Source of the DNA: Hyphomicrobiales bacterium
GTDB taxonomy: Bacteria > Pseudomonadota > Alphaproteobacteria > Rhizobiales > Rhizobiaceae
Reading direction: 5' to 3'
Assembly (NCBI GenBank): GCA_900473795.1
Contig: UCMT01000040.1
Coordinates: forward strand, 1 to 64,000
Length of the DNA stretch: 64,000 nt
Shown here: positions 1-64,000 of the stretch, one piece after another
How positions within the stretch are numbered: the stretch's first letter is position 1
Layout of the letters: the number at the start of each line of letters is the position of its first letter
Notes under the pieces: model-generated
What the model was told of the DNA's origin: nothing
The model's input: only the letters and a program-made list of their open reading frames with translations
Database searches by the model: none
Program-made: the position numbers and the translations under genes

Positions 1-77
1 AAGAGCGGGGATGGACGGGGATGAAGGGCGCCCCGGTTTTGCGATCGATCCCGCCTCGGCGCGCAGCCGGATATAAA

Positions 78-102
78 TCGTATCCGATTAAATCGGAATA
101 GT
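78..102 (+). promoter_or_regulatory. Upstream OhrR operator (imperfect copy)
   Basis: The left arm TCGTATCCGAT, a TAA centre and a degenerate right arm starting ATCGGAATA lie just upstream of the -35 box of ohr. The site matches the perfect operator at 135-159 and the one before ohrR at 1505-1530. That it binds OhrR is inferred from this sharing. Confidence 0.7.
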
Positions 103-103
103 G

Positions 104-132
104 TTGACAAGGGTCCGCGCAAGGCGTATTTA
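104..132 (+). promoter_or_regulatory. ohr promoter, sigma-70 type
   Basis: A consensus -35 box TTGACA (104-109) is followed after exactly 17 bp by TATTTA (127-132). The operator at 135-159 lies over the expected start of transcription, so a bound repressor should block RNA polymerase. Confidence 0.75.
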
Positions 133-134
133 AC

Positions 135-159
135 TCGTATCCGATTAGATCGGATACGA
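135..159 (+). promoter_or_regulatory. Perfect OhrR operator over the ohr start site
   Basis: Arms TCGTATCCGAT (135-145) and ATCGGATACGA (149-159) are perfect inverted repeats around TAG. Placement just downstream of the -10 box fits repression by the MarR-family OhrR encoded nearby. Organic peroxides would relieve repression by oxidising the OhrR cysteine, as known for the family. Confidence 0.75.
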
Positions 160-186
160 TAAAAAGCGAACACAAAGGATATCGCC

Positions 187-582
187 ATGACCGAGAAGCT
201 TCTTTTCACCGGAAAGACTCACAACAAGAGCGGCCGCGACGGCTTTGCCCGCAGCAGCGACGGCAAGCTGGACCTCAGGCTGACGCAGCCGCACCCGGCC
301 GCCGAAAACCTGTTCGGTGCCGCCTGGTCGGCCTGCTACATGGGCGCGATCGAGGTCGCCGCCGCCCAGAGAAACATCAAGCTTCCGGAAGGTGTCGAGG
401 TCCATGCCGAGATCGATCTCAACGTCGACGACGGCTCCTACTTCCTGCGGGCGCGCCTCAATGTCAGCCTGCCGGGCATCGACCGCGACGTCGCCCATGA
501 ACTGATCCACGCAGCCCATGAGATCTGCCCCTATTCCAAGGCGACGCGCGGCAACGTCGACGTCGCCACCAACCTTATCTAA
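187..582 (+). CDS. ohr: Organic hydroperoxide resistance protein Ohr
   Basis: The 131-residue product has the usual Ohr/OsmC length and fold pattern. It is a thiol peroxidase that reduces organic and fatty-acid hydroperoxides in the cytoplasm, recycled in this family by lipoylated proteins. The two catalytic cysteines are visible: Cys50 in AAWSACYMGA and Cys114 in HEICPYSKATRGN, the latter motif being diagnostic of Ohr. A ribosome site AAAGGA precedes the ATG by 7 bases. The promoter and two flanking operators indicate control by OhrR, which is encoded convergently at 985-1473 rather than next door. A 12-bp hairpin follows the stop codon. Confidence 0.95.
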   Translation: MTEKLLFTGKTHNKSGRDGFARSSDGKLDLRLTQPHPAAENLFGAAWSACYMGAIEVAAAQRNIKLPEGVEVHAEIDLNVDDGSYFLRARLNVSLPGIDRDVAHELIHAAHEICPYSKATRGNVDVATNLI

Positions 583-591
583 GCCGGATCG

Positions 592-622
592 GTCGGGTCT
601 GCCTGCCGGCGGCAGACCCGAC
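592..622 (+). terminator. Hairpin after ohr
   Basis: GTCGGGTCTGCC (592-603) pairs perfectly with GGCAGACCCGAC (611-622) around a 7-base loop, 9 bases past the ohr stop. There is no T run, so it may be a weak terminator or an mRNA-end stabiliser. Confidence 0.5.
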
Positions 623-666
623 GCTCTTCGCATCAGACGCTGACCTTGCTGCGGCCGATCCGGCCG

Positions 667-760
667 CATTTGCATTTTCTGGAGCAAATCCAGGAAAAGA
701 CCGAACCGGTTTTCGCCCGGATTTGCGTCAAAACATGAATAGAGCATTTCCGTGTCCCGA
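667..760. repeat. Dispersed intergenic repeat, rhizobial type
   Basis: A block with internal symmetry contains CTGGAGCAAATCCAGG, then AACCGGTTTTCGCCCGGATT, and ends AGAGCATTTCCGTG. It resembles a short repeat familiar from rhizobial intergenic regions. No second copy is present in this window, so the assignment rests on recognition of the motif. Confidence 0.4.
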
Positions 761-788
761 AGACATGGCCGTTTGACAGCGTGGCTAT

Positions 789-936
789 GGCCCCTCTTCC
801 GCCCTGCCGGGCACCTTCTCCCCGTCGTGGACGGGGGGAGAAGGAAGGCTTGCCGCACGCGCTTCGTCACTCTCGGCAGTCAAGCAGGGCACGTCCCCTC
901 GCCCCGTTTGCGGGGGAGGGTTAGGGTGAGGGGCAC
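789..936. repeat. RIME-like palindromic mosaic repeat, copy 1
   Basis: This non-coding block starts with a CCCCTC...CCGCCCTGCCGGGCACCTTCTCCCCG module and ends with GAGGGTTAGGGTGAGGGGC. The outer ends are inverted copies of each other, so the unit can fold into a long hairpin. Two further copies occur at 10951-11088 and 15435-15551. With the repeat at 667-760 and the hairpin at 592-622 it fills the 402-base stretch between ohr and ohrR, where I see no gene. Confidence 0.75.
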
Positions 937-984
937 AAGCGGCCTGCTCAAGATTGTGTAATGCTCTCGCCGACGGCCCGCCGA

Positions 985-1473
985 TCAGGCCTTCTCCTGC
1001 TGCGTGGCCCGCAGGAGATTGTCGCGCAGCCTCGCCACGGCCTGCTGCACCACGAAAAAATCGTCCCCGAGCCCGGTCGCGCCGACCAGCGATGCGGCGG
1101 GGTCCGTTTCCAGAAGACTGCGCCCGGCCGGCGTCAGGCTCACTCGCACCTGCCGTTCGTCGGCGGGATCGCGCTTACGCTCAAGATAACCGATCTGCTC
1201 CAGCTTCTTGAGGATCGGCGTCAGCGTGTTGGATTCCAGGAACAGCTTTTCGCCGAGCGCGCCGACGGTCTGGTCGTCCTCTTCGGACAGCGCCACCATG
1301 GCGATATACTGGGTGTAGGTCAGGCCGAGCGCATCCATGATCGGCTTGTAGGCGCGGCCGAAGGCGAGGTTCGCCGAGTAGACCGCAAAGCAGAGAAAAT
1401 TCGAAAGTTTCCTCTCGCCGGTCTGCGACGACGGATCGGAGCTTGTCTTTGTTTGTGGTGCGGTCACGGGCAT
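985..1473 (-). CDS. ohrR: OhrR, MarR-family peroxide-sensing repressor
   Basis: This 162-residue winged-helix protein carries the sensing cysteine in LSNFLCFAVYSANLAFGRAYKP (Cys28 from the ATG), the diagnostic OhrR segment, followed by a DNA-binding wing with LESNTLTPILKKLEQIGYLERKRDP. It represses ohr until organic peroxide oxidises the cysteine. The ATG at 1471-1473 lies only 2 bases after AAAGGA. An in-frame GTG at 1465-1467 has an 8-base spacing and may be the true start, giving 160 residues. It is convergent with ohr but has its own promoter with the same operator, pointing to autoregulation. Confidence 0.93.
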   Translation of the reverse strand: MPVTAPQTKTSSDPSSQTGERKLSNFLCFAVYSANLAFGRAYKPIMDALGLTYTQYIAMVALSEEDDQTVGALGEKLFLESNTLTPILKKLEQIGYLERKRDPADERQVRVSLTPAGRSLLETDPAASLVGATGLGDDFFVVQQAVARLRDNLLRATQQEKA

Positions 1474-1497
1474 GATCCTTTATGGGGCCTTTGTCGT

Positions 1498-1530
1498 TAT
1501 ATAGATCGCATCCGATTAAATCGCAATAGT
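1498..1530 (-). promoter_or_regulatory. ohrR promoter with embedded operator
   Basis: Reading leftward, TTGCGA (1521-1526) and TATATA (1498-1503) are 17 bp apart. The operator GCATCCGAT-TAA-ATCGCAATA (about 1508-1528) fills the spacer and -35 box. The shared half-site with the ohr operators supports autorepression by OhrR. Confidence 0.65.
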
Positions 1531-1760
1531 GAGTCAAGCGAGGTGGCGCGCCCGGTTCATTTTCGAACCGGACGGGAGCCGCCTTTCACGCAGGCCCGCA
1601 CGCGCGTTTTGCCTCCTGGCGCCCGGCCCGCCTCGCCGGCAACGCACTCAGGTGTATCCGTGGCGGGACGGAGGGAAAGGCAGGGATGGACGGGGGGTAA
1701 CTTTTCGGCGCGGGATGCGGCGCATTGGCCGCTTCGGCACCGTCCAGGAATGACGAAAAT

Positions 1761-2456
1761 TCATTGTCCCGGAGCGAGGCCATCAAGCAGGAAGTCGAGA
1801 CCTTTCCTGAAAGCGCCGTCCCAATCGTTATCCAACAGCAGGCGAGAGCGTTCGATTGTCGGGTAGTGTTCGCTGAGACGTGTAAGCCGCTGCTGCGCGG
1901 CGGCCATGTCCTCGTCCGAGAGGTCGAAGCTCGCCCGGGTGATGGTAGCGCCCATCACATAGTTCCAGAGCGACCATATCGCGGCGTTCATATCTGCGTC
2001 CGCTACGCCGGCTCTGGACAAGGTCTTGCTCAGCAGTTCCAGGCGACTGAGAATGTTCGGGCCGAGCGCCCGGCGCGGCAACAGCGATGCCGACCAAGGA
2101 TGGCGCAGCATGCTGGCACGCCAGTCTTCGAGCATATGAACGACTTCCCCGCGCCAGTCTCGAGACTCGGCTATTTGCGGCGGTTCGCGATATTCGAGCA
2201 CCGAGTCGAGCGCCAGATCAAAGACCTCTTCCTTGTTGTCGACGTGCCAATACAGGCTCATCGCGCCCGAGCCGAGGCGATCGGCCAGCCGACGCATCTT
2301 CAATCCGTCGACTCCTTGGGCGTCCAGCAGCTCCACCGCGGTCGTCACGATACGTTCCAGAGAGAGAGGCGGTTCACTGCGCGGCTCGTGCGCGGACTGT
2401 GACGCACTTGTCCGTTGAGACCGTTTGCTCTGCACACCGCTACGTTTGGCTGCCAT
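1761..2456 (-). CDS. TetR-family transcriptional regulator
   Basis: The 231-residue product has a basic, serine-rich 30-residue extension, then the TetR helix-turn-helix (LERIVTTAVELLDAQGVDGLKMRRLADRLGSGAMSLYWHVDNKEEVFDLALD, residues about 32-84) and a TetR_C-like all-helical ligand domain. The start is supported by AAGGAAGA upstream. It is divergent from the RidA-like gene, and the long inverted repeat at 2523-2572 between them is the likely operator, so it probably controls that gene and itself. The ligand is unknown. The spacer between it and ohrR (1531-1760) holds no gene that I can support. Confidence 0.85.
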   Translation of the reverse strand: MAAKRSGVQSKRSQRTSASQSAHEPRSEPPLSLERIVTTAVELLDAQGVDGLKMRRLADRLGSGAMSLYWHVDNKEEVFDLALDSVLEYREPPQIAESRDWRGEVVHMLEDWRASMLRHPWSASLLPRRALGPNILSRLELLSKTLSRAGVADADMNAAIWSLWNYVMGATITRASFDLSDEDMAAAQQRLTRLSEHYPTIERSRLLLDNDWDGAFRKGLDFLLDGLAPGQ

Positions 2457-2471
2457 CCGTCTTCCTTGCTG

Positions 2472-2486
2472 ATCAGACCGTCTGAT
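2472..2486 (-). promoter_or_regulatory. Small palindrome in the tetR leader
   Basis: ATCAGAC-C-GTCTGAT is a perfect 15-bp palindrome 16 bases before the tetR start. It could be a second regulator site or a hairpin in the leader mRNA. Function is unknown. Confidence 0.35.
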
Positions 2487-2522
2487 TTAAGCCGACAATC
2501 GACGAATGTCGATCCTGACCGA

Positions 2523-2572
2523 TTGACTCGTACGGCGTACGATGCGATTGAATCGTACGCCGTACGAGTCAA
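2523..2572. promoter_or_regulatory. 50-bp perfect inverted repeat, probable TetR operator
   Basis: Two perfect 21-bp arms (2523-2543 and 2552-2572) flank an 8-bp spacer GCGATTGA. Each arm is itself nearly palindromic (TCGTACG-G-CGTACGA), so the site can be read as two TetR-type operators in mirror arrangement. Each arm begins with TTGACT read outward-in, a possible -35 box on both strands. It lies between tetR and the RidA-like gene. Confidence 0.7.
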
Positions 2573-2651
2573 CCATATGGCGATGGATTAAGTTCAATCC
2601 TGCAGGCCGCGAGGGTGCATTGCTCGCAGTCCTCGGAGCCAGGAGAAAATC

Positions 2652-3140
2652 ATGTCACGCGCAATCAAGCATCTGCTTATCGGAGGGCTAATCATCATGA
2701 CCATGGCAGTTCCCACGGCGACGACAGCGAATGAGAGCGATCTCAAGCTGACCATCGTCAATCCACAAAACCTCTACGACCCGACGCCGAACGGCTACAG
2801 CACGGCGGTGATTGTGCCCCGCGAAGCCCGCGTGGCCTACATCTCCGGACAGGGCGGCCAAGACAGCACTGGAGCCTTGTCGCCCGATTTTTCGGTGCAG
2901 GTGGAACAAGCATATGCGAACCTGCGCACTGCGCTTGAAGGGATCGGTGCGAAACCGGATCAGGTCGCCAAGCTGACAGTCTTCGTGGTCGATCACGATA
3001 TGTCCAAGCTTGAGGTGTTGACCAGGAACGTCAAGCAAATGTTCGGCGAGGCGCTGCCGGCGCAGACTCTGATTCCCGTCCCCAAGCTTGCAATTGACCC
3101 CATGCTCTTCGAGGTCGAAGCCGTCGTCATTCTGGAATAG
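2652..3140 (+). CDS. Exported RidA/YjgF-family protein
   Basis: The 162-residue product has a signal peptide (about residues 1-26, ending PTATTANES) before a RidA fold, whereas typical RidA proteins are cytosolic and about 130 residues. Canonical RidA uses an arginine (the ARSC segment before the last strand) to hold and hydrolyse 2-aminoacrylate imines. Here the equivalent reads PAQTLIPV with Gln in its place, so classic imine deaminase activity is doubtful. AGGAG precedes the ATG. The divergent TetR gene and its operator suggest inducible expression. The substrate is unknown. Confidence 0.8.
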   Translation: MSRAIKHLLIGGLIIMTMAVPTATTANESDLKLTIVNPQNLYDPTPNGYSTAVIVPREARVAYISGQGGQDSTGALSPDFSVQVEQAYANLRTALEGIGAKPDQVAKLTVFVVDHDMSKLEVLTRNVKQMFGEALPAQTLIPVPKLAIDPMLFEVEAVVILE

Positions 3141-3172
3141 TGGCGGCGACGGACCAGGCGCGATAGCCGTTC

Positions 3173-3241
3173 CTTTTCCATCGTCGTAACAGCCGCACGC
3201 AGCTCTTCCAGTTCGGCGGCGAGGGTGGAGAAGCGGGCTTT
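3173..3241 (-). pseudogene. Remnant of the C-terminal end of an ABC-F ATPase gene
   Basis: Read leftward, this piece encodes RFSTLAAELEELRAAVTTME, closely matching RFSTLATELEKLRASITQME near the C-terminus of the intact ABC-F protein at 8350-10176. The DNA aligns with about 8379-8460 without gaps over roughly 68 bases. There is no start codon and a TAA lies about 30 codons upstream in frame. No ATPase motifs remain. It looks like the leftover of a duplicated or recombined gene end rather than a working coding region. Confidence 0.6.
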
Positions 3242-3334
3242 TTTTTGGCGGCGGGTTTCAGCTCAGAAATCCGCGTCGAGTTTCCCGTAATTTACGGGGA
3301 TTTGGCGAGCGTCCAATCTTCTCGAGTGAGCCAC

Positions 3335-4615
3335 TTAAACGGTGACGCTGCCGAGGCAACTTTGGAGCAATCGCCGTCTTAAGTGGATGACCGCTGAAGT
3401 CGCTTTGTGGGCTCTCAGTAAGAATGATTGTGTCCCGCGCCAGCGGTGGCCGCTTCGGCAAGACCGCCGCCGCCTTATGGAGATCACGCCGGTCAGACGC
3501 TTACTGCGATTGACGCCCGGCAGAGGGAGAACTTGAACCTCGCACATGCCGCGCACACCGTCATCAACGGTCTCGTCCGAGCAATATTCGACATCTGCAT
3601 CGCCGCCCAGGCCGTTGGCCAGGGCGTATTCGGACGGCCGCTCAAAGTGGCCGATCTCAGGCAACATCACGAATTGCTCGAATGTCTGGAACGCGGCCGC
3701 GGCCCTGGTCCCTGTCTGGTAGGAGGCGCTTGGCGTATTGCCGGCAAATTTCGTCTGCGTCGACCACAGAGACTGACCGTTGCCCCGCAAATGGTCGCCC
3801 AGCGACTGATAGGCCACCATCAGGCCGGTTGCGATCTGAGGCGCCGGATCGACGACCGGGAAGCGGTCACTCTGCTTGACGTAGGAGGCCATGAGGTAAG
3901 ACATATCGTGTCCGCCCAAGCGGGCGTGGTCCACATACTGCACCCGAACGGTACCCGTGCCACGGTGCTTCAGGTCGAGCATGTCGGCTGCCTTGCTGGA
4001 AACGTCGATGATGCGACCGTGGTGAAAGGGACCGCGATCGTTGACGCGCACGATGAGCGACGAACCGTTTTCAAGATTGGTCACCCGCACATAGCTGGGC
4101 AGGGGAAGGGTCGGATGCGCGGCAGAAAGGTGATCCGGGTCGTAAATTTCGCCGTTTGCGGTCAGGCGCCCGCGAAATGCCGAGCCGTACCAGGAAGCGA
4201 CGCCCTTCTTGTCGTAGTTCGGCTCTTCCTTCGGATAATAGCGCTTGCCTTTCACCACATAGGGCTTGCCGATCATATAGCGGCCACCGCCCTTGGGAAT
4301 ATTCTTGCCGTAGGCGACCCGCGGGCCCGCCTTCACGCCGTATGCCTTTTCGGAAATGTATCCTTTGCTGTCCGGCGCTTGCGTGGTCGTGCAGGCAGCA
4401 CAGCTGCAGCAGACCATCGTGATCGCCAGCCATCGCAGGCCTCTGACAGCCGTCCTTACATCAATACCCATCCGTCCAACGCTGGCGACAGCCTTCCGTG
4501 CATCTGCGACAAGCCGGTCACGCGCTTGCAGTCCGCTGTGCATCGTGTCGAGGGGCAGACGGTTTTGCAGCTGAGGCACTCGTCGATGTATTGCAACATT
4601 CTGGGGACGGCCCAT
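3335..4615 (-). CDS. rlpA: RlpA-like septal ring lytic transglycosylase, lipoprotein
   Basis: The core GVASWYGSAFRGRLTANGEIYDPDHLSAAHPTLPLPSYVRVTNL...VRVNDRGPFHHGRIIDVSSKAA is the RlpA double-psi beta-barrel with its catalytic Asp and His context. RlpA cleaves glycan strands stripped of peptides at the septum. The ATG at 4615 has a strong AAGGAG, giving 426 residues. A lipoprotein signal (MVCCSCAAC) begins only at an internal ATG near 4471, which may be the functional start. I see no SPOR domain. The last 50 or so residues are arginine-rich and unlike a folded tail, so a frameshift near 3480-3500 is possible. Confidence 0.8.
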   Translation of the reverse strand: MGRPQNVAIHRRVPQLQNRLPLDTMHSGLQARDRLVADARKAVASVGRMGIDVRTAVRGLRWLAITMVCCSCAACTTTQAPDSKGYISEKAYGVKAGPRVAYGKNIPKGGGRYMIGKPYVVKGKRYYPKEEPNYDKKGVASWYGSAFRGRLTANGEIYDPDHLSAAHPTLPLPSYVRVTNLENGSSLIVRVNDRGPFHHGRIIDVSSKAADMLDLKHRGTGTVRVQYVDHARLGGHDMSYLMASYVKQSDRFPVVDPAPQIATGLMVAYQSLGDHLRGNGQSLWSTQTKFAGNTPSASYQTGTRAAAAFQTFEQFVMLPEIGHFERPSEYALANGLGGDADVEYCSDETVDDGVRGMCEVQVLPLPGVNRSKRLTGVISIRRRRSCRSGHRWRGTQSFLLRAHKATSAVIHLRRRLLQSCLGSVTV

Positions 4616-4906
4616 AAATTCGCTCCTTCCGTGTATAGAAGCGGAGCCGATGCCAAAAGTTCCATTAGCATATGCGAATATACACCGCCTTTTCATTTGG
4701 CCGGCCGCTGACGACGCCACCGCGGACGCCGGCGCGTGGCAGTGGCAGGAGCGGTTACCGTGCAACCATGGAGCGGGTGGGGGTTTTGGGCACTTTGCTG
4801 GCCCTGTCCGATCTGGAACCGCTGAAACTCAAGATCACTTTGGAACGCGCTGCCTACCCAAAATCCGGGGCGTATGCTATGTTCAGCGATGTCGAAGGTC
4901 CCAATC

Positions 4907-5500
4907 ATGCGCGGGTTGCTGGCATTGGTAGCGTTGATGTTCGCGGCGACGATGGTGGCCGCGGGCGATCGCTTGTTTGATGCCGTTGCAGCCGGCGATG
5001 CCGCCGCCGTCGAGCAGGCACTCGCCGCGGGTGCCGCCGTCGACACGCGGGCACCCGACCAGGCGACGCCTCTCATCAACGCCGCTCTCGCCGACCAGAC
5101 CGCCATCGCCGAATTGCTGATCGGCAAAGGCGCCAATGCGATGGCGCGCAATTCGGGCGGCTTCACGCCGCTTCACGCCGCGGCCTTTTCCGGCAGCGTG
5201 CCGATCAGCAAGCTCTTGCTCGACCACGGCGCGACGCTCGACGATGCGGCCAACAAAGCCGGTGCGACGCCGCTGATGGTCGCGGGCGAGGAAAATCACG
5301 TCGCCCTGGTGACGTTTCTGATCGCCGAGGGGGCCGATGTCGGCAAGGCGGAGGTGCACGGCTACACGCCGATCACGCGGGCATTGTGGAAGGGCAACAC
5401 GGACATCGTCCGGCTTTACAAGCGGCATGGCGCGACCTGTCCTCCGGCCAGCTTTCTCGGCGATGAAGATTACGCGAAGTGCATGGAAATCCACGATTGA
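4907..5500 (+). CDS. Exported ankyrin-repeat protein
   Basis: A 197-residue protein has a signal peptide (MRGLLALVALMFAATMVAAG) and four to five ankyrin repeats, for example GGFTPLHAAAFSGSVPISKLLLDHGA and GATPLMVAGEENHVALVTFLIAEGA. The ATG at 4907 is chosen because GAAGG lies 8 bases upstream and the signal peptide begins there. An in-frame ATG at 4874 would add 11 residues. Ankyrin repeats mediate protein binding, here presumably in the periplasm, and the partner is unknown. The YHS-domain gene follows after 13 bases and is probably co-transcribed. The 290 bases between this gene and rlpA hold only promoter-sized sequence. Confidence 0.82.
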   Translation: MRGLLALVALMFAATMVAAGDRLFDAVAAGDAAAVEQALAAGAAVDTRAPDQATPLINAALADQTAIAELLIGKGANAMARNSGGFTPLHAAAFSGSVPISKLLLDHGATLDDAANKAGATPLMVAGEENHVALVTFLIAEGADVGKAEVHGYTPITRALWKGNTDIVRLYKRHGATCPPASFLGDEDYAKCMEIHD

Positions 5501-5513
5501 ACAGGAGGCACAA

Positions 5514-6026
5514 ATGGATGCGATAAGCAAAAGGGGCTTCACGCGCGGCATTCGCGGTTCAGTGGCGCTGTTCGTCGTGGTCGGCGCAGCGGCGGCCGGT
5601 GGATCATCGGCTTTCGCCGACGACTCGGTGAACACCGGCTACTTCGGCGGCGTGGCGATCATGGGATACGACACGGTTGCCTATTTCACCGAAGGCAGAG
5701 CGACGAAGGGCTCCGAGAAATTCTCCTACGAATGGCTGGGGACGCCGTGGCATTTCGCCAATGAGAAACACCGTGAAATGTTCATCAGCGAACCAACCAA
5801 ATATGCGCCTCAGTATGGCGGCTACTGCGCGGGCGAGGTTGCGCTCGGGTCGGTCACGATCAATATCGATCCCGAAGCCTTCAAGATCATCGACGGCAAG
5901 CTCTACCTGATCTACGCCAAGGACGCGGCCGAGTGGTTCGCCGCCCACGCGGCTGAGGAAGTGCCGAAGGCCGAGGAAAACTGGCCGAAGGTCGCGGCCA
6001 ATCTCGGACTGGACCAGTATCACTAA
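5514..6026 (+). CDS. YHS-domain-containing exported protein
   Basis: The 170-residue product has an N-terminal hydrophobic export signal (about residues 15-36, ending SSAFADD). It is followed by a YHS-type domain with VAIMGYDTVAYFTEGRATKG...YEWLGTPWHFANEKHREMFISEPTKYAPQYGGYCAGEVA. YHS domains are small, often metal-linked modules, and the function of this secreted group is not established. AGGAGG lies 6 bases before the ATG. A longer reading frame to the left overlaps the ankyrin gene and is a shadow. The gene sits directly behind the ankyrin gene and ends 17 bases from the convergent cyclase gene. Confidence 0.83.
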   Translation: MDAISKRGFTRGIRGSVALFVVVGAAAAGGSSAFADDSVNTGYFGGVAIMGYDTVAYFTEGRATKGSEKFSYEWLGTPWHFANEKHREMFISEPTKYAPQYGGYCAGEVALGSVTINIDPEAFKIIDGKLYLIYAKDAAEWFAAHAAEEVPKAEENWPKVAANLGLDQYH

Positions 6027-6043
6027 CCTCGACGGGATCGCGT

Positions 6044-8230
6044 CTATTTCGCCGGCGAGAAGTGGAAGACCTTGCTGGAGTTGGCGTAGGTATAGCCGGT
6101 GTCGCCGGGCGGCTCCGTTCGCCTGTAGACCGGACCGCAGTCGGCCTGACCGAAGGCATTTTCACTTTGCTCGCAGAGCATGTCCCTTTTGACGAAGACC
6201 CGCTCGGTCATCATCTGCGTCACTGAGCGGAATGCCGCCTTGCCGTCGGGTTCGATCTGCATGAGTGCCGGGCTTCCCGAGGGCTCGGTCCTTCCCCGCA
6301 GGAGTTTGCCAACGACGATGCTTGCGATCTCGTCACCGTTCAGCCGGTCACGCTCGTCGCCCTTGAAGCCGAACGGCCAATCCGGCAGGCCGGCCTCGCG
6401 CAGGGCATCGAGGATGGAGGCGAGATCCCGCTCGTTGCGGAAATGGCCAAGGCTGAGCCGCCAGCCCGCCAGGCAATCGCTTCGGGGGAAAAGGCGCAGA
6501 CCATCGGCGACGACCGCGCGGGCGTCATCAAGGCGACCGGCCCCGACATAGGCCAGAGCAAGCGGCGTAGCGAAATCGCCGTTGCCCGGCGAACCATCGC
6601 GAGCGCGTTCGAAATTGTCGATGGACTTCGCGTTGTCGCGCAGCAGATAAAAGACCAGACCTGCGGTGAGCCGATCGACGGCGGAGAGGTTCGGATCGTA
6701 TCTCAGCGCCGTCTCGACGGCGGCTGCAGCTTCGGCATGGTTGCCGGAAAACAATTGAACATAGGCAACGGCCATTTGCGCTTCGGCATCGGCGGAGCCA
6801 AGCGACACGGCCTGCTGTGCCGTGGCGATCGCCTGCTCGTAGCGGCGGTCGACGACCTGCATGACGGCAAGAACGGCGTAAGGCGACGACAGGTCGGGAT
6901 CGAGCGCCAGGGCGCGGCTCGCCTTGTCGTAGGCCCTTTTTCGCGCCAGCGCGCTTTGGAGAACGTCGTCGTAGGCGCTTCGCCAGACATAAGCGGTGGC
7001 CCGAGCGTCGGCTGCGAAGGCGTCTGCAAAACCGGGGTCGAGCGCCTCCGCCTTGTCAAAGAGCGCCAGTGCCTCGAGCATCCGGGACCGGCGACCGGTG
7101 CGCGCCGCCTGCTCGGCCCGCAGGTAGTAGTCGTATGCTTCGAGATTTGCGGTCGGCGGACGGGCAAGCTGCTCGGTCTCGGACTGCGTGAGCTCCAGGC
7201 CGAGCGCTTCGGCGATCTGCCGGCTCATTTCGTCCTGCAAGGTGAAGACGCTTCCCGCGGCGCGGTCAAATCGGTTCGCCCACAGATGGTCGCCGCTTGC
7301 GGCATCGATCAGTTGCGCATTGACGCGGATTTGCTCGCCGGTCCGCTGCGCGCTGCCCTCGATGACGAAGCGGACACCGAGATCGCGGCCGATGTCGGGC
7401 AGAACGCGGGCCTTGCCTTTGTAGGCGAACACCGAATTGCGGGCGATGACGTCAAGGTCCGAAAGCTTGGCGAGATCGGTGATCAGGTTGTCGGTAATGC
7501 CATCGGTGAAATAGTCCTGGTCCGGGTCGCCACTCAAATTGACGAACGGCAACACCGCGACGGACAGCCGTTGCGGCGCAAACGGCTCTTGCCATGCGAA
7601 GACAATTGCGGCGGCCGCGACCAGCAGCGCTGCGACGGTTGCCAGGATCATGGCCCGTCGACCCGGTCGGCATGCAGCGGTAACGACTTTTCCCGCCTGC
7701 GAGGGGTCGAGCAGGACGCGATAGACGCGAACCGGGTCGGCGATATTTTTCAGGTGCTGCTCACCAAGCGCCGAGAAGCCGACATCGGCCTTGTGCACCG
7801 CGTGATCGAAGGCTGTGCCGGATATGCAGATGCCGCCAGGCGGGGCCAGCCCCTGCAGTCGGGCGGCGATGTTGACGCCGTCGCCATAAATGTCATCGCC
7901 CTCGACAATGATGTCGCCGAGGTTGACGCCGATGCGAAACTGAATTCGCCGTGTCTCGGATACGGCCTGATCGCGGCTGGCCATTTTCCGCTGGATCACC
8001 GCGGCACACTGGACGGCGTCGACAACGCTCGCGAATTCAACCAGCGCACCATCGCCCATCAGCTTGATGATCCGGCCGTGGAACTCTTCTATGGCGGGAT
8101 CGACCACCTCCCGGCGGCAGGCCTTCAGTCGGTCCAGCGTGCCGCCCTCGTCCTCCCCCATGAGGCGGCTATAGCCGACGACATCGGAATCAAGTATCGC
8201 GGTGAGCCGCCTCTCCATGTCTCTGCCCAC
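6044..8230 (-). CDS. Class III adenylate/guanylate cyclase with TolB-like and TPR domains
   Basis: Residues about 5-175 form a class III cyclase domain. The metal-binding aspartates are in AILDSDVVGYSRLM (Asp16) and LMGDGALVEF (Asp60), and the transition-state Asn and Arg are in GDGVNIAARL (Asn120, Arg124). A single membrane helix (about 193-213) links it to a TolB/FlgO-like domain (LSVAVLPFVNLSGDPDQDYFTDGITD) and TPR repeats, a layout common in rhizobia. It probably makes cAMP at the membrane in response to a signal sensed outside. Codon 1 is GTG and an ATG four codons later (8216-8218) is an equal candidate. The 119 bases upstream show nothing notable. Confidence 0.9.
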   Translation of the reverse strand: MGRDMERRLTAILDSDVVGYSRLMGEDEGGTLDRLKACRREVVDPAIEEFHGRIIKLMGDGALVEFASVVDAVQCAAVIQRKMASRDQAVSETRRIQFRIGVNLGDIIVEGDDIYGDGVNIAARLQGLAPPGGICISGTAFDHAVHKADVGFSALGEQHLKNIADPVRVYRVLLDPSQAGKVVTAACRPGRRAMILATVAALLVAAAAIVFAWQEPFAPQRLSVAVLPFVNLSGDPDQDYFTDGITDNLITDLAKLSDLDVIARNSVFAYKGKARVLPDIGRDLGVRFVIEGSAQRTGEQIRVNAQLIDAASGDHLWANRFDRAAGSVFTLQDEMSRQIAEALGLELTQSETEQLARPPTANLEAYDYYLRAEQAARTGRRSRMLEALALFDKAEALDPGFADAFAADARATAYVWRSAYDDVLQSALARKRAYDKASRALALDPDLSSPYAVLAVMQVVDRRYEQAIATAQQAVSLGSADAEAQMAVAYVQLFSGNHAEAAAAVETALRYDPNLSAVDRLTAGLVFYLLRDNAKSIDNFERARDGSPGNGDFATPLALAYVGAGRLDDARAVVADGLRLFPRSDCLAGWRLSLGHFRNERDLASILDALREAGLPDWPFGFKGDERDRLNGDEIASIVVGKLLRGRTEPSGSPALMQIEPDGKAAFRSVTQMMTERVFVKRDMLCEQSENAFGQADCGPVYRRTEPPGDTGYTYANSSKVFHFSPAK

Positions 8231-8349
8231 CCTTTCGATCGTCGATCAAGCGAAAGCCGGGCATTCTACCACGTCATAGGCGCGCAGGCGCAGCCCCCCG
8301 ACAAGCGGAAGGCCGATCATTGGGTCGCCAGGATCAATTGCTACGGGCT

Positions 8350-10176
<1,827 letters not shown>

Positions 10177-10178
10177 GG

Positions 10179-10829
10179 TCAGGCTCCCGAAAGGTCATGA
10201 GGACGGGCGAGGATGATCGCCCGGCCGGAGGAAAGGGTGAAGCGGACGGTGCCTTCGGCGACATTGGAAATCGTGCGCGAGGAACCGAACGGCAGATGGA
10301 AATCCGTAAGCGGATAGCGGGCACCCTCGATCGAGAGGCCGGCCAGCGTTTCGAGACCGAGAACCGAAAACAGGCTGCCCTTCGGCAGGTCGATGTCGCA
10401 CGTGCCGGGCAGCAGCGGGTAGGCCTCTTCCTCGCCGGAGGTGAGAAGCACGTCGAGGCCGTCCTCGGCCAGCTTGACGGCGTAGAGCAGGTGCATGAAG
10501 GCATGGTCGCTGCGCTCGCCGCCGAGCGCGCCGGCAAAGACCAGGCGTCTTGCCCCGCGCGCCAGGGCTTCCGCCGTGGCAATCTCGCCGTCCGTCTCGT
10601 TCTTGGCGGCGGGGTAGGGCTCGCGCACGATGCCCGGCCATTCGTCGATCAGCGCCTGCGTCGTGGAATCGAAATCGCCGACCCAGAGCTCCGGCGTCAG
10701 GCCGAGCGCCTTCGCATGCCGCATGCCGCCATCGGCGGCGATGACGCGCGCGCCTTTGAGATGTCCGGCCAGACGATCCGTCGGCGTCAGCGCGCCGCCC
10801 ATCAATATCACGAAAGCCTGTTTGTTCAT
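10179..10829 (-). CDS. thiN: Thiamine pyrophosphokinase
   Basis: The enzyme transfers pyrophosphate from ATP to thiamine to make TPP. The 216-residue product shows the family segments LMGGALTPTDRL, VIAADGGMRHAKALGLTPELWVGDFDST and AKNETDGEIATAEALARGARRLVFAGALGGERSDHAFMHLL, where the aspartates bind metal and substrate, and the C-terminal beta domain with SNVAEGTVRFTLSSG. It precedes the uup-like gene on the same strand. It is unlinked to the thiBPQ uptake genes 4 kb away and shows no riboswitch of its own. Confidence 0.92.
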   Translation of the reverse strand: MNKQAFVILMGGALTPTDRLAGHLKGARVIAADGGMRHAKALGLTPELWVGDFDSTTQALIDEWPGIVREPYPAAKNETDGEIATAEALARGARRLVFAGALGGERSDHAFMHLLYAVKLAEDGLDVLLTSGEEEAYPLLPGTCDIDLPKGSLFSVLGLETLAGLSIEGARYPLTDFHLPFGSSRTISNVAEGTVRFTLSSGRAIILARPHDLSGA

Positions 10830-10950
10830 GGCGCAAGGCCATAGCTTATACAGGGGTCGAAGGGGAAGAGGCGGGCAGGGTTTTGTTCGGCGCGCCCCGA
10901 CGAGACAGCGCCGTCGACGCTGCGCGTGCCCCGGCCCGCTTGCTCGACCT

Positions 10951-11088
10951 TGCCCCTCACCCTAGCCCTCTCCCGAGAGGGCCGCTTGACCTTTCACGCT
11001 AATGGGGAAGAGGAAAGCGGCGGGGGCCGCTCGTTCCTTCTCCCCGCTGGCGGGGAGAAGGTGCCCGGTAGGGCGGATGAGGGGCATG
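10951..11088. repeat. RIME-like palindromic mosaic repeat, copy 2
   Basis: This copy is in the opposite orientation to copy 1: TGCCCCTCACCCTAGCCCTC leads, and GGGGAGAAGGTGCCCGGTAG then GGCGGATGAGGGGC closes it. It occupies most of the 318-base gap between thiN and marR, in which I see no gene. Confidence 0.78.
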
Positions 11089-11147
11089 AGCGTGTGAGCG
11101 GCTCCTGTCCCATCCTGCGAACCGCGCTCACGCAACACCGATGGCGG

Positions 11148-11675
11148 TTACCTCTCGCCGTGTCCGGCGTTTTCGCGGTTCTGATGGATGCGCTCCATGC
11201 CGGCGACGAACTTGTCGAACAGGACGGCAAAGGCGGCGACGTCATCCTCCGGCCAGTCGGCGAGGATGGTTTCGATCACGCCGCGTTTGACCGCCTGCAC
11301 CTCGAGCATCAGCTTTTTGCCGAGGTCGGTCATGACGACGATGATGCGCCGGGCATCGGCCTGCGAGGCCTCCCGCCGCAGGGCGCCGCGCGCCACCATG
11401 TCGGAGACGATGCGGCTGGCGCGCGAGGGGTCGATGCGCATGAAGTCGGCGATCGTGCCGACCGTCACCTCGCCCTCCGGCTCGGCGCGCCGGACGGCGT
11501 CGAGCACGTCGAGATGGGAGATTTCAAGGCCCGGCGCGACATTGTCGATTGCCAAGCGAGCAAGCACCCGCCGCCCGACCAGAAGCCGCCAGCGTCCCAT
11601 CGAACGGCCGATCAAGGCGCGGTGTGCCTCGGCATCGCTGCTGTCTGTCGTCTGTTCCAGTGTGTCGTGTTCCAT
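11148..11675 (-). CDS. MarR-family transcriptional regulator
   Basis: A 175-residue winged-helix protein has the MarR pattern VGTIADFMRIDPSRASRIVSDMVARGALRREASQADARRIIVVMTDLGKKLMLEV, with the recognition helix in PSRASRIVSDM. I place the start at the ATG at 11675 because translation further upstream runs through the operator region. It is divergent from a DHA2-type efflux gene and two palindromes lie between them, so it likely represses that gene and itself until a drug-like ligand binds. The ligand is unknown. Confidence 0.85.
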   Translation of the reverse strand: MEHDTLEQTTDSSDAEAHRALIGRSMGRWRLLVGRRVLARLAIDNVAPGLEISHLDVLDAVRRAEPEGEVTVGTIADFMRIDPSRASRIVSDMVARGALRREASQADARRIIVVMTDLGKKLMLEVQAVKRGVIETILADWPEDDVAAFAVLFDKFVAGMERIHQNRENAGHGER

Positions 11676-11717
11676 GACCGGACCATAGCAAAGCGCAGCA
11701 CCGTCATAAAGCGGGAA

Positions 11718-11770
11718 TATGCGGTTCGCATAAATATGCCGTTGACAATTATATGCTAACAGCACATAAA
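11718..11770 (+). promoter_or_regulatory. Efflux-gene promoter with two MarR-type palindromes
   Basis: TTGACA (11742-11747) and CATAAA (11765-11770) are 17 bp apart and face the MFS gene. The palindrome TTATATGCT-AAC-AGCACATAA (11749-11769, one mismatch) fills the spacer and -10 box. A second palindrome, TATGCG-GTT-CGCATA (11718-11732), lies upstream towards marR. Confidence 0.65.
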
Positions 11771-11796
11771 TTGCCGACCGCAACTGGAACCCTCCC

Positions 11797-13299
11797 ATGG
11801 ACATGCACGCCGCACCGGCGCCGCTCGTTTCGAGCCACGCGCTTCGCCTGACGCTTTTCCTCTTCCTGATGACCGCGCTGTTCATGGCGACGCTGGACAA
11901 CCAGATCGTCGCGACGGCGCTGCCGACCATCGTCGCCGAGTTCGGCGAGATGGAGCGGTTCGGCTGGATCGGCTCGGCCTATCTGCTCGCCACCTGCGCG
12001 GTCATGCCGCTCTACGGCAAGCTCGGCGACCTGTTCGGCCGCAAATATGTGATGCTTGCCGCGGTGGCGATCTTCACGCTGGGCTCGGTCGCCTGTGGCC
12101 TAGCCGTGTCGATGAATACCCTGATCGCGGCCCGTGTGCTGCAGGGGCTCGGCGGCGGCGGCATCATGGTGTCGATCTTCTCCATCACCGCCGACCTGTT
12201 CGAGCCGCGCGAGCGCGCCCGCTACCAGAGCTATTCGAGCCTGGTGCTGATGGCGTCCGGCGCCATCGGCCCGGTGCTCGGCGGCACGATGAGCGACCTG
12301 TTCGGCTGGCGGTCGATCTTCCTCGTCAATATCCCGATCGGCCTGATCGTGCTCACCGGCCTGTTCTTTTTCCTGCCCTATCGGCGGCCGACGCGCCTGC
12401 CGACGATCGATTATGCCGGGGCGCTTCTGCTCGCCGGCGCGGTGACCAGTGTCGTGCTTCTGGGCGACGGCGCGGAGCTGTTCGGCTCGCTGCTTTCGCT
12501 CGGAAGCCTTGCGGTCGTAGCCATCGGCACGCTTTGCGCGATCGCCTGGGTGCTGGTCGAACGGCGCGCGCGCGAGCCGATCGTGCCGCTGACGCTGTTC
12601 CGCAACCCGACCTTCAGCCTGATGCTGGTGATTTCGCTGATGAGCGGCGCCGTCGGCATCGGCATGGTCAACTATTTCGCGCTGTTCCTGCAGACGACGA
12701 CGGGCCTGACGCCGTCGGCGGCCGGGGTGCTCTTCATCCTGCTGACGGGCGGCATCGTCGCCGGCTCGCTGACGGCGGGGCGGCTGATTTCGCTCTCCGG
12801 CCGCTACAAGCCGTTTGCGATCGTGAGCGCCAGCCTGACGGCCCTGGCCTTGCTGATGTTCACGCAAGTCCAGCCCGGCACGCCGCTCGTCATCATCGGC
12901 GCCATCATGGCGCTGCACGGCATCGGCATCGGCTTCGGCCAGCAGGTGCCTGTCGTCGGCGTGCAGAACGTGGCGTCGCGCGGCGATGTCGGCGCCGCCA
13001 CGGGTGCCGTGACCCTGTCGCGCATGGCCGGCGCCTCGATCGCCATCTCGATCTACGGCGCGACGATCGCTGCCGGACTGGCACGCGGCGCAGTCTCCAT
13101 CCCGGGCGTCGAGGACATCGAAAAGCTGACGCCGCTGATGCTGTCGGCGCTGCCGGAGGCAACCCGCCGGCTGGTCGCCGAAAGCTATACGGCCGCCTTC
13201 CAGCCGCTGTTTTTGACGGCCGTCGGCATATCGCTGATCGCGCTTATCTCGGCCATAGGCCTCAAGGCGGTACGGTTGCCGCAAAAGGCGGCGGTGTGA
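11797..13299 (+). CDS. MFS multidrug efflux transporter, DHA2 (14-TMS) family
   Basis: The 500-residue inner-membrane protein has the DHA2 hallmarks: motif D1 LDNQIVATALPTIVAEF, motif A GKLGDLFGRKYVML and motif C near GAIGPVLGGTMSDLFGWRSIFLVNIPIGL. It would export hydrophobic drugs using the proton gradient. The neighbouring divergent MarR gene and the shared palindromes indicate substrate-induced expression. Within the family the substrate cannot be read from sequence. A 175-base tail region to 13474 holds no recognisable gene. Confidence 0.9.
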   Translation: MDMHAAPAPLVSSHALRLTLFLFLMTALFMATLDNQIVATALPTIVAEFGEMERFGWIGSAYLLATCAVMPLYGKLGDLFGRKYVMLAAVAIFTLGSVACGLAVSMNTLIAARVLQGLGGGGIMVSIFSITADLFEPRERARYQSYSSLVLMASGAIGPVLGGTMSDLFGWRSIFLVNIPIGLIVLTGLFFFLPYRRPTRLPTIDYAGALLLAGAVTSVVLLGDGAELFGSLLSLGSLAVVAIGTLCAIAWVLVERRAREPIVPLTLFRNPTFSLMLVISLMSGAVGIGMVNYFALFLQTTTGLTPSAAGVLFILLTGGIVAGSLTAGRLISLSGRYKPFAIVSASLTALALLMFTQVQPGTPLVIIGAIMALHGIGIGFGQQVPVVGVQNVASRGDVGAATGAVTLSRMAGASIAISIYGATIAAGLARGAVSIPGVEDIEKLTPLMLSALPEATRRLVAESYTAAFQPLFLTAVGISLIALISAIGLKAVRLPQKAAV

Positions 13300-13474
13300 A
13301 GGGATTGACCCTTCCCCCTTGATCTCAGGGTGATGGGGCTGGTTCGCAACTGATAGGCAGGAAATCAAGGTCTGCATCAAAGTCGCCTTTGATGCCTTTA
13401 CGCTCGTTGGGCAACTGCTGTCTTTCTATGACCTTGCAGGCGCAGTCATTCCGGGGCCGGCGGACATTCAGGTG

Positions 13475-14023
13475 TCAGACGCGTTGTGATCGCTTACGCG
13501 TCCGAGTTTTTAACTGGACGAGACTCCATAACCTGTCCGCATCCGCTGGAGCAAAAGCTCTCCACGGCGCGAAACGCAGGCCGCCGCTCTTCATCTTCAT
13601 GATCAGATGGTTTCGCGTTCTGCTTGAACTCTTTACCATCGACCATGGTATTTGAAGCGATGCACCCGCCGCATCGGAGGTCGTAATACCGGTCTCGTCC
13701 ACCGTGTAGGACACAATTTTGTTTTCCGAAGGATACCTGATCCACCGAACGGCGTTGACGAGGAGCATGAGTGCCAGGAATACAATCAAGAAACGCAGCA
13801 CTGGCCACCATGTGTCCTGGAACGTAAGAAAAAGTGCTCGCCGGGGCTCGCTCCAAATCGACGCAATTCCACTGATCGAATAATAAACGAGACTCAGAAT
13901 GACCGGAATTATACATAATAAGATAGCTACCTTGGCTATCCGGCGCGCCATGATCCTCAAGTTGTCGCCTTGAGTGAGTGTCGTGGTTCCAGTGATTGTT
14001 ACTGTCGTTCCACGTGCATTCAT
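13475..14023 (-). CDS. YcxB-like membrane protein
   Basis: The 182-residue product has two membrane helices (about residues 30-52 and 72-92). It then has a C-terminal segment VSYTVDETGITTSDAAGASLQIPWSMVKSSSRTRNHLIMKM...FAPWRAF typical of the YcxB C-terminal domain, a PH-like fold of unknown function. The ribosome site before the ATG is weak, and an in-frame ATG at 13951 lies behind GAGG. Base composition is visibly more AT-rich than its neighbours, and no operon partner is apparent, so acquisition by transfer is possible. Confidence 0.7.
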   Translation of the reverse strand: MNARGTTVTITGTTTLTQGDNLRIMARRIAKVAILLCIIPVILSLVYYSISGIASIWSEPRRALFLTFQDTWWPVLRFLIVFLALMLLVNAVRWIRYPSENKIVSYTVDETGITTSDAAGASLQIPWSMVKSSSRTRNHLIMKMKSGGLRFAPWRAFAPADADRLWSLVQLKTRTRKRSQRV

Positions 14024-14200
14024 CGATGCTTTGAGCCCTATTTAACCGCGACGGCGCAATCCGCTGCGGAATATGGCCTGGTGATAGCAATATGCCCGAT
14101 GGAACTGTTCGGCTCAACCCAAGGCTGGATGAGATGTGGTGGCATTTCCCTATGATCCGAGGGAGGCGATTAATGGGCGCAAGACGCGCTCCCCATCCCC

Positions 14201-14229
14201 TTGCAAAGCATTTCACCTGCGTCTAAATC
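14201..14229 (+). promoter_or_regulatory. thiBPQ promoter
   Basis: TTGCAA (14201-14206) and TAAATC (14224-14229) are separated by 17 bp and end about 15 bases before the TPP riboswitch, the expected distance for a promoter serving it. The remaining upstream sequence from 14024 shows nothing clear. Confidence 0.55.
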
Positions 14230-14240
14230 TCCTCTTGCTC

Positions 14241-14340
14241 TAACGGGGTGCCGTTCGTCCTACCTGGACGTGCGGCTGAGAGGCTTGCAGAAGCCAACCC
14301 GCGGAACCTGATCCGGTTTGCACCGGCGGAGGGATTAGAC
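14241..14340 (+). ncRNA. TPP riboswitch (THI element) for thiBPQ
   Basis: Conserved blocks occur in order: GGGGTGCC (14245-14252), CTGAGA (14276-14281), an ACCC, GAACCTGATCCGG (14304-14316), then the closing GCGGAGGGA (14326-14334). Together these form the pyrimidine- and pyrophosphate-binding arms of the THI box. It ends 50 bases before the thiB start and its AAGGAGG site, so TPP binding probably blocks translation initiation, the usual mode in proteobacteria. Confidence 0.93.
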
Positions 14341-14390
14341 GGCACATGTCAGCGCCCTATTCCCAACACTTGGATTTAAAGGAGGCGCCG

Positions 14391-15401
14391 ATGCGCAAGG
14401 CATTCATTCCCTTTCTTGCGGCAATTGCTGCAATCACCACAGCGTCTTCCACGGCGGCCGCCGACAAGACGCTGACCGTCTACACCTATGAAAGCTTCAC
14501 CAGCGAATGGGGTCCGGCGGCCAAGGTCGCCGAAGCCTTCGAAAAGACCTGCGGCTGCAAGGTCGAGTATGTCAGCGTCGCCGACGGTGTCGAGCTTTTG
14601 ACCCGGTTGAAGCTCGAAGGGGCCGCCTCCAAGGCCGATATCGTGCTCGGCCTCGACACCAATCTCGTCTCCGAAGCCAAGGCGACCGGCTTCTTCGCAC
14701 CGCATGGCCTCGATCTCTCCGCCGTCAAGGTTCCCGGCGGCTTCACCGATGATACCTTCGTTCCCTATGACTACGGCCACTTCGCGGTGATCTACGACAC
14801 CGAGACGATGAAGGAACCGCCCAAAAGCCTGAAGGAGCTGGTCGAGGGCGATGCGAGCCAGAAGATCGTCATCGAGGACCCGCGCACCTCGACGCCGGGC
14901 CTCGGCCTGTTGCTGTGGGTCAAGTCGGTCTATGGCGATCAGGCAGGTAGCGCCTGGGCGAAACTCAAGGATCGCGTTTTGACGGTAACGCCCGGCTGGT
15001 CCGAGGCCTATGGCCTGTTCACCAAGGGCGAGGCGCCGATGGTGCTGTCCTACACGACCTCGCCCGCCTACCACATGATCGCGGAAAACACCGACCGCTA
15101 TCAGGCGGCGGCCTTTTCGGAGGGTCACTACATCCAGATCGAAGTGGCCGGCATGACGAAGAATGCCAAGGACCCGGCGCTCGCCAAGGACTTCCTTTCC
15201 TTCGTTACCGGACCGGAGTTCCAGTCGATCATCCCGACGACCAACTGGATGATGCCGGTGGCCGCCACCAAGGAGCCGCTGCCGGAGGCCTTCGGCAAGC
15301 TGGTCAATCCGGAAAAGACTTTTCTGATGTCTTCCGACGAGGTTGCCGCCAACCGCAAGGCCTGGATCGACGAGTGGCTCGCCGCCATGAGCAAGAACTG
15401 A
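14391..15401 (+). CDS. thiB: Thiamine ABC transporter, periplasmic binding protein
   Basis: The 336-residue product has a signal peptide ([24 protein letters not shown]) and the ThiB pattern [34 protein letters not shown], with [16 protein letters not shown] and [20 protein letters not shown] later. It captures thiamine or its phosphates for import. The ATG at 14391 is chosen for the AAGGAGG 5 bases upstream. An earlier in-frame ATG at 14346 would spoil the signal peptide. It is the first gene behind the TPP riboswitch and is followed by thiP and thiQ after a 182-base gap holding a repeat. Confidence 0.95.
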
Positions 15402-15434
15402 GACAGCAGGTGATGATCGTTTCGTCTGTGCAAG

Positions 15435-15551
15435 TGCCCCTCATCCGCCCTGTCGGGCACCTTCTCCCCGTAAACGGGGAGAAGGACCATACGGCTGACT
15501 CGGAACAAGTCCCCTCTCCCCGCGAGCGGGGAGAGGGCTAGGGTGAGGGGC
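15435..15551. repeat. RIME-like palindromic mosaic repeat, copy 3, inside the thi operon
   Basis: GTGCCCCTCATCCGCCCTGT begins the unit and GGGCTAGGGTGAGGGGC closes it. Inner hairpins CTTCTCCCCG-TAAA-CGGGGAGAAG and CTCTCCCCGCGAGCGGGGAGAG are perfect. It lies between thiB (stop 15401) and thiP (start 15584). Confidence 0.8.
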
Positions 15552-15583
15552 CGGATAACGCATCGAAAACCGACAAGGCTCCT

Positions 15584-17227
15584 ATGATCGCGCGCATTGA
15601 GAGACGTTTCACGGTTGCCGCCGGGGCGCTCTGCCTCGGCGGCATCGTTCTGTTCGTCTGCCTCGCCGCCTTCGCCTTGCTTGCCTTCGATGAGCCGGGT
15701 GCAGCGCGGCAGGCGGGGCTTTTCGACGCCTATGTCTGGCGCGTGATGCGGTTCACGCTGCTGCAGGCCTCGCTGTCGACATTCCTGTCGATCGTGCTCG
15801 CCATTCCCGTTGCCCGCGCGCTGGCGCGGCAACCGTCCTTTCCCGGGCGGGTCTGGATCATCCGGTTGCTGGCGTTGCCGCTCGGCCTGCCGGCGCTGGT
15901 CGCGGCGCTGGGTCTGATCGGCATCTGGGGGCGGCAGGGGCTGTTCAACACGACGTTTGCCTGGCTGGGACTGGACCAGCCGATCAGCATCTACGGACTA
16001 TCCGGCATCCTGCTCGCGCATGTGTTCTTCAACCTGCCGCTGGCCGCGCGGCTGATGCTCGGCGGACTGGAACGGATTCCCGGCGAATATTGGCTGGTCG
16101 GCGCCAATCTCGGCATGCGGCCGCTTTCGACCTTCCGCTTCATCGAATGGCCGGCCATTCGCGGTCTGCTGCCCGGCATTGCCGGCCTCATCTTCATGCT
16201 CTGCGTCACCAGCTTCACCCTGGTGCTGACCCTCGGTGGCGGGCCGGCGGCGAGCACCATCGAGGTGGCGATCTATCAGGCGCTGCGCTTCGATTTCGAT
16301 CCGCCGTGTGCGATCGCCCTGTCATTGTTGCAGATCACCCTGACGGCAGCCTTACTGGTGGCAATGCGCCTTCTGACGCCGAAAGTCGAGGAAGGTCAGG
16401 GCGGCGGGCGCGACGTCAGGCGCTTCGATGGGCGCAATCTTTCGGGCAAGGTGGGCGATGGCCTGGCCATTGCGCTCGCCGTGCTGTTCCTGGCACTGCC
16501 GCTCTGCTCGGTCATCGCCTCCGGTCTGCGGTCCGATCTCTGGAAGCTCGTGGGCGATCCGATGGCGCAGCAGGCCCTTGCCACCAGCCTCGTCGTTGCT
16601 TTTGTGTCCGGCACGCTCTGTGTCGCGGCGACGGCGGTGATGATCCGCGCGCGGCAGATATCGCTGGCGCCGAGGCTGGCCCGGAAGCGTCATCGCGGCT
16701 TTGCGGCGGCTATTTCCATGAGCGCATCCCTGGTGCTGCTGGTGCCGCCCGTCGTCCTGGGGGCGGGCTGGTTCCTGCTGCTGCGGCCGCTCGGCGATGT
16801 CGCCGCCCTTGCGCCGCTGCTGGTCATCCTGATCAACATGCTGATGGCGCTGCCCTTCGTCTATCGCGTGCTGGAGCCGGCCATGGCCAGCCATTTGGCC
16901 CGCACCGGCAGGCTTGCCGCGAGCCTCGGGCTCGGCGGCTGGCACCGGTTGCGCTTCGTCGACTGGCCGGTGCTGCGCAAGCCGCTCCTGATGGCGCTGT
17001 CCTTTGCCTGTGCGCTGTCGCTCGGCGATCTCGGCGCGGTGGCGCTGTTCGGATCGCAGGATATGGTCACGCTGCCCTGGCTGCTCTATAGCCGGATGGG
17101 CAGCTACCGTTCCACCGATGCGGCGGGGCTGGCGCTGTTTCTCGGCCTGGTCTGCCTCGTGCTGACTATCGCCGGCACGCCATCTGCGGCGAGGAATGAC
17201 CAAAGGAGCAAGAATGCCGCCGCGTGA
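15584..17227 (+). CDS. thiP: Thiamine ABC transporter permease
   Basis: The 547-residue inner-membrane protein is a fused double permease with about 12 helices. It carries two ABC-permease EAA loops, one around [36 protein letters not shown] and one around [32 protein letters not shown], where ThiQ docks. It forms the thiamine channel fed by ThiB. The last 14 bases overlap thiQ, supporting coupled translation. The RIME-like repeat upstream could reduce its expression relative to thiB. Confidence 0.93.
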
Positions 17228-17936
17228 CACGGAGACAGCCATTCGCCTTGGCGGCGTGCGCGTGCAGTTCGACAAGACGGAACTGCGTTTCGATTGCGCG
17301 ATCCGGCAGGGCGAGATCGTTGCCATCACCGGCGCCTCCGGTTCCGGCAAATCGACCCTCCTCAATATCGTCGCCGGTTTCGAGATGCCGGATGCCGGCG
17401 CGGTCGAGATCCTCGGCGAAGATGTCGCCAGCCGCGATCCGGCGGAGCGGCCGGTCTCGGTGATCTTCCAGGAACACAACCTGTTTTCGCATCTCGATGT
17501 CGCCACCAATATCGCGCTCGGCATCGACCCGGCCCTCAGACTGGGCGTGAAGGAGCGCGGAAAGGTTGCCTCCGCGCTGATGCGCGTCGGGCTCGAAGGC
17601 TTCGGCAAGCGGCTGCCGCCGACGCTGTCCGGCGGCGAGCGTCAGCGGGTGGCGCTGGCGCGCGCCTTGGTCCGCCGCAGGCCCATCCTTCTTCTCGACG
17701 AGCCCTTCGCGGCGCTCGACCCGGGCCTGCGCTCCGGCATGACCAGCCTGCTCCTCGATCTGCACGCGCAGGAAGGCAATACAATGCTGATCGTCACGCA
17801 TCATCCGGACGATGTGCGGGCGCTGGCCGACAGCGTGATCTTCCTCGACGAGGGCCGCGTCCTGCTGCACGAATCCAAGGCGCAATTCCTCGATCACACC
17901 GACAGTCCGGCCGTTGCGCGTTTTCTCGGAAAATGA
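17214..17936 (+). CDS. thiQ: Thiamine ABC transporter ATP-binding protein
   Basis: The 240-residue ATPase energises ThiBP. Walker [13 protein letters not shown]-loop [21 protein letters not shown], signature [15 protein letters not shown], Walker [14 protein letters not shown] and the switch His in IVTHHPDDV are all present. The ATG at 17214 is behind AAAGGAG, while an ATG at 17196 lies inside thiP without a comparable site. It overlaps the thiP end by 14 bases. The 285 bases from here to the M48 protease gene show no gene or clear terminator. Confidence 0.93.
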
Positions 17937-18221
17937 ACATCGCCTGCGATGCTTGCCACAATTTGAACGTTGGCCTATGCGACGGCCAAGCGCGAAATCT
18001 CCGCGACGCCATCCTCGCGTGTCCGTTGCGGGGATATCACGGGGCAACTATTTCTATGGGCATATGCTAGGCACGCGTGGCGCGAATGGGTTACAGCAGT
18101 CCTATTGCTGCAACAGTCGCCTGACCTATCTACGCGGCTGTAAAGAATATCGAATTTCCCTGGGGGCCGACCGCGGGGATATTCTCGCGGCTGGCCCGAA
18201 AGACTGGAAACGAGCTGAGGC

Positions 18222-19733
18222 ATGAACAGAACGACAGGCACGGATCCGCAGTCTTCGGAGAAAAGCTCCGGCGTATCCCTGCGTGCTGCAAGCGCGCTCG
18301 CCGGCATGCTGCTGCTCGCCGGCTGCCAGTCGGTGATCGAACAGACCTATGAGCCGAAGGTCGCGCCGTCCTCGACACCGCAGATCGTCGAGGAGGTGCA
18401 GAAGAACGACCCGCGCGCCCAGGTCGGCGCCCGCGAGCACCCGCGCATCGTCGCGAGCTATGGCGGCGAATACAAGGACGAGAAGACCGAGCGTCTCGTT
18501 GCCCGCATCACCGGCGCGCTGACGGCGGTGTCGGAAAATCCGAACCAGTCCTACCGCATCACCATCCTCAATTCGCCGGCGATCAACGCGTTTGCGCTGC
18601 CCGGCGGCTATCTCTATGTCACCCGCGGCCTCCTGGCGCTTGCCGATGATGCGTCGGAAGTGGCCGCCGTGCTGTCCCACGAGATGGCGCACGTGACGGC
18701 CAATCACGGCATCGAGCGGCAGCAGCGCGAGGAGGCGGAGGTGATCGCCAGCCGCGTTGTTTCCGAAGTGCTCTCCAGCGATCTCGCCGGCAAGCAGGCG
18801 CTTGCGCGCGGCAAGCTGAGGCTTGCGGCCTTCTCGCGAAACCAGGAACTGCAGGCCGACGTCATCGGCGTGCGGATGCTCGGCGAGGCCGGCTACGATC
18901 CCTATGCCGCCGCCCGTTTCCTCGATGCGATGGCAGCCTATAGCCGCTTTTCCTCGGTCGATCCCGACAGCGACCAGAGCCTCGACTTCCTGTCGAGCCA
19001 TCCGAGCGCGCCGCAGCGCGTCGATCTTGCCCGTCGTCATGCGCGGGCCTTCGGCGCGGAAGGAACGGTCGGCGATCGCGGCCGCGACTATTATCTCGCC
19101 GGCATCGACGGGCTGCTCTACGGCGACAGCCCGCAGGAGGGCTATGTCCGCGGCCAGACGTTCCTGCACGGCAAGCTCGGCATTCGTTTCGACGTGCCGG
19201 CCGGCTTCCAGATCGACAACAAGGCGGAAGCGGTGCTGGCGACCGGACCGGGCGAGGTTGCCATCCGCTTCGATGGCGTCGCCGATACGCAACGCCGCGG
19301 CCTGACCGACTATATCGCCAGCGGCTGGGTCACGGGCCTGCAGCCCGACACCATCCGGCCGATCACGATCAACGGTCTCGAGGCCGCCACGGCGCGCGCC
19401 TCGGCCGAGCGCTGGGACTTCGACGTCACGGTGATCCGCATCGATACGCAGATCTACCGCTTTCTGACGGCTGTACCGAAGGGCGCGCCGAGCCTCGAGC
19501 CGACGGCGGACATCCTGCGGGCCTCCTTCCGCCGCATGACGTCGCAGGAAGCGGCCGCGCTGAAGCCGCTGCGTATCCGCGTCATCACGGCCAAGCCCGG
19601 CGATACGCTGGCGACCCTCTCGGCCCGGATGATGGGCACCGACCGCAAGCTCGATCTCTTCCGCCTGATCAACGCGATGCAGGTGACGTCTACGGTCAAG
19701 CCGGGCGACAGGATCAAGATCATCTCGGAATAA
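18222..19733 (+). CDS. M48-family metalloprotease lipoprotein with LysM domain
   Basis: A 503-residue envelope lipoprotein has lipobox LLAGC (Cys35), zinc site HEMAH (residues 153-157) and third ligand Glu208 in NQELQADVIGVRM, so all M48 catalytic residues are present. A middle domain follows, and the last 50 residues (AKPGDTLATLSARMMG...LINAMQVTSTVKPGDRIKI) form a LysM peptidoglycan-binding module. This architecture is BepA/YfgC-like and suggests quality control of outer-membrane assembly, with LysM anchoring it to the wall. It appears monocistronic. Confidence 0.9.
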   Translation: MNRTTGTDPQSSEKSSGVSLRAASALAGMLLLAGCQSVIEQTYEPKVAPSSTPQIVEEVQKNDPRAQVGAREHPRIVASYGGEYKDEKTERLVARITGALTAVSENPNQSYRITILNSPAINAFALPGGYLYVTRGLLALADDASEVAAVLSHEMAHVTANHGIERQQREEAEVIASRVVSEVLSSDLAGKQALARGKLRLAAFSRNQELQADVIGVRMLGEAGYDPYAAARFLDAMAAYSRFSSVDPDSDQSLDFLSSHPSAPQRVDLARRHARAFGAEGTVGDRGRDYYLAGIDGLLYGDSPQEGYVRGQTFLHGKLGIRFDVPAGFQIDNKAEAVLATGPGEVAIRFDGVADTQRRGLTDYIASGWVTGLQPDTIRPITINGLEAATARASAERWDFDVTVIRIDTQIYRFLTAVPKGAPSLEPTADILRASFRRMTSQEAAALKPLRIRVITAKPGDTLATLSARMMGTDRKLDLFRLINAMQVTSTVKPGDRIKIISE

Positions 19734-19798
19734 GGCAAGCGAGGAAACGGCTCGGTTTTTACCTCGTTTGGATCCGCTGGCCGGGGAACGATTGCCGG

Positions 19799-19969
19799 TT
19801 ATCTGAGGCGCTGATCGATCGGGAGCGTGAGGGACCAGGCGCTTGACCGGTGGACGCGAAGCCGCGGCAAAGGCCCTGCGCAGTCGGGCGTGTCCCCGGG
19901 ATTGGGATAACGTGGATTGCCCCAGCGATCATTGTAGAGGTCCTTGAACAGGCAAGCTATCGGGATCAT
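19799..19969 (-). CDS. Small ORF under LacI-type control, unknown function
   Basis: A 56-codon frame begins MIPIACLFKDLYNDRWGNPR and continues YPNPGDTPDCAGPLPRLR. The ATG at 19969 has GGAG 6 bases upstream. A near-consensus leftward promoter (20029-20056) with palindromic operators leads directly into it, and no other gene lies on that strand before the convergent M48 gene. The C-terminal half is basic and unstructured-looking. I do not recognise the product. It could be a small peptide or a truncated gene. Confidence 0.45.
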   Translation of the reverse strand: MIPIACLFKDLYNDRWGNPRYPNPGDTPDCAGPLPRLRVHRSSAWSLTLPIDQRLR

Positions 19970-19982
19970 GACGTTCTCCATA

Positions 19983-19996
19983 TTGAATCGATTCAA
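19983..19996. promoter_or_regulatory. LacI-type operator 1
   Basis: TTGAATCGATTCAA is a perfect 14-bp palindrome. It is in the leader of the leftward small ORF and matches the operators at 20015-20028 and 20062-20075. Confidence 0.7.
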
Positions 19997-20014
19997 GAAT
20001 CGAATGCGGAAGAT

Positions 20015-20028
20015 TTGAACCGATTCAA
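20015..20028. promoter_or_regulatory. LacI-type operator 2
   Basis: TTGAACCGATTCAA differs from operator 1 by one base and directly abuts the -10 box of the leftward promoter, the position expected to block initiation. Confidence 0.7.
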
Positions 20029-20056
20029 AATTTACGCGCTAACGGCAAAATGTCAA
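20029..20056 (-). promoter_or_regulatory. Leftward promoter between lacI and the small ORF
   Basis: On the minus strand TTGACA (20051-20056) and TAAATT (20029-20034) are 16 bp apart. The transcript would run away from lacI towards the 56-codon ORF. Confidence 0.6.
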
Positions 20057-20061
20057 GAGAT

Positions 20062-20075
20062 TTGAATCGATACAA
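20062..20075. promoter_or_regulatory. LacI-type operator 3, at the lacI promoter
   Basis: TTGAATCGATACAA is a one-mismatch copy and contains TACAAT (20071-20076), a good -10 box for lacI itself. This implies autoregulation. I see no convincing -35 box for that direction. Confidence 0.65.
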
Positions 20076-20120
20076 TCTTCTGATAGGGTGAGGTTGGTTT
20101 GCACAGCTGCGGGAGGTACC

Positions 20121-21179
20121 TTGACAAAGGGGCATGTAAGACTGGCTGATGTCGCCAAGGCGGCCGGTGTATCGCAGGGGACGGCGTCGAACGTTTTCAG
20201 CCGGCCAGAGGTGGTACGCGAAGAAGTCCGCGAGCGGGTGCTCGGGATCGCCAGGACGCTCGGCTATAACGGCCCGGACATCAAAGGGCGCTTGCTGAGG
20301 GCCGGGCGCGTCAACGCCATCGGCGTCGCTTCGGTCGAGCCGCTGGCGTATTTCTTTGAGGATCCGTGGGCGCGGGCGCTGATGACGAAGATCGCGGCGG
20401 TGTGCGACGCCACCGGCACCGGCATCGCACTGGTGTCGGCGCAGAACCAGCAAAAACTGGCCTGGAACATCAACAGCGCGCTTGTCGATGGTTTCATCCT
20501 GTTGTGCGTGGAAGGCGGTGAAAGGCTCGTCGAACTGACAAGGCGGCGACAGTTGCCGTTCATCGCCCTGGCGCTCGGCGGCGCGGACACCTCGATCCCG
20601 GTGATCGGCATCGATAACCTTGCTGGCGCAGCCATGGCAGCGCGATATCTGGCGGATCTCGGGCATCGCCGGTTTGCCGTTCTGGCAATAGACCATTTTG
20701 ACGAGCACGTCGGGGCGACAGGGCCAGGGCCTGCGGCTCGATCCTTGAAATCGACGTCGCGCGACCGCTTGCTCGGCTATTGGCAGACCTTGGCGGAGTT
20801 CGGCATCGAGCGCGAAAGCGTGCCTGTGCACGGCACCCGCAGCGATCGATCGAGCGTCGATACGGCGCTCAATGCCCTGTTTGCAGCACCGCAGCCCCCG
20901 ACGGCCATCCTGGCGATGTCCGACCGCATTGCTCTCTTTGCCATGCAATGGCTCACCGAGCGTGGCATCGAGGTGCCGGGCGATGTCTCCGTGATCGGCT
21001 TTGATGGCGTCCCAGAAGCCGCAACGGCTGAGCCGGGGCTGACGACCATTGCACAACCGTTTGATGAGATTGCGCGCAGGGCGGTAAGCGCCATCCTTGA
21101 CGACGCATTGCCCGACGCGCAGGAAACCCTCGACGTGACGCTGGTTATCCGGGACAGCACCGCACCCCCACGGTCATAG
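20121..21179 (+). CDS. LacI/GalR-family transcriptional regulator
   Basis: The helix-turn-helix VRLADVAKAAGVSQGTASNVFSRPEVV at the N-terminus is followed by a periplasmic-binding-protein-like sensor domain with DGFILLC, SIPVIGIDN and VSVIGFDG segments. The TTG at 20121 follows GGGAGG by 4 bases and puts the DNA-binding domain at the very N-terminus (352 residues). A GTG at 20088 would add 11 unlikely residues. Three matching palindromes upstream are its probable sites. The inducer, presumably a sugar, is unknown, and no sugar catabolic gene is adjacent. Confidence 0.88.
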   Translation: MTKGHVRLADVAKAAGVSQGTASNVFSRPEVVREEVRERVLGIARTLGYNGPDIKGRLLRAGRVNAIGVASVEPLAYFFEDPWARALMTKIAAVCDATGTGIALVSAQNQQKLAWNINSALVDGFILLCVEGGERLVELTRRRQLPFIALALGGADTSIPVIGIDNLAGAAMAARYLADLGHRRFAVLAIDHFDEHVGATGPGPAARSLKSTSRDRLLGYWQTLAEFGIERESVPVHGTRSDRSSVDTALNALFAAPQPPTAILAMSDRIALFAMQWLTERGIEVPGDVSVIGFDGVPEAATAEPGLTTIAQPFDEIARRAVSAILDDALPDAQETLDVTLVIRDSTAPPRS

Positions 21180-21252
21180 CAGCGCGGCAGGTTTTCCCGC
21201 GCTTTCCACACGACCGTGTCGCACGTCGGCGCCTGGCGCGCCGGGACGCCGC

Positions 21253-22119
21253 TCAATGCGGCAGCGTCGCCAGCACCGGGGCTTCCGCGACAAGCGCGAT
21301 CCTGAGCTTTTCCAGCGCCCGGGTCTCGATCTGGCGGACGCGCTCCTTCGAGATGCCGAGATCGGCGCCCAGCTCTTCGAGGGTGGCGCTGTCTTCCGAC
21401 AGGCGGCGGGCGCGGATGATTTTCATTTCCCGCTCGTTTAGCTGGCAAAGCGCATGGCTGAGCCAGATACGCCGCCGCTCCTGATCGATTATCTCGGAAA
21501 CCTGCTCGTCCGGCAACGGCGCATCGCTGGCGAGAAGGTCGAGCCGCTCGCCGCTGTCGGCATCGCCCGACGAGATCGGCGCCTGCAGCGAGGCGTCATT
21601 GCTGGAAAGCCGGGCATCCATCGTCTGTACGTCGGCGAGGCTGACGCCGAGCGCCAGGGCGATTTCCTCGTGCACGGCGCGGGCCGTCAGCTGCCGGTCG
21701 CCCTGGGCGAGCTTGGCGCGCAGACGGCGCAGGTTGAAGAACAGGGCCTTCTGCGCCGAAGACGTGCCGCCGCGCACGATCGACCAGTTGCGCAGCACGT
21801 AATCCTGCATCGAGGCGCGGATCCACCAGCTGGCATAGGTCGAGAACCGCACCTCGCGGCTGGGTTCGAAGCGGGCGGCGGCTTCCAAGAGGCCGATATG
21901 GCCTTCCTGGACCAGATCGCTCATCGGCAGGCCGAAATTGCGGAATTTCGCCGCCATCGAGATCACCAGACGCATATGGGCCATGGCGATCTTGTTGCGG
22001 GCCTCCTGATCGTTGTGGTCCTTCCACGCCAGCGCCAAAGCCTGCTCCTCGTCCCGTTCGAGATAGGGAGCCGCCATTGCGATCTTGATCATGCGCCTGT
22101 CTGCTGAGAGGTTTTTCAT
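21253..22119 (-). CDS. rpoH2: RNA polymerase sigma factor RpoH2 (sigma-32 family)
   Basis: The 288-residue protein has region 2 (MSDLVQEGHIGLLEAAARFEP, FSTYASWWIRASMQDYVLRNWSIV), the RpoH box QKALFFNLRR, and region 4 with LEELGADLGISKERVRQIETRALEKLR. It directs polymerase to heat and oxidative stress promoters. Rhizobia carry two RpoH proteins, and I assign the second type from the upstream EcfG-type promoter (22317-22341) and sequence character. The ATG at 22119 has GGAG 8 bases upstream, preferred over the ATG at 22140. Confidence 0.88.
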   Translation of the reverse strand: MKNLSADRRMIKIAMAAPYLERDEEQALALAWKDHNDQEARNKIAMAHMRLVISMAAKFRNFGLPMSDLVQEGHIGLLEAAARFEPSREVRFSTYASWWIRASMQDYVLRNWSIVRGGTSSAQKALFFNLRRLRAKLAQGDRQLTARAVHEEIALALGVSLADVQTMDARLSSNDASLQAPISSGDADSGERLDLLASDAPLPDEQVSEIIDQERRRIWLSHALCQLNEREMKIIRARRLSEDSATLEELGADLGISKERVRQIETRALEKLRIALVAEAPVLATLPH

Positions 22120-22316
22120 CGGCTGCTCCATGAGGGGCACAAGGGTGTGCCGCTGAACGATAAGTCGATCGTGTTTCGGGATTTCCGCTGCCTGAGCTTG
22201 ACCAGCATTCGAAACGCCCTACTTCCCTGCCTAGAAGCCGAGGCCGGAAGAAAGGGCCGCGGTGGTGATGGTCCCGCTCCGCAACGACATGCGCAAGCCG
22301 GGACTGAACGTGTCAA

Positions 22317-22341
22317 AACGCGCGGGGAGCGGAAAAGTTCC
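22317..22341 (-). promoter_or_regulatory. EcfG-type general stress promoter of rpoH2
   Basis: On the minus strand GGAAC (22337-22341) and CGTT (22317-22320) are 16 bp apart, the consensus spacing for EcfG/RpoE2 promoters in alphaproteobacteria. It lies 198 bases upstream of rpoH2, a known member of this regulon in Sinorhizobium. Confidence 0.7.
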
Positions 22342-22503
22342 ATGCTGCGTTGCCGTATTTTGCGGCGGCGCGCGTTTTTCTGCGCGTGAGTTTCCAAAAA
22401 ATTCGAAGACGATGACGCACCGCTCGAAGCGTTTCGCGGGTGGGCGACGACGCGCCTTATTTGTTGTGCGTTGTTGTGCGCTGCAGTTTTTGCCGCTTGC
22501 CGG

Positions 22504-22528
22504 AAAAGTTAAAAAAGCGTTAACTTTT
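22504..22528. promoter_or_regulatory. Inverted repeat upstream of the GNAT gene
   Basis: AAAAGTTAA and TTAACTTTT are perfect 9-bp arms around a 7-base spacer, 91 bases before the GNAT start. It could bind a regulator. Apart from this and the rpoH2 promoter, the 500-base gap 22120-22619 shows no gene. Confidence 0.35.
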
Positions 22529-22619
22529 GATGGTTGTCCCCATAAGTTGCCTGTGAGTTCGTTAAAGACAGGGCTTGGGCGGGATTCCTGTTTGCTCGGC
22601 ACAGGTCTAGAGTCGCGAT

Positions 22620-23126
22620 ATGAAAACACTATCCATCGAGGTGCGGCCCGGTGAACCAAGAGATGCCACGTCCATCTCGGACGTGCACCGCGTCTCCTGG
22701 CTCCAGGCCTATGGCGGGCTCATTCCGCACAAGCCGCTGAACCAGATGGTGGACCGGCGCGATCATACGTGGTGGCGCAAGGCCACGCGGGGTCCCTCGA
22801 CCTTGCTCGTCATCGAGGTGGCCGGCGTCATCGCCGGTTATGCAACGCTCGGCCTCAACCGCGCCCGTGCCCTGCCGCAGGAAGGCGAGGTCTACGAGAT
22901 CTACCTGCGGCCGGAATATCAGGGCATCGGGCTCGGCCGCATCCTGTTCGGCGAAGCCAAGAGCCTGCTGAAATCCCTCGGCTGCCAGGGCCTTGTCGTC
23001 TGGTGCCTGGAAGACAGCCATCATGCCGACCGTTTCTTCCGCATGGCCGGCGGCCACGACGTCTGCGAGGGGATGGAGGATTTCGGCGGCAAGAGCCTCA
23101 AGAAGATCGGCTATATCTGGGACTGA
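22620..23126 (+). CDS. GNAT-family N-acetyltransferase
   Basis: The 168-residue protein shows the acetyl-CoA loop LRPEYQGIGLGRILFGEAKSLLKSLG (Q-x-x-G-x-G) preceded by the strand VYEIYLRP, and a C-terminal ADRFFRMAGGHDV segment usual for the fold. It moves an acetyl group to an amine of an unidentified substrate. It is divergent from rpoH2 and its end lies 6 bases from the convergent hypothetical gene. Confidence 0.85.
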   Translation: MKTLSIEVRPGEPRDATSISDVHRVSWLQAYGGLIPHKPLNQMVDRRDHTWWRKATRGPSTLLVIEVAGVIAGYATLGLNRARALPQEGEVYEIYLRPEYQGIGLGRILFGEAKSLLKSLGCQGLVVWCLEDSHHADRFFRMAGGHDVCEGMEDFGGKSLKKIGYIWD

Positions 23127-23132
23127 ACCGCG

Positions 23133-23747
23133 CTACTCCGGGAAAACGCGCGTCGGCTCGGCTGCCGTCGGTCCGCGAACTCCGGCAAAATCGGCCTTGT
23201 CCGTACCACAGACGAAACCATCCGCCTTCGTATCGGCGATCTGTCGGGCAAGCGTGTTGGGCTCCGGATTGGCAAGCGCATCGACATAACCGACGACGCA
23301 GCCCATCCCGTCTTGCCCTGCCACTTTCGACACGACGAGAACCTGGCCCTTGACCTTCGGCGACGGTTCGCCGGTGGCTGGATCGACATTCTCGAGGAAC
23401 CACCGGAGAATGGTCGCCGTCGGCTTGCCGTCTGGACCGAGCCGCCATTCGATCTTTTGCCCGGCGTGATTGAACGGTTCGAAGCTTTCGAAGACGCCGT
23501 CGATATAGGCCTGGCTGGCGTGACCGTAGAGGATGCTCTGCCGCAGATCGCCTTCCTTGAAGTAGACCGCGTAGTCCATCAGGCCCTTGCACTGGAGCGA
23601 AATGCTGCCGCCTTCGACGTCTTCCGGCGAAAGCGTCTTGCAGTGATCGGTGTCCAAATCGGTGTAGGCGCTGTCATTGGCCCGGGCGGTGGCCGGCGTC
23701 AGCGCCATGAGAAGGATCAGCGGAATTGTGCGTGCGTGCGATATCAT
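23133..23747 (-). CDS. Secreted hypothetical protein
   Basis: The 204-residue product begins with a clear signal peptide (MISHARTIPLILLMALTPATARA). The mature part has several cysteines (HCKTL, LQCKGL, MGCVVGY, FVCGT) that could form disulfides in the periplasm, and segments such as GQKIEWRLGPDGKPTATILRWF suggest a compact beta-rich fold. I do not recognise a family. It stands alone, with ppa starting 150 bases away on the other strand. Confidence 0.7.
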   Translation of the reverse strand: MISHARTIPLILLMALTPATARANDSAYTDLDTDHCKTLSPEDVEGGSISLQCKGLMDYAVYFKEGDLRQSILYGHASQAYIDGVFESFEPFNHAGQKIEWRLGPDGKPTATILRWFLENVDPATGEPSPKVKGQVLVVSKVAGQDGMGCVVGYVDALANPEPNTLARQIADTKADGFVCGTDKADFAGVRGPTAAEPTRVFPE

Positions 23748-23897
23748 CAGCGCTCCTCATACCCGGTTACGTTCCGGCAGCTGCGATTATTTGCTTAAAG
23801 GTCGCATTTTTCCGCTCATGACGAAAGTAATGTTGCGCCGCGGCATGTTTCCCTTTATCGGACTCGCCAGCCAAACTCAGACCCCCTGGGAGAAAAC

Positions 23898-24431
23898 ATG
23901 CGTATTGATGCAATTTCGATCGGCAAGAATCCGCCTGAAGATGTCAACGTGATCGTCGAGGTTCCGGTTGGCGGCCATCCGATCAAGTACGAGATGGACA
24001 AGGAAGCCGGCACGCTGGTGGTCGACCGTTTCCTCTATACGCCGATGACCTATCCGGGCAATTACGGCTTCGTGCCGCACACGCTGTCGGATGACGGCGA
24101 CCCGATCGACGTTCTGATCGCCTCGACCCGTCCGCTGGTTCCGGGCTGCGTCATCAACGTTCGCCCGATCGGCGTGATGATGATGGAAGACAATTCCGGC
24201 AAGGACGAAAAGGTCATTGCCGTGCCGAACTATCACCTCACCAAGCGCTACGACAAGGTGAAGGACTATACCGACCTGCCGGAGATCACCCTGCAGCAGA
24301 TCGAGCACTTCTTCGAGCACTACAAGGATCTGGAGCCCGGCAAGTGGGTGAAGATCTTCGGCTGGAAGGATGCGACGGTCGCCAAGCAGCTGATCACCGA
24401 AGCCATCGAGCGCGCCAAGACGGCGAAGTAA
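23898..24431 (+). CDS. ppa: Inorganic pyrophosphatase, soluble family I
   Basis: The 177-residue enzyme hydrolyses pyrophosphate in the cytoplasm, pulling biosynthetic reactions forward. Family marks are [34 protein letters not shown], the metal-binding DDGDPIDVL with its aspartates, and [24 protein letters not shown] precedes the ATG by 6 bases. It ends in a strong bidirectional terminator. Confidence 0.96.
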
Positions 24432-24462
24432 ACGACGGGCTGAGCAAGCGCGCAACGCAAAT

Positions 24463-24498
24463 AAAAACCTCCGGATCGTGACGATCCGGAGGTTTTTT
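24463..24498. terminator. Bidirectional terminator between ppa and yggT
   Basis: CCTCCGGATCGT and ACGATCCGGAGG are perfect arms (24468-24492) flanked by AAAAA on the left and TTTTTT on the right, so it can end both convergent transcripts. Confidence 0.9.
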
Positions 24499-24520
24499 GT
24501 TGTCTGCGAGAAAGGCCGGT

Positions 24521-24814
24521 TCAGCTAAGCAGGGCGGCGGCGACGGTCGTGTTCAGGAAATACCAGATGAAATAGAGGATGACCAAAACCACCAGCGGCG
24601 ACAGGTCGACGCCGCCCATGTCCGGCAGGACGCGGCGGATCGGGCGGTAGAGCGGCTCGGTCAGCTGGTAGAGCGAGCGACCGATCATGTTGATGGCGTT
24701 GTTGTTCACGTTGATCACGTTGAACGCGTAGAGCCAGGAAAAGATGGCCGAGGCGATGACCAAGAACCACGCAATGTTGATGATGAAATTCAGGGTCGCA
24801 ATGACAGCAAGCAT
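24521..24814 (-). CDS. YggT-family membrane protein
   Basis: The 97-residue protein has two hydrophobic helices (ATLNFIINIAWFLVIASAIFSW and SPLVVLVILYFIWYFL). Between them is the YggT motif SLYQLTEPLYRPIRRVLPDMGGVDLSP. The family has been linked to osmotic tolerance and cell division in various bacteria, but its molecular role is not settled. The ATG at 24814 is preferred for GGAG 6 bases upstream. The frame extends 49 codons further without a supporting site. Confidence 0.85.
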   Translation of the reverse strand: MLAVIATLNFIINIAWFLVIASAIFSWLYAFNVINVNNNAINMIGRSLYQLTEPLYRPIRRVLPDMGGVDLSPLVVLVILYFIWYFLNTTVAAALLS

Positions 24815-24947
24815 GCCGGTCTCCAATTCGTTGTTGACAGACATGTAGACATTGGCGACTAAACCGGCAAGTCCGTGCTTTGCGCGGGGCCAAACATGTT
24901 TAATACGGCGGAGCTCTTCTCCGGCCGCTCTTCGGAAAGATCGCCGC

Positions 24948-26189
24948 ATGTCAACCATCAAGGGTGCTGACCGGTTCGCCGCATTCCGGCATGTCTCCTA
25001 CGCCCGCTTCTTCTTCGCCCGCTTTCTCGCCTCCTTCGCCATCCAGATCGTCAGCGTCTCGGTCGGCTGGCAGATGTACGCGCAGACGCAGAACACGCTC
25101 TATCTCGGCCTGATCGGTCTCTTCCAGTTCCTGCCGTCGCTCCTTCTTATCCTGGTCACGGGTTCGGTGGCTGACCGTCATAGCCGCCGGGCGATCGTTT
25201 CGATCTGCATGATCATCAGCGCCCTCTGCGCGGCGGCTCTTTTAGGGTTGACGATCGCCGATGCGTTCTCGCCGTGGCCGGTCTTTGCCATCCTGGTCGT
25301 CTTCGGCATCGAGCGCGCCTTCATGGCGCCGGCGGTGCAGTCGCTCGCGCCCAATCTCGTTCCGGCCCATGACCTGTCCAATGCGATCGCCTGGAACTCG
25401 TCCTCCTGGCAGACGGCGGCCATCCTCGGTCCGGTCGCCGGCGGTCTGCTTTACGGTCTCAGCGCCATCGTCGCCTATTCGGTCGCGCTTGCCTTCCTCG
25501 TTCTGGCGGCCATCCTCGTCTTCATGATCGAAAAGCCGGCGCAGCACAGCCTGAGCGAGCCGCGCGACTGGACCTCGGTTCTTGCCGGGTTCAAGTTCAT
25601 CCGCACGGAAAAGGTCGTGCTGGGCGCGATCTCGCTCGATCTGTTTGCCGTTCTGCTCGGCGGCGCCGTGGCGCTGATGCCGGTCTTTGCCAGCGAGATC
25701 CTGGTGCTCGGCCCCTTCGGCCTCGGCCTGCTCAGGGCGGCGCCCGGCATCGGCGCGATCCTCGTCGCCATCACGCTTGCGGCCTATCCGATCCGCCACA
25801 ATGCCGGCGTGCTGATGTTTGCCGGTGTCGCGCTGTTCGGCATCGGCACGGTGGTCTTCGGCCTGTCCAAGGTCGCCTGGCTGTCGATCGCAGCGCTGAT
25901 GCTGATGGGCGGGGCAGACATGATCTCGGTCTATGTGCGCGAGACGCTGATTGCGCTGTGGACGCCGGATGCCGTGCGCGGCCGCGTGAATGCCGTCAAC
26001 ATGGTGTTCGTCGGTGCCTCGAACGAGCTTGGCGAGTTCCGGGCGGGTACCATGGCGCATGTCATCGGCGCGGTTCCCGCCGTGGTGGTCGGCGGCATTG
26101 GCACGCTGGCCGTCGCCGTCATCTGGGCGCTCGGCTTCCCGCAGTTGCGCAAGATCGATTCGCTCGAAGCACCCAAGCAGAGGGCCTGA
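24948..26189 (+). CDS. MFS transporter, EntS-like
   Basis: The 413-residue protein has about 12 membrane helices, with motif A-like GSVADRHSRRAIV and the EntS/MFS_3 pattern RAFMAPAVQSLAPNLVPAHDLSNAIAWNSSSWQTAAILGPVAGGLLYG. The group exports siderophores or other small molecules. The substrate is not evident here, since no siderophore biosynthesis genes are nearby. The ATG at 24948 has GGAAAGA upstream. An upstream extension to 24852 crosses the yggT promoter region. Confidence 0.87.
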   Translation: MSTIKGADRFAAFRHVSYARFFFARFLASFAIQIVSVSVGWQMYAQTQNTLYLGLIGLFQFLPSLLLILVTGSVADRHSRRAIVSICMIISALCAAALLGLTIADAFSPWPVFAILVVFGIERAFMAPAVQSLAPNLVPAHDLSNAIAWNSSSWQTAAILGPVAGGLLYGLSAIVAYSVALAFLVLAAILVFMIEKPAQHSLSEPRDWTSVLAGFKFIRTEKVVLGAISLDLFAVLLGGAVALMPVFASEILVLGPFGLGLLRAAPGIGAILVAITLAAYPIRHNAGVLMFAGVALFGIGTVVFGLSKVAWLSIAALMLMGGADMISVYVRETLIALWTPDAVRGRVNAVNMVFVGASNELGEFRAGTMAHVIGAVPAVVVGGIGTLAVAVIWALGFPQLRKIDSLEAPKQRA

Positions 26190-26193
26190 TCGG

Positions 26194-26937
26194 TCAGGCC
26201 GCCATGGTCTCGCCCTGGCGCTGGAAGATGTGGGTGAGGAAGCGGTCCATCCAGTCGCGCAGAGGGCCGTCATGGTCCATCCGGCCTTCCAGATGCGCGC
26301 GGCCGACCTGCGCGCCGGGCAGTTCGAAGCGGTGGGCGCCGTGCACGACCCAGCGGTGCATCATCGCCCGCGTCAATTCGCCGTGAAACTGGATGCCCCA
26401 GGCATTCTCGCCACAGCGGAAGGCCTGGTTGGGATAGGTGCTGCCGGAAGCGAGCAGTTCGGCGCCGACCGGCAGATCGAACCCTTCCCGGTGGAACTGG
26501 TAGACCATCGATGGCCATTCCATCAGCGCGCGGCCCTTTTCGGTCGCTTCCAGCGGATACCAGCCGATTTCGGTCAGCCCCTCATGATGCGGCGCGACGA
26601 CGCCACCCAAATGCCGGACCAGCATCTGGGCGCCGAGGCAGATACCGAGGAACGGCTTGTTTTCCGACAGCGGCACGGAGAGCCAGTCGATCTCGCGGCG
26701 GATGAAATCCTCGTCGCCATTGGCGCTCATCGGTCCGCCGAAGACGACGGCGCCGGCGTGTTCTTCGAGCGTTGCCGGCAGTGTATCGCCGAGCGCCGGG
26801 CGGCGGATGTCGAGGCGGAAGCCTTTCTCCAGCAGCAGATGACCGACCCGGCCGGGGCTGGAGTGTTCCTGATGCAGGATGATCAGGACCGGTTTTCGCG
26901 TGGTGCGCGTATAGAACGTGCGGTCGTCGAAAAGCAT
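26194..26937 (-). CDS. Class I glutamine amidotransferase-like protein
   Basis: The 247-residue protein has the GATase triad context: Cys in FLGICLGAQML and His/Glu in WGIQFHGELT, plus VVFGGPMSANGD. It resembles stand-alone GMP-synthase-like amidotransferases, which hydrolyse glutamine or gamma-glutamyl compounds. The acceptor is unknown. It starts about where terB ends upstream on the same strand, so both are likely one transcript. It is convergent with the MFS gene. Confidence 0.85.
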   Translation of the reverse strand: MLFDDRTFYTRTTRKPVLIILHQEHSSPGRVGHLLLEKGFRLDIRRPALGDTLPATLEEHAGAVVFGGPMSANGDEDFIRREIDWLSVPLSENKPFLGICLGAQMLVRHLGGVVAPHHEGLTEIGWYPLEATEKGRALMEWPSMVYQFHREGFDLPVGAELLASGSTYPNQAFRCGENAWGIQFHGELTRAMMHRWVVHGAHRFELPGAQVGRAHLEGRMDHDGPLRDWMDRFLTHIFQRQGETMAA

Positions 26938-26938
26938 C

Positions 26939-27427
26939 TCACTTTTCCTGTTGCGCGGTTTCCTCCTCCGCGACCTTGAATTTGGCGGCCACCTCCTGCC
27001 GCTTGATGATCCTGTCCCTGCCGGAAACGCCGAGAAGATCGGCGATGCGCCAGATCACATGGTCTTCCATTTCGCTGCGTTGGCCATCGGCATAGACAAT
27101 CTCCCACAACATGCCGATCAGGTCGATCCGCTGTTCCTCCGAAAAATGCCGTTTGATGTCGGATGTGAAGCGGAAATAGTCGATCGCCTCGCTTTCGGCC
27201 GTCTCGCCGGCGGCGATCAGGGCATCCAGCGCCGCATCGTCCAGCTTGTAGTGATCCTTGATCATCGAGCGCACCTTGCGGCGCTCCTTCTCGTCGGTCT
27301 CGCCGTCGGCCTCCATCACCTGGATGCAGAGCGCCATGATGGCGATGCGCGGATCGCCGGGCTGGATCGACGAGGCATGCCCGTGACCGGTCAGGCTGTC
27401 GAGGAAAGTTTTAAATCTGTCAAACAT
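26939..27427 (-). CDS. TerB-family protein
   Basis: The 162-residue all-helical protein shows the TerB pattern: IAIMALCIQVMEADGETDEKERRKVRSMIKDHYKLDD and IDLIGMLWEIVYADGQRSEMEDHVIWRIADLLGVS. In these repeats the acidic residues can bind metal. The family was named for tellurite resistance, but single TerB-like proteins near hem genes in Rhizobiales need not confer it. It lies 28 bases downstream of hemY on the same strand. Confidence 0.85.
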   Translation of the reverse strand: MFDRFKTFLDSLTGHGHASSIQPGDPRIAIMALCIQVMEADGETDEKERRKVRSMIKDHYKLDDAALDALIAAGETAESEAIDYFRFTSDIKRHFSEEQRIDLIGMLWEIVYADGQRSEMEDHVIWRIADLLGVSGRDRIIKRQEVAAKFKVAEEETAQQEK

Positions 27428-27455
27428 GCGGTTCCGTCAAAGGTCGGGTTTGTTC

Positions 27456-29108
27456 TCAAAACAGGCGGAAGCTCGCTTTTGCCAGCGGCTTGTCGCTGTC
27501 GTCGCGCACGCCCGGATCATCCGGCGGGCGGCCGAAGAACGGCTCGACGACAGGCTCTTCGGTCTTGGCCGGCGCCGGTTTCTTTTCAACCTTCACGGGC
27601 TGCGGCACGATCACCGATTCGCTCGGTGCCGGCACGGCGATGGTCTGGACCACGGCCTCCTCGGTTTTCTCCGGGGTTTCGATCACATGCTTGGGCTTTG
27701 CCGGCGTTTCGGCCTGCTCGGGCTCCAGCTCGGCGCGCTGGTGGGTGATGGCGACCGGCGGCAGGCTGCGGATCGCCGCATCGGCCGCTTCCAGCGTGCC
27801 CTCTTCGACCGGGCCGGCAATCTGCCCGACCGGCTGCTTCCATTCGAAGGCGTCGAGACGGCCGCTGACGGGCGAGACCGGCAGCCACTCGGGCGATGTC
27901 ACGCCATCCGCCGTCCAGGCCGGGTCGCGCGGGCTCTTCAGCGCCTGGTTCATCCAGTGGCGGATGCGGCCGTCGTCGCCGGTATCGGCTTCCTCGATAT
28001 CGGCAAGCAGCAGGAAGACGCCCTCGTTCGGCTGGATACGGGCGGCCGCTTCCGCCTTGGACCGCGCCAGGGACAGTTCGCGGGCTTCCAGCGCGCTTTC
28101 GGCAACCGCGGCCAAGGCAACCGCATTGTTCGGCCTGAGCGCCTCGAGCTTGCTTGCCCGCTTCAGGCGGTCGAGGGCCGAATCGCCGCTGCGGGCGCGG
28201 ACGTAGAGCCTGGCGATTTCCGGATGTGGCTCCTGTTTCCAGAGCTTTTCGAGGATGGAGGCCGCCTTGCGCAGGTTGTCTTCGCGAAACAGCGCCTTGG
28301 CGGCGATGAGGCCGGCCGGCACCAGATCATCGGCGAGCTTCAGGGCGGCAAGCGCATCGTCGCGCGCGCCTTTCGGATCGGCTTCGAGTTTCTCGGTGGC
28401 GCGGGCGGTCAGAAGCACGGCCTTCTTGCGGTCGGCTTCCTTGCGGTCGACAACGTGGCTGGCGCGGCTCTGGTCGAGAAGGCGGATGGCTTCGTCCCAC
28501 TGGCCGGTCTGGCTGCGATAGTCGAGCGCTGCCAGCGTCGCCCAGGGAAGATGCGGCGCCTTGTCGGCCGCGCGCTCGGCATATTGCCGCGCCGCCTCGT
28601 TGGCGCCCAGCCGCTTGGCTTCGAGATAGAGGCCGCGCAGGCCGAGTTCACGGGTCTCCGGATCGTCGGCCATCAGCTCGAACTTCTTGCGGGCGTCGTC
28701 ATATTTGCCTTCGATCAAGGCCGTCTGCGCTTCCAGAAGATGGATCAGCGGCTCCTGGTCGGAGCTCAACAGGCCGCGCGTGCGCGCCGTCATCTTGCGG
28801 GCAAGGGCGGAATCGCCGGCGCCGGCGGCGATCAGGCCGGTCGACAGCGCCTGGTAGCCGCGGTCGCGCTTGCGGGCGCGGAAATAGCGGGAGATCGAAT
28901 GCGGCGACAGCCAGACGACGCGGATCAGCCAGAGGACGATCAGGACGGCGGCGATCAGCGAGGCGAGCAGCGTCGCTGCCACCATCAGGCTCATTTCGAC
29001 GCGGCTTCCCTGCCAGATCAGCGACAATTCGCCGGGACGGTCGGCCAGCCAGGCAAAGCCGGCGCCGAGAGCAAGGACGATGAGAACGTAGAACAGAATA
29101 CGGATCAT
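27456..29108 (-). CDS. hemY: HemY-like membrane protein with TPRs
   Basis: The 550-residue protein starts with two membrane helices (MIRILFYVLIVLALGAGFAWLA and MVAATLLASLIAAVLIVLWLIRVVW). Next come the HemY_N region SISRYFRARKRDRGYQALSTGLIAAGAGD, TPR repeats and a Pro/Glu/Lys-rich tail. In proteobacteria this protein accompanies hemC and hemD and is thought to help late tetrapyrrole steps at the inner membrane, without a proven enzymatic role. It is unrelated to the Bacillus protoporphyrinogen oxidase of the same name. It follows mic60 after 10 bases. Confidence 0.9.
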   Translation of the reverse strand: MIRILFYVLIVLALGAGFAWLADRPGELSLIWQGSRVEMSLMVAATLLASLIAAVLIVLWLIRVVWLSPHSISRYFRARKRDRGYQALSTGLIAAGAGDSALARKMTARTRGLLSSDQEPLIHLLEAQTALIEGKYDDARKKFELMADDPETRELGLRGLYLEAKRLGANEAARQYAERAADKAPHLPWATLAALDYRSQTGQWDEAIRLLDQSRASHVVDRKEADRKKAVLLTARATEKLEADPKGARDDALAALKLADDLVPAGLIAAKALFREDNLRKAASILEKLWKQEPHPEIARLYVRARSGDSALDRLKRASKLEALRPNNAVALAAVAESALEARELSLARSKAEAAARIQPNEGVFLLLADIEEADTGDDGRIRHWMNQALKSPRDPAWTADGVTSPEWLPVSPVSGRLDAFEWKQPVGQIAGPVEEGTLEAADAAIRSLPPVAITHQRAELEPEQAETPAKPKHVIETPEKTEEAVVQTIAVPAPSESVIVPQPVKVEKKPAPAKTEEPVVEPFFGRPPDDPGVRDDSDKPLAKASFRLF

Positions 29109-29118
29109 GAACTCTTCC

Positions 29119-30426
29119 TTAGCCCTGGTTGGCCGTCATGGCGCCTGCAACGGCCGCGTCGATCAAACCCTCGACACGGATGCGCTGGTCGAGCCGGGTC
29201 TTGAAATCGGCTCCGGCGGTTTTCGCCGGTTCAGGCAGTGCCTGCCATTCCAGGCTCGCGCCCTTCAGGTCGCCATTGGTCAGCTTGTCCTCGATGCGGG
29301 CGACGACCGCTTCCGGCCCATCTCCCTCGACGCTGCCGACGGGGCGAATGCGGATGGCGGACGAGGCGCTGTCCATCAGGCGGGAGAAAATGCCCTGGTT
29401 GGGGTCGCTGTGCTGGGTGGCTTCGAGCATCGCATCGGCCACGCCCGGGAATTCGCGCACCAGATCGGCGCGCGGGGAAACGCCGAGTGCCGCGTCGCCG
29501 GCAAGGCCGGTAACGGCCGGGTCGGTGGCGGCAATGCTCTTCAGGGCGTCGAGTTCAGCGAGGAACGGCCCGCCGCGGTCGATCGCCGTCTTCAGCGCGG
29601 TGACGGCCACGGCGCGGGCGAGCTGCACGTCGCTGGCCGGCTCGTCGATCTTCTTCTCCGCCGCCTCGATGCGGGTCGAAAGCTCGGATTTCGCCGCTTC
29701 GGTCGATTGCTGGGCATCGGCAAGGGCCGATTTCAGCGTTGCAATCTCGCCGGTCAGGTTGGCGATCTGGGCATCAAGGCCGGACACGTCGGTCGTTGCG
29801 CCGTTTCCGGTCTCGCCGGTCTTCTTCTCCAGTTCGGCGATGCGGGCTTCCAGCGGTCCGAGATCGACGCTTGCCGAGGATGAGGGGGCTGCAGCGAGCT
29901 GCGCCTTGATCGCTTCGACATCGCTGGCAAGGCTCTGTTCGACCGCAGTCTCGCCCCCGCCGGGTCCGAGCGCCGGCACGAAGCCGGCATATTGCAGGCC
30001 GCCGGCGCCGAGAAGCGTGATCAGGCCGCCGAGAATGCCGGCGGCAAGGGCGCCCGAATTCGAGGTGCGGCGCGGTTCGGCATGGATTGGGCCGGCTGGC
30101 TGTTCGGCTGCAGAGGTCGGTTCCTCGGCAAAGACGGCTGCAGCCGCTTCCGCGCGTGCATCTTCTTCATCCGAAGCGGAACTGCGAGTGTCTTCGGAAA
30201 TACCGATGTCTGATTCCTGAATGTCCGTCGGCTCGGGAATGTCGGCGCGGACGGTTTCGTCCGCTTCACCCGACCGGATTTCCGCCGCGTCGTCAACGAC
30301 CGCTTCGCCTTCAGCAGCGGCATCGACGGTTTTCGTATCGTCCTCTGGCGCCGCATTGGCTTCCAGGTCGATCGTCACCGGCTCCTGATCGGACTTCGAG
30401 CGGCGCGGAGGATTTTCCGGTCCCAT
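29119..30426 (-). CDS. mic60: Alphaproteobacterial mitofilin (Mic60-like) protein
   Basis: The 435-residue layout matches bacterial Mic60: an acidic, low-complexity cytoplasmic N-terminus (about 1-120), one membrane helix (SGALAAGILGGLITLLGAGGLQYAG), a periplasmic coiled coil (about 160-260) and a C-terminal mitofilin signature with RIRPVGSVEGDGPEAVVARIEDKLTNGDLKGASLEWQALPEPAK. Its position between hemD and hemY is the known alphaproteobacterial context. Homologues shape inner membranes and contact outer-membrane proteins. The ATG is supported by GGGAAGAGA upstream. Confidence 0.87.
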   Translation of the reverse strand: MGPENPPRRSKSDQEPVTIDLEANAAPEDDTKTVDAAAEGEAVVDDAAEIRSGEADETVRADIPEPTDIQESDIGISEDTRSSASDEEDARAEAAAAVFAEEPTSAAEQPAGPIHAEPRRTSNSGALAAGILGGLITLLGAGGLQYAGFVPALGPGGGETAVEQSLASDVEAIKAQLAAAPSSSASVDLGPLEARIAELEKKTGETGNGATTDVSGLDAQIANLTGEIATLKSALADAQQSTEAAKSELSTRIEAAEKKIDEPASDVQLARAVAVTALKTAIDRGGPFLAELDALKSIAATDPAVTGLAGDAALGVSPRADLVREFPGVADAMLEATQHSDPNQGIFSRLMDSASSAIRIRPVGSVEGDGPEAVVARIEDKLTNGDLKGASLEWQALPEPAKTAGADFKTRLDQRIRVEGLIDAAVAGAMTANQG

Positions 30427-30564
30427 GATGATCTCTTCCCGTTATCGCATGAACTTAAGGCACTGTGTTAAACCTAGACATGGAGCGGGAAGAGGGAAAG
30501 CCCCCAAGCGACAATTCCTTGCCCGGATGCTGATAGACAGAGCACAGTGCACGACGGTGACCGG

Positions 30565-31347
30565 TCAGAGCAGCGCGAAAAGACTTTTTTCGTTGGGTTC
30601 AGCCGCAATGGCGATATGGCCGATCCCCCGCGGCACGGCGTCCGCGACATGTTCGCTCAGGCAGAGCAGGCGCATGTCGTGAAACGTGGTCTTCGTCGCC
30701 ACGACATTCAGAGCGAAGAAATGCCGTGCGGTTTCGTGGGAGTAGAAGAGGGCGGCCTCCGGTCTGCCCGATGAAAGCAGGCTTTCGATGGTTTCCGGCG
30801 CGTGAGCGATCGGAGACATGCGGTAGACCTCCGCGACGCGGCACGTGACCCCTGCCTCCCGCAGGCTCGTTTCGAAACCGGGCGATCGCGGCCGGCCGGC
30901 CAGATAGACAAGGTTGCCTGAACCGCCAGCCGAACGGAATATTTCATCAACGCGCTGCTCGACGGATTTGCGGGGACGATCCGGCTGGACGCCCCTCAAA
31001 CGGAATATTTCGGCAATGAGCTGCGCAAGTGCACGGCCTGTTGCATGGCTGGTGCCGACGGATTGAAAGCCGAATTGCCGCGCCGCTTCGGCCGTCGCCG
31101 GGCCGACGCAGAAAATGGGGGTTATGAGATGCGGTGCCACATCGTTTTTAACCGGTGCCAGAGCCCGGATTGCCTCCGCGCTTGTGACGGCAATGGCGCT
31201 GTGGGGAAGGGACAACGCATCCAGCGCCGCCTGCGGCTGGTGGACCGCTTCCATCATCGGCAGAACGATGGCTTCATGGCCCAGAGCTTCGAGCCTTGCC
31301 GCCGTTGCCGCCGCCGAGGGTTGCGGCCGGGTGACAAGGACGCGCAT
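30565..31347 (-). CDS. hemD: Uroporphyrinogen-III synthase
   Basis: The 260-residue enzyme cyclises hydroxymethylbilane with inversion of ring D. The family is weakly conserved; visible marks are VLVTRPQPSAAATAARLEALGHEAIVLP, AIAVTSAEAIRALAP, PIFCVGPATAEAARQFGF and LFYSHETARHFFAL. It follows hemC after 3 bases, so translation is probably coupled. The 138 bases between hemD and mic60 contain no recognisable signal. Confidence 0.9.
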   Translation of the reverse strand: MRVLVTRPQPSAAATAARLEALGHEAIVLPMMEAVHQPQAALDALSLPHSAIAVTSAEAIRALAPVKNDVAPHLITPIFCVGPATAEAARQFGFQSVGTSHATGRALAQLIAEIFRLRGVQPDRPRKSVEQRVDEIFRSAGGSGNLVYLAGRPRSPGFETSLREAGVTCRVAEVYRMSPIAHAPETIESLLSSGRPEAALFYSHETARHFFALNVVATKTTFHDMRLLCLSEHVADAVPRGIGHIAIAAEPNEKSLFALL

Positions 31348-31350
31348 GGC

Positions 31351-32280
31351 TCAGGTCCAGCTCGAGAAGAAGGCCGGTCCGGCTTCACGGCGGATATCCT
31401 CGCCGGCTTTCGCACCTAACTGCTCGGCTTCTGAGGCCTTGCCCTCGGTCGCTACCCGGAAATGCTGGCTGCCGTCCGGTGTCAGCACCATGCCGGAGAA
31501 GCGGATGGTGTCGCCGTCGGAGACGGCATAACCGGCAATCGGCGTGCGGCAGGAGCCGTCGAGTGTCGACAGGAAGGCCCGTTCGCAGGTGACGGCCTGA
31601 TGTGTCCTGACGTCGTTGATTGCTTCCAGGAGGCCGTTGACACGGTCGTCACCAATGCGGCTTTCGATGCAGATCGCGCCCTGGGCCGGTGCCGGCGGGA
31701 AAATTTCGGGATCGAGGATTTCCGTCGGCACGTCGTCCTTGCCGAGCCGTTTCAGACCGGCGAAGGCAAGCAGCGTCGCATCGACCTGGCCTTCCGCCAG
31801 CTTTCGCAAGCGGGTATCGACCAGGCCGCGATAGGTTATGACATTGATATCCGGACGCAGCCGTTTGATCAGCGCCTGGCGCCGGAGCGACGACGAACCG
31901 ATGGTGGCTCCGTGCGGCAGGTCCAGCAGTTTCGCGGCGGTGCGACCGATGAAAGCGTCGCGGGCATCTTCGCGCGGCAGATAGGCGGAGAGGAACAGCC
32001 CGTTGGGCAGTTTCGTCGGCATGTCCTTGGAGGAGTGCACGGCGAAATCGAGGCCACCGGAGAGAAGCATGTCCTCCAGTTCCTGGGTGAAAAGCCCCTT
32101 GCCGCCGATCGCTGCAAGCGAGCGGTCGGTGATGCGGTCGCCCATGGTCGACAGAACGACGATCTCGAACATTTCGGATGGCAGGCCGTGCGCGGCCATC
32201 AGGCGGTCCCGCGTTTCATGGGCCTGTGCCAGCGCCAAGGGACTGCCCCGCGTGCCGATCCGGAAAGGTTTTGTTTGCAT
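31351..32280 (-). CDS. hemC: Porphobilinogen deaminase (hydroxymethylbilane synthase)
   Basis: The 309-residue enzyme joins four porphobilinogens. [14 protein letters not shown] at the N-terminus, [19 protein letters not shown] and the dipyrromethane-anchoring cysteine in [13 protein letters not shown] are all present. The ATG at 32280 gives the normal length. The open frame extends further left of it over the tsaD start region without need. It is divergent from tsaD with 76 bases between them. Confidence 0.95.
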
Positions 32281-32356
32281 CCACTGCGATCCGTTGTTAC
32301 CGGAGTTCCGTGTATCCGCCTTTCCCTGCGACCGCAATATTCGAGTAAAATGGCCC

Positions 32357-33454
32357 ATGTCTTCGCGCTTACGCATCCTCGGTATCGAAACAAGCTGCGA
32401 TGAAACTGCGGCTTCCGTGGTGCTGCGCGACGAGAACGGCCACGGCGAGATCGTCAGTGACGTGGTGCTGAGCCAGCTGGAAGAACACAGCGTCTATGGC
32501 GGCGTCGTGCCCGAAATCGCCGCCCGCGCCCATGTCGAGGCGCTGGATACGCTGGTCGAGGAGGCGCTGTTGCGCGCCGGCGTGACGCTTGCCGATATCG
32601 ACGCGATTGCTGCCACCAGTGGGCCGGGCCTGATCGGTGGCCTGCTCGTCGGCCTGATGACGGGCAAGGCGATCGCGTGGGCGTCGGGCAAGCCGCTCTA
32701 TGCGGTCAATCATCTGGAAGGCCATGCGCTGACGGCGCGGCTGACGGATGGGCTGTCCTTTCCCTATCTGATGCTGCTGGTGTCCGGCGGCCACACGCAG
32801 CTCATTCTGGTGAAGGGCGTCGGCGTCTACGAGCGCTGGGGCACGACGATCGACGATGCGCTGGGCGAAGCCTTCGACAAGACGGCGAAACTGCTGGGGC
32901 TCCCCTATCCGGGCGGACCGGCTGTCGAGCGTGCGGCAAAAAGCGGCAATCCGGATCGCTTCTCCTTTCCGCGCCCGCTGGTCGGCGAGGCGCGCCTCGA
33001 TTTCTCCTTCTCCGGCCTGAAAACGGCCGTGCGCCAGGCGGCGCAGTCGATCGAACCGGTGACCGAGCAGGATATCGCCGATATCTGCGCCTCCTTCCAG
33101 AAGGCGATTTCGCGGACGCTGAAGGATCGCATCGGCCGGGGGCTGGCGCGGTTCAAGGGCGAGTTTGCCGCGACCGTCGACAATCCGGCGCTGGTCGTAG
33201 CCGGCGGTGTCGCTGCCAACCAGACGCTGCGGGCGACGCTGCAGGAGCTGTGCGACAAGAACGGTTTCCGCTTTGTCGCGCCGCCGCTGCAGCTGTGCAC
33301 CGACAATGCGGCGATGATTGCCTGGGCGGGGGCAGAACGTTTGGCGGCAGGGTTGCCGGCCGACGAACTCGATGTGTCGCCACGTTCGCGCTGGCCACTT
33401 GATGCCGACGCGAAAACCCTGATCGGTTTCGGAAAACGGGGAGCTAAGGCGTAA
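32357..33454 (+). CDS. tsaD: tRNA N6-threonylcarbamoyladenosine transferase TsaD
   Basis: The 365-residue enzyme transfers threonylcarbamoyl to A37 of tRNAs reading ANN codons. The N-terminal [16 protein letters not shown], the iron-binding His pair in VNHLEGHA, and [10 protein letters not shown] and [12 protein letters not shown] are all visible. The start ATG at 32357 matches the family N-terminus, although the ribosome site is weak. It overlaps gpsA by one base (TAATG). Confidence 0.96.
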
Positions 33455-34455
33455 TGACTGAGGCCGTTGTGCAGACAGATCGCATCGTTGTCGTCGGTTC
33501 CGGCGCTTTCGGCACGGCGCTCGCCGCCGTTGCCGCCGCATCGGGCAAGGCGCCGGTGACGCTGCTCACCCGCCGCGAAAGCATTGTCGAGGATTTCAAG
33601 GAAACCGGCCGCAACGACAGCGCACTGCCGGGCATCGATCTGCCCGAAACATTGACAGTCTCCGACGATCCGACGGTTCTGGAGGGGGCGGGTATCGTGC
33701 TCTTCGCCATGCCGTCGCAGGCGCAGCGCGAGGCGGCGCGTTCGCTGCACGGGTTCATCGGCAAGGGTGCGGATGTGGTGATCTGCGCCAAGGGCATGGA
33801 GCGTTCCAGCGGGCGCCTGCTGACCGATGTCGTTGAGGAAGAGCTGCATCTGCAGAACGTCGCGGTGCTCTCGGGGCCGGGTTTCGCCACCGATATCGCC
33901 AAGGGCCTGCCGACGGCGATGGTGATCGCGGCCAATGGCATCGAGCGTGCGTCTCTTCTTGCCGAAGCGCTGTCCGGCGCAACATTCCGTCTCTATCCCT
34001 CCGCCGACCGGATCGGCGTGCAGCTCGGCGGCGCCTTGAAGAACGTGCTGGCGATCGCCTGCGGTATCGTCGAAGGCGCGGGGCTTGGCGATTCCGCCCG
34101 CGCGGCGCTGATCTCGCGCGGTCTCGCCGAAATGTCGCGTTTCGTCGCGGCGCGCGGCGGCGAGGCCGATACGGTGCGCGGGCTCTCGGGCCTCGGCGAC
34201 CTCGTGCTGACGGCGACCAGCCATCAGTCGCGCAATCTGCGTTACGGCATCGCGCTCGGCGCGAGCGGCAGCGCCAGTGGGCAGACCGGCGAGCTGGTCG
34301 AGGGCGCGTTCGCGGCCTCCGTTGCGGCCGATGTCGCCCGCCAACTTGGCGTCGATATGCCGCTCACCGAGGCGGTGGCGGCCATCATCGACGGAAAGAC
34401 GGATGTGAAGACGGCGCTGGAGCAGCTGATGTCCCGCCCGATCACACAGGAATAA
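33454..34455 (+). CDS. gpsA: NAD(P)-dependent glycerol-3-phosphate dehydrogenase
   Basis: The 333-residue enzyme reduces dihydroxyacetone phosphate to glycerol 3-phosphate for phospholipids. The nucleotide-binding [41 protein letters not shown], the catalytic lysine in [16 protein letters not shown] and [14 protein letters not shown] are present. Its ATG overlaps the tsaD stop and has GGGAG upstream, so translation is coupled. Confidence 0.95.
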
Positions 34456-34473
34456 TCACTCAAGGAGAACACC

Positions 34474-34767
34474 ATGCTGTTTGCCGTTTTGTGCACGGAC
34501 AAGCCGAATGCCCTGCAGCTGCGGATGGATACCCGCCCGGAACACATCGTCTTTCTCGACGACCTCAATGCCAAGGGCGGGCTGGCCTTCGCCGGGCCGT
34601 TCCTCGACGATGCCGGCAAGCCGAATGGCAGCCTGGTCGTCATCAAGGCGGAGACGATCGAGGAAGCGCGCGCGATCGCCGCTGCCGACCCCTATGCCAA
34701 GGCCGGCCTGTTCGCCCAGGTCGACATCAGGCCCTGGAACTGGGTCTTCAACAAGCCGGAGGCTTGA
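34474..34767 (+). CDS. YciI-family protein
   Basis: The 97-residue dimeric alpha-beta barrel protein has the pattern HIVFLDDLNAKGGLAFAGPFLDDAGKPNGSLVVIKAETIEEARAIAAADPYAKAGLFAQVDIRPWNWVF. It shows the conserved Asp and the DPY motif of YciI-like proteins. The family's biochemical role is not established. AAGGAG lies before the ATG, 18 bases after gpsA, and the EVE gene begins 2 bases after its stop. Confidence 0.85.
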   Translation: MLFAVLCTDKPNALQLRMDTRPEHIVFLDDLNAKGGLAFAGPFLDDAGKPNGSLVVIKAETIEEARAIAAADPYAKAGLFAQVDIRPWNWVFNKPEA

Positions 34768-34769
34768 GC

Positions 34770-35201
34770 GTGGCATACTGGCTTTACAAATCCGAGCCGT
34801 TCAAGTGGTCTTGGGCAATGCAGAAGGATGCAGGCGACAAGGGCACCGAATGGACCGGCGTGCGCAACTACCTGGCGCGCAACAACATGCGGGCGATGCA
34901 GATCGGCGACAAGGGGTTCTTCTATCACTCCAATGAAGGTCTGGAGATCGTCGGCATTACCGAGGTCTGCGCCTTGTCGCATCCGGATTCCACCGCCGAG
35001 GGCGATGCCCGCTGGGACTGCGTCGATATCCGCGCCGTCTGTGATCTGCCGAAACCGGTGTCGCTGAAGGACATCAAGGCAAACCCGAAATTTGCGAAGA
35101 TGGCGCTCGTCACCTCGATGCGGCTTTCCGTGCAGCCGGTGACTGACGAGGAATATCTGGAAATCTGCCGTCTCGGCGGCCTCGATAATCCACCGCGCTG
35201 A
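34770..35201 (+). CDS. EVE-domain protein
   Basis: The 143-residue protein is a single EVE domain (MAYWLYKSEPFKWSWAMQKDAGDKGTEWTGVRNYLARNNMRAMQIGDKGFFYHS), related to PUA/YTH modules that read modified bases. Start is the GTG at 34770 with GGAGG 7 bases upstream, so it is tightly coupled to the YciI gene. The target is unknown. Proximity to tsaD is suggestive of RNA but proves nothing. Confidence 0.87.
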   Translation: MAYWLYKSEPFKWSWAMQKDAGDKGTEWTGVRNYLARNNMRAMQIGDKGFFYHSNEGLEIVGITEVCALSHPDSTAEGDARWDCVDIRAVCDLPKPVSLKDIKANPKFAKMALVTSMRLSVQPVTDEEYLEICRLGGLDNPPR

Positions 35202-35244
35202 TTTCGCATGTGATTCCGGTCGGTTGGCCGGATGGCGACAGTTC

Positions 35245-35368
35245 CTCTCCGTCATTACCGGCCTTGTGCCGGTAATCCAGCCACGCGATGTCTATCGCGT
35301 GAAAGAGTCTTTCCGCGGCGCAGACGCGCCGCTGCTGGATCCCCGCCACAAGGGCGAGGATGAGGGAG
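35245..35368. repeat. Dispersed palindromic repeat, second rhizobial type
   Basis: The stretch contains ATTACCGGCCTTGTGCCGGTAATCCAG, the inverted CACGCGATGTCTATCGCGTG, CGGCGCAGACGCGCCG, and ends CTGGATCCCCGCCACAAGGGC. The CCAG and CTGG ends frame the unit. It resembles intergenic repeats I know from rhizobia. Only one copy occurs here. Confidence 0.6.
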
Positions 35369-35432
35369 GATGGGGCCGAACTTTCAAAAATCAAGCCGCA
35401 ACCAAGACGACCAACCGGAAATCCTACCCTTC

Positions 35433-36080
35433 GTGAAAACCGATCCCGAAACCTTCATCCGCGCCAATACCGATGTCATGGCGCCGCCGCATGTGCCGGA
35501 GATCCGGCTCCATCTGGCCAGCGAGGCGCATGACCTCTGGCTGAAGACGGAGGAGGAGCTGGAGGAGATCGGCCTGCCGCCGCCGTTCTGGGCCTTTGCC
35601 TGGGCGGGCGGGCAGGGGCTGGCGCGGCATATTCTCGATCATCCGGAACTGGTCGAGGGCAAACGGGTGATCGACTTCGCCTCCGGATCAGGACTTGTGG
35701 CGATTGCGGCGATGAAGGGCGGCGCGGCTTCGGTTCTGGCCGTCGATATCGATCCCTGGACGCAAACCGCGATCCGGCTGAATGCAGCGTTGAACGGCGT
35801 CACTGTCGCCTTCGCCGCAGCCGACATCATCGGCGATCAGCGCAGCGCCGACGTCTATCTTGCCGGCGATGTCTTCTACGACAAGGCTTTTGCCGACCGG
35901 CTGGTTCCATGGTTCACCGCGCTTGCGCAGAAGGGTGCTGCCGTGCTCGTCGGCGATCCCGGCCGTGCCTATTGCCCGCGCGATCGCATGCAGATGCTGT
36001 CGACCTATCAGGTTCCGGTGACCCGGGCGCTGGAGGACAGCGAGGTCAAGAAGACCACGGTCTGGCGATTCACTGCATAA
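35433..36080 (+). CDS. SAM-dependent methyltransferase, ETFB lysine methyltransferase-like
   Basis: The 215-residue Rossmann methyltransferase has motif I VIDFASGSGLVAIAAMKGGAASVLAVDIDPW and the DxxY-type post-I motif AGDVFYDKAFADRLVPW. The opening HLASEAHDLWLKTEEELEEIGLPPPFWAFAWAGGQGLARHI matches the bacterial group related to mitochondrial ETFB lysine methyltransferase. The likely substrate is thus a protein lysine, possibly ETF-beta, by inference. GTG at 35433 is chosen because the ATG at 35370 lies at the edge of a repeat. Confidence 0.8.
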   Translation: MKTDPETFIRANTDVMAPPHVPEIRLHLASEAHDLWLKTEEELEEIGLPPPFWAFAWAGGQGLARHILDHPELVEGKRVIDFASGSGLVAIAAMKGGAASVLAVDIDPWTQTAIRLNAALNGVTVAFAAADIIGDQRSADVYLAGDVFYDKAFADRLVPWFTALAQKGAAVLVGDPGRAYCPRDRMQMLSTYQVPVTRALEDSEVKKTTVWRFTA

Positions 36081-36178
36081 TTCCTTAAATCGGAATCGAT
36101 TTAAGGAAAAATTATGCAGCAGTTTCAAGGTGCTACAGCGTCCTTTGCGCGTCATTTTTGACGCGCGGCGCTGTAGCG
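36081..36178. repeat. Two-hairpin dispersed repeat, third rhizobial type
   Basis: TTCCTTAAATCG and CGATTTAAGGAA (36081-36108) form a perfect 12-bp hairpin. GCTACAGCG...CGCTGTAGC (36132-36177) encloses GCGCGTCA/TGACGCGC in a second hairpin. It begins right after the methyltransferase stop codon and may end that transcript. The motif is a familiar rhizobial intergenic repeat. Confidence 0.65.
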
Positions 36179-36186
36179 GACCGGCG

Positions 36187-36759
36187 TCAGCGGCGGATGA
36201 CGCAGACGCCGGCTTCCCAGGAGCAGGCGCGGCCGACCGTCGATGGCGTCACGCGGATGATCTTGGCACGAGGCGCGCGATAATCATTGTCGGTAGCGCC
36301 GTTGAAATAACCGTAGCCGTTCCGTTCGGAGTAGAAATAGGTGCCGTTGCCCGGATCGCTCCACGCCGACAATCCGCCGAAATAGGTGCCGCCAAGGGCC
36401 TGTGAGGGGAAATCGTCGCCACCGTAGGCCGGTTGCCAGTAATTCACACGCTGGTCGGGGTATTCGCGTGTGACCATCCGTTGGCCGGGGCGGCGATAGG
36501 AGCCGTAACGGGGCTCGAGATAGCGGCGGTGGGCGTTGATGCCGGCGAGCCGCACGTTGCGATGTCGATGGTGCAGGCGGCTATCGACATTGATGCCGGA
36601 CAGCACCTCCCGGTCGCGGCGTTCGTGATGATGGCGGCGGATGAAATTCCGTTCGCCGTCAAAGCGGTCGCGCGCAGCGGCAAAGTCGGTAAGCGAGACG
36701 ACAACGGCGAAGACCGCGATCAAGACTTTCGTCGCATTCGACAGGATGATTGGACGCAT
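36187..36759 (-). CDS. Secreted basic hypothetical protein
   Basis: The 190-residue product has a signal peptide (to about residue 29, LTDFAAARD). The mature part is rich in His, Arg and Tyr (RNFIRRHHHERRDRE, HRRYLEPRYGSYRRPGQR) and ends with a small cysteine-containing segment VGRACSWEAGVCVIRR. The ATG at 36759 has GGAGG upstream, and a TTG seven codons earlier is less likely. I recognise no family. The His-rich region might bind metal. Confidence 0.7.
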   Translation of the reverse strand: MRPIILSNATKVLIAVFAVVVSLTDFAAARDRFDGERNFIRRHHHERRDREVLSGINVDSRLHHRHRNVRLAGINAHRRYLEPRYGSYRRPGQRMVTREYPDQRVNYWQPAYGGDDFPSQALGGTYFGGLSAWSDPGNGTYFYSERNGYGYFNGATDNDYRAPRAKIIRVTPSTVGRACSWEAGVCVIRR

Positions 36760-37064
36760 TTCGGGCAGCCCTCCGCGCAACGCTTAACAAATCCTTAACG
36801 GGCACTGTGCGGCAATTGACGGCAAAAGTCACGGGAATGCGTTGATTTTTCACGGTCTATCGTTAACGCGGCAGCCCTTTCGATTCGGCTGCGTGCCTTA
36901 TTTTCGTCTAATCGATTAAAATGATTTTGCACTGCAAACACACTTGTCGTTAATCAATATGGTGATTAAACGTCGGCTGACTGAATTGTGCACAATCATG
37001 TGCAATACCGGAGGAAAATAGTCCAGTTTTTGGGCGGTTCGTCCGGTTGTTCCGTGGGGTTCCG
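36760..37064. other. Intergenic region upstream of sdhC
   Basis: The 305 bases between the secreted-protein gene and sdhC are clearly AT-richer than surrounding DNA, with TCTAATCGATTAAAATGATT and GTTAATCAATATGGTGATTA segments. They must hold promoters for both divergent transcripts. I cannot fix the boxes with confidence. Confidence 0.4.
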
Positions 37065-37457
37065 ATGACGAATGTCACCAAAAGCCGGCCGCTCTCGCCG
37101 CACTTGCAAATCTACAAGCCAATTCCGACCATGGTGATGTCGATTGTGCACCGCATCACCGGCGGCGCGCTCTATTTCGGCACCATTCTCGTTGCCTGGT
37201 GGCTGATCGCCGCCGCGACCAGCCCGGCCTATTACGACTGGGTCATGTGGGCCTTCGGCACGATCATCGGCCAGCTCGTGCTGTTCGGCTATACCTGGGC
37301 CCTGGTGCATCATCTGTTCGGCGGCATTCGCCACTTCATCTGGGATCTCGGCTACGGTTACGAGAAACATTTCGCGACCAAGCTCGCCATTGCCAACCTT
37401 ATCGGTTCGGTTGCAGTCACGCTGCTGATCTGGATCGTCGGCTACGCGGTTCGCTGA
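37065..37457 (+). CDS. sdhC: Succinate dehydrogenase cytochrome b556 subunit
   Basis: The 130-residue membrane anchor has three helices. [29 protein letters not shown] is the SdhC signature and [18 protein letters not shown] carries the heme-ligand histidine. It binds ubiquinone with SdhD. The ATG at 37065 is preferred over one six codons earlier, matching the family N-terminus. First gene of sdhCDA-DUF3052-sdhB. Confidence 0.95.
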
Positions 37458-37470
37458 GAGGAGAATTTCC

Positions 37471-37851
37471 ATGGATATGCGCACGCCTCTCGGCAAGGTA
37501 CGCGGTCTCGGTTCGGCCAAGGAAGGCACCGATCATTTCTGGCGCCAGCGCCTGACGGCGGTCGCCAACGTACCGCTGATCATCTTCTTCGTCCTCTTCC
37601 TCATCAAATATGCCGGCGCGCCGCATGCGGACGTCGTCGCGGCCCTGTCGAACCCCTTCGTCGCGGTCATCATGGGGCTGGTGCTCATCTCAGGACTGAT
37701 CCACATGAAGATCGGCATGCAGGTCATCATCGAGGATTATGTCCACGGCGAAGGCACCAAGATCGCGCTTCTCATGCTCAATACGTTCTTTGCGATCGCA
37801 GTTGGCGGGCTCTGTCTTTTCGCCATCCTGAAGATCGCTTTTGCAGGGTAA
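37471..37851 (+). CDS. sdhD: Succinate dehydrogenase membrane anchor subunit
   Basis: The 126-residue protein has three helices and the SdhD pattern [20 protein letters not shown] and [29 protein letters not shown], with the heme and quinone residues in that segment. GAGGAG precedes the ATG, 13 bases after sdhC. Confidence 0.94.
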
Positions 37852-37857
37852 TTCAAA

Positions 37858-39702
37858 ATGGCACCCAATATGTCGCCGCTCATCAACGGCAGAGCCTATG
37901 AATATGTCGACCATGCCTATGACGTGATCGTCGTCGGCGCCGGCGGTGCCGGGCTGCGCGCCACGCTCGGCATGGCCGAGCAGGGCTTCAAGACCGCCTG
38001 CATCACCAAGGTCTTCCCGACGCGCTCCCACACGGTCGCAGCGCAGGGCGGCATTGCGGCCTCGCTGCAGAACATGACGCCAGACAGCTGGCAGTGGCAC
38101 CTCTACGACACCGTCAAGGGTTCCGATTGGCTGGGCGACGTCGACGCCATGCAGTATCTCGCCATGGAAGCGCCGAAGGCGGTCTATGAGCTCGAGCATT
38201 ACGGCGTGCCCTTCTCGCGCAATGCCGAAGGCAAGATCTACCAGCGCCCGTTCGGCGGCCATATGCAGAACTACGGCGAAGGCCCGCCGGTGCAGCGCAC
38301 CTGTGCCGCTGCCGACCGCACCGGCCACGCCATCCTGCACACGCTCTACGGCCAGTCGCTCAAGCACAACGCCGAATTCTTCATCGAGTATTTCGCGCTC
38401 GACTTGATCATGTCGGATGACGGCAGCCGCTGCACCGGCGTCATCGCCTGGAACCTCGACGACGGCACGATCCATCGCTTCGCCGCCAAGATGGTGGTGC
38501 TGGCGACCGGCGGCTATGGCCGCGCCTATTTCTCGGCGACCTCGGCCCATACCTGCACCGGCGACGGCGGCGGCATGATCGCGCGCGCCGGCCTGCCGCT
38601 GCAGGACATGGAATTCGTGCAGTTCCACCCGACCGGCATCTACGGCGCCGGCTGTCTCATCACCGAGGGCGCGCGCGGCGAAGGCGGCTATCTCGTCAAC
38701 TCCGAGGGTGAGCGCTTCATGGAGCGCTACGCGCCGTCGGCCAAGGACCTTGCCTCGCGCGACGTCGTCTCGCGCTGCATGACGCTGGAAATCCGCGAAG
38801 GCCGCGGCGTCGGCAAGAACAAGGACCATATCTTCCTGCATCTCGACCATCTCGATCCGGCCGTGCTGCACGAGCGGCTGCCGGGCATTTCCGAGAGCGC
38901 CAAGATCTTCGCCGGCGTCGACGTGACGCGCGAGCCGATCCCGGTCCTGCCGACCGTCCACTACAACATGGGCGGCATTCCGACCAACTACTGGGGCGAA
39001 GTGCTGAACGCCGACGGTGCCAATCCGGAGCGGATCATCCCCGGCCTGATGGCTGTCGGCGAAGCCGGCTGCGCCTCGGTGCACGGCGCCAACCGCCTCG
39101 GCTCCAACTCGCTGATCGACCTCGTGGTCTTCGGCCGCGCCGCCGCCATCCGCGCCGGCGAAGTCATCGACCGCGCCTCGGCGATCCCGGCGGTCAACGA
39201 GAAGGCTTCGGAAAAGATCATGACGCGCTTCGACCGGCTGCGCCATGCGAGCGGCGGCACGCCGACCGCCGTGCTGCGCGAAAAGATGCAGCGTACCATG
39301 CAGGAAGACGCCGCCGTGTTCCGCACGCAGGAATCGCTGGAATCCGGCTGCAAGCGCATGAGCGCGATCTGGAAAGAGCTGCCCGACATCAAGGTCACCG
39401 ACCGTTCGATGATCTGGAACTCCGACCTGGTCGAGACGCTGGAACTGGAAAACCTGATGGCCAACGCCATCACCACGGTCTATGGCGCCGAAGCTCGCAA
39501 GGAAAGCCGCGGCTCCCATGCCCGCGAAGATTACACCAGCGGCGCCTTTGCCGGCCGCGACGACGTCAACTGGCGCAAGCATACGCTGTCCTGGGTGAAT
39601 GATGCGGGCGAGGTCAAGCTCGACTATCGCCCGGTCCATACCGAACTTCTGGCCGAGGGCATCGATCCGTACAAGATCGAGCCGAAGGCGCGAGTATACT
39701 GA
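37858..39702 (+). CDS. sdhA: Succinate dehydrogenase flavoprotein subunit
   Basis: The 614-residue catalytic subunit oxidises succinate to fumarate. It has the FAD-binding [19 protein letters not shown], the flavin-linking His in [15 protein letters not shown], the substrate loop [21 protein letters not shown], and [21 protein letters not shown]. It starts 6 bases after sdhD and is followed after 2 bases by a DUF3052 gene rather than sdhB. Confidence 0.97.
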
Positions 39703-39704
39703 TC

Positions 39705-40169
39705 ATGGCGGCGGTGGATGCGGGATATTCCGGCACGCCGCTTGTCAAGAAGCTGGGGTTCAAGCCCGGAATGACGGCAGCCTTCATTGCGCTGCCGGAC
39801 AGTCTGGCAGAGCTTGCGGCCTCGGTCGATTTCGCCGCCTGCGACCGGTTCCCCTCCTGGGAAGCGATGCGGGCGACGGACAGGATTTATGATGCGATCC
39901 ATGCCTTCACGATCATGAGGGCGGAGATCGAAAACGAGCTTTCGGGGCTGCAGAACCGGATCAGGCCGGACGGCATGATCTGGGTCTCCTGGCCGAAGAA
40001 GGCTTCGAAGGTCAGGACGGACGTGACCGAGGATGTCGTGCGCAACGCGGCCCTCGATCTCGATCTGGTGGATGTCAAGGTGGCCGCAGTCGACCAGACA
40101 TGGTCGGGGCTGAAGCTGGTTATCCGCAAGGATCGGCGCAAGGAAAGAACGGACAGGTCGCATGGTTGA
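39705..40169 (+). CDS. DUF3052-like protein inside the sdh operon
   Basis: The 154-residue cytosolic protein begins [26 protein letters not shown] and contains [52 protein letters not shown], a pattern seen in DUF3052-type proteins. It starts 2 bases after sdhA and its last 8 bases overlap the sdhB start, so its translation is coupled to both. The function is unknown. Its position suggests a link to succinate dehydrogenase assembly or control, by inference only. Confidence 0.78.
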
Positions 40170-40941
40170 ACTCGCTCTCCCCAAGAATTCGCAGATGACC
40201 GAAGGCAAGGTCTGGCCGAAGCCGGCCGGGGCCAGGAACACCCGCGAGCTGCGCATCTATCGCTGGAGCCCGGATGACGGCAAGAACCCCTCGATCGACA
40301 CGTTCTACATCGATGTCGACGATTGCGGCCCGATGGTGCTCGACGCGCTGCTCTACATCAAGAACAAGATCGACCCGACGCTGACGCTGCGCCGCTCCTG
40401 CCGCGAAGGCATCTGCGGCTCCTGCGCGATGAACATCGACGGCACCAATACGCTCGCCTGCACCAAGGGCATGGACGAGGTTAAGGGAACCGTAAAGGTC
40501 TATCCGCTGCCGCATCTGCCCGTCGTCAAGGACCTGGTGCCGGACCTCACCAATTTCTACGCCCAGCACCGCTCGATCGAGCCCTGGCTGAAGACGGTTT
40601 CGGCGACGCCGGCCAAGGAATGGAAGCAGAGCCACGAGGATCGCCAGAAGCTCGACGGCCTCTACGAATGCATCCTCTGCGCCTGCTGCTCGACTTCCTG
40701 TCCGAGCTACTGGTGGAACGGCGACCGCTATCTCGGCCCGGCCGTGCTGCTGCAGGCCTATCGCTGGCTGATCGACAGCCGCGACGAGGCCAAGGGCGAG
40801 CGCCTGGACAATCTGGAAGATCCCTTCCGTCTCTATCGCTGCCACACGATCATGAACTGCGCCCAGACCTGTCCCAAGGGCCTGAACCCGGCCAAGGCGA
40901 TCGGCGAGATCAAGAAGATGATGGTCGAGCGGCGCGTCTGA
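40162..40941 (+). CDS. sdhB: Succinate dehydrogenase iron-sulfur subunit
   Basis: The 259-residue subunit carries electrons from FAD to ubiquinone. The 2Fe-2S ligands are in [21 protein letters not shown]. The 4Fe-4S and 3Fe-4S ligands are in [17 protein letters not shown] and [17 protein letters not shown]. It completes the sdh operon. The RlaP-like gene follows only 19 bases later and may be carried on the same transcript. Confidence 0.97.
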
Positions 40942-40960
40942 CCCAACCGGAACGTCCACG

Positions 40961-41749
40961 ATGCTCGAAGGATTCGCAGACGAGGCGGTGCGGGAGATTT
41001 CCGCCCGCCTCGATGCCGTGCGTAACAGCGGCATCCGGATCGGCTTCGCCATCGAAAGCGGCAGCCGCGCGTGGGGCTTTCCGTCGCCCGACAGTGACTA
41101 CGATTGCCGTTTTGTTTACGTCCGGCCTGTCCGCGATCATCTAGGTTTGCAGCCCGTTCGTGATGTCATCGAGTTCCCGATCGTCGGGGACATCGATACT
41201 GGCGGATGGGATCTAAGGAAGGCGCTGCTTCTCGCGCTCAAGGGCAACGCGGTCGTGGTCGAATGGGTGAAATCGCCGTTTGTCTACGAGGAAGAGCCGG
41301 GATTTCGCCAGAGATTGGATGACGTGCTGACGGCCATCATGGTTCCGGCGAGAGTTTCCGCGCACTATCATGGCCTCTTGCAGCGTTATACTCTTCGCTC
41401 AGCGCATGAGCCCGTCGTCCTGAAGAAGCTGCTCTATGGCGTCAGGCCTGCCGTCGCACTCGAGTGGATGCGGCAGCGCAATTTTGCAGCGCTCCCACCG
41501 ATGAACTTGCTGGAAGTGCTGGATCAGACGGATATTCCGCGCGATGCACGATCGGCCATTCTGGAGCTTGTCGAAACCAAGAAGGTTACCCGGGAGATGG
41601 GCGAAGGCTTGCCGCCGCCGCCCCTTTTTGACTTCATGGCGCGTGTCGACGCGCGGTACAGAGCAGAAGCGCCGCACGATCTCGATCGGGTTTCCGCGGA
41701 AGCGGAGGAAATGGCCACCACATTCTATCGCGGCGAAGTGCACCGCTAA
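40961..41749 (+). CDS. RlaP-like nucleotidyltransferase
   Basis: The 262-residue protein has the polymerase-beta-type nucleotidyltransferase core ESGSRAWGFPSPDSDYDCRFVYVRP, with GS and the DxD metal pair, followed by helical EVVKSPFVYEEE- and LKKLLYGVRPAVALEWM-like segments of the RlaP/YcgL group. Members elsewhere sit beside RNA ligases, but none is nearby here. The substrate is unknown. It is 19 bases behind sdhB. Confidence 0.8.
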   Translation: MLEGFADEAVREISARLDAVRNSGIRIGFAIESGSRAWGFPSPDSDYDCRFVYVRPVRDHLGLQPVRDVIEFPIVGDIDTGGWDLRKALLLALKGNAVVVEWVKSPFVYEEEPGFRQRLDDVLTAIMVPARVSAHYHGLLQRYTLRSAHEPVVLKKLLYGVRPAVALEWMRQRNFAALPPMNLLEVLDQTDIPRDARSAILELVETKKVTREMGEGLPPPPLFDFMARVDARYRAEAPHDLDRVSAEAEEMATTFYRGEVHR

Positions 41750-41918
41750 CGGTCAGTTCTGATCGGGGTACAACCGCTATTGTCTGTCGATCGACCGTTT
41801 CAATCATGCCACAGGCGTCAAAGAATTGCCGTTCTCTTGAATTGAAAGATGGTTTTAAGGTAGTTCGGCCTATATGTCAGTCGATAACGCGGTGCCAGAG
41901 ATGATCGGGAGCAGGAAT

Positions 41919-42464
41919 ATGCGGACAATACATGCGGTGGCGGGACTGGCCGTGGTGCTGGCGCTTTCTGGATGTCAGAGAACGTCCATGAGCGATTTCG
42001 GCGGTAACAGCACGTCGCCAGCCCCGTTGCAGGCACAGCCCGTGCCGACCGTGTCTTCCGGCCAGCTCGACGCTCCGACGACCACCGACACTTCGCAGTT
42101 CCCCGCAGCACCGGTCAGCGGCACCGCGACGGTCGGTGGCGTGCAGCCGGCTGGGGCTGACGCTGCTGCGGCCACCAATGCGCTCGATGTCACCAAGGAA
42201 TCGATGGTCGGCAACTGGCGCGTCGCCAATGGCGGCAGCTCCTGTGACATGTTCCTGACGCTCACCAATCTCGGCAGCGGCTCGCGCGGCGGTACGCGCG
42301 GTTGCGCCGGTGAACTGACGCAGATGGGCTCGTGGGAAGTGGCCGGCAAGCAGGTCGTGCTCAAGGATCGCAACGGCAATCCGCTGGCCCGCCTGTTCAA
42401 GACCGCGGATGCGCGGTTCGACGGCTCGACCAATAGCGGCCAGCCGGTCAGCCTCAGCCGCTAA
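41919..42464 (+). CDS. Omp19/AprI-like lipoprotein protease inhibitor
   Basis: The 181-residue lipoprotein has lipobox ALSGC, a Pro/Thr-rich linker, then the inhibitor beta-barrel: [23 protein letters not shown]...[42 protein letters not shown]. This closely follows Brucella Omp19, a broad protease inhibitor in the outer membrane. The disulfide cysteines of the family are present. The ATG at 41919 has GGGAG 8 bases upstream. A terminator follows. Confidence 0.85.
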
Positions 42465-42470
42465 TCAGCA

Positions 42471-42496
42471 AGCCCGGCAAATCGCCGGGCTTTTTT
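42471..42496 (+). terminator. Rho-independent terminator after the Omp19-like gene
   Basis: AGCCCGGC and GCCGGGCT pair around a 5-base loop and are followed by TTTTTT, 7 bases past the stop codon. Confidence 0.92.
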
Positions 42497-42579
42497 GTCT
42501 GTACGCGTTTCCGTCTTTCTCCGAGTTACGAAAACGCCCTATCTCTTAGTTTCACGCATTTTCCGGACGTTCGCTGGAA

Positions 42580-43755
42580 ATGCTCCAATCGGTTACGCGC
42601 GTGCCAAATCCCGAAGACAGTATTTCGCGAAAACTCGAAGCCATGATTGTCGAAGGCGCGGTGCGGCGCGATCCGGCCCAGCTTGCCATTGCCCGACGTT
42701 TCGATCATCTGCTGATGGAGCTTGCCGGCAACCGGGCGCAGCGCAAGTCGAATGCGCTCGGCTGGCTGTTTGCCTCGCGCAAGCATGAGCATCTGCCGCT
42801 CAAGGGGCTTTATCTCTACGGCGGCGTCGGCCGCGGCAAGACGATGCTGATGGACCTGTTCTTCGAAACGGTGCCGATCCAGCGCAAGCGTAGGGCGCAC
42901 TTTCACGAATTCATGGCGGATGTGCACGAGCGCATCTTCAAGCACCGGCAGAAGCTGAAGAACGGCGAGACGCGCCAGGCCGATCCGATGCCGCCGGTGG
43001 CGTCGGAGATTTTCGCGGAAGCCCGGCTGCTCTGCTTCGACGAGTTCTCCGTCACCGATATCGCCGATGCGATGATCCTGTCGCGGCTGTTCAGCGAGCT
43101 GTTCGCCAAGGGCTGCGTGCTCGTCGCCACCTCCAATGTCGAGCCGGGCAATCTGTACATGGACGGCCTGAACCGCGGGTTGTTCCTGCCGTTCATCGAT
43201 CTGTTGAAGACCCATACCGAGATCCTGCCGCTGGATGCCGGGACGGATTATCGCCTGGCAAAGATGGAGGGCCTGCCGGTCTGGCTGGCGCCGCTGGGGC
43301 TGCAGGCCGACGCCGCGCTCGACCGGGCCTGGATCCATGCCACCGCCGGTCTTTCCGTTGCGGCCGGCGAGGTCGCGCATAAAGGCAGGAAAATCAAGGT
43401 TCCGGCCGCGGCCAATGGGTGCGCCCGGTTTTCCTTTTCGGACCTGTGCGAGCGGCCGCTCGGGGCAGCCGACTATCTCGCCATCCTCTCGCATTACCGG
43501 ACGATCTTCATCGATCATATCCCGCATCTCGGGCCTGAGCGCCGCAACGAGACCAAGCGCTTCATCATGCTGGTCGATACGATCTACGATCACGGCGCCC
43601 GCCTTTTCGCCACGGCGGCTTCGGCGCCGATCGATCTGCTGACGGCCAAAAAAGGCACCGAAGGCTTCGAATTCGACCGCACGGTCTCGCGCCTGATCGA
43701 GATGCAGAGCGAGGAATATGCGCGAAATCATCGTGCGGAAACAGTGACTTCGTGA
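42580..43755 (+). CDS. zapE: ZapE/AFG1-family ATPase
   Basis: The 391-residue AAA-type ATPase has Walker A LYGGVGRGKTMLMD, Walker B LLCFDEFSVTDIADAM, and the family run KGCVLVATSNVEPGNLYMDGLNR. Mitochondrial AFG1 helps quality control of respiratory complexes and E. coli ZapE modulates the division ring. Placement between sdh and mdh-suc genes fits either. The ATG lies near GGAAATG with a weak ribosome site. Confidence 0.92.
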   Translation: MLQSVTRVPNPEDSISRKLEAMIVEGAVRRDPAQLAIARRFDHLLMELAGNRAQRKSNALGWLFASRKHEHLPLKGLYLYGGVGRGKTMLMDLFFETVPIQRKRRAHFHEFMADVHERIFKHRQKLKNGETRQADPMPPVASEIFAEARLLCFDEFSVTDIADAMILSRLFSELFAKGCVLVATSNVEPGNLYMDGLNRGLFLPFIDLLKTHTEILPLDAGTDYRLAKMEGLPVWLAPLGLQADAALDRAWIHATAGLSVAAGEVAHKGRKIKVPAAANGCARFSFSDLCERPLGAADYLAILSHYRTIFIDHIPHLGPERRNETKRFIMLVDTIYDHGARLFATAASAPIDLLTAKKGTEGFEFDRTVSRLIEMQSEEYARNHRAETVTS

Positions 43756-43774
43756 CGATTTCGCGACGAAAAGT

Positions 43775-43790
43775 CTTACGTTTACGTAAG
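43775..43790. promoter_or_regulatory. Palindrome upstream of mdh
   Basis: CTTACGT-TT-ACGTAAG is a perfect 16-bp palindrome 20 bases after the zapE stop and 162 bases before mdh. It may be an operator for the mdh-suc transcript or the end of zapE mRNA. There is no T run. Confidence 0.4.
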
Positions 43791-43849
43791 AATTTATTGA
43801 TCTAACCGATTGAAATCGTTCCACTCAAAAGTATGGGTTGATATTTTAG

Positions 43850-44914
<1,065 letters not shown>

Positions 44915-44945
44915 TTGCCGTTCGGCTTAAACAGGAAATTTCCCC

Positions 44946-46139
<1,194 letters not shown>

Positions 46140-46157
46140 TTTGAAGGACCGGAAATA

Positions 46158-47060
46158 ATGTCCATTCTCGTCAATAAAGACACCAAGGTCCTTGTACAGG
46201 GCCTGACCGGCAAGACCGGCACATTCCACACCGAACAGGCGCTTGCTTACTATGGCACGCAGATGGTCGGCGGCATCCATCCGAAGAAGGGTGGCGAAAC
46301 CTGGACCGGATCGAAGGGCGAAAGCCTGCCGATCTTCGCGACCGTTGCCGAAGGCAGGGAAAAGACGGGCGCCGACGCGACCGTCATCTATGTTCCGCCG
46401 GCAGGTGCCGCGGACGCGATCATCGAGGCGATCGAAGCCGAGATCCCGTTCATCACCTGCATCACCGAAGGTATCCCGGTTATGGACATGGTGCGCGTCA
46501 AGGCTCGCCTCGACCGCTCCAAATCCCGTCTGCTCGGCCCGAACTGCCCGGGTATCCTGACGCCGGAAGAATGCAAGATCGGCATCATGCCGGGCTCGAT
46601 CTTCCGCAAGGGGTCGGTCGGTATCGTTTCCCGTTCGGGCACGCTCACCTATGAAGCCGTGTTCCAGACCTCCAACGAAGGTCTCGGCCAGACGACGGCC
46701 GTCGGCATCGGCGGCGATCCGGTCAAGGGCACCGAGTTCATCGACGTGCTGGAGATGTTCCTCGCCGACGACGAGACCAAGTCGATCATCATGATCGGCG
46801 AAATCGGCGGCTCGGCCGAGGAAGACGCAGCGCAGTTCCTGATCGACGAGGCCAGGAAGGGTCGCAAGAAGCCGATGGCCGGCTTCATCGCGGGTCGTAC
46901 GGCGCCCAAGGGCCGCACGATGGGTCATGCCGGTGCGGTGGTTTCCGGCGGCAAGGGCGATGCGGAATCCAAGATCGCAGCGATGGAGCAGGCAGGCATC
47001 CGCGTGTCGCCGTCGCCGGCACGCCTCGGCAAGACGCTGGTCGAAGTCCTCAAGGGCTGA
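46158..47060 (+). CDS. sucD: Succinyl-CoA synthetase alpha subunit
   Basis: The 300-residue subunit has the CoA-binding [53 protein letters not shown] and the phosphorylated His257 in [19 protein letters not shown]. It follows sucC after 18 bases, with AAGGACCGGAAA before its ATG. Confidence 0.97.
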
Positions 47061-47126
47061 GACAGCGCGATGTGATCGGGAAGGCGATTGGCGCCGGCCC
47101 GGTTACTCTCAACGGAAGAAGGCAGC

Positions 47127-47140
47127 GGCGCTTCGGCGCC
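47127..47140 (+). promoter_or_regulatory. UUCG-capped hairpin in the sucD-sucA spacer
   Basis: GGCGC-TTCG-GCGCC is a short, very stable tetraloop hairpin in the 161-base untranslated spacer. It could limit decay or attenuate read-through between sucD and sucA. No T run follows. Confidence 0.4.
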
Positions 47141-47221
47141 GATGCCAGCCAGGTCGACCGGGACTGAAAGCCGGCAAGAGTTAACAAGTCAGGAGGCGGA
47201 CGGACAGGTCCGCGAAGCACC

Positions 47222-50218
47222 ATGGCAAGGCAAGAAGCCAACGAGCAATTTCTGCTGACCTCGTTCCTCGACGGAGCGAATGCCAGCTATATCGAGCAGC
47301 TTTATGCGCGCTACGAAAGCGACCCGTCGTCGGTCTCCGGCGAGTGGCAGTCGTTCTTCAAGGCGCTGCAGGATTCGCCTGACGACGTGATCAAGGCGGC
47401 CAAGGGCGCCTCCTGGAAGAAGCCGAACTGGCCGATCGTCGCCAATGGCGAACTGGTCTCGGCGCTCGATGGCGACTGGGGCACGGTCGAGAAGGTCATC
47501 GAAAAGAAGGTGAAGGCCAAGGCCGAGGAACAGGCTGTCGCCACCGGCGTTGCGCCGAGTGCGGCCGATGTCCACCAGCAGACCCGTGACAGCGTTCGCG
47601 CCATCATGATGATCCGCGCCTATCGCATGCGCGGCCATCTGCACGCCAAGCTCGATCCGCTCGGCATCGCAGCCCCTGTCGAGGACTATAACGAGCTGTC
47701 GCCGAAGTCCTACGGCTTCGAGGAGAGCGACTACGACCGCCGCATCTTCCTCGACAACGTGCTTGGCCTCGAATACGCGACCATTCGCGAAATGCTCGAA
47801 ATCCTCGAGCGCACCTATTGTTCGACGCTCGGCGTCGAGTTCATGCATATCTCCGATCCGGAAATCAAAGGCTGGGTCCAGGAGCGCATCGAAGGTCCCG
47901 ACAAGGGCGTCGAGTTTACCGCGGAAGGCAAGAAGGCGATCCTGCAGAAGCTGATCGAGGCGGAAGGCTTCGAGCAGTTCATCGACGTCAGGTACAAGGG
48001 CACCAAGCGTTTCGGGCTCGACGGCGGCGAATCGCTGATCCCGGCGCTGGAGCAGATCATCAAGCGCGGCGGTCAGGTCGGCCTCAAGGAAATCATCCTC
48101 GGCATGGCCCATCGCGGCCGTCTGAACGTCCTGACCAACGTCATGGGCAAGCCGCACCGCGCCGTGTTCCACGAGTTCAAGGGCGGTTCCGCAGCACCTG
48201 ACGATGTCGAAGGTTCGGGCGACGTGAAGTACCATCTGGGTGCTTCTTCCGACCGCGAGTTCGACGGCAACAAGGTCCACCTGTCGCTGACGGCGAACCC
48301 GTCGCATCTGGAAATCGTCAACCCTGTGGTCATGGGCAAGGCCCGCGCCAAGCAGGACCAGATGGCGAAGGTCTTCGAGGGCGACATCATTCCCCTGTCC
48401 GAGCGCGCCCAGGTCATGCCGCTGCTCCTGCACGGCGACGCCGCCTTCGCCGGCCAGGGCGTGACGGCTGAAATCCTCGGTCTGTCCGGCCTGCGCGGCC
48501 ATCGCGTCGCCGGCACCGTGCACTTCATCATCAACAACCAGATCGGCTTCACCACCAATCCGGCCTTCTCGCGCTCGTCGCCCTACCCGTCGGATGTGGC
48601 CAAGATGATCGAGGCACCGATCTTCCACGTCAACGGCGACGATCCGGAAGCGGTGACGTACGCGGCCAAGATCGCCACCGAATTCCGGATGAAGTTCCAC
48701 AAGCCTGTCGTCATCGACATGTTCTGCTATCGCCGCTTCGGCCATAACGAAGGCGACGAACCGTCCTTCACGCAGCCGAAGATGTACAAGGTCATCCGCG
48801 CCCACAAGACGGTCGTCCAGCTCTATGGCGAACGCCTGATCGCCGAGGGCCTGATCACCGAAGGCGAACTCGAGAAGATGCGGGCCGACTGGCGCGCCCA
48901 TCTGGAGCAGGAGTTCGAAGCAGGACAGGCCTACAAGCCGAACAAGGCCGACTGGCTGGACGGTGTCTGGTCGGGTCTGCGCGCTGCCGACAACCAGGAC
49001 GAACAGCGCCGCGGCAAGACCTCGGTGCCGATGAAGACGCTGAAGGACGTCGGCCGCAAGCTGTCGGAGGTCCCGGCAGGCTTCAACGTCCACAAGACCA
49101 TCCAGCGCTTCATGGACAGCCGCGCCAACATGATCCAGACCGGCGAGGGCATCGACTGGGCGATGGCGGAAGCGCTCGCTTTCGGCACGCTCGCCATCGA
49201 AGGCACGAAGATCCGCCTGTCGGGCCAGGACTGCGAACGCGGCACCTTCTCGCAGCGCCATTCGGTCCTCTACGACCAGGAGACCGAAGAACGCTATATC
49301 CCGCTTGCCAACCTGTCGCCGACCCAGGCGCGCTACGAGGTCATCAACTCGATGCTCTCGGAAGAGGCGGTGCTCGGTTTCGAATACGGCTATTCGCTCG
49401 CCCGTCCGAATGCGCTGACGCTCTGGGAAGCCCAGTTCGGCGACTTCGCCAACGGCGCGCAGGTCGTCTTCGACCAGTTCATCTCGTCGGGCGAACGCAA
49501 GTGGCTGCGCATGTCCGGCCTCGTCTGCCTGCTGCCGCATGGCTATGAAGGCCAGGGTCCGGAACACTCTTCGGCTCGCCTCGAGCGTTGGCTGCAGATG
49601 TGCGCCGAAGACAACATGCAGGTCGCCAACGTCACGACACCGGCGAACTACTTCCACATCCTGCGCCGTCAGGTGAAGCGCGACTTCCGCAAGCCGCTGA
49701 TCATGATGACGCCGAAGTCGCTGCTGCGCCACAAGCGCGCCGTCTCTTCGCTGTCGGAAATGGCCGGCGAGAGCTCGTTCCATCGCCTGCTCTGGGATGA
49801 TGCGGAGGTCATCAAGGACGGCCCGATCAAGCTGCAGAAGGACGCCAAGATCCGTCGCGTCGTTCTCTGCACCGGCAAGGTCTATTACGACCTTCTGGAA
49901 GAGCGCGAAAAGCGCGGCATCGACGATGTCTATCTGCTGCGCGTCGAGCAGCTCTATCCGTTCCCGGCCAAGGCGCTCATCAATGAGCTCTCGCGCTTCC
50001 GCAATGCGGAAATGGTCTGGTGCCAGGAAGAGCCGAAGAACATGGGCGCCTGGTCGTTCATCGACCCGTATCTGGAATGGGTGCTTGCCCATATCGATGC
50101 GAAGTACCAGCGCGTCCGCTATACCGGCCGTCCGGCCGCCGCCTCTCCGGCGACGGGCCTGATGTCCAAGCATCTCGCCCAACTCGCCGCCTTCCTCGAA
50201 GACGCGCTCGGCGGTTGA
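47222..50218 (+). CDS. sucA: 2-Oxoglutarate dehydrogenase E1 component
   Basis: The 998-residue thiamine-pyrophosphate enzyme decarboxylates 2-oxoglutarate. Visible family segments are NEQFLLTSFLDGANASYIEQLYARYESDP at the N-terminus, GMAHRGRLNVLTNVMGKP, KYHLGASSDREFDGNKVHLSLTANPSHLE, the TPP segment FINNQIGFTTNP-type and HGYEGQGPEHSSARLERWLQM. AGGAGG lies upstream of the ATG. The TPP cofactor ties it to thiBPQ and thiN in this window. Confidence 0.97.
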   Translation: MARQEANEQFLLTSFLDGANASYIEQLYARYESDPSSVSGEWQSFFKALQDSPDDVIKAAKGASWKKPNWPIVANGELVSALDGDWGTVEKVIEKKVKAKAEEQAVATGVAPSAADVHQQTRDSVRAIMMIRAYRMRGHLHAKLDPLGIAAPVEDYNELSPKSYGFEESDYDRRIFLDNVLGLEYATIREMLEILERTYCSTLGVEFMHISDPEIKGWVQERIEGPDKGVEFTAEGKKAILQKLIEAEGFEQFIDVRYKGTKRFGLDGGESLIPALEQIIKRGGQVGLKEIILGMAHRGRLNVLTNVMGKPHRAVFHEFKGGSAAPDDVEGSGDVKYHLGASSDREFDGNKVHLSLTANPSHLEIVNPVVMGKARAKQDQMAKVFEGDIIPLSERAQVMPLLLHGDAAFAGQGVTAEILGLSGLRGHRVAGTVHFIINNQIGFTTNPAFSRSSPYPSDVAKMIEAPIFHVNGDDPEAVTYAAKIATEFRMKFHKPVVIDMFCYRRFGHNEGDEPSFTQPKMYKVIRAHKTVVQLYGERLIAEGLITEGELEKMRADWRAHLEQEFEAGQAYKPNKADWLDGVWSGLRAADNQDEQRRGKTSVPMKTLKDVGRKLSEVPAGFNVHKTIQRFMDSRANMIQTGEGIDWAMAEALAFGTLAIEGTKIRLSGQDCERGTFSQRHSVLYDQETEERYIPLANLSPTQARYEVINSMLSEEAVLGFEYGYSLARPNALTLWEAQFGDFANGAQVVFDQFISSGERKWLRMSGLVCLLPHGYEGQGPEHSSARLERWLQMCAEDNMQVANVTTPANYFHILRRQVKRDFRKPLIMMTPKSLLRHKRAVSSLSEMAGESSFHRLLWDDAEVIKDGPIKLQKDAKIRRVVLCTGKVYYDLLEEREKRGIDDVYLLRVEQLYPFPAKALINELSRFRNAEMVWCQEEPKNMGAWSFIDPYLEWVLAHIDAKYQRVRYTGRPAAASPATGLMSKHLAQLAAFLEDALGG

Positions 50219-50231
50219 GAGGCAGCGCTCC

Positions 50232-50549
50232 ATGGCCTATTTTCATCTGAAACTAGTGCCACCCCGCAGCACGTTTCCTCAGGACGCAACGCCTGAGGAA
50301 ATGGCTGCGATGGAGCGTCACTTCGCCTATTGGCGAGCGCAGGCCGATGCGGGACGCGCCATTGCGGTCGGTCCCGTCTTCGCCAAGGACGGTGCCTGGG
50401 GCATGGCGCTTGTGGAGGTTCCCGACGGGAATGCCGCCCAGGCGCTTGCCGACGGCGATCCCGTCATCGCCGCCAGCCTCGGCTTCCAGTTCGAAATTGC
50501 CGCCATACCCAAACTCATTCTTCGGCACGTCGCCGCACCTGCCGCATAA
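50232..50549 (+). CDS. YciI-like protein between sucA and sucB
   Basis: The 105-residue protein shows a YciI-type pattern: YFHLKLVPPRSTFPQDATPEEMAAMERHFAYWRAQADAGRAIAVGPVFAKDGAWGMALVEVPDGNAAQALADGDPVI. The conserved His-Tyr region and DGDP element are visible. It begins 13 bases after sucA and ends 30 bases before sucB, so it must share their transcript. Function is unknown. It is a second YciI-like protein besides the one at 34474. Confidence 0.82.
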   Translation: MAYFHLKLVPPRSTFPQDATPEEMAAMERHFAYWRAQADAGRAIAVGPVFAKDGAWGMALVEVPDGNAAQALADGDPVIAASLGFQFEIAAIPKLILRHVAAPAA

Positions 50550-50579
50550 CCGATAAACGATCAAAGTCAGGATCTGAAA

Positions 50580-51824
50580 ATGGCCACAGAAATCCGCGTT
50601 CCTACCCTCGGAGAGTCCGTCAGCGAAGCGACCGTCGGGACATGGTTCAAGAAGGTGGGCGACACCGTCAAAGCCGATGAACCGCTGCTCGAACTCGAAA
50701 CCGACAAGGTGACCATCGAAGTTCCGGCGCCGGCCGCAGGCACGCTTTCCGAAATCGTCGCTAACGCCGGTGAAACCGTCGGTCTCGGCGCGCTGCTCGG
50801 CCAGATCGCCAACGGTGCTGCCGGCGCCGTTTCGGCCGCGCCTGCAGCTGAAAAGAAGGCCGCCGCTCCCGCCGCCGCCGCCCCCGCCGCCACGGCTGCT
50901 GCCCCTGTCGCTCCGCAGGTCGCCTCCGCCATGCCGGCTGCTCCGGCCGCCGCCAAGATGCTCGCCGAAAACAACCTGTCGGCCGATCAGGTCGATGGCT
51001 CCGGCAAGCGCGGCCAGGTACTGAAGGGCGATGTCATCGCCGCTGTCGCCAAGGGTATCTCGACGCCGGCCGCGTCCGAGCCGGTCAAGATCGTGACCCG
51101 TGGTCCGTCCTCGACAGAGGACGCGCCGCGCGAAGAGCGCGTCAAGATGACCCGCCTGCGCCAGACCATCGCCAAGCGCCTGAAGGACGCCCAGAACACG
51201 GCGGCCATGCTCACCACCTATAACGAGGTGGACATGTCGGCCGTCATGGACCTGCGCAACCGCTACAAGGACCTTTTTGAAAAGAAGCACGGCGTCAAGC
51301 TCGGCTTCATGGGCTTCTTCACCAAGGCGGTGACGCATGCGCTGAAGGAAATCCCGGCCGTCAACGCCGAGATCGACGGCACCGACATCATCTACAAGAA
51401 CTTCTGCCACATCGGCATGGCCGTCGGCACCGACAAGGGGCTGGTCGTTCCGGTCATCCGCGACGCCGACCAGATGTCGATCGCCGAAATCGAAAAGGAT
51501 CTCGGCCGTCTTGCCAAGGCTGCGCGTGACGGCTCGCTTTCCATGGCCGACATGCAGGGCGGCACCTTCACGATCACCAATGGCGGTGTCTACGGCTCGC
51601 TGATGTCCTCGCCGATCCTCAACGCGCCCCAGTCGGGCATTCTCGGCATGCACAAGATCCAGGAGCGCCCGGTCGTCGTCGGCGGCCAGATCGTCATCCG
51701 TCCGATGATGTATCTGGCGCTGTCCTACGATCACCGGATGGTCGACGGCAAGGAAGCCGTGACCTTCCTGGTGCGCGTCAAGGAAAGCCTGGAAGATCCG
51801 GAACGACTGGTTCTCGATCTCTGA
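50580..51824 (+). CDS. sucB: 2-Oxoglutarate dehydrogenase E2, dihydrolipoyl succinyltransferase
   Basis: The 414-residue core subunit has one lipoyl domain (about 1-77, lipoyl Lys43 in [12 protein letters not shown]), an Ala/Pro linker (about 81-121), the E3-binding domain (about 122-158) and the catalytic domain with [12 protein letters not shown] (His385, Asp389). It moves the succinyl group to CoA. The MAPEG gene follows 13 bases later. Confidence 0.97.
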
Positions 51825-51837
51825 GAGGCACCGAAAA

Positions 51838-52251
51838 ATGGACGCGGCAGCACTGGCGGCATCGCCCTTCCTTTCGCTCCTCGCCTGGAGCGTCGTGCTG
51901 CTCGTCTTTCATGTCAGCCTGCAGGGCATGATGTCTACATTCGAACTCGGATCGGCCTGGAATGCCGGTCCGCGGGATGAGGAAAAGAAGCCGTCCGGCA
52001 AGCTGGCCGGACGCGCTGAGCGGGCATCGGCCAATTTCCAGGAGACCTATCCGGCCTTTGTCGGGCTGGCGCTTGCTCTTGCCATCGCCGGTGATCCGAC
52101 CGGCTGGGGCCTCGCCGGCGCCTGGGTTTGGTTTGCCTTCAGGATTGCCTATATTCCGCTTTATCTGGCGGGCGTTTCCTATGTCCGCTCGCTCATCTGG
52201 CTTGGCTCGCTTGCCGGGCTTCTCATCATGGTATCGGCGCTCGTTTTCTGA
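51838..52251 (+). CDS. MAPEG-family membrane protein
   Basis: The 137-residue protein has four hydrophobic segments, a polar loop, and the MAPEG-like RAERASANFQETYPAFVGLALALAIAG with the FxE/ANFQE element. MAPEG proteins in eukaryotes handle glutathione and eicosanoids, and bacterial roles are open. It lies between sucB and lpdA on the same transcript. Confidence 0.83.
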   Translation: MDAAALAASPFLSLLAWSVVLLVFHVSLQGMMSTFELGSAWNAGPRDEEKKPSGKLAGRAERASANFQETYPAFVGLALALAIAGDPTGWGLAGAWVWFAFRIAYIPLYLAGVSYVRSLIWLGSLAGLLIMVSALVF

Positions 52252-52292
52252 CAGGAAAGCGGACGCCTGACAGCGAAAACCGGAGACGTGCC

Positions 52293-52934
52293 GTGCATCC
52301 CTATCTCTTCGAACTCGCATCGCTGATGGCGATCTTCTCCTTCGCCATCGTCTCACCCGGCGCCGACCTTGCCATGGTCATGCGGCAGTCGCTGGTTCAC
52401 GGCCGCCGCGGGGCGATCGTGACCTCCTTCGGTGTCGGCACGGCGCTGATGTTCCATGTGACCTATACGATCCTCGGTCTCGGGCTGGTCATCTCGCAGT
52501 CGATCTACCTGTTCAACATCGTCAAATGGTGCGGCGTCGCCTACCTGCTCTATATCGGTGTCAAGGCACTCAAGGCGGGCAAGACGGACATGACGGTCGA
52601 GCACGAAGGGGCTGACCCGACGAAAAAGCGCCAGACCGTGTTGAAGGCCTTCGGTCTCGGTTTTGCTGCCAATGCGCTCAACCCGAAACCCGTCTTTTTC
52701 TTCCTGTCGATCTTCTCGACGGTGGTCAGCGCCCATACGCCGATCGCGGTGAAGTTCGGCTATGGTCTCATCATGGCAAGCAGCCTCATCCTCTGGTTCG
52801 TCGGGGTTAGCCTGTTCATGACGACGCCGAAGATGCGCGCCGCGTTCTCGCGCGCCAGCCAGTGGATCGATCGCGTCAGCGGCCTCGTCTTCATCGCGCT
52901 GGGCCTCAAGCTCGCTACGGAAAAGGCATCCTGA
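52293..52934 (+). CDS. LysE/RhtB-family exporter
   Basis: The 213-residue protein has six hydrophobic segments and the family opening FSFAIVSPGADLAMVMRQSLVHGRRGAIVTSFGVGTALMFHVTYTILGLG, with ANALNPKPVFFFLSIFST later. It exports amino acids or related metabolites. The start is a GTG at 52293 with GGAG 7 bases upstream. The substrate is unknown. Confidence 0.87.
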   Translation: MHPYLFELASLMAIFSFAIVSPGADLAMVMRQSLVHGRRGAIVTSFGVGTALMFHVTYTILGLGLVISQSIYLFNIVKWCGVAYLLYIGVKALKAGKTDMTVEHEGADPTKKRQTVLKAFGLGFAANALNPKPVFFFLSIFSTVVSAHTPIAVKFGYGLIMASSLILWFVGVSLFMTTPKMRAAFSRASQWIDRVSGLVFIALGLKLATEKAS

Positions 52935-52936
52935 GC

Positions 52937-53431
52937 ATGCGCCTCGCCGCTCCCGCATCGGTCCTCTGTATCCTGCTGGCTGTGACGCCAGTGGCTGCGG
53001 CGGATTGCCTGCAGGAGGAGGCGATCTATGGCGATGCGGACGGCGCCTATGAATTGCGTTTCGAGCCGGTGGGCTCGGCGAGCGCCGCAACCAGCAATCA
53101 TTTCAAGGTCAAGGTGGCGAAGACCGATCTCGTGCTCGACGGCATCGTCATGCAGTCGGGCGAACCCGTCCGGCCGAACGGCATGATCATGAACAACTGC
53201 CCGGAGGGCGATGCCACCGGCGACGAGATCGCCGCCTGCACCGTCTGGGAGGGCGTGATCTATGCCATCGGTGCCGACGGCAAGGTCGGTTCCCTGCCCG
53301 AGGAGGGTTCGGAAGCGGCAGCACAGCTGCTTTTGCCTGATTTCGGTCCCGCCGTGCGTAACTCGTCCATCTGGGGCAAGGCGACTGTCGCGCCCTGGGA
53401 TGTTCTGTCTTTGAAGGGATGCGTCCAATGA
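52937..53431 (+). CDS. Secreted hypothetical protein
   Basis: The 164-residue product has a signal peptide (MRLAAPASVLCILLAVTPVAAAD). Four cysteines (DCLQEE, NNCPEG, AACTVW, KGCVQ) probably form two disulfides in the periplasm. It starts 2 bases after the LysE gene and overlaps the SDR start by 4 bases (ATGA), so expression is coupled. I recognise no family. Confidence 0.75.
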   Translation: MRLAAPASVLCILLAVTPVAAADCLQEEAIYGDADGAYELRFEPVGSASAATSNHFKVKVAKTDLVLDGIVMQSGEPVRPNGMIMNNCPEGDATGDEIAACTVWEGVIYAIGADGKVGSLPEEGSEAAAQLLLPDFGPAVRNSSIWGKATVAPWDVLSLKGCVQ

Positions 53432-54186
53432 AGATCAGCGATCAACCCGTCCTTTTGGTAACGGGCGGCAGCCGCGGTATCGGTGCGGCTGTCTGCCTCG
53501 CGGCGGCCGAGCAGGGCTGGGCCGTTGCCGTCAACTATGCCTCGAACCGCCCCGCCGCGGATGCCGTCGTCGCCGCGATCACGCAAGCCGGCGGAACTGC
53601 CGTCGCGGTTGAAGGCGATGTCGGCAGCGCAGCCGGCGTCAGCGCGATCTTCGACGCGGTGGACAAGGCCTTCGGCCGTCTCGACGGGCTGGTCAACAAT
53701 GCCGGCATCGTCGGCATGCCCGCCCGGATCGACGAGATCACGCCGGAGCGGCTCGACCGCATGCTGCGCGTCAACGTCTCCGGCTCGATCCTCTGTGCGG
53801 CCGCTGCCGTGCGGCGCATGTCGGTGCGTCACGGCGGCAAGGGCGGCGTGATCGTCAACATTTCCTCGATGGCCGCAGTGCTTGGCTCGGCCGGACAGTA
53901 TGTCGATTATGCCGCCTCCAAGGGCGCGATCGATAGTTTCACCATCGGCCTGTCGCGCGAGGTGGCCTCGGACGGCATCCGCGTCAATGCGGTGCGGCCG
54001 GGCATCATCGATACCGAGCTACACGCCTCGGGCGGTCTTCCGGACCGTGCCCGCGAACTCTCGCCAACCGTTCCCCTGAAACGGCCTGGCACCGCGCAGG
54101 AGGTCGCCGATGCCGTTCTCTACCTCATCTCCCCTTTGTCGTCCTATGTAACGGGCGCCATTCTCAACGTCAGCGGCGGACGATAG
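53428..54186 (+). CDS. Short-chain dehydrogenase/reductase
   Basis: The 252-residue enzyme has the cofactor motif VTGGSRGIGAAVCLAAA, NNAGIVG, and the catalytic Ser-Tyr-Lys in NISSMAAVLGSAGQYVDYAASKGAID. The DGIRVNAVRPGIIDTELH end is typical of SDRs. ATG at 53428 overlaps the preceding stop. An ATG three codons earlier has no room for a ribosome site. The substrate is unknown. Confidence 0.88.
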   Translation: MKISDQPVLLVTGGSRGIGAAVCLAAAEQGWAVAVNYASNRPAADAVVAAITQAGGTAVAVEGDVGSAAGVSAIFDAVDKAFGRLDGLVNNAGIVGMPARIDEITPERLDRMLRVNVSGSILCAAAAVRRMSVRHGGKGGVIVNISSMAAVLGSAGQYVDYAASKGAIDSFTIGLSREVASDGIRVNAVRPGIIDTELHASGGLPDRARELSPTVPLKRPGTAQEVADAVLYLISPLSSYVTGAILNVSGGR

Positions 54187-54208
54187 CCGCTCTCAGGAAG
54201 GACCATTC

Positions 54209-55615
54209 ATGGCTTATGATCTCATCGTTATCGGCACCGGACCTGGCGGCTATGTCTGCGCCATCAAGGCAGCCCAGCTCGGCCTGAAGGTCGGCGTCAT
54301 CGAAAAGCGCGCCACCTATGGCGGTACCTGCCTCAATGTCGGCTGCATTCCCTCCAAGGCCCTGCTGCATGCCTCTGAGGTCTTCCACCAGACCGCCCAC
54401 GGCATCGATGCGCTCGGCGTCGAGGTGGCGGCTCCGAAGCTGAACCTTGAGAAGATGCTGGCCCACAAGGATGCGACGGTGAAGGCGAACGTCGACGGCG
54501 TCGCCTTCCTGTTCAAGAAGAACAAGATCGACGCCTTCCAGGGCACCGGCAAGGTGCTTGGTGAGGGCAAGGTTTCGGTGACCAACGACGCGGGCGAGGA
54601 GCAGGTGATCGAGACGAAGAACATCGTCATCGCTACCGGCTCGGATGTTGCCGGCATTCCGGGCGTTCAGGTCGAGATCGACGAGAAGGTCATCATCTCC
54701 TCCACCGGCGGTATCGCGCTGGAAAAGGTTCCGGCCACCATGGTGGTCGTCGGCGGCGGCGTCATCGGCCTCGAGCTCGGCTCGGTCTGGTCGCGCCTCG
54801 GCGCCAAGGTGACCGTGGTCGAATATCTCGACACGATCCTCGGCGGCATGGACGGCGACGTCGCCAAGCAGTTCCAGCGCATGCTCGCCAAGCAGGGCGT
54901 CGATATCAAGCTGAGCGCCAAGGTGACCGGCGTTGAAAAGTCGGGTTCCGGCGCCAAGGTGACCTTCGAGCCGGTCAAGGGCGGCGATGCCGCGACGATC
55001 GATGCCGATGTCGTCCTGATCGCCACCGGCCGCAAGCCGTTCACCGAGGGCCTTGGCCTCGCCAAGGCCGGCGTCGTCATGGACACGCGCGGCCGCGTCG
55101 AGATCAACAACCATTTCCAGACCAGCATTCCCGGCATCTATGCGATCGGCGACGTCGTGCGCGGCCCGATGCTCGCCCACAAGGCGGAAGACGAGGGTGT
55201 CGCCGTTGCCGAGATCATCGCCGGCCAGGCAGGCCACGTGAACTACGACGTTATCCCGAGCGTCGTCTACACCCAGCCGGAAGTCGCCTCCGTCGGCAAG
55301 ACCGAGGAAGAGCTGAAGGCAGCAGGCATCGCCTACAAGGTCGGCAAGTTCCCGTTCACTGCCAACGGCCGCGCCCGCGCCATGCTCGCCACCGACGGCT
55401 TCGTCAAGATCCTCGCCGATCAGGCCACCGACCGCGTTCTCGGCGGCCATATCGTCGGCTTCGGCGCCGGCGAGATGATCCACGAAATCGCCGTGCTGAT
55501 GGAATTCGGCGGCTCTTCCGAAGATCTCGGCCGCACCTGCCACGCCCACCCGACCATGTCGGAAGCGGTCAAGGAAGCGGCACTGGCGACCTTCGCAAAA
55601 CCGATCCATATGTAA
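54209..55615 (+). CDS. lpdA: Dihydrolipoamide dehydrogenase (E3)
   Basis: The 468-residue flavoprotein reoxidises the lipoyl group of SucB with NAD. Redox cysteines are Cys41 and Cys46 in GGTCLNVGCIPSK. FAD and NAD motifs are VIGTGPGGYVCAIKAA and VVVGGGVIGLELGSVWSRLG, and the active His-Glu pair is in CHAHPTMSEAVKEAAL. It closes the suc operon and precedes a terminator. Confidence 0.97.
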   Translation: MAYDLIVIGTGPGGYVCAIKAAQLGLKVGVIEKRATYGGTCLNVGCIPSKALLHASEVFHQTAHGIDALGVEVAAPKLNLEKMLAHKDATVKANVDGVAFLFKKNKIDAFQGTGKVLGEGKVSVTNDAGEEQVIETKNIVIATGSDVAGIPGVQVEIDEKVIISSTGGIALEKVPATMVVVGGGVIGLELGSVWSRLGAKVTVVEYLDTILGGMDGDVAKQFQRMLAKQGVDIKLSAKVTGVEKSGSGAKVTFEPVKGGDAATIDADVVLIATGRKPFTEGLGLAKAGVVMDTRGRVEINNHFQTSIPGIYAIGDVVRGPMLAHKAEDEGVAVAEIIAGQAGHVNYDVIPSVVYTQPEVASVGKTEEELKAAGIAYKVGKFPFTANGRARAMLATDGFVKILADQATDRVLGGHIVGFGAGEMIHEIAVLMEFGGSSEDLGRTCHAHPTMSEAVKEAALATFAKPIHM

Positions 55616-55625
55616 GGAACAGGAG

Positions 55626-55649
55626 GGGGCCGTGACAATCGGCCCCTTT
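55626..55649 (+). terminator. Terminator after lpdA
   Basis: GGGGCCG and CGGCCCC pair around a 7-base loop, 10 bases past the stop, and are followed by TTT. It marks the likely end of the mdh-suc-lpdA transcript. Confidence 0.75.
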
Positions 55650-55741
55650 GCACCCTCCCCGTCGGGCGCTCTATCATCGCCGCAGTTTCAACGCGTTGCG
55701 CGGCCTGTTTGCCACGCGAGGCCACAGGGGAGAGCGTGCCG

Positions 55742-56242
55742 ATGGCGTCGCGCAATTATCCGGTTCCCGTCAGGTTGCCGCATCCGGCGCTGCCTTCTGC
55801 CGACTGGGCGGATTGTTATGAATTGCGCGTTCAGGGCAATGCTTTGACGGCCACATCAGCCGCGGAGCGGACATTGGGTGATTTTCCGGCCTGGGTCCGC
55901 GCCCTGATGGGGCTGCGAAATGCGCTGGTCAGACCCTTCGGCCTGAAGGGCTCGGGTTATGATTCGGCAAGTCCGCGGGAGATGATCGGTTTCTTTCCCG
56001 TGCTATCCCGATCGGGCGAACAGATTGTCCTCGGCTTCGATGACACCCATCTGGATTTCCGCATTGTCGCGGATATTCGTCACGTCGGAGATGCCGAGCA
56101 GATCGTCAGCGTGACGACCCTGGTCTACCGAAAAATCCTTCTGGGCAAGATCTACATCGCCGCGATCACGCCCTTCCACCGGTTGATCGTCCGGACCATG
56201 CTGCAGCGGTTGTCCCGCCCCGCGGTCCGGGCGAACGGATAG
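55742..56242 (+). CDS. DUF2867-like protein
   Basis: The 166-residue protein shows a DUF2867-type pattern: DWADCYELRVQG...LGDFPAWVRALMGLRNALVRPFGLK..GFFPVLSRSGEQIVLGFDDTHLDFRIVADI, with a hydrophobic helix near ILLGKIYIAAITPFHRLIVRTML at the C-terminus. Function is unknown. The ATG at 55742 has GGGGAGAG upstream, preferred over the ATG at 55709. Confidence 0.78.
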   Translation: MASRNYPVPVRLPHPALPSADWADCYELRVQGNALTATSAAERTLGDFPAWVRALMGLRNALVRPFGLKGSGYDSASPREMIGFFPVLSRSGEQIVLGFDDTHLDFRIVADIRHVGDAEQIVSVTTLVYRKILLGKIYIAAITPFHRLIVRTMLQRLSRPAVRANG

Positions 56243-56307
56243 TTCTCGCCAAGCTTTCGGCGCCCCGAGCGGGAAGCGCTTGCCACCCGCTCGGAAGCCG
56301 TTTTGGC

Positions 56308-57333
56308 TTATTGCAGTGTCCGCGCCTGCGCCGGCTGTGTTGCTACGGCCGAAACCTCGCTGCCCGGGGCGTGCTGATCGAGGCCTGTGGCCACGACCGA
56401 AACGCGGAAGACGCCGTCCAGGCCCTTGTCGAAGATTGCGCCGACGACGATGTCGGCATCCTCACAGACCTCCTCGCGGATGCGGGTCGCCGCTTCGTCC
56501 ACTTCGAACAGCGTCATGTCGGAGCCGCCGGAAATCGAGATCAGCACGCCCTTGGCGCCCTTCATCGACACTTCGCTCAAGAGCGGATTGGCGATCGCCG
56601 CTTCGGCGGCCTTGGAGGCGCGGCCGTCGCCGATCGCTTCGCCGGTTCCCATCATTGCCCGGCCCATGCCCTTCATCACCGATTTGACGTCGGCGAAGTC
56701 GAGGTTGATCAGGCCTTCCTTGACGATCAGGTCGGTGATGCAGCCGACGCCGGAATAGAGAACCCGGTCGGCGATGACGAAGGCATCGGCAAAGGTGGTC
56801 TTCGCATCGGCGATACGGAAGAGGTTCTGGTTGGGGATGACGATCACGGTGTCGGCCGCTTCGCGCAGCCGTTCGATGCCTTCCTCGGCCGCCTGCATGC
56901 GCCGCTTGCCTTCGAAGCTGAACGGCTTGGTGACGACACCGACGGTAAGGATGCCGGCCTTGCGGGCGGCGGCGGCGATCACCGGGGCAGCACCCGTTCC
57001 CGTGCCGCCGCCCATGCCGGCTGTGACGAAGCACATATGGGTGCCGCCAAGATGATCCATGATCTCGTCGATCGATTCCTCCGCGGCGGCGCGGCCGACT
57101 TCCGGAAGCGATCCGGCACCGAGCCCTTCGGTCACCTGCGCGCCGAGCTGGATCAGCCGCGGCGCCTTCGACATGGTGAGCGCCTGCGCGTCCGTGTTGG
57201 CGGCAACGAAATCGGCGCCCTGCAGGCCCTCGGCGATCATGTTGTTGATGGCGTTGCCGCCGCCGCCGCCGACGCCGATGACAGTGATCTTCGGTCTCAT
57301 TTCCGAAATCACGGGTTTCTTGATCTCTGACAT
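56308..57333 (-). CDS. ftsZ2: Tail-less FtsZ paralogue (FtsZ2)
   Basis: The 341-residue GTPase has the tubulin signature [19 protein letters not shown] (108-122) and the T7 catalytic loop [11 protein letters not shown] (210-220). It ends right after the conserved domain (about residue 320) and lacks the linker and conserved C-terminal peptide by which FtsZ binds FtsA and other partners. This matches the short second FtsZ of Sinorhizobium and Agrobacterium, dispensable for division. The ATG at 57333 has AAGGAG upstream. The frame runs 115 codons further as a shadow. Confidence 0.9.
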
Positions 57334-57870
57334 CTCGTCATCTCCTTGGAACGTGGTCGCTGCCCCGGCACGTATGGAAGCGCGTTCCGGAGGCTGCAAC
57401 AAGAATGCGAAGCGGAGCGGGCGCGAATCAGGCCGCCGCAGGTTATCTCCGCAAAAAGGCAGAGAGACGGCGCGGGTGCAAGCCTGTGGTGCCTTGCTTT
57501 GACGACGATGGACGGATTTGCAACGATTTTGCGTGATGGCCATCCAATCTCGATCGCGTTCGGTTCCACGCGCGCAGCGATCGAACGGCAAGCCGTCGAC
57601 GGCATTGGACTGTCGGCAGGCGCGAAGAGTTGTCATCATGCATGTCCAGTTGTAGTATCGGGACGGGGTCTCAAGCAAAGCCCCCAGTACTGTACGGCGT
57701 GTGAATTCGTCACGCTCTGCCGCCCTGATGCTACATGCCTTCTGGCGAGCCTTATTGACCTGACATAGGCGCCTTTCCCGCCGAGGAGGCGAAAGCTTGT
57801 TTTATCCGGGCAGCAGGCCAGCACATCCACCGATCCAATCGCGATCGTGGTGGAAAATGTGGAGGAAGAA
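57334..57870. other. 537-base intergenic region
   Basis: This separates ftsZ2 (leftward) from the glycine-zipper gene (rightward) and must hold two promoters. I see no gene with a credible start, no tRNA and no convincing -35/-10 pair. The only structure of note is CGCCT...AGGCG near 57770-57792. Confidence 0.4.
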
Positions 57871-58119
57871 ATGAGCAAACGTACTGTAACGGTCACCCTC
57901 GCAGGATGCCTGGCGCTGTCCGCCTGCCAGTCCGCACCGACATCCCAGGCTGTCGTCGATCGCAACGCCGAATTCGGCTGCGTTGCGGGAACGGTCGGCG
58001 GCGCGATCGTCGGCGGCCTGATCGGGAGCACGATCGGCTCCGGAACCGGCCAGATCGCCGCCATCGGCGGTGGCATCGGGCTCGGAGGCCTGCTCGGCAA
58101 CCGCCTGACATGTATGTAA
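57871..58119 (+). CDS. Small glycine-zipper lipoprotein
   Basis: The 82-residue product has a lipoprotein signal (MSKRTVTVTLAGCLALSAC). A glycine-zipper membrane hairpin (GTVGGAIVGGLIGSTIGSGTGQIAAIGGGIGLGGLLGN) follows, like entericidin/SlyB-type envelope proteins. ATG at 57871 has GGAGGAAG upstream. It is followed after 16 bases by the EF-hand gene. Confidence 0.82.
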   Translation: MSKRTVTVTLAGCLALSACQSAPTSQAVVDRNAEFGCVAGTVGGAIVGGLIGSTIGSGTGQIAAIGGGIGLGGLLGNRLTCM

Positions 58120-58135
58120 AGGGGCGGGTTCGGCC

Positions 58136-58489
58136 ATGAAAAAGAGAGCCGTGATCGCGATATTGCTGCTGTGCCAGACTACGCTAGTCGCCGCGCAGGG
58201 CCAGCCGGCGTCCATGTATCAGGGGCAAAAGGACCAGCTTGACAGCAATTCCAACGGAACCGTCGAACGCTCGGAATATCAGGCCTTCATGGCGACCGCG
58301 TTCACGAGCCTGGACAAGAACAAGGACGGCAGCTTGCAGTCTGCGGAAGTGGAGAAGGTCTTGACCACCCAGCAGTTCTCCCTCAGCGATGGCAACCGCG
58401 ACGGCGTCGTCGCCCAGAGCGAATTCATGGATCGGGTCATGACGGACTTCACCGCCGCAGATCGCAGCGGGGACGGCAATCTGCAATAA
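58136..58489 (+). CDS. Secreted EF-hand protein
   Basis: The 117-residue product has a signal peptide (MKKRAVIAILLLCQTTLVAAQG) and three calcium-binding loops: DSNSNGTVERSE, DKNKDGSLQSAE and DGNRDGVVAQSE. The last loop, DRSGDGNLQ, is cut short by the stop codon. It likely binds calcium in the periplasm. Partner unknown. Probably one transcript with the glycine-zipper gene. Confidence 0.85.
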   Translation: MKKRAVIAILLLCQTTLVAAQGQPASMYQGQKDQLDSNSNGTVERSEYQAFMATAFTSLDKNKDGSLQSAEVEKVLTTQQFSLSDGNRDGVVAQSEFMDRVMTDFTAADRSGDGNLQ

Positions 58490-58510
58490 GTTCGGCTTGC
58501 AGTTTCGATG

Positions 58511-58542
58511 CCCCGGCATTTCCGTGACCGGATCTGCCGGGG
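58511..58542 (+). terminator. Hairpin after the EF-hand gene
   Basis: CCCCGGCA (58511-58518) and TGCCGGGG (58535-58542) are perfect arms around a 16-base loop. No T run on the plus strand, so termination strength is uncertain. Confidence 0.45.
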
Positions 58543-58587
58543 TCCTTGATTACAGGGCGTACACCGTGCTCGCCGTGGTGGCTGGCT

Positions 58588-59670
58588 TCAGTTGACCGCG
58601 GTGATCGTAAAACCGTCCCTACGCAACAGTTCGATCACGCCCTCGTTTCCCGGCAGGTGCAGCGCACCGACCGCCATGAAGACGTTGCCGCCGTCGAGGA
58701 TCGGCCTGGCGCGGGTGGCCATGGTCTTGTTGCGGTCGATGACGATGCGCTGCTCGAAATCGGCGTAATCGGTGCTGTTGCCAGGCGACTTCTCTTCCGA
58801 AACGGCCTTCATCAGCGGCATGACCATGCCGGTATCGCCGGTGAGATAGAGTTCCGTCGTCGTCTCCATCACGTCGGCGACGGTGTCGCCGAGATCAAGC
58901 GTCTCGATCAGGGCATCGAGATGAAATTGCACCGGCAGCGCGTCCATGGCCTTCAACTGCTCCACCAGCGTTTCCAGACCTTTCAGGCTCTTGCCCTGTT
59001 TCAGCGCATCCTCCGCCAGTTTCTTGTCGAGGAAGGAGGCGCCGGCCGCCTTGCGGCTCATCTCGCAGGCGGGAAGGGCGACGAAGCTGGCGATCATCCA
59101 GGGCTTCATCTTCGCCACCAAGGTCAGCGGAATGCCGCGCTCTTTCAATCCTGCCGTCAGCTTTTCCTGTTCCTCGGCCTTCAGAAAGTCCTTGATCGAC
59201 TTGCCGTCGGTGAACATCGTCAGCTCCGGCTGCATCAGCAGCGCTGCCGCCGCCTTGCGCTCGTCGACGATCTCGTCGGATTCGACGATTACGGTCTTTG
59301 CGGTTCCATACGCCTCGCTGGCACCTTTCGGCATGGCAAGCACGCGCGGATCGGTGACGTGCATGGTGCCGAGCAGATAGGACGGCGCGATGCCGGGCTT
59401 CTCGATCTTCCAGAACAGGCCCTTGCCGTTCGGCACGGCGGCGGCCTGCCTTTCGAGCGCCGCAAATTGCGCGGGGTCGGAGGCGCGCATTTCGGCGATC
59501 AGGTTCTTGCCGCCGCAGACATCCTCTGCCGCATGCGCCGGCGAGAGGGTGAGAAGCATGACGATCAGGCTGAGGGCAAACAGCACATGCAGCGTTGCGA
59601 TCAGCCACAGTCCGGCATCGGCAAGGCGTTCGGCAATGGAAAGACGGGTCGAGCGGACGAGGCGGTTCAT
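58588..59670 (-). CDS. TraB/GumN-family protein, copy 1
   Basis: The 360-residue protein has an N-terminal membrane segment (LWLIATLHVLFALSLIVMLLTLSPAHA) and the family motifs GKGLFWKIEKPGIAPSYLLGTMHVTDPRV, MFTDGKSIKDFL, and the closing GGNVFMAVGALHLPGNEGVIELLRRDGFTIT with the conserved GxLH. The GTMH histidine and the later GALH suggest a metal-dependent hydrolase (Tiki-related), but activity in bacteria is unproven. Start at 59670 is preferred, as the frame extends further without support. Close paralogue of the next gene upstream. Confidence 0.85.
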   Translation of the reverse strand: MNRLVRSTRLSIAERLADAGLWLIATLHVLFALSLIVMLLTLSPAHAAEDVCGGKNLIAEMRASDPAQFAALERQAAAVPNGKGLFWKIEKPGIAPSYLLGTMHVTDPRVLAMPKGASEAYGTAKTVIVESDEIVDERKAAAALLMQPELTMFTDGKSIKDFLKAEEQEKLTAGLKERGIPLTLVAKMKPWMIASFVALPACEMSRKAAGASFLDKKLAEDALKQGKSLKGLETLVEQLKAMDALPVQFHLDALIETLDLGDTVADVMETTTELYLTGDTGMVMPLMKAVSEEKSPGNSTDYADFEQRIVIDRNKTMATRARPILDGGNVFMAVGALHLPGNEGVIELLRRDGFTITAVN

Positions 59671-59768
59671 ATCGGCATGCTCTCTGGGGACGTTGCCGTA
59701 ACCATAACGGCGGCGATTTCCCAATCCGTTAACGGCACGCCTCATCTTGTTCGCAACTCGGTACCGCG

Positions 59769-60824
59769 TCAATGAAGGCGGGTGACGGTATATCCCTGTT
59801 TGCGGAATAGCTCGACCAGTCCTTCCTCGCCAATCAGATGCAGGGCACCAACGGCGATAAAGGCGTTGCCCTTCTCCAGAAGAGGAGCAGCGCGCTCCGC
59901 CATGCGGATATTGCGGTCGGTGACAACGTTCTGCATAAAATTGTCATAGCCGGGGTCTCTCGCTGCCGTCGTGCCGAGCACATGGTAGCTCAGAGGAATG
60001 AACATTCCCATGTCTCCATCAAGGTACATATCAGTCATAGTTGCAAACATGTCGTCCAGTTTGTCGCCCGCCTCCATCTGCTGAAGGACGGTGCGGAGCA
60101 GCGGCGCGGAATCGACGGCATTCATGGATTCCAATTGTTCGAGCGCGGTTTCAAGGCCGATGACCGTTTTGTCCTGGTCATGCGCGGCGCGAATCAGCGC
60201 GAGATCGAGAGGCGCCAGTCCAGCCGCAGCCCGTTTCTTCTCGCAGGCGGGCAAGCTGATATGCATGAGCAACATCCACGGTTTCATTTTGGCAACGGCA
60301 AAAAGAGGAATTCCGCGTCCCTTCAGCAGGACTTCCAGCCGGTTGACTTCCTCCGCAGTGAGCAGGGTCTTCACCGACGTGCCATCGGTGAACATCGTCA
60401 GTTCGGGATAAGCGAACAGTGCCCGCCCGATATCCATCGGCTCCAGGCTCTCCAGTTCCAGTGCGACCGTATCGGCATTGTCAAAAGGGGCCCATGCTTC
60501 CTCCGGCGTGCTGACCACGCGAGGATCGGTTACATGCATTGTGCCCAGCAGGTACGACGGCTCCGTTCCCGCGCGCTCGATCTTCCAGAAGATGCCCTTT
60601 CCGTTCGGCGTCTCCGCAGCCTGTTTGCGCAGGGCGGCCAAGGCCTGCGGATCGCTGCGTTCCATCTCGGCAAGCAGGTTCTTGCCAGTGCAAACCGGCG
60701 GCTCGGTAGCGTTTGCCGGAAGGATGGATATCAACTGGAAACATGCGATGACGACGGCCTTGGCTAGCAGCACGCCGATGGACTTGGCGATGTCGGGAAA
60801 CAAGAAAGAAAAAATACGATGCAT
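59769..60824 (-). CDS. TraB/GumN-family protein, copy 2
   Basis: The 351-residue protein has a signal/membrane segment (IACFQLISILPANATEP) and the same motifs as its neighbour: GKGIFWKIERAGTEPSYLLGTMHVTDPRV, ELTMFTDGTSVKTLL and GNAFIAVGALHLIGEEGLVELFRKQGYTVTRLH. The two align over nearly their full length, so they arose by tandem duplication. ATG at 60824 is chosen, and a TTG at 60836 is possible. Confidence 0.85.
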   Translation of the reverse strand: MHRIFSFLFPDIAKSIGVLLAKAVVIACFQLISILPANATEPPVCTGKNLLAEMERSDPQALAALRKQAAETPNGKGIFWKIERAGTEPSYLLGTMHVTDPRVVSTPEEAWAPFDNADTVALELESLEPMDIGRALFAYPELTMFTDGTSVKTLLTAEEVNRLEVLLKGRGIPLFAVAKMKPWMLLMHISLPACEKKRAAAGLAPLDLALIRAAHDQDKTVIGLETALEQLESMNAVDSAPLLRTVLQQMEAGDKLDDMFATMTDMYLDGDMGMFIPLSYHVLGTTAARDPGYDNFMQNVVTDRNIRMAERAAPLLEKGNAFIAVGALHLIGEEGLVELFRKQGYTVTRLH

Positions 60825-60883
60825 CAGTGCTCGCAAACCTTGATCTGAAACTGATGCATCTATGAGTTGTTCTCAGCTCGACT

Positions 60884-61819
60884 TCAAGCGCGCGGATGCG
60901 CCCGGTCGTAGATTTCCAGCAGCCGGGCGGAATCGACGCCGGTATAGACTTGCGTGGTCGAGAGGCTGGCATGGCCGAGCAGTTCCTGGATGGTTCTCAA
61001 GTCGCCGCCGCCGGCCAGAAGATGCGTGGCGAAGGAGTGGCGCAGCGCATGCGGCGTCGCGGTATCCGGCAGGCCGAGCGCACCGCGCAACCGCTGCATT
61101 TCGCGCTGGATGATCGCCGCCTGCAGCTTGCCGCCCTTGGCGCCGCGAAACAGCGGTCCGTCCTCAACGAGGTGATAGGGGCAGAGCTTTTCATAGGCCC
61201 GCACGGCATCGACCGCCGCCGCGAGCAGCGGCACCACGCGGGTCTTGCCGCCCTTGCCATGGATGCGCAGCGCCGTCGGCGTGCCGGAAAAATCGGCTGG
61301 CGTCAGGTCGAGCGCTTCGGAGATGCGCAAGCCGCAGCCGTAGAGCAACGTGAGCACTGCGGCATTGCGCGCGGCGATCCAGGGCTCTTCGGCAAGCTGC
61401 GCCTCATGGGTGACGACGGTCAAGGCGTCCTTGTCCGTCAGCGGCTTGGGCAGGGATTTCGGCTGTTTCGGCGAGCGGACGGCCGCTGCACCGGCGGCGT
61501 TGGCGAGGCCCTTTTTCTCCAGATGCCGGAGGAAGGAGCGCAGCCCGGCAAGCCCGCGGCCGAGCGTTCGTGCACCGGCGCCCTCTTTCCTGCGGGCCGC
61601 AAGAAAACCGCGCAGGTCGCCGGGACGCAGCGCGTGGATATCGCTCAAGCGGACCGGGCCGCTCAGGTGGCCGGTGAGGAAGTGCAGGAACTGCCGCGTG
61701 TCGCGCTCGTAGGCGACGACGGTCTTGTCCGACAGCCGCCGCTCCCGGCTGAGCGCCGCCAGCCAGCGCTGGCGCTCCGCCATCAGTTCCGGATGGCCAA
61801 TGATCAGCAGTTCGTTCAC
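60884..61819 (-). CDS. xerC: Tyrosine recombinase XerC
   Basis: The 311-residue recombinase resolves chromosome dimers at dif with XerD. Catalytic residues are visible: Arg165 in YGCGLRISEAL, Lys in HGKGGKTR, His257 and Arg260 in PHALRHSFATH, His283 in LLGHASLSTTQ and the nucleophile Tyr292 in QVYTGVD. The N-terminal SAM-like domain spans about residues 10-105. No attachment sites or mobile-element genes are nearby, so it is the housekeeping enzyme. Confidence 0.92.
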   Translation of the reverse strand: MNELLIIGHPELMAERQRWLAALSRERRLSDKTVVAYERDTRQFLHFLTGHLSGPVRLSDIHALRPGDLRGFLAARRKEGAGARTLGRGLAGLRSFLRHLEKKGLANAAGAAAVRSPKQPKSLPKPLTDKDALTVVTHEAQLAEEPWIAARNAAVLTLLYGCGLRISEALDLTPADFSGTPTALRIHGKGGKTRVVPLLAAAVDAVRAYEKLCPYHLVEDGPLFRGAKGGKLQAAIIQREMQRLRGALGLPDTATPHALRHSFATHLLAGGGDLRTIQELLGHASLSTTQVYTGVDSARLLEIYDRAHPRA

Positions 61820-61955
61820 GCTCGTTTTTCCCCGGCATTCGGTCGTGGCGAGTTTGCCCCGGATGCCGTTATGTTTTTCCTAATGACCCTTGGAAACTGT
61901 CACGTCCGGATCATATTCACCTGCGATAGCTGAGCGCAGACGAGGCGGGAAGACG

Positions 61956-62882
61956 ATGGCGAGACGCGATTCGGCGAGCGGTTTCACGTATTTTGCAGAG
62001 GCGATCGCGCTGGTTTCCCAGGGCCAGCCGGGGCATATCGTCGACAGGCTGATTGCCGAGCGCGGTGAGCGCATCGTCAGGCATCCGCTCTGGCCGGTGA
62101 TGCGGCCGTTTCTCTATACGGTCCTGAACTATCGCAAGGCGATCGAGTTTGCCGATGGTGTCGCCAACCTGCCGGGCTTTCATGCCTTCCAGTATCTGAG
62201 CGATGTCCTCGCGCTCGATATCCGTGTTCGCAATGCCGAGCGCATTCCCCAAACCGGTGGCTTCCTGCTGGTCAGCAACCATCCGACCGGCATTGCCGAC
62301 GGCGTCGCCGTCTTCGACCTCCTGAAAAGCCGCCGTCCCGACATGATGTTCTTCGCCAATCGCGATGCCATCCGGGTCAATCCGCGCCTGGTCGAAATGG
62401 TCATCCCGGTCGAATGGCGCGACGACTACAAGACAAAACTGAAGGCGCGCGAGACGCTGCAGGTCACCAACCGGGCGATCGCGGAAGGCAAGGCGACGGT
62501 GCTCTTCCCCTCCGGCCGCATCGCCTATTGGGCGGACGGCAAGCTCAACGAGCGGCCGTGGAAGACGTCGGCCGTCGGCTTTGCCCGCAGGTACAACCTG
62601 CCGATCCTGCCGGTGCACATAGCGGCGCGCAATTCCGGCCTGTTCTATTGGCTGGCCAAATGGTCGACCGAACTGCGCGACATGACCGTGTTCCACGAGC
62701 TCCTGAACAAGAAGGGCAACGTCTTCGACTTCACCATCGGCAACCTCATTGCGCCGGATGCACTCGATGGCGATCCGGCCGAGGTGACGCGAGCGCTGGA
62801 GCAGCACACGGTGTTCGATCTGGCGCGGGATGGCGATGCGGCGTTCACGGCTGTTCCGTCGCAGGAGCCCATCGGCGGATAA
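61956..62882 (+). CDS. PlsC/hemolysin-type lysophospholipid acyltransferase
   Basis: The 308-residue protein has the acyltransferase blocks: LLVSNHPTGIADG, FFANRDAIRVNPRLVEMVIPVEW, and TVLFPSGRIAYWADGKLNERPWKTSAVGFARRYNLPILPVHI. The catalytic His and Asp are five residues apart (HPTGIAD) rather than four, as in the COG3176-like group with NHPLGGLDG. It likely acylates a lysophospholipid or related lipid. ATG at 61956 follows GGGAAG. A TTG at 61890 is unlikely. Confidence 0.82.
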   Translation: MARRDSASGFTYFAEAIALVSQGQPGHIVDRLIAERGERIVRHPLWPVMRPFLYTVLNYRKAIEFADGVANLPGFHAFQYLSDVLALDIRVRNAERIPQTGGFLLVSNHPTGIADGVAVFDLLKSRRPDMMFFANRDAIRVNPRLVEMVIPVEWRDDYKTKLKARETLQVTNRAIAEGKATVLFPSGRIAYWADGKLNERPWKTSAVGFARRYNLPILPVHIAARNSGLFYWLAKWSTELRDMTVFHELLNKKGNVFDFTIGNLIAPDALDGDPAEVTRALEQHTVFDLARDGDAAFTAVPSQEPIGG

Positions 62883-62931
62883 AAATAAGGTGGGCTTGAA
62901 GCGCGCTTGACGGGCTGCCCCCACGCAAAAA

Positions 62932-62960
62932 AAAGCCCCGCGATCATCTCACGGGGCTTT
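62932..62960. terminator. Bidirectional terminator
   Basis: AAAGCCCCG and CGGGGCTTT pair around an 11-base loop. The A run on the left continues AAAAAAAA, so the leftward transcript gains a T run in its RNA. It separates the convergent acyltransferase and transaldolase genes. Confidence 0.85.
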
Positions 62961-62984
62961 CATTTCATTCGGTGCTTGAAAAAA

Positions 62985-63638
62985 TCAGGCGATCTTCTGG
63001 CCGGTCTTGGCCCAGTCGGCGAGGAAGGTTTCTAGGCCCTTGTCGGTCAGCGGGTGCTTGACCAGCGCCTTCAGCGTTGCCGGCGGGGCGGTGATGACGT
63101 CGGCGCCGATCAGGGCGGCTTCCTTGACGTGGTTGACGGTGCGGATCGAGGCGGCGAGGATTTCGGTCTCGTAGCCGTAGTTGTCGAAGATCTGGCGGAT
63201 TTCGCGGATCAGGTCCATACCGTCGAAGGCGATGTCGTCGAGACGGCCGACGAAGGGCGATACGAAGGTCGCGCCGGCCTTGGCGGCAAGCAGGGCCTGG
63301 TTGGCCGAGAAGCACAGCGTCACGTTGGTCTGGTGACCGTCGGAGGTGAGGTTCTTGCAGGCCTTCAGGCCGTCGAGCGTCAGCGGCAGCTTGATGCAGA
63401 TGTTGTCGGCGATCTTCGAAATGACGGCCGCTTCCTTCATGATCGTTTCATAGTCGGTGGCGGCGACTTCGGCGGAAACCGGCCCCTCGACGATGCCGCA
63501 GATCTCCTTGGTGACTTCCAGGATGTTGCGGCCGGACTTCAGGATCAGCGACGGATTGGTCGTCACGCCATCGACGAGCCCGAGGTCGTTCAACTCCCGG
63601 ATTTCGTTCACATCGGCTGTATCGACAAAAAACTTCAT
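62985..63638 (-). CDS. tal: Transaldolase, short TalC/fructose-6-phosphate aldolase type
   Basis: The 217-residue TIM barrel shows [27 protein letters not shown], and the Schiff-base Lys83 in [13 protein letters not shown], with [26 protein letters not shown]. Proteins this short act either as transaldolase in the pentose phosphate pathway or as fructose-6-phosphate aldolase, and sequence alone does not decide. GGGAGAAT precedes the ATG. Confidence 0.93.
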
Positions 63639-63720
63639 GGGTATTCTCCCTTGGGATGCGGGGGCTGCTTGGTGTTTCGGGGGTTTTCTTTAACGCAATC
63701 CGCAGGCAAGGTCACGGCCG

Positions 63721-64000
63721 ATGACTGAAGATTCGACCGATTTGTTCGATGGCCTGTTCGCGCGCCGGGTCGTGCCCGTGCTGGTGCCGATGCCCGCCCC
63801 GAAAGCATACTCCTATACGGTGCCGGACGGAATGGCCGTCGAACCTGGTTCGATCGTGCAGGTGCCGCTCGGCCCGCGGCAGGTCATGGGCGTCGTCTGG
63901 GACGGCACGGATGACGGCGGCGTCGACCCGAAGAAGCTCAAGGCCATCACCCAGGTGTTCGACTGCCCGCCGCTCGGCAAAGACATGCGTGCCTTCCTCG
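63721..64000 (+). CDS. priA: Primosomal protein N' (PriA), 5' part only
   Basis: The first 93 codons are visible and the gene runs past the window. VVPVLVPMPAPKAYSYTVPDGMAVEPGSIVQVPLGPRQVMGVVWDG is the PriA N-terminal 3'-DNA-binding domain. The helicase domains lie outside. PriA restarts stalled replication forks. Its short upstream gap (82 bases) is shared with the divergent transaldolase gene. Confidence 0.88.
   Translation, partial: MTEDSTDLFDGLFARRVVPVLVPMPAPKAYSYTVPDGMAVEPGSIVQVPLGPRQVMGVVWDGTDDGGVDPKKLKAITQVFDCPPLGKDMRAFL

Follow-up and report, generated by a model that had tools for sequence, protein, structure and literature searches.

At the locus under study, which lies in a window of 64,000 nucleotides (the whole stretch of DNA that we analyzed), a small ORF and a gene for a LacI-family repressor point away from each other, and the interval between them holds predicted operators and promoters. 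From left to right, the features of this two-gene unit are as follows.

19799–19969, minus strand: small ORF of 56 amino acids plus stop (MIPIACLFKDLYNDRWG...AWSLTLPIDQRLR), from the ORF listing and the genus alignment
19976–19979, minus strand: GGAG ribosome-binding site, 6 nt 5′ of the ATG, read off the sequence
19983–19996: predicted operator O3, TTGAATCGATTCAA, downstream of the expected transcription start and upstream of the ribosome-binding site
20015–20028: predicted operator O2, TTGAACCGATTCAA, abutting the −10 element and lying over the expected transcription start
20029–20056, minus strand: predicted leftward promoter, TTGACA-16-TAAATT, from a promoter-pattern scan
20062–20075: predicted operator O1, TTGAATCGATACAA, within the lacI promoter region
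20062–20089, plus strand: putative weak lacI promoter (TTGAAT inside O1, 16 bp, TAGGGT), deduced from the sequence
20071–20076, plus strand: TACAAT, a candidate alternative −10 element for lacI, likewise deduced
20121–21179, plus strand: LacI-family repressor of 352 amino acids with a TTG start (Pfam: LacI HTH, Peripla_BP_3)

The initial annotation had described three matching 14-bp palindromes, one abutting a near-consensus leftward promoter and one in the lacI promoter, and all three were found: O2 adjoins the −10 element TAAATT and, because lacI starts at TTG 20121, O1 falls in the promoter region of the repressor gene. The leftward promoter (minus strand; TTGACA at 20056–20051, a 16-bp spacer and TAAATT at 20034–20029, with 10 of 12 matches) is the sole promoter-like site between 19600 and 20300, where 0.2 were expected. 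When as many as 3 mismatches were allowed, 6 operator-like matches turned up in the 64-kb window versus 2.18 expected, a number reached in 3 of 100 shuffles; the sites with 0–1 mismatch numbered three, all inside 93 bp. Across the whole 6.39-Mb genome, TTGAAYCGATTCAA at ≤1 mismatch occurred three times, as O1, O2 and O3, and the reversed-pattern control once. When we searched 19 unit-bearing genomes for exact TTGRAYCGRTYCAA, 47 of the 49 sites lay at the unit (against a total of 2 sites for the reversed pattern in the same genomes), and thus the repressor is, by that test, a one-target regulator. Both sites elsewhere were in a single genome, G395, at C70:161 and at C32:81642 (locus L096), where reading revealed no clear target gene.

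The small ORF, which had been annotated as a 56-codon ORF with a good ribosome site, runs on the minus strand from ATG 19969 to a stop at 19799, with GGAG at 19979–19976. A 60-codon reading from an in-frame ATG four codons upstream was rejected; because that ATG overlaps the ribosome-binding site and, in the related locus L004, lies out of frame, 19969 is the better start. The ORF had zero Pfam or NCBIfam matches at E ≤ 1, and AlphaFold2 predicted short N-terminal helices with low confidence (mean pLDDT 61.8). The unit is flanked by an M48 peptidase gene (18222–19733, plus strand) and by a gene for a sigma-70-family factor (21253–22140), which we take to be of the RpoH type; a Pfam scan of the neighbors found no sugar gene adjoining lacI or the small ORF, as had been noted initially. 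As the leftward neighbor, the M48 gene, is convergent, the small ORF is the one candidate product of the leftward transcript; ~65 nt separate the ORF stop from the end of the M48 gene. A leader peptide or attenuator was discarded on the same grounds, there being no larger gene downstream in the transcript. Elsewhere in the window, a TPP riboswitch (14234–14351, plus strand; Rfam RF00059, 66.6 bits) precedes genes that by eye resemble a thiamine ABC transporter operon (14346–17936).

The domains of the repressor fit the LacI/GalR family (PF00356, E = 1.6e-10; PF13377, E = 8.9e-31), and the nearest solved structure by sequence was 3h5t; the predicted structure had a mean pLDDT of 73.9 and was poor across much of residues 54–155. 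Of the traits usual in this family, palindromic operators near its own promoter are present at the sequence level. Control of sugar catabolism found no counterpart, as judged by the genome-wide operator search at ≤1 mismatch and by the adjoining genes. A search of plasmids with this LacI as the query gave zero matches at E ≤ 1e-60.

Searching related genomes for the ORF next to lacI, as the initial annotation had proposed, we found an ortholog of LacI (E ≤ 3e-93) in 11 of the 26 genomes of the genus, each of which also had the small ORF (E below 1e-13); the 15 others had neither, their best match to the small ORF being at E of about 0.01. The unit stood directly after the M48 gene in all 11 unit-bearing genomes. 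Seven of the 15 genomes without it showed a clean empty site, at which the M48 and sigma-factor genes converge about 50–140 bp apart; in three more this distance was 585–896 bp, and in the remaining five the sigma factor lay outside the fetched stretch. Within the genus, then, the unit is present or absent as a whole block. An ORF broken by stops beside retained operators had been named as evidence against a functional product, and this is not what the genus shows, as 10 of the 11 genomes have an intact ORF. The ten intact copies encode 54–72 amino acids, with 20 invariant columns clustered towards both ends. The remaining genome (L011, also G014) is a 78%-complete assembly with frameshifts, possibly from sequencing error, in lacI as well as in the small ORF.

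A profile search of 394 genomes of the family placed the ORF family in further genera. Fifteen of the 16 family loci that we read carried LacI divergent from the ORF; the exception (L074), a chance match at E = 0.002 inside a 605-codon frame and without LacI, was rejected as a member. We then scanned named genomes with an alignment of LacI and examined the best 80 of at least 250 relatives, a sample rich in Mesorhizobium that includes Rhizobium, Phyllobacterium, Devosia, Kaistia, Prosthecomicrobium, a Bosea MAG, Bauldia, Rubellimicrobium and remoter organisms. An HMM of the N-terminal motif M[HI]PxxYLF[EK]D[IVL]YxxxW, which was chosen after reading these loci and seeded from them, matched at the divergent position in 61 of the 80, and three more (L111, L119 and L154) were recognized by eye, so that 64 of these 80 carry the ORF. 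The divergent family ORF was likewise present at 64 of the 72 loci among them whose LacI is at least 55% identical. Off-site HMM matches in the best 80 numbered only three (best E = 0.8), and the single match among 69 control loci (E = 0.004) came from L055, a genuine copy that had entered the control set in error. Because some of the named loci (L numbers) are the same records as genomes in our other samples (G numbers), counts from the two sets must not be summed.

The operator layout recurs with the gene pair. By criteria fixed after examples had been seen, 71 of the best 80 loci contained an O1/O2 array at ≤2 mismatches, with an O1–O2 spacing of 46–50 bp in 66 of the 71 and TTGAC or TTGAT between the two operators in 70; O3 was present in 51 of the 71 arrays, at an O2–O3 spacing of 30–35 bp in 47 of those 51. 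The earlier proposal that LacI controls a leftward transcript with the small ORF as its only product finds support both in this conservation across genera and in the uniqueness of the operators. At L069, L070, L072, L148 and many other Mesorhizobium loci, family ORFs occur in tandem, the second behind its own operator; on the Mesorhizobium side there are also two loci in which the second copy is kept but the first is broken by a stop near its beginning (L068) or has a degraded motif (L073).

In a sample of 397 genomes of the order, LacI occurred in 54 at E ≤ 1e-80 and in 37 at E ≤ 2.8e-131. Thirty of these 37 had the ORF family (E ≤ 1.6e-6), which at this threshold was found in none of the other order genomes; weak matches (E = 0.004–0.006) came from G555 and G733. 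A further 17 genomes had LacI only at E values of 2e-124 to 3e-91, among which we read seven places (G562, G776, G608, G692, G632, G046 and G051). Among 289 genomes of the class, there were four remoter relatives of LacI besides that of the window, and relaxing the threshold to 1e-50 added none.

Whether the conserved feature is the protein or the RNA can be judged from how the ORF varies. Among five close relatives (loci L001–L005), six of the seven listed pairs had a pN/pS of 0.14–0.21 and the closest pair 0.33; pooled over ten genus copies, the ratio was 0.45 for the whole ORF, 0.39 for its N-terminal part and 0.29 for its C-terminal part. For wider comparisons we picked 86 rows from 59 loci by regular expression. 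First ORFs of 47 codons that begin with MHPV (25 rows, chiefly from Mesorhizobium, a group that excludes other lengths and starts such as MHPL and the 45-codon ORF of L148) had a pN/pS of 0.10 over codons 2–18 and 0.62 in the tail, and gave 1.14 and 1.35 in the shifted frames. The second tandem ORFs (25 rows) had a ratio of 0.16, rising to 0.70 over codons 19–28, and the MIP/MLP group (24 rows) one of 0.41 over codons 2–16. The tails are therefore weakly constrained (0.62–0.70), and the conserved part shows a third-position excess. Among 72 distinct N-termini, pre-filtered for P at position 3 and including one false pick (L124, 3856–3993, which is outside the pN/pS groups), L7 was present in 68, F8 in 67, Y12 in 67 and W16 in 65.

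Judged by these codon patterns, constraint acts on the protein, mainly on its first 18 residues. The region of the small ORF had no Rfam match at the gathering threshold. The initial annotation had left three outputs open, namely a small peptide, a regulatory RNA and a remnant of a lost catabolic gene; codon-level selection, the conserved start and ribosome-binding site, and the conserved pairing with LacI favor a functional small protein, and the idea of a remnant does not stand. The output of the transcript is thus probably a small protein under selection, rather than a remnant or just an RNA, and the transcript may have a role as a dual-function RNA.

Loci that keep this LacI but face a different ORF are informative about what the repressor controls. 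Among the best 80 of 250, eight of the 72 loci with LacI at least 55% identical lack the family ORF (L149, L171, L175, L187, L174, L181, L169 and L172). In Mesorhizobium albiziae (L149), the operators face a 74-amino-acid ORF without a match. Leftward from lacI at that locus and 68 bp past this ORF, in the same direction, is phoU (2722–3492, minus strand; PF01895, E = 1.1e-45), a possible link to phosphate signaling at one locus only. In Rubellimicrobium (L171, L175 and L187), LacI and two operators face ORFs of about 120–145 amino acids that look alike by eye; the ORF of L171, the only one of the three scanned, is NlpC/P60-like at E = 0.009, which is below the cutoff. L174 and L181 have a DUF1127-like ORF below the Pfam cutoff. 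No small ORF was recognized at L169, which has one operator and an RlmL-type methyltransferase gene next on the left, or at L172, where the next leftward ORF is partial, unmatched and at the contig end. In a tree of LacI sequences, the Rubellimicrobium branch was nested among rows with the ORF family at 99/97 support, and Bauldia was nested among them with support that was not firm. The starred branches forced at least three label changes, one of which is the border to the remote rows, among which the tree tool warned of long branches.

DUF1127-type ORFs recur at this position. The seven of the 37 order genomes without the family ORF are L215, L216 and L217 (family f6), L224, L225, G588 and L218. 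The first five have DUF1127-like ORFs: that of L224 is above the Pfam cutoff, those of L216 and L225 below it (the latter being the same ORF as that of L181), and those of L215 and L217 are unmatched and assigned by eye only. G588 is the same sequence as L174, and L218 has a 58-amino-acid ORF. Of the remoter LacI relatives, L264 and L265 have other palindromes, CTGAATGCATTCAG, and divergent DUF1127 ORFs, two of them in L265; against a cutoff of 23.3 bits, the L264 ORF scored 27.3 and the L265 ORFs 18.3 (first) and 23.8 (second), so that L224, L264 and the second ORF of L265 exceed the cutoff at the equivalent position. The ORF of L263 is unmatched, and L266 lacks an array. An operator array was also absent in the LacI relatives L220–L222, L179, L180 and L183; L219 has the array and a 60-amino-acid ORF with no match at the cutoff, and L223 has different operators before an ORF of ~147 amino acids. 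A sequence relation between the YLF-motif family and the DUF1127-like set was rejected by hhalign profile comparison (probability 0.1%).

The other replacements, an NlpC/P60-like protein and unmatched ORFs of 58, 60 and 74 amino acids, do not suggest a single shared function. The odds seem to us evenly balanced that this alphaproteobacterial branch of LacI has left sugar catabolism and now runs stand-alone small proteins, with the sensor and its array fixed and unrelated outputs exchanged beneath them, namely the YLF-motif family, DUF1127-type proteins, the 58-amino-acid ORF and the NlpC/P60-like protein.

Our preferred reading, to which we give a probability of roughly two in three, is that the locus is a self-contained two-gene unit in which a LacI-type metabolite sensor is dedicated to one small, probably regulatory, protein. 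Because the expected transcription start is covered by O2, the leader contains O3 and the promoter region of lacI contains O1, a single repressor can shut both genes: LacI on O1, O2 and O3 would silence the leftward promoter, and on O1 its own promoter. The repressor would be freed from its operators by a small metabolite, which, given the family to which LacI belongs, is probably a sugar or a derivative of one, upon which the 56-amino-acid protein, with its short N-terminal motif (M-I/H-P-x-x-Y-L-F-E/K-D-I/V/L-Y-x-x-x-W) and variable tail, would be made. This protein would most likely bind another protein or an RNA and so adjust metabolism, as small DUF1127 proteins do. A regulatory role is suggested by its size, by its exchange with DUF1127-type proteins and by what those proteins do, the analogy being an indirect one; phoU next to the 74-amino-acid ORF of L149, though a single case, points in this direction too. 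Because the two-gene unit and its operator layout recur in many soil and plant bacteria, the unit appears to be a small signaling device rather than the leftover of a lost sugar pathway.

Several other readings deserve weighing. The pairing of LacI with the ORF in most loci seen, and operators almost confined to the unit, would also suit a bistable self-switch in which the small protein is an anti-repressor or co-effector of its own LacI. We consider this unlikely, because LacI orthologs in the same tree face unrelated small ORFs (in Rubellimicrobium with firm support, in Bauldia without), which does not easily allow a partnership between LacI and the protein, and because a switch without an outside output has no obvious use. 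The protein might instead be non-regulatory and belong, as an accessory component, to a transporter or enzyme whose gene lies elsewhere, for which the hydrophobic tail in some relatives (Kaistia and Devosia) speaks. However, no neighbor gene was widely shared (in 50 of the best 80 loci, the widest cluster listed reached 4 of 18 genus-level labels), and replacement by unrelated small ORFs would be odd for a structural subunit, which makes this reading quite improbable.

A short, tightly controlled transcript, predicted to be monocistronic and with little room between the ORF stop and the M48 gene, could act mainly as a regulatory or dual-function RNA to which the ORF is secondary, but the conserved part has a low pN/pS and an excess of third-position changes, which, together with the empty Rfam search, makes this very improbable. 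Least credible to us is the remnant of a lost catabolic operon, even though nearly 90% of the LacI regulators studied are local regulators of sugar use (PMC4052901). Conservation across genera under selection, a unit that is wholly present or absent, its site being cleanly empty in 7 of the 15 genus genomes lacking it, and the related loci read, where no sugar-catabolic operon was recognized behind the operator array, all argue against it.

If it is a dedicated sensor–effector pair, the unit can be compared with several known systems. LacI-family regulators are mostly local controllers of sugar-use pathways (Ravcheev et al. 2014; PMC4052901). The unit resembles these in its palindromic operators, apparent autoregulation and one divergent target unit, and differs in that the sole target found here is a stand-alone small ORF. 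DUF1127 proteins (the Agrobacterium SDPs, YjiS and CcaF1) are small proteins of Alphaproteobacteria and other bacteria that affect carbon and phosphate metabolism, at least partly by binding the sensor kinase PhoR (PMC12501420). DUF1127 or DUF1127-like ORFs occupy the same place in related LacI units, yet the small ORF here had no Pfam match to PF06568 (DUF1127) at E ≤ 1. The unit is also like other small systems in its proposed logic. In SgrS/SgrT and SR1P, too, a very small protein tunes metabolism in response to a metabolic signal; unlike the unit here, they are RNA-based or dual-function systems rather than a dedicated pair with LacI. In the literature searched, with most subscription papers and preprints outside it, neither this group of LacI proteins nor its operator nor the ORF family is described as far as we could find; the operator and motif strings are absent, and we saw no related paper that brings LacI together with DUF1127; the main text of a paper on the S. 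meliloti small proteome does not contain the word 'LacI'. The small-protein family thus apparently has not been described so far.

These results give a clade of LacI a testable class of function and the small-protein family a clean genetic handle, comprising one regulator, one target and one promoter. If the pairing of sensor and small effector is true, a metabolite signal would lead to control through a small effector rather than to new enzymes, and if outputs were exchanged under a fixed sensor, the unit would show how small regulatory proteins get recruited. By tying DUF1127-type proteins to a metabolite sensor, it may also bear on which signals control them.
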